Origin: Bacteroidota bacterium
GTDB lineage: Bacteria; Bacteroidota; Bacteroidia; NS11-12g; UBA955
Length of the DNA stretch: 32,211 bases
Assembly (NCBI GenBank): GCA_947451105.1
Contig: CANFXY010000019.1
Location: 1-32,211, forward strand
Direction: 5' to 3'
Shown: positions 1 to 32,211 of the stretch, piece by piece
How positions within the stretch are numbered: the stretch's first letter is position 1
Layout: each line of letters starts with the position of its first letter
Notes under the pieces: model-generated
What the model saw: the letters and a program-made list of their open reading frames with translations, nothing else
Told to the model about the DNA's origin: nothing
Database searches by the model: none
Position numbers and translations under genes: made by a program

Positions 1-219
1 CCTTTGTGAAGGTTAATATAAACTTAATTTTCCCCAATCAATAGGTATTCACAATTTTAGCATGAATTCCAAACCGATTTTCAAATTAAATAGGGCTTTT
101 AATGTTTTGTTTTTGTTATTGAAAAACATCTCATGTGTTAACCGTTTATACATTTTTTGAATCAATGTGATTTTTCGGTAAACAAATTATTAAACGGCAA
201 AATCAGCATGCTATTTTTA

Positions 220-227
220 TAGTTTTG
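220..227 (+). promoter_or_regulatory. Putative -7 promoter box for the TonB receptor gene
   Basis: TAGTTTTG matches the Bacteroidota -7 consensus TAnnTTTG. No convincing -33 TTTG lies 19-21 bases upstream. The expected transcription start would leave a leader of only about 10 bases before the ATG at 244, so this is a candidate only. Nothing else is recognisable in bases 1-243, which are AT-rich. Confidence 0.35.
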
Positions 228-243
228 CCCCATTCAATTTGAT

Positions 244-3045
244 ATGAAGAAACCATTGCTATTTTGTTTTTGTATGATTGCTTCATTTGCATTGCAGACA
301 GCTTTACTTAGTGCTGCAAGTATTAAAGGAGTGCTCAAAGACTCAACGACGGGTGACTTCGTTTTTGGTGCGCATTTGAAAATTGAAAGCTTAGAACTTA
401 AAGTTCAAAGTGGTTTAGACGGTCGTTATAGTTTTAAAGATCTAAAAAAAGGGTTATACGAAATTGAACTTAAATCTGAATTTCACAAAACCATTAAACA
501 CTCCGTTCGTGTTAATTCTGATTCAGATAATATCGTGTTGGATTTTATTTTGTCACCTAAACAATCTAAAAGTTTAACAGGTTATACCGTTAAGGCGAGT
601 TCAGATAAAGAATCTGACGAAAGTGCACGCAAAACAGAGAAGAATTCTGAATTCATTCAAAACATAGTATCAGCAAAAACTATACTTTTATTGCCAGATA
701 TAACCACAGCAGGTGTGCTTCAAAGGGTATCAGGTGTTTCCTTAGAAAGAACGAGTACGGGTGATGCCCGTTATGCCATTATAAGGGGTATGGACCAACG
801 TTACAATTACACCTTGGTTAATGGAATTAAAATTCCTAGCCCCGACAACAAATACCGTTATGTGCCAATGGACATGTTTCCATCTGATTTGTTAGAAAGA
901 TTGGAAGTTGTAAAGTCACTTACCCCAGCCATGGAAGGCGATGCCATTGGTGGTGTCATGAATTTGGTGATGAAAAACGCAACCGATAAATTCTCGTTAA
1001 ACTTTAATATAGGTTCCGGATTCAGTCAGTTGTTGGCCAATAGAGGTTATAGAAATTTTGATCGAAGCAATGTTTCTTTTAAGTCACCCAATGATTTGAA
1101 CCCCTCAGGTTATATTGCAACACCATACGATTTCAACTATAAAATATTTGACTACAAAACCAGAAGCTTGCCAATGAATGGCATCTTAGGCTTGTCCATA
1201 GGCAACCGTTTTTTAAAAGATAAAAAATTGGGTGTTATATTTTCTGGTAGCTATCAAAATTTATTTAGAGGGTCTAACAGCATTTGGTTTAAACCAGAAA
1301 ACCAGCCACAACCAGGAAATATTCCTTCTTTCAATGATATTTTTATTCGCCAATACAATGCACAACAAACACGTGTTGGATTGCAGTCAAAAATAGATTA
1401 TCAGTTTAATCAAAACCACGGCATCAGCTTGTTTTTGGTTTATATGAAATTAAGTGAAACCCAATACAGACATACCATCGATACCAGTTTGTCTATTGGG
1501 CGCTCAGGTTCAGGTACTGGAAATACGTATATTCTCGACCGTTCGAGGGTGCAAGACCAGAGTATATTTAATGCCACTTTGCAAGGCAAACACAGCTTAA
1601 GCAAACATTTAAATGTGAATTGGTCGGGTGTTTACAGTTTGGCAAAAAGCATTACCCCTGATTGGTCGGAAGTACAAACGGTTCAAGTAGTAGGTTATGA
1701 TATTAATGGGTCTCATTATTCAACTGCCCCAGTTTTAAATATTCCTTTCTACAGAATTTGGACCAATAACTCTGACAAAGATTTAGCGGCATATTTGAAT
1801 TTGTCTTATGACCTTAAATTGTTTGGTCAAAAAATAAATTTGGCAGCTGGGGGACTTTATAGAACAAAGGCACGCGACAACCATTACAATGAATGGGATT
1901 TGATTCCTAAAACATCTACTACAGGTCAGCCTGTTATTTACGATGGCAATTTGACTCCAGATAAATTCTATTTTTTAGGTACCTCTGCGGCACAAGGAAA
2001 TCAAATTAATCCCTTAACCTATTCTGCTACGGAAAAAATATTGGCTTATTACGGACAGGTTAAAATGACCATTAAAAATAAATTGGATTTTTTAGGCGGT
2101 GTTAGATCTGAGCAGACAACGCAAACTTGGCAAACGGTCCAAGATCCAAAGATTGTTTATGGCGTAAAAGGTAAAATTCCTTACACAGATTTGCTGCCAA
2201 GTGCCCAATTTAAATACAAGTTAAGTAAAAAGAAAAATTTACGTTTGTCATACTTCAGTGCGGTTAACCGACCAGGTTTTTTTGAGTATGTGCCTTTTAG
2301 TATTAACGACGACAATTTCAGTTTGAGTGGTAATCCAAAATTAAAGCACGCCACCTCTAATAATTTCGATTTAAGGTATGAATATTATCCAAATTCACAA
2401 GACCAGATTTTATTTGGGGCCTTTTATAAAAAGATTCACAATCCGATAGAAACAGCCGTGCAGTTTACCGGAACTTCAAGTGCTACCCTGATGCCTTTTA
2501 ACTTTGGAGACGCCACGAATTACGGATTAGAATTATCGTTCATTAAATTTATTTCAAATTTTGGATTCTCTGGAAACTATACCTATACGCATTCACAAAT
2601 AACAACCTCAAAACTGTTTTACAACAAATCGTTTATCGCTGAGAAAACTTCTCAAACCAGGCCATTACAGGGTCAAGCACCACACATTGCCAATCTTTCA
2701 TTCTTGTATAAAAATCCAAAACTAGGATTGGACATGCAATTGGCAGGCGTTTACACAGGGAAGAAAATAACATTCGTATCGCCATATATCGATTTAGATT
2801 ACTGGCAAAAGGCCATGATGGTATTGGATTTCTCTATAGAGAAAAGGTTTGCCAAACGCTTTACTTTTTACGTAAAGGTCAATAATTTATTGAATACGCC
2901 TGTGGTCGTAGAAATTTTACAACCCAATATTTACACAACTGGAAAATTTGCATTAACCGAACAAACAAGCCAAGACAAAATTACCGTTCAAAAGGATTAC
3001 TACGGTCAAAGTTATGTATTTGGTTTAAGATATAAATTACAATAA
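244..3045 (+). CDS. TonB-dependent outer membrane receptor with carboxypeptidase-like N-terminal domain
   Basis: This 933-residue outer membrane receptor should import a substrate using TonB/ExbBD energy. Residues 1-25 are a signal peptide. Residues about 26-115 form a carboxypeptidase regulatory-like beta-sandwich (SIKGVLKDSTTGDFVFGAHL), typical of Bacteroidota receptors. A plug domain follows at about 135-250 (VLQRVSGVSLER, then GGVMNLVMK). The rest is a beta-barrel ending in an aromatic-rich strand (YVFGLRYKLQ). The length is normal for the family. The next gene starts 26 bases after the stop, so the two are probably cotranscribed. The substrate cannot be read from the sequence. The partner is not a SusD protein, so this is not a classical polysaccharide locus. 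Confidence 0.93.
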   Translation: MKKPLLFCFCMIASFALQTALLSAASIKGVLKDSTTGDFVFGAHLKIESLELKVQSGLDGRYSFKDLKKGLYEIELKSEFHKTIKHSVRVNSDSDNIVLDFILSPKQSKSLTGYTVKASSDKESDESARKTEKNSEFIQNIVSAKTILLLPDITTAGVLQRVSGVSLERTSTGDARYAIIRGMDQRYNYTLVNGIKIPSPDNKYRYVPMDMFPSDLLERLEVVKSLTPAMEGDAIGGVMNLVMKNATDKFSLNFNIGSGFSQLLANRGYRNFDRSNVSFKSPNDLNPSGYIATPYDFNYKIFDYKTRSLPMNGILGLSIGNRFLKDKKLGVIFSGSYQNLFRGSNSIWFKPENQPQPGNIPSFNDIFIRQYNAQQTRVGLQSKIDYQFNQNHGISLFLVYMKLSETQYRHTIDTSLSIGRSGSGTGNTYILDRSRVQDQSIFNATLQGKHSLSKHLNVNWSGVYSLAKSITPDWSEVQTVQVVGYDINGSHYSTAPVLNIPFYRIWTNNSDKDLAAYLNLSYDLKLFGQKINLAAGGLYRTKARDNHYNEWDLIPKTSTTGQPVIYDGNLTPDKFYFLGTSAAQGNQINPLTYSATEKILAYYGQVKMTIKNKLDFLGGVRSEQTTQTWQTVQDPKIVYGVKGKIPYTDLLPSAQFKYKLSKKKNLRLSYFSAVNRPGFFEYVPFSINDDNFSLSGNPKLKHATSNNFDLRYEYYPNSQDQILFGAFYKKIHNPIETAVQFTGTSSATLMPFNFGDATNYGLELSFIKFISNFGFSGNYTYTHSQITTSKLFYNKSFIAEKTSQTRPLQGQAPHIANLSFLYKNPKLGLDMQLAGVYTGKKITFVSPYIDLDYWQKAMMVLDFSIEKRFAKRFTFYVKVNNLLNTPVVVEILQPNIYTTGKFALTEQTSQDKITVQKDYYGQSYVFGLRYKLQ

Positions 3046-3071
3046 ACAACAAACAAAATAAATTCATTCCC

Positions 3072-4484
3072 ATGAAAAAAATTCAAATTCTAAGCCTAGT
3101 TGCGATAGCAGCTATTGCTTTCAGTTCTTGTAAAAAGACTGAGGAAGTTGCAGAGATTTCAACTCCGCAATTTCAAGCTGGTCAAGCCATTAAAGGCGAC
3201 ACATTAAAAGGTAGTGTAAAAGGTACAATGGAAACAGGTAAAACCTACTATTTCTATGACCAAGTTACCATCAACGTTGGTGATACTTTGGTTATGCAAA
3301 GTGGTGTTAAATTGTTGTCATTAAGCCCTAATGCACAATTAATCGTTAAAGGTGCATTTGTGTCTTTAGGAACTAAAAACGATCCAAACTGGATTACCGG
3401 TAAAGATGCATACTTGAATCCATCTTTATACAAATTGAATACTTTACAAGATCCAAACACTGATCCAGGTTTAAAACCAGGTAGTGCTATGTGGGGTGGT
3501 ATTCAATGCGAAAAAACAGCTACTTTGGTTGACATTAAATACACGCACTTAGATTTTAGCGGTGGAACAGCCAGTGCATCTAATCCTCCAAATGGATATA
3601 CTTCAGGCGCTGCTTTGTTTAGCATTTTCTTCCAAAATCCTGATGGATATTTGATTCTTGAAGATTGCTGGATTTATGGAACTACTTCTGACGTTGTTAG
3701 AGGTAACGGTGGTAAATTTCACATCATGAGAAATACTGTTGAAAAAATGTCTTACAATGATGGAGATGCTTTCAACGTTAAAAACTCATCAGTTGGTGAC
3801 TTCGCTTACAATTTAATTATGGGTACTGCTAAAGGTGGAACTAAAGCATCTAACAAAGGTACTTATGGTGCGGTTCAAACCAATATCAACATGTACAACA
3901 ACACATACATTGCTGGTGGTTGGAGAAGTGTTGACCCAGACCGTGGTGCTAACGTAAACTACGAACAAGGCGCAAGAGGTAATGCTTACAACAACATCAT
4001 GGTAAATTGCAAAACTGGATTAAGAGTATTAGAAAATCCTTTGGCTGATACGTTGAACTGTCATTATGGTTACAACTTAAGCTATGGAGATTCATTGTCA
4101 ATTGTTAACCGTATCTATCCTGCTCCCCACATCGCTAGACCAAATAGCCATGACATTCCTAACCCAGCAACTTTCTACCCTGGATTCCCAAGTTCTTATA
4201 CTTTAGGCCAAGCATACAGTGCTCCAGCTATAGTAGGACAAAACAATCCTAAATTTGTAAACTTCCCATTGCCAGCAGTTGGTGTAGTAAGTTTATATAA
4301 CTTTGTTGGATTGTACAATTTCCACTTAGCGGCAGGCTCGCCAGCAATTGGTGCCGGTTACACTGGTTTTACACCAATGAACGCAACTGCACCCGTTTCA
4401 AATGAGTTCTTAAAAGCAACAGTTACACCTCCAAGTAAAGACTTGGGTGCTTTTCCAACAGACGGAACAGGAAACCAACACTAA
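3072..4484 (+). CDS. Predicted beta-helix-like lipoprotein, partner of the TonB receptor
   Basis: This 470-residue protein has an SPII signal (AFSSC, with the lipidated cysteine at residue 20), so it should be a lipoprotein. The mature part is rich in Gly, Asn and Thr, with short strand-turn units of the kind found in right-handed parallel beta-helices (for example LEDCWIYGTT, MRNTVEKMSYNDGDAFNV, AYNNIMVNCKTGLRV). No catalytic motif was recognised. It follows the TonB receptor by 26 bases and is closed by a strong terminator at 4510, so the two form a likely two-gene operon. A surface-exposed substrate-binding partner of the receptor is a reasonable inference; the function is unknown. Confidence 0.8.
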   Translation: MKKIQILSLVAIAAIAFSSCKKTEEVAEISTPQFQAGQAIKGDTLKGSVKGTMETGKTYYFYDQVTINVGDTLVMQSGVKLLSLSPNAQLIVKGAFVSLGTKNDPNWITGKDAYLNPSLYKLNTLQDPNTDPGLKPGSAMWGGIQCEKTATLVDIKYTHLDFSGGTASASNPPNGYTSGAALFSIFFQNPDGYLILEDCWIYGTTSDVVRGNGGKFHIMRNTVEKMSYNDGDAFNVKNSSVGDFAYNLIMGTAKGGTKASNKGTYGAVQTNINMYNNTYIAGGWRSVDPDRGANVNYEQGARGNAYNNIMVNCKTGLRVLENPLADTLNCHYGYNLSYGDSLSIVNRIYPAPHIARPNSHDIPNPATFYPGFPSSYTLGQAYSAPAIVGQNNPKFVNFPLPAVGVVSLYNFVGLYNFHLAAGSPAIGAGYTGFTPMNATAPVSNEFLKATVTPPSKDLGAFPTDGTGNQH

Positions 4485-4509
4485 TATTAATTTGATAAAT
4501 TTAATAGAG

Positions 4510-4547
4510 ACAGGCAAACAATGTAAATTGTTTGCCTGTTATTTTTT
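4510..4547 (+). terminator. Rho-independent terminator after the receptor operon
   Basis: Perfect 12-bp arms ACAGGCAAACAA (4510-4521) and TTGTTTGCCTGT (4528-4539) enclose a 6-base loop and are followed by TATTTTTT. The next start codon is at 4551, only 11 bases beyond the stem. Confidence 0.88.
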
Positions 4548-4550
4548 ATT

Positions 4551-5477
4551 ATGAAAAAAGTAATTGTTTCAATTTTTGTTTTGCAGGTTTTTGCGTTTGC
4601 ATGCAAACCAGTTCTGCCTAAAAAAGATGTCTTTACTATTTCAGTTTTAGGTGATATGCCTTACAATATTCCAGGTGATTATTTAAGGTTTGATACATTA
4701 ATCAAAAAGGTTAATGCAGACAGCAGTAAATTTACTGTGTTTTTGGGCGATTTTAAATCGAGCCAAACACCATGCTCTGATAGCGCGTTTCAGATAATGA
4801 ATACATACTTTGGTAAATTTACTAAACCATTTGTTTACATCCCAGGAGACAATGAATGGACCGATTGTGGCAATCCTAATGCGGGTTCTTACGACCCAAA
4901 TGAACGTTTGACTAGAATAAGAAAAGTTTTCTATTCAGAAAATATCGATAGAAGGCACAAGGAATTAAATTTAGTCAGTCAATCAATCTTGCCGGATTAT
5001 ATAAAATACAAAGAGAATTTAATTTGGAAGTACAAGGGGATGTGTTTTGCAAGTTTGCACATTGTTGGCTCCAATAACCATTTTAATTCAAAAGACGATA
5101 CGCTCAATATTGAGTACAATGAACGCAATGCAGCCAATTTGTTTTGGTTAAAATCAGCATTTGAAATTGCGCTTGAGGAGAATTCTCCTGGCTTGGTGAT
5201 TTTTATGCACGCAGATATATTTACTGCTGATAAGGGGTACAGTGGTTTTGTTTCATTTCTGCATGAATTCAAAAAGCAATGCTCAGAATATAACAAACCT
5301 GTACTTGTCGTTAATGGAGATTCCCATAAATTTGTTTACGACACTCCAATTGGAAAAGTTTTGCCAAATTTAAAACGCATGCAAGTAGCGGGTGCTGATG
5401 ATATGCGTGCTTTTAAAATCAAATTTGATTTGAATTCTGAAAAAGTTTGGGAGATCGATTCGCTGGGGATCCGCTAA
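4551..5477 (+). CDS. Calcineurin-like metallophosphoesterase lipoprotein
   Basis: This 308-residue lipoprotein has the signal FVLQVFAFAC with the lipidated cysteine at residue 18. Metal-site motifs of the calcineurin-like phosphoesterase fold appear in order: LGDMPYN (about 34), FLGDFKS (about 65), IPGDNEWTDC (about 97, replacing the usual GNHE), MHADIF (about 220) and NGDSHKF (about 256, in place of GHxH). All can supply metal ligands, so it is probably an active periplasmic or surface phosphoesterase or nucleotidase. The substrate is unknown. The start sits directly behind the receptor operon terminator, so expression relies on read-through or on a promoter within the preceding gene. A link between the receptor operon and phosphorus scavenging is only inference. 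Confidence 0.8.
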   Translation: MKKVIVSIFVLQVFAFACKPVLPKKDVFTISVLGDMPYNIPGDYLRFDTLIKKVNADSSKFTVFLGDFKSSQTPCSDSAFQIMNTYFGKFTKPFVYIPGDNEWTDCGNPNAGSYDPNERLTRIRKVFYSENIDRRHKELNLVSQSILPDYIKYKENLIWKYKGMCFASLHIVGSNNHFNSKDDTLNIEYNERNAANLFWLKSAFEIALEENSPGLVIFMHADIFTADKGYSGFVSFLHEFKKQCSEYNKPVLVVNGDSHKFVYDTPIGKVLPNLKRMQVAGADDMRAFKIKFDLNSEKVWEIDSLGIR

Positions 5478-5489
5478 TTCACTTAGCGG
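5471..5489. repeat. Hairpin between convergent genes
   Basis: CCGCTAA (5471-5477, including the phosphoesterase stop codon) and TTAGCGG (5483-5489) are perfect 7-bp arms with a 5-base loop. There is no T-run on either side, so it is a weak bidirectional terminator candidate in the 58-base gap between convergent genes. Confidence 0.4.
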
Positions 5490-5535
5490 TGAAAATCGTC
5501 CTCCTTGCGACAGAATTCGTTACTGATCGATAACC

Positions 5536-7584
5536 TTAAACATTATTTTCTTGCTGTCCCACATAAAAACCGTGCATGAAAAATATATGGGGTAGGCTGA
5601 TGCAAGAGAGGAAAATAAAAAAGTAGCTCAATATGTTTGTTGATAGCAGTTTATCTATAGAATTGAAAGCCAAGATGGCTATAAAAACAGCTATTGCTCC
5701 AAGTAAATAAGGCCATGCTTTTTTGTACAATTGTATTGAATTTAATGAGAGACCATTTTTTAAATCTTGCCACGCATTAAAGCTGTGTTGGCAAATGAAG
5801 TAAAGAGAAAATGCCGCTATTAAGGGCATAAACAAACCTAAAAATAAAATAAGGGATAATTGTAAAAAGTGTTTTTTGTTTTGAATAAGACAAATATAAA
5901 GTCCAGCAAAAGCTGAGCCTATTAGGAAAGTGAATATGGCAGAACTTATATTGATTTCAAATAGTTTTTGGGGCAATAAATTCTGGATGTTTTTTAAAAC
6001 TGAAATGGATTCTTGCCAATGACCGAATACAATAATAAATAGAATAAGTGCACCGATTAATCCACCCTTTATTGCTTTTTTGAGCGCATGCGCTTGGTTT
6101 AGTTTTTCGAGTTCCGATTCGCCAAAATGAAAGGCAGAATAAATTAGAAATAAAATTAAAGCAATTTTAGGCGCATAAATCCACAGGGTAAAATTCAGGG
6201 CAATAATTAAAAGATATTTTGCAATGAATTGAACCAACGGTTTTGAATCTTTTTTGAGTAAATGGTCAACAGCCCCATGCGGAATGCCGATAAGTAAAAG
6301 TCCGAATACAATTAATGAATACATGTAGGTTTCAGTGTGTGGACTTGCTATGGTTGATAAAAGAAAATAAATGCACAGAGTTAATGCTGTTGCCAAACTT
6401 CTAAAACTTGTATTTTTGAAGATATGCAAGCAGGCAGCTTTTATAAAAGGTGTGAAGGGGAGTGATGCAAATATTTTTATTTCTTGAAACAAAGTCGTTT
6501 TTTCATCTAGGAAGCAAAATATTGTTGAAATTTTTTGTGCTGAAAACAACTTGCTGAAAATTTCTTTTCCCAAATAAGGCCATCTCAATAAGATGATAAG
6601 AAGCAGAGAATCGTAAAATTTAAATCGGCTTTTTGATCTTAACGAAATATGTTTAAATTCATTTTTAGAAATCTTCTTTGCCACTTCCTCAGCGAACAAG
6701 AACATGTTTTTGAACCCATATCCTGTGCTGGGTTTAATTAGGTTTGCGCGCGCACCAGTATGGATTAAACCCTTCATCTTGCTATCGGGGAATTGGTAAT
6801 TGGTCATTGGAATGCAACCAATTTCCTCTGCAAGCAACTCATAATGTCCAAAAAGTGTTGCTATTTTTTGAGATAAAACATCTTTGGCATAGTCTAGGTC
6901 AATTTTTTCAGCACCAAATCGAGTCAGTTCAATTAATGCTTCATTTTTGTAAAAGGGCAGAACATAAAAGAATTGTGTGAATTGGTTTTGTTCAACATCA
7001 AAATTCATCATTTCAAAGGTGTTGATGTCGAACACTTCTTTTTTGAATTTTACCTGTATACCGTAGAAGCTTTGGTGCAGATGGATATGCTTGCTGCTGT
7101 CTATTTTTGGTGGACGGCTATCGAAAATAAATTTTGCTTGTAAAATGCCTATATCGGTATGGACTATGCTAAATGCTGGGTTTTCTGTGATGTCAAAACA
7201 TTTGGCCTCGAATCTTGCAATCTTGTTTTGCTTTATAAGACTTGCTGTGTAAAGGTAGAGGTCAATGCTTTTGACGTAGTAATATGGTTGGCTGCTAATG
7301 TCTTGGGGCAGCCCTTTGTTTATTTCAATTTTGTTGTAAGAATGTTTGATAATGCAGGACAGTTCCTTTACAATCCTGTCGTTTGGAGAGGCCCAAAAGC
7401 AATAGGTTTTATCGTTTTCGTTTTTTTGTTGGGCTTCAATAACCGCAACGTTTTTGTTATTGAATGCATTCGATTCAATTAGTTTTTTAAGGATTAAGCT
7501 GTTGCTTGCACCCATGCCAATAAACACATAGTCGTAGACCAATTCCTGATTTGATTTTTCGGGATGTAGATTGTTTTGATCCAT
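5536..7584 (-). CDS. crtY-blh: Fused lycopene beta-cyclase / beta-carotene 15,15'-dioxygenase (CrtY-Blh)
   Basis: This 682-residue protein combines two enzymes. Residues about 15-390 are a full-length CrtY-type lycopene cyclase: dinucleotide-binding FIGMGASNSL (21-30), KTYCFWAS (59-66), FDSRPP (154-159), PSTGYGF (285-291) and the usual CrtY tail (FYDSLLLIILLRWP, then ASLPFTPF). Residues about 395-682 are a multi-helix Brp/Blh membrane enzyme with its iron-ligand histidines: IPHGAVDH (H436, H441), FHFGE (H486), CQHS (H600), LPHIFFMH (H666, H671). One chain would thus cyclise lycopene to beta-carotene and cleave it to two retinals, the rhodopsin chromophore. It lies 85 bases downstream of the rhodopsin gene with a terminator between and no clear promoter of its own. 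No stop or frame break lies in the junction. Confidence 0.93.
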   Translation of the reverse strand: MDQNNLHPEKSNQELVYDYVFIGMGASNSLILKKLIESNAFNNKNVAVIEAQQKNENDKTYCFWASPNDRIVKELSCIIKHSYNKIEINKGLPQDISSQPYYYVKSIDLYLYTASLIKQNKIARFEAKCFDITENPAFSIVHTDIGILQAKFIFDSRPPKIDSSKHIHLHQSFYGIQVKFKKEVFDINTFEMMNFDVEQNQFTQFFYVLPFYKNEALIELTRFGAEKIDLDYAKDVLSQKIATLFGHYELLAEEIGCIPMTNYQFPDSKMKGLIHTGARANLIKPSTGYGFKNMFLFAEEVAKKISKNEFKHISLRSKSRFKFYDSLLLIILLRWPYLGKEIFSKLFSAQKISTIFCFLDEKTTLFQEIKIFASLPFTPFIKAACLHIFKNTSFRSLATALTLCIYFLLSTIASPHTETYMYSLIVFGLLLIGIPHGAVDHLLKKDSKPLVQFIAKYLLIIALNFTLWIYAPKIALILFLIYSAFHFGESELEKLNQAHALKKAIKGGLIGALILFIIVFGHWQESISVLKNIQNLLPQKLFEINISSAIFTFLIGSAFAGLYICLIQNKKHFLQLSLILFLGLFMPLIAAFSLYFICQHSFNAWQDLKNGLSLNSIQLYKKAWPYLLGAIAVFIAILAFNSIDKLLSTNILSYFFIFLSCISLPHIFFMHGFYVGQQENNV

Positions 7585-7607
7585 GGTTAATTGAAAAATA
7601 TTTGCTT

Positions 7608-7647
7608 AAAAAAGAAGGCTATCAAGTATAAACGAGATAGCCTTCTT
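7608..7647 (-). terminator. Strong terminator after the rhodopsin gene
   Basis: Perfect 12-bp arms AAGAAGGCTATC (7612-7623) and GATAGCCTTCTT (7636-7647) have a 12-base loop. On the - strand the hairpin is followed by a run of T. It sits between rhodopsin and crtY-blh, so crtY-blh would be made by partial read-through, giving much more opsin than enzyme mRNA. Confidence 0.88.
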
Positions 7648-7669
7648 AATTTATGAGGTATAAATTTTA

Positions 7670-8389
7670 TTAGTCTTCAGAAGAACGACTTAATGAATAG
7701 ATAACTAAACCAAAACCGATTTTGTTGATTGCGTCTGCAATGTTGTAAACGATATCCATTGAGTGAGCAGCTGCAGCTGGATCAGCAACCAATTGCATGC
7801 CAAACAATCCGCCTGGAGTTCCTAAGATGTAACCTAGAGGGTAGATAGCCCAACCAACTAAAACGAACCAAGCCAATACTCTTGTTGCTTTTGCAACTTG
7901 CGGACCAGCTGTTTGAGCCAATTTAGCTACGTCGCCCATCCAAACCAAGTAAACGATGTAGAAATAAGCAGCACCTGAGATAACACCCCAAAGTACACTG
8001 TTAGTTCTGTCGATGGTTTCACCGAAGTAACCTGTTACCAACATCACCAAAGATGCTAGAATAAGTTTCCATAACAAACCAATTTTTGCACCAGCTTTTT
8101 TAGTGATTAAGTAAAACTCAACACACATCAAAGGCACAGTAAGAATCCAATCTACATAACGGAAAAATGTTGGTGAATCACCAGTTTCTAAATTGTAGCC
8201 TCTCATGTAGTAGTAGTGAACTGCTGCAATAAAGGTGATTAAACCAGAAACCAAAACTGAGGTTCTCCATTTCGCTGAAGTGTTGTTTAGTTCAAAGAAA
8301 AAGAAAACAGAGGCGGCCATCATAGCCATTGTTCCGATAAAAAACGTAAATGCTACGTAGTTATCGCTTGCGATTTTTAAATGTTCCAT
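7670..8389 (-). CDS. Light-driven proton-pump rhodopsin (proteorhodopsin/xanthorhodopsin type), green-tuned, with fenestration glycine
   Basis: This 239-residue seven-helix protein carries all key residues of a proton pump (green proteorhodopsin numbers in brackets). H58 (75) lies in AAVHYYYMR. RYVDWILTVPLMCVEF gives acceptor D80 (97), T84 (101) and donor E91 (108), the DTE motif. M88 (105) predicts green absorption. D219 (227) and the retinal-binding lysine K223 (231) lie in NIADAINK. In helix E, VLWGVISGAAYFYIVY aligned without gaps to bacteriorhodopsin puts G135 at the place of Trp138 (Phe152 in green proteorhodopsin). Glycine at this position lets xanthorhodopsin hold a carotenoid antenna. 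The motif excludes sodium (NDQ) and chloride (NTQ) pumps. Retinal would come from the adjacent CrtY-Blh. Confidence 0.96.
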   Translation of the reverse strand: MEHLKIASDNYVAFTFFIGTMAMMAASVFFFFELNNTSAKWRTSVLVSGLITFIAAVHYYYMRGYNLETGDSPTFFRYVDWILTVPLMCVEFYLITKKAGAKIGLLWKLILASLVMLVTGYFGETIDRTNSVLWGVISGAAYFYIVYLVWMGDVAKLAQTAGPQVAKATRVLAWFVLVGWAIYPLGYILGTPGGLFGMQLVADPAAAAHSMDIVYNIADAINKIGFGLVIYSLSRSSED

Positions 8390-8673
8390 CTTATATAATT
8401 AATATTTTTTTCCTACTCGTAAGGCTTTTCGGATTTCGCCCATTTTTGAGTGTTTTTTCACTTTTCGATTCAATTATAACAAAAACTTTTTGTTTTTGTT
8501 TTTTAATAAGATTAAAAAAATGCAAGTGTTTGAAAATTAATCAAATAATTTATTTTAAATCCGATTATTTTGTTCCTTTATCGAATTTTATTCCATTAAA
8601 TATACCTATGTAAATGGGGTTTTTGTTTATGATATAATAAACAAGAAGGGAGGCGCGAGAAATTGATTTATTG

Positions 8674-8716
8674 TCTCATTAACATTGGGATGGAAAACAC
8701 CCCAATGTTAATGAGA
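8674..8716. repeat. Long perfect hairpin (16-bp stem)
   Basis: TCTCATTAACATTGGG (8674-8689) and CCCAATGTTAATGAGA (8701-8716) are exact inverted repeats with an 11-base loop. No T-run follows on the - strand, so it is not a standard terminator for the kinase operon. It may be an RNA 3'-end structure or part of a small palindromic element. Confidence 0.75.
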
Positions 8717-8730
8717 GTGAGAGTGAGAGT
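8713..8730. repeat. Tandem hexamer repeat (GAGAGT)3
   Basis: Three exact tandem copies of GAGAGT begin in the distal arm of the 16-bp hairpin and continue beyond it. It could be a slippage-prone tract. Confidence 0.7.
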
Positions 8731-8800
8731 GAATGCGACATATTAAATTATTGAAATCATATCGTATTTCCTACCGCCCCGCTCTTGCCCTCTTGTTTCA

Positions 8801-8843
8801 CCCTATGGTGTGTTTTCTGCTTTGAGAAAACTCTACCATAGGG
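8801..8843. repeat. Two-part hairpin downstream of the kinase gene
   Basis: Outer arms CCCTATGGT (8801-8809) and ACCATAGGG (8835-8843) and inner arms GTTTTCT (8812-8818) and AGAAAAC (8825-8831) form one long stem with a small asymmetric internal loop and a 6-base apical loop. It probably forms in the 3' untranslated RNA of the FIST-kinase operon (- strand). Confidence 0.65.
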
Positions 8844-8851
8844 CTCTTGCT

Positions 8852-8868
8852 GAAGCCCCATGGGCTTC
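8852..8868. repeat. Short hairpin next to the kinase stop codon
   Basis: GAAGCCC (8852-8858) and GGGCTTC (8862-8868) pair perfectly around a 3-base loop, two bases beyond the kinase stop codon. Without a T-run it is only a possible RNA-stabilising structure. Confidence 0.5.
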
Positions 8869-8870
8869 CT

Positions 8871-10586
8871 CTATTGATCTACAAACTCAACAAAGAAAGT
8901 ACTGCCAACATTTGGTGTGCTTTCAAGCCAAATGCGGCCGTTCATAGATTCGACTTGGGTTCTGGTCATATACAAACCATAACCTTTTGCGGAAGGATGT
9001 TTGTGGAATATTTTACCAATTTTGAAGACACTGTTTTGGTGTCTGCTTAGGTCTATTCCCAATCCATTGTCTTTAACACTCAATAAAATATTGTTTCCGA
9101 AACGTTCGGTTTTTATTTCAATGCGTGGATGTCTATCTTCAGCCCTGTATTTAAGGGCATTGCTGATTAGGTTGTGGAGTATGCTTTTTAAGTATTTGGA
9201 TGGGAAGCGCAGGTTAGGTGCTTGTGAGCAATCGATAGAGATTTCTGCCTTCGATTTTTCGATCTCAATGTCTAAGCTTTTGGTAATTAATTTAATTGCC
9301 TTGTTAAAATCATTGTTCTCGAGCTTGACTGAATTGTCTTGCTTTACTTGCAGCGATTCTACCAGTTCGTTGAATATTTCATTTAAACTATTAATCACAG
9401 GCTCAACCTTGTTAATCATCTCTTTTTTCTCTGCTTCATCGGTGGCATCTTGTATGAATTTAATTAGCATAGAAATATTAACCAAAGGTCCTCTTAAATT
9501 GTGTGAAACAATGTTGCAAAAATCGTTAAGCTGCTCGTTTTGGTGAGAAAGCTGTTTGGCTAATAGCTCTTGCTTTTCTTCCATTTCAGTACGCTCGGTG
9601 ATGTCTATTCCATAGCCAATAACAATCGAAACATTGTTGTCCATGTCAAGAATTGGAACTAAGTGTTTGAGTATGGATTTTTTACTTCCATCCTTGTCAA
9701 TTCTGGTTTCCTCCCATTTGATTTCTTTTTTCTGGGTAATGGCATCGTAGAATTTGTTTTGTGTATGAATGGCAATGGTGATATCTACCCCTGTTAAATC
9801 GATGCAATCAAAATAGTTTTTACCAATAAGCTGTTCACGTATTTTAGGGTCAGCAACTGTCGATGGGTTGATGAATAGATAATTTTGTTTGCGGTCGAAA
9901 ACCAAGACGTTGGGAGGTAGAGAATTTAAAATGGTTTCGTAAAACAATTTTAGCTCGTTTGTTTTTTCTTCTGCAAGGACAATTGTGCTAATGTCTTGGA
10001 AAATCCCAATAAGCAAACTTCCCTCTTTGTGGTTTTCGATTATACGGCCTTCAATATGAAAATAGTTTGGAGAATTAAGTAGCTTTGCTTTTTCAATTTT
10101 GAATCCTCCTTTTTGTTTGACTGCTTTGAAAATAATTTTGGTGATTTCTTCTCCTGCCTCAAAGTTTTTAAGAATCTTTTTAATGCCTTTGGAGAAGTCG
10201 ATTTTATGCTCGTCAAACATGCTAACAAGCTGGTCGGATAGTTCTAATTGACGCAAATTTACATCCCAAGTAAAGTTCCCCAATTTTGCAATTTTTTCAG
10301 CGTTTTTAAGGTTGTAACTGGCTTTGGTTAAATGGGCAGTTTTCTTGTCGATGGTGGTGCTGAGGTTGCTGTTTAATTTGTTAAGTTCTTTGTTTTTTTT
10401 GAAAAGTTCATGTGAACTTTGAGACAGGATATTTTCAATATGAGCAATGTCTTGGTCGTAGTTTTGATACGCCGAATTAACAATTTCAAGAAAAGCATCA
10501 AGGTCGGCTTTGGTATATTCTTCCAATGAGCCAAGATGGTCTTTTATTTGCCTCTTTAAGAGCCTATGAAAATTGCTTTTTATCAT
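8871..10586 (-). CDS. Soluble PAS-domain sensor histidine kinase
   Basis: This 571-residue kinase has no membrane segment. Residues about 45-90 look like a coiled coil. Two PAS-like regions follow at about 95-200 (LGNFTWDVN, ending GIFQDIS) and 210-333 (ending GYGIDITERTEM). The dimerisation domain holds phospho-acceptor H362 in IVSHNLRGPL. The ATPase domain shows the N box HNLISNALKY (471-480), the G1 box DNGLGID (506-512) and the G2 box KGYGLYM (534-540). The start overlaps the FIST gene stop by 4 bases (ATGA), so the two are translationally coupled. The FIST protein is therefore the likely sensory partner. No response regulator is encoded nearby. Any role in regulating the rhodopsin downstream is conjecture. 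Confidence 0.93.
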   Translation of the reverse strand: MIKSNFHRLLKRQIKDHLGSLEEYTKADLDAFLEIVNSAYQNYDQDIAHIENILSQSSHELFKKNKELNKLNSNLSTTIDKKTAHLTKASYNLKNAEKIAKLGNFTWDVNLRQLELSDQLVSMFDEHKIDFSKGIKKILKNFEAGEEITKIIFKAVKQKGGFKIEKAKLLNSPNYFHIEGRIIENHKEGSLLIGIFQDISTIVLAEEKTNELKLFYETILNSLPPNVLVFDRKQNYLFINPSTVADPKIREQLIGKNYFDCIDLTGVDITIAIHTQNKFYDAITQKKEIKWEETRIDKDGSKKSILKHLVPILDMDNNVSIVIGYGIDITERTEMEEKQELLAKQLSHQNEQLNDFCNIVSHNLRGPLVNISMLIKFIQDATDEAEKKEMINKVEPVINSLNEIFNELVESLQVKQDNSVKLENNDFNKAIKLITKSLDIEIEKSKAEISIDCSQAPNLRFPSKYLKSILHNLISNALKYRAEDRHPRIEIKTERFGNNILLSVKDNGLGIDLSRHQNSVFKIGKIFHKHPSAKGYGLYMTRTQVESMNGRIWLESTPNVGSTFFVEFVDQ

Positions 10587-11719
10587 TTTTCAGAGAAAGA
10601 GGTCAAGGTCATTGTTTGGTTGTGTAATTTACAATCTTGTTCACCCTTTGATTTTAGCAATTCTCCGTATGAATAAAAACCAGCAAACTGGGTGTGTTCT
10701 CCAAATTGATCGGTAACGGCTTCAATCTCGTCTTGGGTTAATTGTTTGAGTACCAATTTGCGCCCCACACAGCTAACCATTAGTACAAGTTCAGGATCGG
10801 ACTTAATGTTTTCTCGGATGATGTTGGCTGCTTTTTCAGCACCATCAATGATGCGGTTCACATTGGCTTTCATCAGGCGAACGGATGCCCCAGTGGGTAT
10901 GTTTCCTGCAAAGGTCATGCTTTTGTCAGCTTCATTAATGCCTAAAATGGTTCTCACTAGAACTTCTGAATCTTCCGCTTCACGCATTTCTAGTGGAAAG
11001 AATAGGGCAGAGCCAGGCAAGTCTTTTGAAAGTTCACCAAGGTATGATTTGTATAAATCAAGGGCCGGTTGATTGTCTATTTCGTATACCACATTGTCTT
11101 TGCTTTTGGTAACAAAGCGGTCCATTCCAAAGCTGTCCCATCCACCAAAGGATGCCGTACTTGTTTGGATGTCGCCGTAGAATCCAACAGCTGATATGCA
11201 ATTAGAGACAAAGTTGTTGCTGCGGTCACAAACCAATGTTTCTTGAAAGGCAGCGCCATCGCCAGCCAATCCACCTGAAACATTGACATTGCCGTCTATA
11301 ATTGAATTGATGCCATCCAATAAATGGGTGCCATTCACTGCAATGCCATCAGATAGAATAAAAATATGTTTTAAACTGTCAGCTTTTAATGATTTTGCGA
11401 TGCTTTGACCTGTATTGAAGGAGTTGCCTACCTCGTTGATGTCATAGCTGCATTTCTTAAATCTTGCCTTTTCTAATTTAACTGAACAAATGGAAAAAGA
11501 TAGTTCAGAAAACTTTTTGTTTGAGATTTCACCGGCCGTACTGCATCCCAATATATCGGAATCTGCGAAGCAGGTATTTATTTGGCTTTGGATTTCAGGA
11601 TCTGTCAAAAAAGACTTGTCTGAAAAAACAAAATGCAGATCATATGCTTTGGCATTAAAATGTGATAAATGATCAATAATTTGAGCCTTTTGGTTGAAAA
11701 TGAATTGTGTAACCTTCAT
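10583..11719 (-). CDS. FIST-domain sensory protein
   Basis: This 378-residue cytoplasmic protein has a FIST_N domain at about 25-215 (GCSTAGEI at 58-65, SGGLAGDG at 148-155) and a FIST_C domain at about 220-365 (AGFYSYGEL, then LHNQTMTLT at the end). FIST domains are thought to bind small ligands and are often linked to signalling proteins. Here the gene is first in an operon with a PAS histidine kinase and overlaps it by 4 bases, so it probably passes a ligand signal to that kinase. The ligand is unknown. A well-matched promoter lies upstream at 11751-11782 on the - strand. Confidence 0.9.
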   Translation of the reverse strand: MKVTQFIFNQKAQIIDHLSHFNAKAYDLHFVFSDKSFLTDPEIQSQINTCFADSDILGCSTAGEISNKKFSELSFSICSVKLEKARFKKCSYDINEVGNSFNTGQSIAKSLKADSLKHIFILSDGIAVNGTHLLDGINSIIDGNVNVSGGLAGDGAAFQETLVCDRSNNFVSNCISAVGFYGDIQTSTASFGGWDSFGMDRFVTKSKDNVVYEIDNQPALDLYKSYLGELSKDLPGSALFFPLEMREAEDSEVLVRTILGINEADKSMTFAGNIPTGASVRLMKANVNRIIDGAEKAANIIRENIKSDPELVLMVSCVGRKLVLKQLTQDEIEAVTDQFGEHTQFAGFYSYGELLKSKGEQDCKLHNQTMTLTSFSEK

Positions 11720-11750
11720 CTGATGTTTAATTGTTTTGTTCTAGGTATTT

Positions 11751-11782
11751 CAAAAGTAAGGCTTTATATATCGAATTTCAAT
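11751..11782 (-). promoter_or_regulatory. Promoter of the FIST-kinase operon
   Basis: On the - strand, ATTG (complement of 11779-11782), a 20-base spacer and TACTTTTG (complement of 11751-11758) match the Bacteroidota -33/-7 pattern. The expected start of transcription is about 25 bases before the FIST start codon. Confidence 0.7.
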
Positions 11783-12119
11783 TACCATGTCATTTTATTT
11801 TGTCTTTTGATTAATTTATTTAATTGTAAAAGCCTGATAATAAGATGTTAAAAACAATGAAAAATAAAAAAAATAGCTGTGAACGATCTAGGATTATAAA
11901 AAGCTTCTTTTGCCTATATGTTAGTTTTAATTAAATTAAGTAAAAATACTCATAAAAGTTTAATTTTTTAATTTAATATTCTCAATTACAGTTGTTGATA
12001 TTTAATCATTTTTGTCATATTTTGATTGTTGTTAATGAAATCTTATTGATTAAATTTATAATTAAGTAAAAATGCTTATTTTTATCTTTTTAAATTTTTA
12101 AAATGTTGAATCATATCCT

Positions 12120-12127
12120 TATTTTTG
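12120..12127 (+). promoter_or_regulatory. -7 promoter box of the protease gene
   Basis: TATTTTTG fits TAnnTTTG exactly. It predicts a transcript start near 12134, which makes a GTG start at 12138 unlikely and supports the ATG at 12171. No clear -33 element was seen. Confidence 0.55.
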
Positions 12128-12170
12128 TGACTTATTTGTGGAAAAACAGATAATCAGCATTTATATAAAT

Positions 12171-13568
12171 ATGACAAAAAACAAATCAAAATTAAACATC
12201 GCAGCTGGCTTTATTGCAGCTTCAGTGCTTGTCTTTGCTTCATGTAGCAAAGAGAAAATTGCGGTAAACGCAGTAAATGAATCAGCTAACAACAGTTTAA
12301 CAGAGGTTGCAGTTGCTTCATCTAACATGGTGGCTAACCAAGCTTTGGTGAAGTTCAGAAAAGGAACTCCAGCCAATGCCAAAACGGATGCCTTCGCTAG
12401 AATCTCTGCAAAAACAGAAGAATTTATTTTTACCAAAACAATGGAGACAGCTGGCGAAACAGAAGGTATATACCTTATCAGTTTCCCTGCCGCTGTTCCT
12501 CAAGCATTAGTTGCTTTGCAAAGCATGCCTTTCATTGAATACGCAGAGCCTAATTATATCTACCAACATGCTGCTACTTCAAGCGATCCTTATTTCACAA
12601 ACGGAAGTTTGTGGGGAATGACCAACACAGGTTACGGTTGTGGAGCACAAACTGCTTGGACCAATAACCATACAGGTTCATCGAATGTGGTTGTTGCAGT
12701 TATTGATGAGGGCATCGATAACCAGCATCAAGATTTATCAAGCAATTGCTGGATTAATCCAAACGAAACAGCAAATGATGGCGTTGACAATGATAACAAT
12801 GGCTATAAAGATGATGTTTACGGTTGGGATTTCGACGGAAACAACAATACCACTTTCGACGGCGCTGGAGATGACCATGCTACGCACGTTGCAGGTACTA
12901 TCGGTGGAATGTCAAATACAGTTGGTGTAGTTGGGGTTAACTGGAATGTAAAAATGATCAGTTGCAAATTCCTGGGTTCAGCTGGTGGAACTACTGCAAA
13001 TGCAGTTAAAGCAGTAGATTATGTTACAGCCCTTAAAAACATAGGCATTAACATTGTTGCTTCTAATAACTCATGGGGTGGCGGAGGTTTTAGTGCTTCA
13101 TTGTATGATGCAATTAATCGTGCGAACACTGCAGGTGTATTGTTTATTGCTGCGGCAGGTAACTCAGGTACCAACAACGACAATACAGCAAGTTTCCCTG
13201 GTAACTATTCTATTTCAAATAAAGTTGGAAGTAAAACATATGCAGCTTTGCCAAATATGATTGTGGTTGCTGCAATTGCTTCTAATGGAACTTTAGCTAC
13301 GTTCTCTCAATATGGTGCTAAGTCTGTTCACTTGGGTGCTCCTGGTGTGAATATTTACTCTTCACTTCCATACAATACCTATGGATCTTACAATGGAACT
13401 TCAATGGCTACTCCGCATGTAACTGGCGCTGCTGCTTTATACAAAGCAAACAATTCAGGTGCAACTGCTGCTAACATTAAAGCTGCCATTTTGAACTCTG
13501 TAACTAAAATTAGCTCATTAACTGGAAAATGTACCACTGGTGGTCGTTTGAATGTTAGTGGATTCTAA
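12171..13568 (+). CDS. Subtilisin-like serine protease lipoprotein (S8 family)
   Basis: This protein has 465 residues from the ATG at 12171; an in-frame GTG at 12138 would add 11 residues ahead of the signal sequence and is rejected. The signal ends in VFASC with the lipidated cysteine at residue 25. Residues about 55-135 resemble a fervidolysin/I9-type propeptide (VKFRKGTPANAKTD, ending FIEYAEPNYIY). The catalytic triad is D179 (VAVIDEG), H236 (DDHATHVAGT; the usual HGTH is HATH here) and S411 (NGTSMATPHV), with oxyanion N331 (AAAGNSG). An Asp/Asn-rich stretch at 203-215 suggests calcium binding. No T9SS tail is present. It stands alone between its own promoter and terminator, so it is probably a monocistronic cell-surface or periplasmic protease. 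Confidence 0.94.
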   Translation: MTKNKSKLNIAAGFIAASVLVFASCSKEKIAVNAVNESANNSLTEVAVASSNMVANQALVKFRKGTPANAKTDAFARISAKTEEFIFTKTMETAGETEGIYLISFPAAVPQALVALQSMPFIEYAEPNYIYQHAATSSDPYFTNGSLWGMTNTGYGCGAQTAWTNNHTGSSNVVVAVIDEGIDNQHQDLSSNCWINPNETANDGVDNDNNGYKDDVYGWDFDGNNNTTFDGAGDDHATHVAGTIGGMSNTVGVVGVNWNVKMISCKFLGSAGGTTANAVKAVDYVTALKNIGINIVASNNSWGGGGFSASLYDAINRANTAGVLFIAAAGNSGTNNDNTASFPGNYSISNKVGSKTYAALPNMIVVAAIASNGTLATFSQYGAKSVHLGAPGVNIYSSLPYNTYGSYNGTSMATPHVTGAAALYKANNSGATAANIKAAILNSVTKISSLTGKCTTGGRLNVSGF

Positions 13569-13590
13569 TTCGTAAGTATACTTATTTTAA

Positions 13591-13627
13591 AAATCCCACA
13601 GCACTCAGGTGTTGTGGGATTTTTTTT
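13591..13627 (+). terminator. Terminator of the protease gene
   Basis: AAATCCCACAGCAC (13591-13604) pairs with GTGTTGTGGGATTT (13609-13622) with one G-U pair and a 4-base loop, and runs into eight T. Its core resembles the terminator at 21365. Confidence 0.93.
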
Positions 13628-13654
13628 GCAAGTTCATTTATTGTTTTATCTTTG
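13625..13654 (+). promoter_or_regulatory. Promoter of the LamG protein gene
   Basis: TTTG (13625-13628), an 18-base spacer and TATCTTTG (13647-13654) match the Bacteroidota promoter. The -33 element is formed by the end of the preceding terminator's T-run, so terminator and promoter abut. Transcription should start near 13661, which supports the ATG at 13690. Confidence 0.65.
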
Positions 13655-13689
13655 TTCAAAGAATCAACAAAATATTAAAAATTACCCAT

Positions 13690-15831
13690 ATGAATACCTT
13701 TTTAAAATTAATTGTCACTTTAATACTTGTTTTATGCAGTAACGTTATACATGCACAAAATGCTTTGGACTTTGACGGCGTTAACGATAAAGTTGATTGC
13801 GGGAATGATACTTCGCTTCAAATATCGGGCAAGAAATTAACCATGGAAGCATGGATTTATCCTACAGTTTGGGGCAAAAATGCATACGACAACAACATCG
13901 TAAATAAGGAGGATAACACCAGCAATTACGGTTATATGTTTCGTTGCGGTGCCGGTGGAAAACTGAACATGGGTTTTGGCAATGGTTCTTGGAATGAAGT
14001 TACTTCCACCAATGTGGTTTTGTCTCTAAATACATGGCAACACGTTGCCGGAACCTACGATGGCGTGAAGATGCGTCTGTATGTTAATGGCAAACCGGTA
14101 GACTCATTTGCTACTACCGCATCGATTACCAATGCGAGTACCACCAATTTATTGTTAGGCTCTAATTTGACTTATGGCAGATATTTTCAAGGAATGATGG
14201 ATGAGGTGCGCATATGGAATGTGGCTTTAGACAGTGCTGCGATAAATAAAAACATGAACCGTGAATTGTGTGTGCGTCCTAAAAACTTAAAATTGTATTA
14301 TAAATTTAACCAAGGGAAAGCGGCTTCTAACAATCCAGCAGTTAAAAAAGCAAATGACTTAAGTTTGTTCAGAAACCATGGAACCTTAACCAATTTTAAT
14401 TTAACAGGTACTTCGTCTAATTGGTTAAAAGGCCAAAATTATTTGAAAGATGCGGTGTTTAAAAAGGACACCATATCTGCTTGTGCCCGTTGGGTAAGTC
14501 CGAGTAAACGTTATACCTGGATAAAGTCTGGAATATACAACGATACCTTGCCAACCGTAGTTATGGGATGCGATAGTATCATTACCACCTATCTTACCAT
14601 TAGAAAGGTAAGCAGCAACCAATTCAAAGCTTTTGCTTGTAGTGCATATGTAAGTCCGAGCGGTTTGTATACATGGACCAAGTCTGGCGTATACACCGAT
14701 TATCTTAAAAATTATGTGAATTGCGATAGTGTTTTGACCATATCCTTGACCGTAGGCAGTGAAAGAGATTCAATTTATCCAAAAGTTTGTAAGTCATTTA
14801 AAATGCCCAGCGGCAAAAGGACTTTATTTACAAGTGGTTCTTATGTTGATACGCTGAAAAGTTACAGGGGTTGCGACAGTATGGTAGATGTTTACTTGAC
14901 CATATACAATCCGAGCAGTTCGAGTATTAATGTCAATGTTTGTCAGCAATGGACCCCGCCAAGTGGGAAACGAACATTTAAAAATTCAGGAACCTATGGC
15001 GATACCCTTAAGAATTACTTGGGCTGTGATAGTGTTATAACCATCAAATTGAAAATATTAAACAGCAGCAGCACCATTAACGCAAGCGCTTGTAATAAGT
15101 ATACATCTCCAAGTGGAAAGTATACTTGGACCCAGTCGGGGTCTTACAAAGACACCATCAAAAATGTATTCAAATGCGACAGTTTTATCAGTTTAAACCT
15201 CACGGTTAAGAAAAGTAGTTTTTCAAATACCACCATTAGCGCATGTTCTTTATATGTGCATCCAAGGACGAAAAAACGCTTTACAAAATCTGGTATATAC
15301 AACGATACCTTGCCTAATTACGTGGGCTGCGACAGCATACATACGTTAAATTTAACCATAGATAATATCGATGTAACGGTTTCACAAAACGGTGCAGTGT
15401 TGAGCGCAAATACCAATATTGGGACATACCAATGGCTGAACTGTTCAAATTATGCGGCAATTGGTGGGGCGAACAATAAAGTGTTTGCTGCTACTGCCAA
15501 TGGAGACTATGCAGTAGAGGTTACTAATAAATCGTGCAAAGACACTTCCATTTGCAACAATGTATCAGGTTTAAGTATTGAGAATTTAAAATCGACATTA
15601 AATTTTAGTATTTATCCAAATCCAAACAGCGGTAAATTTGAAATACAAGCTTCGGAAATTCAAGGTCGTGTCGATTTAAAAGTATATGATTTGACGGGTA
15701 AGGTAATTGTCCAAAATCAGTATGCGAATTTCAGTAAAGAATCTATCGGATTAGAACTTGAAAAAGGCATTTACATGGTTGAACTAAGCACTGCAGCGGG
15801 TGTTTGGAAACAGCTAATAGCGGTTCAATAA
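13690..15831 (+). CDS. T9SS-secreted LamG protein with six Cys-Cys repeats
   Basis: This protein has 713 residues from the ATG at 13690; the frame is open further upstream, into the previous terminator, but a signal peptide (ending VIHAQ, residue 23) and a promoter fix this start. Residues 24-205 form a LamG/concanavalin-like domain (LDFDGVNDKVDCG, WQHVAGTYDG, DEVRIWN). Six repeats of about 51 residues follow (about 260-558), each of the form C-x7-PSG-x-YTW-x-SG-x-Y-x-DTL-x5-CDS. Paired cysteines are at 265/294, 317/345, 367/395, 418/446, 468/496 and 519/547, always 28 or 29 apart. The C-terminus (about 635-713, SIYPNPNSGKF) is a type A T9SS sorting domain. It is probably a surface adhesin or glycan-binding protein. 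Confidence 0.92.
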   Translation: MNTFLKLIVTLILVLCSNVIHAQNALDFDGVNDKVDCGNDTSLQISGKKLTMEAWIYPTVWGKNAYDNNIVNKEDNTSNYGYMFRCGAGGKLNMGFGNGSWNEVTSTNVVLSLNTWQHVAGTYDGVKMRLYVNGKPVDSFATTASITNASTTNLLLGSNLTYGRYFQGMMDEVRIWNVALDSAAINKNMNRELCVRPKNLKLYYKFNQGKAASNNPAVKKANDLSLFRNHGTLTNFNLTGTSSNWLKGQNYLKDAVFKKDTISACARWVSPSKRYTWIKSGIYNDTLPTVVMGCDSIITTYLTIRKVSSNQFKAFACSAYVSPSGLYTWTKSGVYTDYLKNYVNCDSVLTISLTVGSERDSIYPKVCKSFKMPSGKRTLFTSGSYVDTLKSYRGCDSMVDVYLTIYNPSSSSINVNVCQQWTPPSGKRTFKNSGTYGDTLKNYLGCDSVITIKLKILNSSSTINASACNKYTSPSGKYTWTQSGSYKDTIKNVFKCDSFISLNLTVKKSSFSNTTISACSLYVHPRTKKRFTKSGIYNDTLPNYVGCDSIHTLNLTIDNIDVTVSQNGAVLSANTNIGTYQWLNCSNYAAIGGANNKVFAATANGDYAVEVTNKSCKDTSICNNVSGLSIENLKSTLNFSIYPNPNSGKFEIQASEIQGRVDLKVYDLTGKVIVQNQYANFSKESIGLELEKGIYMVELSTAAGVWKQLIAVQ

Positions 15832-15837
15832 GAAGGG

Positions 15838-16242
15838 TTAATTTTCTTTTGCTTTCTGATTTATCCAAGCTTGGATTTTAGAAATCTCACATGTACTTAA
15901 TTTGTACGATGGAGGCATATTGGGCACGCTTCCATTTTGTTCGATAATATGCATGAGTTTTGAGCCATAGATGCCATCAGCATGGTAGTCGTTGTCTAAA
16001 TACAATTTAACCATTGCATACGATTCTAAATTCATAATTCCACTCGCATCGTATTGTGCTTTGCTGTGGCAGCCAAGACAATTGTTCTTAAATATTGGCG
16101 TCATGTCTTTTGAGAAAGTCATGTTGTTGGTGTCGCATGTGTTTTGCGGAACTTGGTCTGTGTTTTTCTTGCATGAAGGCAATAAAAAAAGTCCGAGCAT
16201 TAGGCAAAGACAGACAAGCGAAATATTGGTAATGAATTTCAT
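15838..16242 (-). CDS. Small c-type cytochrome lipoprotein
   Basis: This 134-residue lipoprotein has its signal ending in LLPSC (lipidated C24). One haem-binding motif NCLGCH lies at 54-59 (C55, C58, H59), and NMPP near residue 109 may supply the distal methionine ligand. It is probably a periplasm-facing monohaem electron carrier, or a domain of the kind used in surface cytochromes. It stands alone and converges on the LamG gene with a 6-base gap. A TAATTTTG box (complement of 16247-16254) lies so close to the start codon that the mRNA would be almost leaderless; a downstream Met at residue 15 would leave too short a signal. Confidence 0.85.
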   Translation of the reverse strand: MKFITNISLVCLCLMLGLFLLPSCKKNTDQVPQNTCDTNNMTFSKDMTPIFKNNCLGCHSKAQYDASGIMNLESYAMVKLYLDNDYHADGIYGSKLMHIIEQNGSVPNMPPSYKLSTCEISKIQAWINQKAKEN

Positions 16243-16349
16243 GTTGCAAAATTAGACCATTTTAATTTTATAATTTATGTTTTGGCTAAAGTGCATGTAA
16301 TTGTTTTTTAATTGTGCGTAATTAGAGTGTTTTCTTTCCATTGGTTCGA

Positions 16350-16380
16350 TTTGCATAATTCAATTAAAGTTCTATATTTG
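16350..16380 (+). promoter_or_regulatory. Promoter of the large T9SS protein gene
   Basis: TTTG (16350-16353), a 19-base spacer and TATATTTG (16373-16380) are a full match to the Bacteroidota promoter. The predicted leader is about 67 bases. Confidence 0.75.
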
Positions 16381-16453
16381 TTTTTCGAAGTGAGGGGAAG
16401 TTAAAAAATAAAATCGAGTTTAATGATGCTAACATATATATCTACAAACAATT

Positions 16454-19400
16454 ATGAAAAGAAACTTACCTATTCCATCATGGAGGCGCTTGAGCATTTT
16501 GCTTTTTTGTCTATTGCCACTTTTGGGTCATGCTCAATTAAGTGGTAACTACACCATTAATCCGACAGCTTCAGCAAGCAATCGAAATTATCAAAACTGG
16601 GCTTCTGCGGTTGGTGATTTAATTAGCGGATCGAGAACAGATGGCGGAAACGCCCAAGGATCAGGCGTTAGTGGTGCTGTTGTGTTTTCTGTGTATGACA
16701 CCATTTACAATAATATAGCTGTTGAAATCACGGCTATTACGGGCGCTTCATCCACCAACACCATAACGTTTAAATCATCTAAAGGGGACAGTTCAAAATG
16801 TATTTTGAAGAACCCTTCATCTTCTTCGAGTACCAACGATTTTGTTCTGTCTTTGTATGGTGCCGATTACATCAATTTCAAACAAATTGGTTTCGAGCGC
16901 ACAGGGTCTCAAACCTATTGCACAGTTGTTCAAATTTGGAATGATGCAGACTATAATACCTTTGCCAATTGTTATTTGCGCGGCAGAAAAATGCCGAGTA
17001 GCTCGAGCTTAGGATTTAACTATGGCATAGGTTCTTGTTTCTATATTTCAGGAAATGCCGATTACACGCAGTTGCTTCAAAATAGAATGTTGTATGGTTA
17101 CAATGGTTTGTATTGCACGACGGCAAATACCAATTTTTTAATTGATAAAAACACCATTGATACCAGTGGCTCAGCGGGTATATATATGACCAGTCAGGCC
17201 ACTTTACGCATTACCAACAATCAATTTAGGATGGGCGATTTTGGCGCAAATCAAGGCCATTATACTTCTTATGGAATGCGTATTGAATCTTCTCCGAGTA
17301 TGGTGATATCTGGAAATAAGGTTCAAATGTTAACGGTTAATTCGCAGGTTTGTAGAGCGGTTATTCTAGCCAGTACTACCAGTACGGCCACAGCGCCAAC
17401 CTTGGTATACAATAATTGGATATTGAATAGCGGTGGAACCGGTGATTGCACAGGATTGGCTGTTTATTTATGCAGCTACTTGAATTTTTATTACAACAAT
17501 ATTTTGGTGAATTCATCACTTTCTAATGGCGCCGCATATTACCATTATCCTCAATACAGCAATTCTTATATTCGTTTAATCAACAACAACTTAATTAACA
17601 AAGGAGCAGGATATGCTATCAATGTTCCAGGAACTAATACATCAGATTTTGACTCAGTTGACTACAATAATTTATATAGTTCAGGAACTAACCTTGGTCA
17701 ATGGGCAGCCACCAACTACACAACAATGTCTGCATGGAAATCAAATACAGGAAAAGACGCCAATTCAATGAATTTGGACCCAGGGTATTTAAGCACTTCC
17801 GATTTGCACATTTCGAGCATTGGATTAGATGGGAAAGCATTAAAACTAGCATGGGTAGGGAAAGACATAGACAATGAAAATCGCGATGCTACGGCCCCTG
17901 ATATTGGGGCTGATGAATTTTTCCCAGTTGCCCGAGATATCGGTATTACAAGTTTAGACAGTCCTATGGTTTTTTGTGCGGGTACCCATAAAGTAAAAGT
18001 TCGATTTCAAAATTATGGCTATGATACCATTAAGTCCACACAAATTGTTTGGCAGGTAAATTCAGTTGGGCAAACCACCTACAATTGGACTGGTGTGTTA
18101 GCTCCTGGCGCAACTTCAGCTGCAATTCAAATTGGAACTTATTCAGTGAGTGCAAATACACCATATACCTTTAGAATATGGACGCGAATACCAAATAATT
18201 TAAGCGATGGAAAGCCTGCGAATGATACTTTGAAGGTCAAGCGATTGGCGGGCCTGAGCGGAACATATAGCTTGGGAGATACTGCTGGTACCGATTTCAA
18301 ATCATTTAATGATGCCATCAGCTCAATGTCTTCCCGCGGAATTTGCGGGCCAATTACTTTCAATGTTAGACCAGGAACTTACAACGAACAAATAACTTTC
18401 TTACAATTGCCTGGTATGGGTGTGTCAAATCCTATTGTGTTTCAAAACAAAACCAGTGATAGTTCTAAAGTAGTGATTTCATTGCCATCTACAACAGCAA
18501 CGGGAAACAACAATGCAACCTTGCAATTGAGAGGTGCAGACTATGTGACTTTCAAAGGCATTACCTTCACTAGAACAGGCGTTAATCCTTATGCTTATGT
18601 TATACATATCTTAAATGGCTCAAATCACAATACGTTTTCGCACTGTCAAATGATAGGAGTCAAAGCCGCATCTTCAACAGCCACTGCTGTCAATGTTTGG
18701 TCGGATGCAGGTGTTGATGAATACAATGCCTTTATAGGCAACAAAATGCGATTGGGGACCTATAATTTCCTGTATAGCTCAGGCAATAATTCAGCCCATG
18801 AAAATGGAACCGTATTGGATGGAAACGTCTTTGATAGTTCGTATAACCAAGCTGTATTGATTAATTACAACGATGGCATGGTGATTAAGAACAATACTTT
18901 TTTAAATAATAGTGCAGCTCTAGCGGGCAATTCGCATCTACAATTAAAACGTTGTAACAATGTTTCGCGCATTGAGAACAACCGCTTTACAGGCAGCAAC
19001 GCTGAGTCTGCCTTGTTGCTGACCAATTGCACTAGCAATAGCAGTGCGCCAACTATGGTGGTGAACAATGTGGTGACCAAAGGTGCCGGAAAAGGATTTT
19101 CAATTGACACCGCGCAAAACTATACCTTTGGATTTAACAGTATGTATTTTAGTAGCAATACAAACACCAATGCTGGTATATATTCTATGCACAATGGCAA
19201 TGGCGGGTTGTCTTTTTTGAACAACAACATTTACATGGCGGGTGGTGACGCATTTAATGTAATTGCCCCTAGCTCAGTTACTGCAAGTAATTACAACAAT
19301 TTAATTTCAAAAGGCACTCAATTTTCTTATTGGGGTGCGGCAACAAGCGATTTAACTAGTTTGAAGTCGGTGAGTGGCAAGGAACAAAATTCATTGTCAA

Positions 19401-21340
19401 TAGATCCGTTTTTTACATCTTCATTGAACTTGCATATTATCAATCCACTGATGAAAAATGCAGGTACACCGATTGTGGGTGTAAAATTGGATTTTGACGG
19501 AGAAAAACGCGATACTTTAAAACCTGATATTGGGGCTGATGAATTTAAATTGGCCGCCAACGACGCAGGCATTTCTGATCTTTATAAACCGTTGGCAGGA
19601 ACATGCGCTGGTTTATTGCCGATACAAGTTGTTTTGAATAATTATGGTGGTGACACTTTAAAATCTGTGACCATAGAGTGGAAAGCTGCCGGCGTGCCAC
19701 AAACTTCATATACTTGGACAGGTAAATTGTTAACAAAGCGCAGCGATACCATAACAATAGGAAGTTTTAATTTTGCCAAAACTTTAAATCCTAAGTTTAT
19801 TATTTGGACCAGTTTGCCAAACGGACAAAGCGATGCGATTCGTTTCAACGATACATTTACAGGCAACCGTTCAACAAGAGCTTTGCCGTTAGCAGATGCA
19901 GGTGTCGATCAAACAGCATGCGCAGGTGTTGCGGTCCTCTTAGGCCCAAATTCTGTTGCAGGTTATACGTATGTTTGGAACGATATAGATAATCAAGTTC
20001 AGGTAGGTACAAATTCTAAAATTTCAGTAACCCCTCCGACCAAAACAAGTTATGAGTTAATCGTAACCAACAGCACATTTGGTTGTAGTAAAAGAGATAC
20101 TGTGGTAGTGAGTGTAAATGCATCGCCAATTGCGAATGCTGGGGCAGACAAATCGGTTTGTTTTGGATCTTACGTCTCAATTGGAACAGCTGCGCAATCT
20201 GGTTTTACTTATTCATGGACCAGCTCGCCTTCAGGTTATACAAGCACCACAGCAAATCCGAGTATATTAGCTTTGCAAACAACTTTATACATCTTACAAA
20301 AGACCATTACAACAAGTTCTTGTAGTGATTTGGATACGGTTTTGGTTACGGTGAATCCATTGCCAACTGCAAATATTTCAGGAACTGCATCAATGTGTCA
20401 AGGTACACAGCAGATATACAGTACCAAATCGAATGTAGGCAGTACCTATAAATGGGGTAATGCACTGGGTCAATTTATCAGTGGTCAAAACAGCAACTCT
20501 ACCAACATTAAATGGAATACTGCAGGAACAGATATAATTAATGTTATAGAAACCAATTCAAAAGGCTGTAAGGATACAGCATATTACACGGTTGTTGTAA
20601 ACCCTAAGCCGGTTTCTAAATTTACGGCTACAGATGCCTGTGTTGGCTCAGCTACTGTATTTACAGACTCTAGTAAGGGTGCAACAAGCTGGTCTTGGAA
20701 TTTTGCCGATGGTAATTTGTCAACTCAGAGAAATCCTTCTCACACCTACAACAGTGCAGCGTCATACAATGTGCAACAAATCGTGTCAAGTCAATTTGGT
20801 TGCGTGGATACAAGTGTTACCACTTCATATGTTAATCCTTCGCCAAAAGCAAAATTTGGATTCAATAAAGGACAGTTGTTAGACTTTACTTTTACTGACT
20901 CAACCATAAAAAATGGAGGAAGCATAGTAAGCTATACTTGGTATTTTGGTGACGGTGATAGCATTGTTTATAGCAGTCAATCCAATCCTCAACACACCTA
21001 TAAAGCGGAGGGAAATTACACTGTTCGCTTATGTGTTAAGACCAATAGAGATTGTGAAAGTTGCACCACCATGCAGATTTCAGCTTTGGAAATCAACTCA
21101 GCGCGTGTTTCGAATTTGAAGATTTATCCAAATCCGAATGCAGGTGTATTTGAGTTAAGCGCAGATGATGCAATCGAAAATGTAGAGGTGTTAAATGTAG
21201 CTGGTCAAGTTGTCCAATCATTTGAAGCAGGAAGCAAGCAAATGAAGATTGATATACAAAGTTTGACAGATGGCGTTTACTTTATTCGTGTTCAAATAAA
21301 CGGATACAGCAGCGTTGTGAAAGTCATCAAGCAAGGATAG
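16454..21340 (+). CDS. Large T9SS-secreted protein with duplicated beta-helix modules and PKD domains
   Basis: This 1628-residue secreted protein has a signal peptide ending LLGHAQ (residue 28). It contains a large internal duplication: LSGNYTINPTA (from 29) corresponds to LSGTYSLGDTA (from about 600). Each module holds a parallel beta-helix-like region, then PDIGADEF, then a domain with GITSLDSP (about 495) or GISDLYKP (about 1037) that ends in TYNWTG or SYTWTG. Two Ig-like repeats follow (ADAGVDQTACAG at about 1148, ANAGADKSVCFG at about 1227), then two PKD domains (WNFADGN and WYFGDGD, about 1384-1545). The tail LKIYPNPNAGVFELS begins a type A T9SS sorting domain. It is probably a surface adhesin or glycan-active protein; no catalytic site was recognised. 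Confidence 0.9.
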   Translation: MKRNLPIPSWRRLSILLFCLLPLLGHAQLSGNYTINPTASASNRNYQNWASAVGDLISGSRTDGGNAQGSGVSGAVVFSVYDTIYNNIAVEITAITGASSTNTITFKSSKGDSSKCILKNPSSSSSTNDFVLSLYGADYINFKQIGFERTGSQTYCTVVQIWNDADYNTFANCYLRGRKMPSSSSLGFNYGIGSCFYISGNADYTQLLQNRMLYGYNGLYCTTANTNFLIDKNTIDTSGSAGIYMTSQATLRITNNQFRMGDFGANQGHYTSYGMRIESSPSMVISGNKVQMLTVNSQVCRAVILASTTSTATAPTLVYNNWILNSGGTGDCTGLAVYLCSYLNFYYNNILVNSSLSNGAAYYHYPQYSNSYIRLINNNLINKGAGYAINVPGTNTSDFDSVDYNNLYSSGTNLGQWAATNYTTMSAWKSNTGKDANSMNLDPGYLSTSDLHISSIGLDGKALKLAWVGKDIDNENRDATAPDIGADEFFPVARDIGITSLDSPMVFCAGTHKVKVRFQNYGYDTIKSTQIVWQVNSVGQTTYNWTGVLAPGATSAAIQIGTYSVSANTPYTFRIWTRIPNNLSDGKPANDTLKVKRLAGLSGTYSLGDTAGTDFKSFNDAISSMSSRGICGPITFNVRPGTYNEQITFLQLPGMGVSNPIVFQNKTSDSSKVVISLPSTTATGNNNATLQLRGADYVTFKGITFTRTGVNPYAYVIHILNGSNHNTFSHCQMIGVKAASSTATAVNVWSDAGVDEYNAFIGNKMRLGTYNFLYSSGNNSAHENGTVLDGNVFDSSYNQAVLINYNDGMVIKNNTFLNNSAALAGNSHLQLKRCNNVSRIENNRFTGSNAESALLLTNCTSNSSAPTMVVNNVVTKGAGKGFSIDTAQNYTFGFNSMYFSSNTNTNAGIYSMHNGNGGLSFLNNNIYMAGGDAFNVIAPSSVTASNYNNLISKGTQFSYWGAATSDLTSLKSVSGKEQNSLSIDPFFTSSLNLHIINPLMKNAGTPIVGVKLDFDGEKRDTLKPDIGADEFKLAANDAGISDLYKPLAGTCAGLLPIQVVLNNYGGDTLKSVTIEWKAAGVPQTSYTWTGKLLTKRSDTITIGSFNFAKTLNPKFIIWTSLPNGQSDAIRFNDTFTGNRSTRALPLADAGVDQTACAGVAVLLGPNSVAGYTYVWNDIDNQVQVGTNSKISVTPPTKTSYELIVTNSTFGCSKRDTVVVSVNASPIANAGADKSVCFGSYVSIGTAAQSGFTYSWTSSPSGYTSTTANPSILALQTTLYILQKTITTSSCSDLDTVLVTVNPLPTANISGTASMCQGTQQIYSTKSNVGSTYKWGNALGQFISGQNSNSTNIKWNTAGTDIINVIETNSKGCKDTAYYTVVVNPKPVSKFTATDACVGSATVFTDSSKGATSWSWNFADGNLSTQRNPSHTYNSAASYNVQQIVSSQFGCVDTSVTTSYVNPSPKAKFGFNKGQLLDFTFTDSTIKNGGSIVSYTWYFGDGDSIVYSSQSNPQHTYKAEGNYTVRLCVKTNRDCESCTTMQISALEINSARVSNLKIYPNPNAGVFELSADDAIENVEVLNVAGQVVQSFEAGSKQMKIDIQSLTDGVYFIRVQINGYSSVVKVIKQG

Positions 21341-21364
21341 TTAGTTTAATTAAATTGTGATTGA

Positions 21365-21400
21365 AACCCCACAGCAGCAATGTTGTGGGGTTCTTTTTTT
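21365..21400 (+). terminator. Terminator of the large T9SS gene
   Basis: AACCCCACAGCA (21365-21376) pairs with TGTTGTGGGGTT (21381-21392) with one G-U pair and a 4-base loop, followed by C and seven T. The T-run overlaps the stop codon of the convergent repressor gene. Confidence 0.92.
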
Positions 21401-22145
21401 ATTGCCCCAATTCCACCCGCATGCTGTTAAGCATTTTGATGATGCTGTCAATATTCAGTTCTTCGGTTTTGGCATCGGAGATGTTGAGGGTGCAAACGAA
21501 TTCCCAGATTTCTAATACATCGGCATGTTTTACTTTGTAGGCTTCGTATTGTTTGTTGTCGGAATGCAGTTCGAGAAATTGTGCTTTTTTATAAACCCGT
21601 TTGTAAACGATGCCTTCATCGCGGGTTACCAAAACATAGGTGCTGCCATCTTTAATGTCTTTGATGGACTCTGAATATTTCCCTATAACAAAACAGCCCG
21701 GTTTAAGTGGTGGCATAGAATCTCCTTTGATTGGGAAGGCGCGGTGTTTGCCAATAATTTTAAAAGGCAGGTTCATGTTTGGGAGTTTTTCGAAGTATTC
21801 AGGATCGGCATAACCGTTGAGGTAACCAGCGGATGCTTTTACTGTAACTACTTCTACCAAATCGTTGTTGTTTTTGTCGAGTACTATGGGGAAAAGCAAA
21901 CGGTTTTCACCCACTTTGATCATGGAGGCCAAATCGAATTTTCTGAGGTCGGCACGGATAAGCGCATCGATGGCGATGTGGTAAAGCTTAGACAATTTAA
22001 TTAAAATATCTATAGGCGGATCGCAGCGTTCTTCCTCATAAGAACCAATACGCGCTCTGGTGATGTCGAGTTTGTCTGCCAATTGTTCCTGTGACCAAGA
22101 TTTTAATTGACGTAAATGCCTGATGTTGCTCGCAATATGTTTCAT
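21399..22145 (-). CDS. XRE-S24 self-cleaving transcriptional repressor (CI/LexA-like)
   Basis: This 248-residue repressor has an N-terminal XRE helix-turn-helix (about 7-62; SQEQLADKLDITRARIGSYE) and a C-terminal S24/LexA-type peptidase domain. A probable autocleavage bond lies at A106-G107 (KASAGYLNG). The nucleophile is S143 in KGDSMPPL and the general base K182 in VYKRVYKK, 39 residues apart, close to the spacing in LexA. DNA damage with RecA should therefore trigger self-cleavage. The gene is divergent from dinB-dnaE, so it is the likely regulator of that cassette. Two matching palindromes in its own promoter suggest autorepression. Confidence 0.92.
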   Translation of the reverse strand: MKHIASNIRHLRQLKSWSQEQLADKLDITRARIGSYEEERCDPPIDILIKLSKLYHIAIDALIRADLRKFDLASMIKVGENRLLFPIVLDKNNNDLVEVVTVKASAGYLNGYADPEYFEKLPNMNLPFKIIGKHRAFPIKGDSMPPLKPGCFVIGKYSESIKDIKDGSTYVLVTRDEGIVYKRVYKKAQFLELHSDNKQYEAYKVKHADVLEIWEFVCTLNISDAKTEELNIDSIIKMLNSMRVELGQ

Positions 22146-22161
22146 GCTAAAATATTTAGCA
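22145..22161. promoter_or_regulatory. Putative repressor operator 1
   Basis: TGCTAAAATATTTAGCA has perfect 7-base arms around a 3-base centre. It covers the expected transcription start and touches the repressor start codon. It shares its pattern with the site at 22168-22184. Confidence 0.65.
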
Positions 22162-22193
22162 CAAACATACTAAAATTAATAGTAAATTGCAAA
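22162..22193 (-). promoter_or_regulatory. Promoter of the XRE-S24 repressor gene
   Basis: On the - strand, TTTG (complement of 22190-22193), a 20-base spacer and TATGTTTG (complement of 22162-22169) match the Bacteroidota consensus perfectly. Transcription should start about 10 bases before the ATG. Confidence 0.82.
22168..22184. promoter_or_regulatory. Putative repressor operator 2
   Basis: TACTAAAATTAATAGTA is a 17-base palindrome-like site in the spacer between the -33 and -7 boxes. Combined with operator 1 it gives TRCTAAAATWWWTAGYA. The two centres are 23 bp apart, about two helical turns, which suits cooperative dimer binding. Confidence 0.6.
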
Positions 22194-22527
22194 CGGTTTT
22201 TTTGTTCGAACATAGGTTCTGAAAAATCGCCATTTTTAAACCTGCTTAAGGCAAAGGTCAATGAAAATAAAAAACTGTTTGGAGACGGTTGGTGCGTTTT
22301 AGAATGCAAGAGGTAAGTATGAAATAAATAGTGGGAGAATATTCTATCGTTTATTTCATGCTTGTCTTTTTTACTGTTTGAATAAACTTGTAGATGTTGC
22401 GTACTGCGTTTTATTAGGCTATAGTTAAGTAGCAAGTGTAAAGTCTTAAAATGAGGCTAAGGGGAGAGCTGTTTTGAAAACGGAAAGGCTCCAAACTGAA
22501 GCGACAGCCCTGTTTTAAATGGGGCAA

Positions 22528-22535
22528 TACATTTG
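22528..22535 (+). promoter_or_regulatory. Candidate -7 box for dinB-dnaE
   Basis: TACATTTG fits TAnnTTTG, but no -33 TTTG sits at the usual distance. The assignment is tentative. Confidence 0.35.
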
Positions 22536-22649
22536 CAATTTGGGCAAGGCGGAACGGTAGTAAGCCCTTGGGCAAGCAGCAAATGCTGACCCATGAAAAC
22601 AGGCTATAGTGAAAGTTGGAATAAGCCTCCATTAAAAATATAATTAAAC

Positions 22650-23807
22650 ATGGACCGTCAAATTGTGCATATCGACCTCGACTCGTTTTTCGTTTCTGTA
22701 GAACGTTTGCTTAATCCGCGCCTGACTGGTAAGCCTGTTTTGGTTGGGGGTAGCGGCGATAGAGGTGTGGTGGCTTCATGCAGTTACGAAGCGCGTGGAT
22801 TTGGGGTGCACTCAGCCATGCCTATGCGAACGGCCCGCATACTCTGTCCCGAGGCCATTGTGGTGCGTGGCGACATGGGTTTGTACAGCAAGTATTCTGA
22901 TATCGTTACCGAGATTATTAAGGAGGATGTGCCGCTTTATGAGAAGACGTCTATTGATGAATTTTACATTGACCTGAGTGGGATGGAGAAATTCTTTGGG
23001 TCGTATAAACTGGCCACTGAATTGCGGCAACGCATTACGCGGGAAACGAATTTGCCAATTTCTTTCGCGCTTTCTGCGAACAAAACGGTGTCGAAAGTGG
23101 GAACGGGTGAGGCCAAACCCAATGGTCAAAAACAAATTCCTTTCGGAACCGAGAAGGGTTTTTTGGCCCCGCTGTCCATTCGGAAAATTCCTATGGTTGG
23201 GGAGAAAACCTACGGCTTATTGCGCGGCATGGGCGTGGCATGGATACGCACGCTTCAAGAAATGCCTATAGAACTTTTGCAACAGGTGCTGGGCGATAAT
23301 GGTTCTTTGATTTGGCGCAAGGCCAATGGGATAGACCAAAGTCCTGTTATACCTTACTCAGAGAAAAAATCAATGTCTACCGAACAGACGTTTGAGCAAG
23401 ACAGCATTGATGTGGAGGCTTTGGGTGGGATATTGGTGGGCATGACTGAAAAACTGAGTTTTCAATTGCGCACCGAACAAAAATTAACAGCCTGTGTGAC
23501 GGTGAAAATTCGCTATTCCGATTTCAATACCTATACCATGCAAGCGCGTATTCCCTATACCTCGCTCGACAATATATTGATAGAAAAAGTGAAAGACTTG
23601 TTTAAGAAATTGTATCAAAAACGGATGCTTATACGGTTGATCGGGGTGAAGTTTAGCCACCTGGTTCAAGGCGGTCACCAATACAATTTGTTTGATGATA
23701 CTGTTGAGCAAATTGAGTTGTACCGCGCCATGGATAAAATCCGTTTGCGTTATGGCAACAATGCTGTTTTGCGCGCCACAGGTTTGGGTAAAAAAAGAAG
23801 GTACTAA
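22650..23807 (+). CDS. dinB: DNA polymerase IV (Y-family translesion polymerase)
   Basis: This 385-residue Y-family polymerase bypasses damaged bases. Catalytic metal ligands D9 (HIDLDSFF) and D103, E104 (TSIDEFYIDLS) are all present, which rules out a catalytically dead ImuB. F14 is the likely steric gate. S44, Y46 and R49 (SCSYEARGFGV) form the usual nucleotide-binding stretch. HQYNLFDD near residue 343 resembles a QxxLF beta-clamp-binding motif, unusually placed ahead of the C-terminal tail rather than at the very end. Its stop is followed after one base by the dnaE start, so the two are coupled. The divergent XRE-S24 repressor probably controls both. Confidence 0.95.
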   Translation: MDRQIVHIDLDSFFVSVERLLNPRLTGKPVLVGGSGDRGVVASCSYEARGFGVHSAMPMRTARILCPEAIVVRGDMGLYSKYSDIVTEIIKEDVPLYEKTSIDEFYIDLSGMEKFFGSYKLATELRQRITRETNLPISFALSANKTVSKVGTGEAKPNGQKQIPFGTEKGFLAPLSIRKIPMVGEKTYGLLRGMGVAWIRTLQEMPIELLQQVLGDNGSLIWRKANGIDQSPVIPYSEKKSMSTEQTFEQDSIDVEALGGILVGMTEKLSFQLRTEQKLTACVTVKIRYSDFNTYTMQARIPYTSLDNILIEKVKDLFKKLYQKRMLIRLIGVKFSHLVQGGHQYNLFDDTVEQIELYRAMDKIRLRYGNNAVLRATGLGKKRRY

Positions 23808-23808
23808 G

Positions 23809-26766
23809 ATGTTGCTCAATTGCCATACGGTTTACAGTTTTTGCTACGGCACCAATACTTTAGATGCCTTGATGGATGCTGTATTGGGCGCGGGATTTAA
23901 ACGTTTTGTCTTGGCCGATATCAACAACACGTCCGCGTGTTTGGATGCGGTGAGATTGGCGCCAGAAAAAGGTTTGAAGCCGATATTGGGCATAGATTTT
24001 AGGCAAGGCGCCGATCAGAAATTTGTCGGTATTGCCTGCAACAACGAAGGTTTTTTTGAACTCAATCAATACCTTTCATCGCATTTGCATGCGGGCACAG
24101 AAGTGGACATTATTGCACCCGATTTTAAACAGGTCATTGTGGTGTATCCCTTGCAAAAGTATACGGGATTTCCGCTCAAGGAAAATGAATTTATCGGTGT
24201 GTCGATGCAAGAAATTAAACGCTTGCAATTGTCTAAATACCGACATTTAAAACACAAGATGGTGGTGTTGCAAACCTTTACCTACAACAACAAAAAACAA
24301 TTCAATGCCCACCGATTACTCAGGGCGATAGATTGCAATATGTTGTTGAGTAAATTGCCGAAGTCTGAACAATCGAATGGCTTTGATACGCTTGCAACGG
24401 CTTATGAAATTTACGCCGCTTTTGTTGATTGGCCTGAAATTATTGCGAATACTGAATGGATACTGAATACCTGCAGCATTCATTTTGATTATGGAAAATT
24501 GAGCAATAAAAATTTGAAACATTACACCGGTTCTGCAGAAGGGGATATGGCGCTTTTGCGTTCTGAATGTTTAAAGGGTTTGCCATACCGGTATCCGCAA
24601 GTGGATGATACGGTGCTGCAGCGTATGGAAAAAGAATTGCAGGTGATAGAACAGTTGAATTTTGCTTCATACTTTTTGATCAATTGGGACATCATTAACT
24701 ATGCAAGGCATAAGAATTATTACTATGTCGGTCGCGGCAGTGGGGCCAACAGCATACTGGCGTATTTGCTGCGCATAACCGATGTGGATCCGATAGAACT
24801 CGATTTGTATTTCGAACGGTTTATCAATTTGTACCGCAGCAATGCCCCCGATTTTGACATGGATTTTTCGTGGACCGACCGCGATGACATTACCCAATAT
24901 ATGTTTAACCGATTTGGTTACGAACGCACCGCTTTATTGGGTGCCTACAACACGTTTCAAGACGATGCGGTATTGCGCGAATTGGGCAAGGTGTTTGGTT
25001 TGCCCCCCGACGAAATCGACAAATTGCAACACATAAAAAAGCTGGAAGATACCGATGATATTGGCCGCATGGTGATAAAATACAGTGCGTTTATAAAAGG
25101 CTTTCCTTCGCACATGAGCATACATTCGAGTGGTATCATAATTTCGGAAGCACCAATATATGCATACTCTGCCACCAATATGCCACCCAAAGGTTTTCCT
25201 TGCACGCAATTCAGTATGTTGGAAGCCGAAGATATTGGTTTGTATAAATTTGATATTTTAAGTCAACGTGGTTTAGGGAAAATAAAAGACACCTTGGGCT
25301 TGGTAAAAGAGAACCAAAACATAGACATCGATGTGCATGACATCAAACGGTTTAAGCAAGATGAAAACGTAAAAGTATTGTTGCGCACGGGCAATACCAT
25401 TGGCTGTTTTTATGTGGAGTCGCCGGCCATGCGTATGTTGTTGACCAAGTTGAAGGCCGACGATTATTTGCGATTGGTGGCGGCCAGTTCCATTATCCGT
25501 CCCGGTGTTGCAAGAAGCGGGATGATGCGCGAATACATTGTCCGTTTTCGCGACCCATCACTCAGAGAAAAGGCCAGAGCAGCTTTGCCAGAATTGTACG
25601 ATTTGTTGACGGAAACATACGGGGTCATGGTGTACCAAGAAGATGTGATCAAGGTGGCGCATTTTTTTGCGGGCTTAAGTTTGGCCGAAGCCGATTACCT
25701 GCGCAGGGGCATGTCGTGGAAGTTTAAGAAACGCGATGAGTTTTCGAGGGTAAAAGAAAATTTCATTAAAAATTGCAGGGCCAAGGGGCATAGTGAAAAA
25801 GTGGTGCAAGACATTTGGATGCAGGTGGAGAGTTTTGCCAGCTTTGCTTTTTCAAAAGGCCATTCGGCGAGTTATGCAGTGGAGAGTTATCAGGCACTTT
25901 TTTTAAAAGCCTATTACCCTTTGGAGTATTTAACGGCAACGCTCAATAATGGCGGTGGATTTTATAGAAAAGATTTATACCTACATGAGGCACGGATGTT
26001 AGGGGCCAGCGTAAAGCATCCATGCGTGAACAGAAGTGCCGTACTATGCAGGATAGAAGGCAAGGAAATTATACTTGGTTTGGGTTTTATTGACAGTTTG
26101 GATTCACAAATTGTATTGGATATTTTATTGGAACGCGGACGCAATGGATTGTACAAAAACATGAGCGATTTAATTGACCGAGTGCCTATGGGCATAGAGA
26201 CCTTGCGTTTGTTGATTCGCGCCAACACCTTATCGTTTACTGGCCGCTTGAAAATGGAGTTGTTGTGGGAAGCCCATGCTTTGTTACAGCCAAGTAAAAA
26301 GCCGGAGTTAAACCGTTCCTTGTTTGAAAAAGCAACACCCCAATGGAAAATGCCTACACTATACCACAGTAAAGTGGATGCAGCGTTTGAGGAAATAGAG
26401 TTGTTTGGGTTTTCGTTTAGTTCAGCCTTTCAATTGTTAAAAGAAGAAGCGCCCAAGGGTGTTTTGGCGCGTGATTTAAAAAGTCATATTTGGAAGTATG
26501 TTTTGTTGGTTGCAGAATTGGTCACCATAAAATATGCGAGAACGGTGCATGGAGAACGCATGTATTTTGGAACCTTTATAGATGAAGAAGGCAATTGGAT
26601 AGACACGGTTCATTTTCCGCCCAGTGCGGCCCAATATCCATTTACAGGAAAAGGGGTTTACAAACTATACGGAAGGGTGGTAGAGGAGTATGATTTTGTA
26701 AGCATTGAAATTCAAAAAATGCGCCGCTTACCAATGGTGGATAGAGAGAGTTTGGATGAGTCATAG
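23809..26766 (+). CDS. DnaE-type error-prone DNA polymerase III alpha subunit
   Basis: This protein has 985 residues from the ATG at 23809, one base after the dinB stop. An in-frame start at 23692 lies deep in dinB and precedes non-family residues, so it is rejected. The PHP domain looks dead: the usual HxH is LNCH (N4, H6) and TDHG is ADIN. Polymerase aspartates are intact: D350 and D352 in PDFDMDF and D482 in YKFDIL. GRGSGANS, YQEDVIKVA and FSKGHSASYAVESYQ are typical of DnaE. The C-terminus (about 893-985) is OB-fold-like. The length is short for a replicative DnaE, matching the accessory polymerase of Bacteroidota mutagenesis cassettes. Its last 274 bases of homology recur at 30155; here it ends LDES, in the other copy LDAMEAAV. 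Confidence 0.93.
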   Translation: MLLNCHTVYSFCYGTNTLDALMDAVLGAGFKRFVLADINNTSACLDAVRLAPEKGLKPILGIDFRQGADQKFVGIACNNEGFFELNQYLSSHLHAGTEVDIIAPDFKQVIVVYPLQKYTGFPLKENEFIGVSMQEIKRLQLSKYRHLKHKMVVLQTFTYNNKKQFNAHRLLRAIDCNMLLSKLPKSEQSNGFDTLATAYEIYAAFVDWPEIIANTEWILNTCSIHFDYGKLSNKNLKHYTGSAEGDMALLRSECLKGLPYRYPQVDDTVLQRMEKELQVIEQLNFASYFLINWDIINYARHKNYYYVGRGSGANSILAYLLRITDVDPIELDLYFERFINLYRSNAPDFDMDFSWTDRDDITQYMFNRFGYERTALLGAYNTFQDDAVLRELGKVFGLPPDEIDKLQHIKKLEDTDDIGRMVIKYSAFIKGFPSHMSIHSSGIIISEAPIYAYSATNMPPKGFPCTQFSMLEAEDIGLYKFDILSQRGLGKIKDTLGLVKENQNIDIDVHDIKRFKQDENVKVLLRTGNTIGCFYVESPAMRMLLTKLKADDYLRLVAASSIIRPGVARSGMMREYIVRFRDPSLREKARAALPELYDLLTETYGVMVYQEDVIKVAHFFAGLSLAEADYLRRGMSWKFKKRDEFSRVKENFIKNCRAKGHSEKVVQDIWMQVESFASFAFSKGHSASYAVESYQALFLKAYYPLEYLTATLNNGGGFYRKDLYLHEARMLGASVKHPCVNRSAVLCRIEGKEIILGLGFIDSLDSQIVLDILLERGRNGLYKNMSDLIDRVPMGIETLRLLIRANTLSFTGRLKMELLWEAHALLQPSKKPELNRSLFEKATPQWKMPTLYHSKVDAAFEEIELFGFSFSSAFQLLKEEAPKGVLARDLKSHIWKYVLLVAELVTIKYARTVHGERMYFGTFIDEEGNWIDTVHFPPSAAQYPFTGKGVYKLYGRVVEEYDFVSIEIQKMRRLPMVDRESLDES
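26485..26758 (+). repeat. Direct repeat copy A (3' end of dnaE)
   Basis: These 274 bases match 30155-30428 without gaps. By hand count there are ten mismatches (about 96% identity). Nine are silent third-position changes and one is a Val/Leu change. Confidence 0.95.
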
Positions 26767-26770
26767 TAAT

Positions 26771-26808
26771 TTATAACTATAATAATAGTTATAAATAATT
26801 ATTTTTTT
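26771..26808 (+). terminator. Possible AT-rich terminator after dnaE
   Basis: TTATAACTAT (26771-26780) and ATAGTTATAA (26785-26794) are perfect 10-bp arms around a 4-base loop, followed within seven bases by a T-run. The stem has only two G-C pairs, so termination may be weak. Confidence 0.45.
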
Positions 26809-27005
26809 TATTGCTGAATAATTTTGAAAGTTATACAAATTTTGATATTTTTGCTTATGATGGCAAAATAATATTAAGCGGAGAAATTCAAGACCCAAGT
26901 AATATCACCCTTCCTACAAATAACTTTGCAAATGGAATTTACACTATTGTATTTAAAAATGCTGAGAATAAATGCACATATGAAAAGTTTTTAGTGTTAC
27001 ATTAA
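26799..27005 (+). pseudogene. Truncated 3' end of a T9SS-secreted protein gene
   Basis: The frame encodes about 68 residues that read as the C-terminal part of a type A T9SS sorting domain: FDIFAYDGKIILSGE, then LPTNNFANGIYTIVFKN and EKFLVLH. There is no signal peptide, no start context and no passenger domain, and an in-frame stop lies just upstream at 26796. Sorting domains do not function alone, so this is the decapitated end of a larger gene, cut close to the dnaE copy A boundary. It marks the left edge of the inserted segment. Confidence 0.75.
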
Positions 27006-27031
27006 CCTTGTAAAAAATAAAACATTAAAAT

Positions 27032-30013
27032 GTGAAATCCTTTTTAGTTTCAATAGCGCTGTTGTGTTTTAATTTGTTGCCAATGGTTGGTCAAACAGGC
27101 AGATATTGGATAGGAAGTGGAGCTCCTTATGCAATAGGTAAGTTTGATTCAAGTACGAGGATAAGTCCATTTCCTTTTGATTTGTTTCCAAAAATGAATT
27201 CAGATGGTGTTTCGAATAGTGCTATTTGCTCTAATAATGGAGATTTACTGTTTATTAGTTCTGCTTTTCGAGTTTTCGATCATAATGGGTCAGTTTTAAA
27301 AAATAGCAAAAATAATTACATCCATCCGAACGGGTTGTGCTTACAATCAGATGAAAACTCATGGGAAATCCTGCAAAATTATTATTTAGATTCAACAAAT
27401 GGGAAAGGAAAGTCTTATAAGTTAAATCAGGAAATTCTCTCACGGTTCTGTTCTTTAGGTAGCTGTTACGATTCAATGAAGTATCTTCCATTTGGAATGT
27501 ACAGTTCTCGTATTGTAAGAGATTCAAATAACATTTGTTATTTGTCAGAAAAAATGAAGCATTTAAACAAATATGCTTTGCCAACACGAACCGATTTTCT
27601 TGATATAAAAAGAATTGAAGATTATTCATACATGATAACTGGTTCAAGTCCACCTGTGCCAGAATCTGAATATATGAACCGCAAATTGGTATTATATAAT
27701 TTTTTGTATAAAAATTATGAATTATCAACTCTAGATAGCTTTGTTTTAAATTCATTTGATTTCTTGCCTGATTCAATGAAAAAAATTGCGGCTATAACGG
27801 GTCATAAATTCTATGATTTTGGTGCATTTCTTAATAGAAATAGAAACAAACTATTTGTTAAATTATATATACTATTCCCAGATAATATTCCTATAGCTAA
27901 GAATTATAACAAAGAGTTATTAATTGAATTTAGTCTTGATCCTTTGAGTGGTAAATTTACAAGTACGCCAAAATTTATTTTTGAACAATCTGATATTGGT
28001 GTGCAATATGGAATGCCCAATAAATTATATAGAACTTTTCAAGTAACTGACTATTCAAGAAATATGAACGCATTTTCACCTGATGATAGTGTTTTTTACA
28101 GTCTTTATCAAGAAAAAAACATTGTTAATGGAGTAACCAAAAAAATTGAAACAAAAGTATTGGCTTGGAAATACATAGTGGATCCTATTGGCAATGCCAA
28201 GTCAATATACTCTGCTGTAGATTATGATGTTGATATTCCTGGTAAATCACTACATTTACCAAACATAAATCCATTTGGTGGTGTTTCATTCAGTTATTTA
28301 GATCGTGCCACAAATAGAACTGTATACCTCCATTTTAAAGATGCAAACAATCCATTTTCTGCTACTCAAATTAAACAAAATATACCGTTTAACAGCAATA
28401 GTATAGAAGAAATTCAAAGTCCGAATTTACATTATTATGAGTATTTAATGGTTAGTAAGTCTATTAAATATAGAGATTGCGGAGCTTATTTATCTATAAA
28501 AAATCACTCTGATACAAGTAATGGACTCAGCAACTTTAAATGGTATGTTTCTAAGAATAATGAACAAACTGAATGGGATACATTTTATGGGTTTACCTTA
28601 CCTGAGCTATTTACTGAAAAATCAGGTAAATTTTTATTCAAATTACATGGTCTAAGCACGAAAGGTAGTGGTTATTCAGAATTATACATTGACACATTAA
28701 TCGTTAAAATTCCCAAAAAGCCTGTCTCGTCTTTTTATGCCAAAGACACCATTGTATGTAGGTACAGAGGTGTTGATTTTATTAACCAAAGCCACTCAAC
28801 AGATACTATTTTTAATTCGTATTTATGGCATTTTGGAGATGGTAATGTAAGTACACTAAAAGAGCCAAATCATATCTATAGTTCACCAGGTATTTACACA
28901 GTAAGTCTTTTTTATAAAAATGGGTATTGTGATAGTACTTTAGTTAAAAACCAATACATTAAAATAGTAGAAGCTCCAAAACCAGGTTTTGCTTTTGATA
29001 CGAAACAAGGTTGTGCCCCATTGAAAATTAATTTTATTGATACCGTAACATTGAACATTAAGCATAAAGAATACTTCTTCTCGGATTCATCTATCTGGAA
29101 ATCTATTAACCTAAAGAATCCTTCCTTCAATTACACATTTGTAAAGCCCGGAGTGTACAAAGTATTGCAAAGCTTAGAGGGGTATTCTGGTTGTATAACG
29201 CGCTTAGATTCTGTTTATATCAATGTTTCCAAAGGTTTAACAAAATTTGATACCATTCATGTGAATAACTCGACAGTAAAGAATCAAACAGCTTTTGTTG
29301 AATGGCGCCAAAACCCTGCAGCAGTAAAATATTCTATTTTAAAGAATGGTATTTTATATAAGCAAACCACAGATACATTTTTTAATGAGAATGAAGAGTA
29401 TATTAAAGATGCAAACTATTCAATATTTGGAATAGATAGTTGTGGTAATTCTTCTTCAATAGGAAGAATTGGCAAGCCCATATACCTTTCAGGTTCTGTG
29501 TTGGGAAACAATGAATCTGCTTTTTTAACTTTTTCACCATATTTGAAATGGATAGGTACAGATATCACGTATAAATTACAAATTTTTAAAAACAACATCT
29601 GGATTGATTTGGTTTCCCAAAAAACCACTGTGCCAATTAATGATGTTGATTTTATTAAGCAATCTAAACTACAAGTTTGTTATAGGGTAGTAGCAAATGA
29701 ATCAAGTCAAGCAAATACATATTCTTATAGTAATGTTCTGTGCTTACCTTATACACCAACCATTTTTATACCAAATGTATTTAGTCCGAATGGTGATGGA
29801 ATTAATGATGTATTCGAACCTATAGTATTTGGAATTATAGAATATAGAATTACGGTAATTAATCAATGGGGTGAAATTGTTTTTAAGGGGGATGCTAATC
29901 AAGCTTGGGATGGGAAAGAAGTTTACCCTGGTGTTTATACTGTTTTAATACAATCAAAATCTTCTACCAATAAAATTTACAATAACTCAATTACGTTAAC
30001 GGTATTGAAGTAA
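27032..30013 (+). CDS. T9SS-secreted PKD protein with gliding-motility-type C-terminal domain
   Basis: This 993-residue protein starts at GTG; the overlapping ATG at 27030 is followed directly by TGA, so it cannot be used. The signal peptide ends near PMVGQ (residue 21). The N-terminal half (about 22-480) shows no recognised family. PKD domains lie at about 565-645 (YLWHFGDGN, GIYTVSLFY) and a PKD-like region at about 650-735. The last 85 residues (IFIPNVFSPNGDGINDVFEP, NQWGEIVF, AWDGKEVYPGVYTV) are the CHU_C / gliding-motility-associated domain, a type B T9SS sorting signal. It is probably attached to or released from the surface. Base composition and position suggest recent acquisition. Confidence 0.9.
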   Translation: MKSFLVSIALLCFNLLPMVGQTGRYWIGSGAPYAIGKFDSSTRISPFPFDLFPKMNSDGVSNSAICSNNGDLLFISSAFRVFDHNGSVLKNSKNNYIHPNGLCLQSDENSWEILQNYYLDSTNGKGKSYKLNQEILSRFCSLGSCYDSMKYLPFGMYSSRIVRDSNNICYLSEKMKHLNKYALPTRTDFLDIKRIEDYSYMITGSSPPVPESEYMNRKLVLYNFLYKNYELSTLDSFVLNSFDFLPDSMKKIAAITGHKFYDFGAFLNRNRNKLFVKLYILFPDNIPIAKNYNKELLIEFSLDPLSGKFTSTPKFIFEQSDIGVQYGMPNKLYRTFQVTDYSRNMNAFSPDDSVFYSLYQEKNIVNGVTKKIETKVLAWKYIVDPIGNAKSIYSAVDYDVDIPGKSLHLPNINPFGGVSFSYLDRATNRTVYLHFKDANNPFSATQIKQNIPFNSNSIEEIQSPNLHYYEYLMVSKSIKYRDCGAYLSIKNHSDTSNGLSNFKWYVSKNNEQTEWDTFYGFTLPELFTEKSGKFLFKLHGLSTKGSGYSELYIDTLIVKIPKKPVSSFYAKDTIVCRYRGVDFINQSHSTDTIFNSYLWHFGDGNVSTLKEPNHIYSSPGIYTVSLFYKNGYCDSTLVKNQYIKIVEAPKPGFAFDTKQGCAPLKINFIDTVTLNIKHKEYFFSDSSIWKSINLKNPSFNYTFVKPGVYKVLQSLEGYSGCITRLDSVYINVSKGLTKFDTIHVNNSTVKNQTAFVEWRQNPAAVKYSILKNGILYKQTTDTFFNENEEYIKDANYSIFGIDSCGNSSSIGRIGKPIYLSGSVLGNNESAFLTFSPYLKWIGTDITYKLQIFKNNIWIDLVSQKTTVPINDVDFIKQSKLQVCYRVVANESSQANTYSYSNVLCLPYTPTIFIPNVFSPNGDGINDVFEPIVFGIIEYRITVINQWGEIVFKGDANQAWDGKEVYPGVYTVLIQSKSSTNKIYNNSITLTVLK

Positions 30014-30086
30014 ATTATAAAGGTTCTTAATTAAATAAATTAAACCTACAAGGTGAGCATAAATTTAGCATTGCCACAAGTGATAC

Positions 30087-30094
30087 TAATTTTG
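30087..30094 (+). promoter_or_regulatory. Candidate -7 box upstream of the dnaE fragment
   Basis: TAATTTTG fits TAnnTTTG and would start a transcript near 30101, ahead of the ATG at 30146. No -33 element was found. Two short palindromes follow, TAACGTTA (30104-30111) and TTAGCGCTAA (30109-30118), along with GCTAAAATTAAGC (30114-30126), which shares CTAAAATTAA with putative repressor operator 2. Confidence 0.3.
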
Positions 30095-30145
30095 TTTCTT
30101 AGGTAACGTTAGCGCTAAAATTAAGCGATATGAAATAGCCACGGA

Positions 30146-30448
30146 ATGGGATATCACATTTGGAAGTATGTCTTGTTGGTAGCAGAATTGGTCACCATCA
30201 AATATGCGAGAACGGTGCATGGAGAACGCATGTATTTTGGAACCTTTATAGATGAAGAAGGCAATTGGATAGACACTGTTCATTTTCCGCCCAGTGCAGC
30301 CCAATATCCATTTACAGGAAAAGGGGTTTACAAACTATACGGAAGGGTGGTGGAGGAGTATGATTTTGTAAGCATTGAAATTCAAAAAATGCGCCGCTTG
30401 CCCATGCTGGATAGAGAGAGTTTGGATGCAATGGAGGCGGCGGTGTAA
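30146..30448 (+). pseudogene. Detached dnaE C-terminal (OB-fold) fragment
   Basis: An open frame of 100 residues (MGYHIWKYVLL, ending MEAAV) repeats the last 91 residues of homology of the upstream DnaE with a single amino-acid difference, then ends differently (LDAMEAAV against LDES). It lacks every polymerase domain, so as a polymerase it is a remnant. The frame is intact and differences from copy A are almost all silent, so it either diverged as part of a working gene in another lineage or is expressed as a small OB-fold protein. Copy B may preserve the original chromosomal dnaE end displaced by the insertion. Confidence 0.85.
30155..30428 (+). repeat. Direct repeat copy B (displaced 3' end of dnaE)
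   Basis: This is the second copy of the dnaE 3' end, offset exactly 3670 bases from copy A. Homology starts abruptly at the codon for His in HIWKYV and ends within LDRESLD. Confidence 0.95.
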
Positions 30449-30509
30449 TACTCGTGCTAGAAGGTGTTTATTGTTTAAGCATTTAAAATATAAAAAGTCT
30501 ATTCGATGA

Positions 30510-30541
30510 TTTGGATATCTGACGATAAAAAATTAAATTTG
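30510..30541 (+). promoter_or_regulatory. Promoter of the DUF4160-DUF2442 pair
   Basis: TTTG (30510-30513), a 20-base spacer and TAAATTTG (30534-30541) match the Bacteroidota promoter exactly. The predicted leader to 30672 is about 124 bases. Nothing else is recognisable in 30449-30671. Confidence 0.72.
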
Positions 30542-30671
30542 TGAGAAGACTAAAAGTATCCTTTATGTTCCAATATGTAAAATAAAGGCTGATTTTTTTA
30601 GGCATATAAGTAGGCTATAATTAACCATTCATGGCACTTGAAGAATACAAATAAAATCATTGCATTTTAAT

Positions 30672-30950
30672 ATGCCTAAAATAGCTATTTATAAATTTTT
30701 GACCTTTTTTATTGTCGCATATGATGCTCTAAAAGAGCCACCTCATTTGCATGTTGTTAAAGAGAAAGGAACTAGACAACGTTCTGCAAAAATCTGGTTG
30801 GAGACACTAAAAGTAGCAGAAAAAGGTACACTTAGTGATAAAGAATTGAATCAAGCAATAAAATTAATTCAAGATAATCAAATTATTCTGATTGACTCAT
30901 TTAACAAGGTAAAAAACGGGAAAAAAATTACAACATTAAAGTTAAAATAA
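30672..30950 (+). CDS. DUF4160 protein
   Basis: This protein has 92 residues from the ATG at 30672; a TTG four codons earlier is less likely. MPKIAIYKFLTFFIVAYDAL followed by EPPHLHVVKEKG is the DUF4160 signature, with H-x-H in the core. Members are small proteins of unknown function usually paired with DUF2442 proteins and often found among toxin-antitoxin genes. Here the stop abuts the start of a DUF2442 gene, with no gap, so the two are a coupled pair. A toxin-antitoxin-like role is inference from this pairing. Confidence 0.82.
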   Translation: MPKIAIYKFLTFFIVAYDALKEPPHLHVVKEKGTRQRSAKIWLETLKVAEKGTLSDKELNQAIKLIQDNQIILIDSFNKVKNGKKITTLKLK

Positions 30951-31211
30951 ATGACAACAATACTCAAAAAAAACAAAATTTGTATTGAAAAATTAAGCTT
31001 CGACATAGCAGGTAAAATTTCTCTGAAGTTTGTGGATGGCCGTATAATTATTGTTCCACTTAAGTACTTTCCTGAAATTCAAAAATTGTCAGTTGAAAAA
31101 AGAAAGAAATATACTATTGTAGATGATAGAACTATTCTATTTGCATATTCAGACTCAATTTATCATTTAGAAGATTTTATGGGTTTAGAAAGCAAATGGA
31201 GTGAGCGGTAA
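30951..31211 (+). CDS. DUF2442 protein
   Basis: This 86-residue protein starts directly after the DUF4160 stop codon. SLKFVDGRIIIVPLKYFPEIQKLS matches the DUF2442 core (function unknown; binds or pairs with DUF4160 partners by genomic association). The C-terminus EDFMGLESKW is also typical. It is probably cotranscribed with the DUF4160 gene from the promoter at 30510. Confidence 0.82.
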   Translation: MTTILKKNKICIEKLSFDIAGKISLKFVDGRIIIVPLKYFPEIQKLSVEKRKKYTIVDDRTILFAYSDSIYHLEDFMGLESKWSER

Positions 31212-31240
31212 GCAATAAATAATAACGCTTGCAAGAAACC

Positions 31241-31687
31241 ATGGAAGACAACGACAATAAACACAATGTAGTTTGGTTGACTTTTTTAATCCTATTGACA
31301 ACTGCACTAATTATCCCATCAGTTGGAATCCAATCAAAGGACATACTTGAAGGAGCGACTTTTGGAATGCCAAACACTTCAGTTCTGAAAAATTATGGGA
31401 AATTATTTGTTGTATTTCCAATCTGTTATTATGTTTTTATCCGACAGATAAGAAAACTAAAAAATAATTACATAAAAGGTTCTTTGTTTTTAGTGCAAGG
31501 ACTAGGGATATTATACTTTGCTTTTTGTATTGTTGACAATTCACATCCTGGCCCTGACACAGAGGCCTCATTAAATAGTATTTACAAGTCTGATACATTT
31601 AATTTTGTTTATATTATCCCAACAGTTGACTTCATCGTTGCGACGGTATACTTTATCGGGGGAGAGAAAAGAATTACCAGTAAATAA
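31241..31687 (+). CDS. Small four-helix membrane protein, family not recognised
   Basis: This protein has 148 residues from the ATG at 31241; an upstream in-frame TTG at 31229 is rejected. Four hydrophobic segments are visible: VVWLTFLILLTTALIIPSVG, LFVVFPICYYVFI, GSLFLVQGLGILYFAFCIV and FNFVYIIPTVDFIVATVYFI. No signal peptide or catalytic motif was recognised. It lies 29 bases after the DUF2442 gene in an accessory region. The function is unknown. Confidence 0.65.
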   Translation: MEDNDNKHNVVWLTFLILLTTALIIPSVGIQSKDILEGATFGMPNTSVLKNYGKLFVVFPICYYVFIRQIRKLKNNYIKGSLFLVQGLGILYFAFCIVDNSHPGPDTEASLNSIYKSDTFNFVYIIPTVDFIVATVYFIGGEKRITSK

Positions 31688-31770
31688 GAACATGCAAGTG
31701 TCTGTGCTAACTTGCTAAATGTTACTCGTAAATTCCAAAAGCAAAATTAACCCACATTATAAAAAATAGT

Positions 31771-31803
31771 AGTTTCATTATAACGAAACTTTCATTATCT
31801 TTG
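31771..31803 (+). promoter_or_regulatory. Promoter and likely operator of the higBA module
   Basis: TATCTTTG (31796-31803) is a perfect -7 box, with TTTC (31773-31776) 19 bases upstream as a near -33 element. The space between is occupied by AGTTTCATTATAACGAAACT (31771-31790), a 20-base palindrome with one mismatched pair. TTTCATTAT also occurs as a direct repeat at 31773 and 31790. A palindrome inside the core promoter fits autorepression by the HigA antitoxin. Confidence 0.65.
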
Positions 31804-31825
31804 TTGGGTAGAATAATTGTATCGA

Positions 31826-32182
31826 ATGGATAAGCTTTTTGAAATTCTATTTTTAGACGAGGCATTTGAATTTTTGAGTGGTTTAGAACGGAAACATTCC
31901 GAAAAAATACTTTATAACATTCGTAAATCACAAGTAGAACTAGATCCTGAACTTTTCAAAAAACTCTCTGACGATATTTGGGAATTTAGAACACTTTATC
32001 AGGGTTTACAATATCGACTGCTTGCTTTTTGGGACAAGTCTTCAACAATTGATACATTGGTTGTTTCGACCCACGGATTTGTCAAAAAAAGAAGTAAAGT
32101 TTCAGACAACGAAATTCAAAAAGCAGTTAACATTAGGACGAAATATTTTGCAGTCAAACAAGTAAAAAATAAGAAAAAATGA
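31826..32182 (+). CDS. higB: HigB/RelE-type toxin (phage Gp49-like family)
   Basis: This protein has 118 residues from the ATG at 31826; TTG at 31817 is rejected. LDEAFEFLSGLERKHSEKILYNI, KKLSDDIWEFRTLYQGLQYRLLAFWD and VVSTHGFVKKRSKVSDNEIQKAV follow the RelE/HigB-like toxin pattern, with conserved Arg and Lys of the kind used for ribosome-dependent mRNA cleavage. The toxin gene comes first and overlaps the next gene by ATGA, the order typical of higBA. It lies among other small accessory genes. Confidence 0.88.
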   Translation: MDKLFEILFLDEAFEFLSGLERKHSEKILYNIRKSQVELDPELFKKLSDDIWEFRTLYQGLQYRLLAFWDKSSTIDTLVVSTHGFVKKRSKVSDNEIQKAVNIRTKYFAVKQVKNKKK

Positions 32183-32211
32183 AAACATATACTTTAGATC
32201 AAGTACAAGAC
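32179..32211 (+). CDS. higA: HigA-type antitoxin, start only (cut by window end)
   Basis: The ATG overlaps the toxin stop codon by 4 bases. The 11 visible residues, MKTYTLDQVQD, resemble the N-terminus of Bacteroidota HigA antitoxins of the XRE family. The rest lies outside the window. Confidence 0.65.
   Translation, partial: MKTYTLDQVQD

Follow-up and report, generated by a model that had tools for sequence, protein, structure and literature searches.

The window analysed here, a 32,211-nt stretch of DNA from a member of the Bacteroidota (contig CANFXY010000019.1), carries on its minus strand, where its rhodopsin gene and hairpin described below also lie, a fused crtY-blh gene (P0001, 5536..7584). 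The gene runs unbroken from ATG to stop over 682 codons, and its 682-aa product matches two enzyme families in a single frame. The N-terminal CrtY-type lycopene cyclase domain (residues 18-383, 6436..7533) matched PF05834 in Pfam with 128.2 bits (cut-off 23.4), and the C-terminal Blh-type beta-carotene 15,15'-dioxygenase domain (residues 428-671, 5572..6303) matched PF15461 in Pfam with 119.5 bits (cut-off 28) and the Brp/Blh model TIGR03753 in NCBIfam with 130.9 (cut-off 95.25). The match to the NCBIfam lycopene cyclase family TIGR01790 was below threshold (79, cut-off 209.5). PF05834 and PF15461 are the sole Pfam domains of the protein, from which CrtI, CrtB and CrtYc/d domains are absent. 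The junction between them (residues 384-427, 6304..6435) comprises the end of CrtY and the first predicted Blh helix, with no inserted linker.

CrtY cyclizes both ends of lycopene to form beta-carotene, and Blh splits beta-carotene into two molecules of retinal. A preliminary description of this DNA had noted the 682-codon frame and the presence of both enzyme families in a single chain beside a rhodopsin. The frame was confirmed from ATG to stop and placed on the minus strand, and the second observation is borne out by the Pfam matches and by conserved residues in both domains. The same description held that fusion fixes the ratio of the enzymes, and a fixed 1:1 ratio of CrtY to Blh indeed follows from the single chain.

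A PDB sequence search with the fused protein gave no match at E values up to 1. The AlphaFold model, made from a seven-sequence input (pLDDT 63.7, pTM 0.43), is too poor to give the domain arrangement, and is largely helical in the Blh part, with low confidence there. Foldseek with this poor model returned FAD enzymes, geranylgeranyl reductases included, which supports an FAD-enzyme fold only.

A gene for a proteorhodopsin-type rhodopsin of 239 aa (7670..8389), identified by Pfam and PDB comparison, lies 85 nt upstream of the fused gene on the same strand. Among solved structures, proteorhodopsins are nearest to it in sequence, and it contains D80, T84, E91 and K223, which we take to be the proton pump signature. 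By ungapped offset, Gly135 faces the Phe of green proteorhodopsin; this correspondence is unsure, because the phmmer alignment has a small insert at that place. From this comparison, Gly135 would lie near the antenna-fenestration position. According to the available text of a study of xanthorhodopsins, a Gly at that position forms the carotenoid fenestration, for example in Kin4B8, which binds hydroxylated xanthophylls (PMC13093654).

The rhodopsin gene and the fused gene are separated by a terminator-like hairpin with a T run (7608..7646). The stems (7636-7646 and 7613-7623) form 11 bp that include G+C, enclose a 12-nt loop and are followed by a T run (7608-7612), which is the form of an intrinsic terminator, and the stem ends 28 nt before the start codon of the fusion (5-85 nt across loci). 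A stock terminator scan with a loop limit of 8 does not list this hairpin, and Rfam at gathering thresholds gave no match in the window. When gaps of 40-150 nt were scanned for hairpins with a score of at least 18, they were found in 23/24 gaps between a rhodopsin gene and a fused gene, which include near relatives that are not independent (e.g. L004, L005, L007, L008), compared with 15/164 of the remaining same-strand gaps of these loci. At a score of 16 the count for the other gaps was 20/164, and at a score of 20 the counts were 22/24 and 14/164. In the lone miss (L019), the start codon chosen by the script falls inside the hairpin region, so that the gap is shortened. No hairpin precedes the one split gene (L020, from G016, described below), which was counted apart from the 24.

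There are 19 differing stem sequences, some merely shifted versions of each other, and the structure is therefore conserved while the letters vary. A hairpin also follows the rhodopsin gene where the gene behind it is an unfused crtY or blh (6/6) or some other gene (5/7). Because its presence does not depend on a fused gene coming next, it is a feature of the rhodopsin gene. The hairpin may set the opsin-to-enzyme ratio. Read-through would be the simplest source of the fusion transcript, and is favoured because the space between stem and start codon is often tight for a promoter of its own.

Conserved residues and the junction

Fused proteins were compared in an alignment of 48 distinct sequences, which omits the edge-cut L008, L077 and L175 and duplicates of the same gene. 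Row L076 is without its C-terminal end, and row L026 is without the first ~100 residues, because no ATG, GTG or TTG precedes that part in the open frame. Genomes G584-G586 are included in the fusion counts and lie outside the alignment. Counting covering rows only, and leaving the first Met aside, 63 positions do not vary, and they are spread over both domains; M1 was not counted, the first residue of every row having been set to M by the script. Invariant residues include G23, G25, W64, E219, T221, G277, K284, T287 and G288 in the CrtY domain, and H436, D440, H486, H522, H600 and H666 in the Blh domain. We take G23 and G25 to be the dinucleotide-binding glycines, and E219 and T221 to belong to the acidic cyclase motif. 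In the wider set of Blh sequences, H436 and H486 are present in 86/86 rows and H600 and H666 in 85/86, the remaining row being cut by a contig end. These four His residues are presumably the iron ligands.

The spacing from P376 in CrtY to H436 in Blh is 57-62 aa in the 48 fused rows. For separate pairs, the CrtY tail and the Blh head together amount to 57-70 aa in 26/30 cases, and to 72, 80, 81 and 111 aa in the others. Since the fused spacing matches tail plus head of the separate pairs, the fusion is end to end, with no added linker. Separate crtY and blh genes are -58 to 10 nt apart in 29/30 pairs; this figure uses the most-upstream starts and may exaggerate the overlaps. Where a stop and a start codon abut, a minor mutation could have created the fusion.

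Relative to the 72%-identical protein L002, dN is 0.18 in CrtY, 0.33 in the junction and 0.21 in Blh, and dS is about 1.5 in CrtY, 2.2 in Blh and saturated at the junction. In both domains dN is far below dS (0.18/1.5 and 0.21/2.2), indicating purifying selection on each. The junction is the least conserved region, with a dN above that of either domain.

Occurrence and origin of the fusion

A search for single chains with CrtY and Blh domains, suggested as a check in the preliminary description, found both domains in one frame in 41/108 genomes of the order examined; one of these (G056) is cut by a contig end at residue 576. Matches within the order at E values up to 1e-60 were present in 43/108 genomes, consisting of the 41 fused, one with split genes (G016) and one at a contig edge (G032). 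Among a set of 97 relatives, 38 genomes carry the fusion (the cut G056 included), and in a 39th, G032, the gene runs off the contig. Outside the order, a phylum sample of 395 genomes contained at least 4 further fused genomes (G137, G300, G316, G414), and the order of G300 added 2 more (G520, G528) from 119 genomes. Viral contigs, examined by a pattern scan for close relatives, yielded no fused relative, nor did plasmids, where 18 records matched and 0 covered 80% of the query; for other phyla, the coverage consists of the close-relative scan and the plasmid search only. The fusion is a widespread form and not an isolated oddity.

The preliminary description had also raised the doubt that the two genes were joined by an assembly or sequencing error. 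The sharing of the fusion by 41/108 genomes of the order, together with purifying selection on both domains, excludes chance or a joining error without recourse to reads, and leaves this explanation with a negligible probability.

The fused gene is tied to rhodopsin, as judged from both placement and co-occurrence. Of 39 fused genomes (one of them edge-cut), 20 have a rhodopsin gene immediately upstream in the same orientation, 6 have it as a divergent neighbour and 10 carry it on a different contig; none was found in the other 3. Across the 97 relatives, rhodopsin is present in 53/56 Blh-bearing genomes, compared with 5/41 Blh-less genomes.

To trace the origin of the fusion, trees of CrtY (104 rows) and Blh (86 rows) were constructed, both of a quick kind and leaving out the duplicate entries L049, L065, L171, L172, L176 and L177. 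In the CrtY tree, a single clade (SH-aLRT 99) unites the 48 fused rows with one split pair, and its sister consists of separate neighbouring pairs from genus g6 of the same family, G242 and G519. In the Blh tree, the fused rows are in one supported group with the split pair, the contig-edge Blh and one long-branched pair, and a constraint uniting the fused, split and edge sequences in one clade was not rejected (p-AU 0.58). The CrtY clade and the non-rejected Blh clade argue for one origin, and the trees fit a single fusion event from neighbouring crtY-blh genes.

The split pair belongs to the window's own genus (G016), and its crtY and blh genes overlap by four bases (ATGA). Its position within the fused clade implies either that the gene split later or that the G016 assembly contains an indel. 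This overlap at the joint, the overlapping or abutting arrangement of the separate pairs, and the low conservation of the junction would agree with a different account, in which cleavage or internal initiation yields two halves that act separately, the fusion itself being a neutral consequence of gene overlap. We consider this account improbable, because 48 distinct proteins stay fused, down to ~35% identity, with one split within the clade.

Five fused proteins from family f25, which belongs to another class, fall in two separate positions in each tree. A constraint that groups them was rejected for CrtY (p-AU 0.007) and not for Blh (p-AU 0.076). This placement, and the rejection for CrtY, points to transfer of the fused gene between classes, perhaps twice.

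A second cyclase and the main carotenoid pathway

The window's genome also encodes a cyclase of the CrtYcd type, in which PF18916 matches two stretches (L156:3229-3978, contig C82). The gene overlaps a sigma-factor gene. On contig C92, a crtZ-like gene, crtI and crtB are found together; CrtB was identified by PF00494, and CrtI scored above the cut-off of NF058655, a model for bifunctional phytoene/3,4-desaturases. The CrtZ-like protein (P0002) matched nothing in Pfam or NCBIfam at E values up to 0.001, and we name it presumptively, from its length, its richness in histidine and its position beside crtI and crtB. A CruF-like protein is encoded on contig C45, and the query L147:5246-5902 scores under the cut-off of each of the two CruF models that it matches. 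The idea that fused genomes lack CrtZ was considered and rejected, since the crtZ-like gene lies beside crtI and crtB here and a relative is present in 37/38 fused relatives. Presumed carotenoid genes neighbouring flavobacterial and other loci turned out to encode thioredoxin-like, TonB-receptor or thiamine-pyrophosphate proteins, or proteins with no match.

In the available text on Algoriphagus, eight genes are predicted for flexixanthin, CrtYcd among them (PMC10784355), and the CrtYcd is classed as a monocyclase (PMC2889829). The window's genome has five of the eight, these being the five that the search covered (all but crtE, crtD and crtW).

Among the 97 relatives, 44/48 genomes with a Blh-linked CrtY carry CrtYcd (35/38 fused, the edge case, the split case and 7/8 with neighbouring pairs) versus 0/6 with an unlinked CrtY, four of these six being from one genus. 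The fused relatives without CrtYcd are G006, G058 and G086. Fisher's test of CrtYcd against CrtY linkage gave p = 8e-6, which does not count as independent evidence because the genomes are kin within one order. CrtYcd is also present in 7/7 relatives with Blh only, which have no CrtY match, and in 28/36 with neither CrtY nor Blh. In this order, CrtY either replaces CrtYcd as the house cyclase or is tied to Blh, and in the latter case is nearly always accompanied by CrtYcd. Because CrtYcd is the sole cyclase detected in the Blh-only genomes, it can apparently feed Blh, which disfavours a strictly monocyclic product for this enzyme.

Elsewhere in the phylum the picture differs. Among the matches listed for the phylum sample, CrtYcd occurs with 2/5 fused, 2/15 paired and 3/91 unlinked CrtY genomes, these class counts being approximate (G401, with genes 590 nt apart, was taken as a pair). 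In the f25 fused genomes G300, G316 and G414, a CrtZ relative is present, and no CrtYcd or second CrtY match was found. Of the crtZ neighbours scanned in the f25 loci L179 and L180, some encode OmpA/VWA and cystathionine-beta-synthase-like proteins and two encode proteins without a Pfam match; no cyclase was recognised among them. Since f25 and the phylum sample are mostly without CrtYcd, the two-cyclase arrangement, though common around the window's order, is not general to the fusion. In f25, the fusion must share its beta-carotene, or another cyclase was missed. The idea of the fusion as the sole cyclase, feeding both branches, is rejected for the window's genome, where PF18916 finds CrtYcd; it still stands for f25.

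The three f25 genomes, which have a CrtZ relative and no such second cyclase, speak for the fusion as a leaky source of beta-carotene for both Blh and CrtZ, in which joining fixes ratio and location and confers no insulation. That bacteria with separate genes do without the fusion favours the same explanation. We nevertheless think it unlikely. In the order, 35/38 fused relatives have CrtYcd as well, and the presence of CrtYcd in 28/36 relatives with neither CrtY nor Blh indicates that the house pathway runs without CrtY.

Proposed role and comparison with known systems

The presence of a second, unrelated cyclase in the genome makes the fusion look like a separate retinal line. From the sequences, we propose that it is probably a bifunctional lycopene-to-retinal membrane enzyme, which would keep retinal synthesis apart from the main carotenoid pathway. 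In the proposed mechanism, the N-terminal CrtY domain would close both ends of lycopene to form beta-carotene, and the C-terminal Blh domain would split this into two retinals, to be used by the rhodopsin whose gene lies 85 nt upstream. The main pathway, with CrtYcd, CrtB, CrtI, the CrtZ-like hydroxylase and the CruF-like hydratase, would lead to a hydroxylated, probably monocyclic xanthophyll. The joined enzymes may thus insulate their intermediates, by withholding lycopene and beta-carotene from CruF and CrtZ. Most rhodopsin transcripts probably terminate at the hairpin, and read-through would yield the small amount of enzyme needed.

The available text of a study of Nonlabens reports that CrtY alone gives beta-carotene, and that a competing CruF gives mainly 1'-hydroxy-gamma-carotene (PMC11855829). 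A cell that contains CruF and CrtZ and needs retinal would therefore gain from direct passage between CrtY and Blh. The linkage is not essential, because G016 in the same genus keeps separate overlapping genes with no hairpin before them. A fuller version of the proposal, in which beta-carotene is channelled inside the fusion, unseen by CrtZ and CruF, hairpin read-through sets the ratio of rhodopsin to retinal synthase, and the gene has moved between Bacteroidota classes, is tentative, and as a whole we regard it as rather doubtful. If the channelling holds, the light pump comes with its own insulated pigment factory. If the match of Gly135 is true, the house xanthophyll could be an antenna while the fusion makes retinal, and such an antenna role would be a further reason to separate the two branches.

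Of the two halves of rhodopsin phototrophy, retinal supply has received less study, and in cells that make xanthophylls, lycopene and beta-carotene must be shared out between two uses. Channelling by membrane carotenoid enzymes becomes directly testable through comparison of the fusion with its cut halves and with the natural split in the same genus. The fusion could also serve as a tool for microbial production of retinal or vitamin A. A bacterial CrtY-Blh fusion was not found in the literature searched, beyond which most subscription papers lie, and the available text of PMC8113403, PMC10219262, PMC13344046, PMC9995536, PMC5877348 and PMC9418006 contains none. Within the literature searched, the fusion appears to be undescribed in bacteria.

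Several known systems are related to it in part. The nearest published case is a CrtI-CrtB-CrtYc/d-Blh protein of Thecamonas trahens, for which a link to retinal has been suggested in the available text (PMC10016063). As described there, it resembles the window's fusion in having a lycopene cyclase and Blh in one chain, with Blh at the C-terminus. It differs in being from a eukaryote, in joining four enzymes and in its unrelated CrtYc/d cyclase, whereas the window's fusion is bacterial and joins an FAD-type CrtY (PF05834) to Blh. The thraustochytrid CrtIBY and the fungal cyclase-synthase fusions likewise have carotenoid enzymes in one chain; unlike the window's fusion, they cover earlier steps and contain no cleavage enzyme, as far as the available text describes them (PMC10016063, PMC2889829). 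The CrtYcd of Algoriphagus, a relative of which serves as the second cyclase in the window's genome, differs from the fused CrtY in belonging to another protein family, in being a monocyclase and in being part of a xanthophyll set, according to the parts available (PMC2889829, PMC10784355). Further counterparts are the separate crtY and blh genes of Bacteroidota (for example genus g6, L078-L085; L044), which encode the same enzymes in the same order, overlap or abut, and include the nearest tree relatives of the fused CrtY, yet produce two proteins.

Rhodopsin conservation and divergence of the fused enzyme

The rhodopsin gene located 85 nt upstream of the crtY-blh fusion in the window (7670-8389, minus strand) encodes a protein with 89-94% identity to its counterparts in many loci carrying the fusion (L002-L007, L012-L019, L070, L076 and L113), whereas the fusion proteins of those same loci share only ~35-72% identity with that of the window (5536-7584, minus strand). 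At other fused loci, for example those of genus g8 and family f2, rhodopsin identity is lower (57-76%). Comparison of five rhodopsins gave dN values of 0.04-0.08 against dS values of 0.5 to 3.8, and the rhodopsin is therefore very strongly constrained.

One such case is G004, a genome belonging to the same genus as that of the window, in which the rhodopsin is 93% identical to that of the window and the fusion 35% (locus L070). The G004 fusion clusters with fusions from other genera and from family f2. This pattern resembles an exchange of the enzyme gene.

Relatives without a Blh match and an atypical fused frame

Five of the 97 relatives (G030, G038, G057, G068, G083) contain a rhodopsin but no Blh match. 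These may scavenge retinal, may use another cleavage enzyme, or may be represented by incomplete genomes. The open frame of the fusion at locus L026 (G031) contains no ATG, GTG or TTG ahead of about residue 101, meaning that either translation begins at a different codon or the N-terminal part is damaged in this assembly.

Candidate regulatory elements

No recognised gene was present at positions 8390-8870 of the window, 5' of the rhodopsin, and a near-perfect inverted repeat flanks a TTAACATTGGG core within this interval, which is possibly a control region. Further upstream, on the strand of the rhodopsin (minus), overlapping frames (8871-11719) encode a histidine kinase that contains a PAS domain, together with a FIST-domain protein.

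In a fused genome of family f2 (G065), a relative of the light-sensing repressor CarH adjoins crtI (L145:8397-9272), its match to the CarH model scoring under the model's cut-off. The gene for CrtYcd, the second, unrelated lycopene cyclase, overlaps a gene of ~180 aa that in the window's genome, the source of the ECF-type assignment, encodes an ECF-type sigma factor (L156:2718-3978). Similar-sized genes occupy the equivalent position in L158, L159 and L160, a hint that the house cyclase may be stress-controlled.
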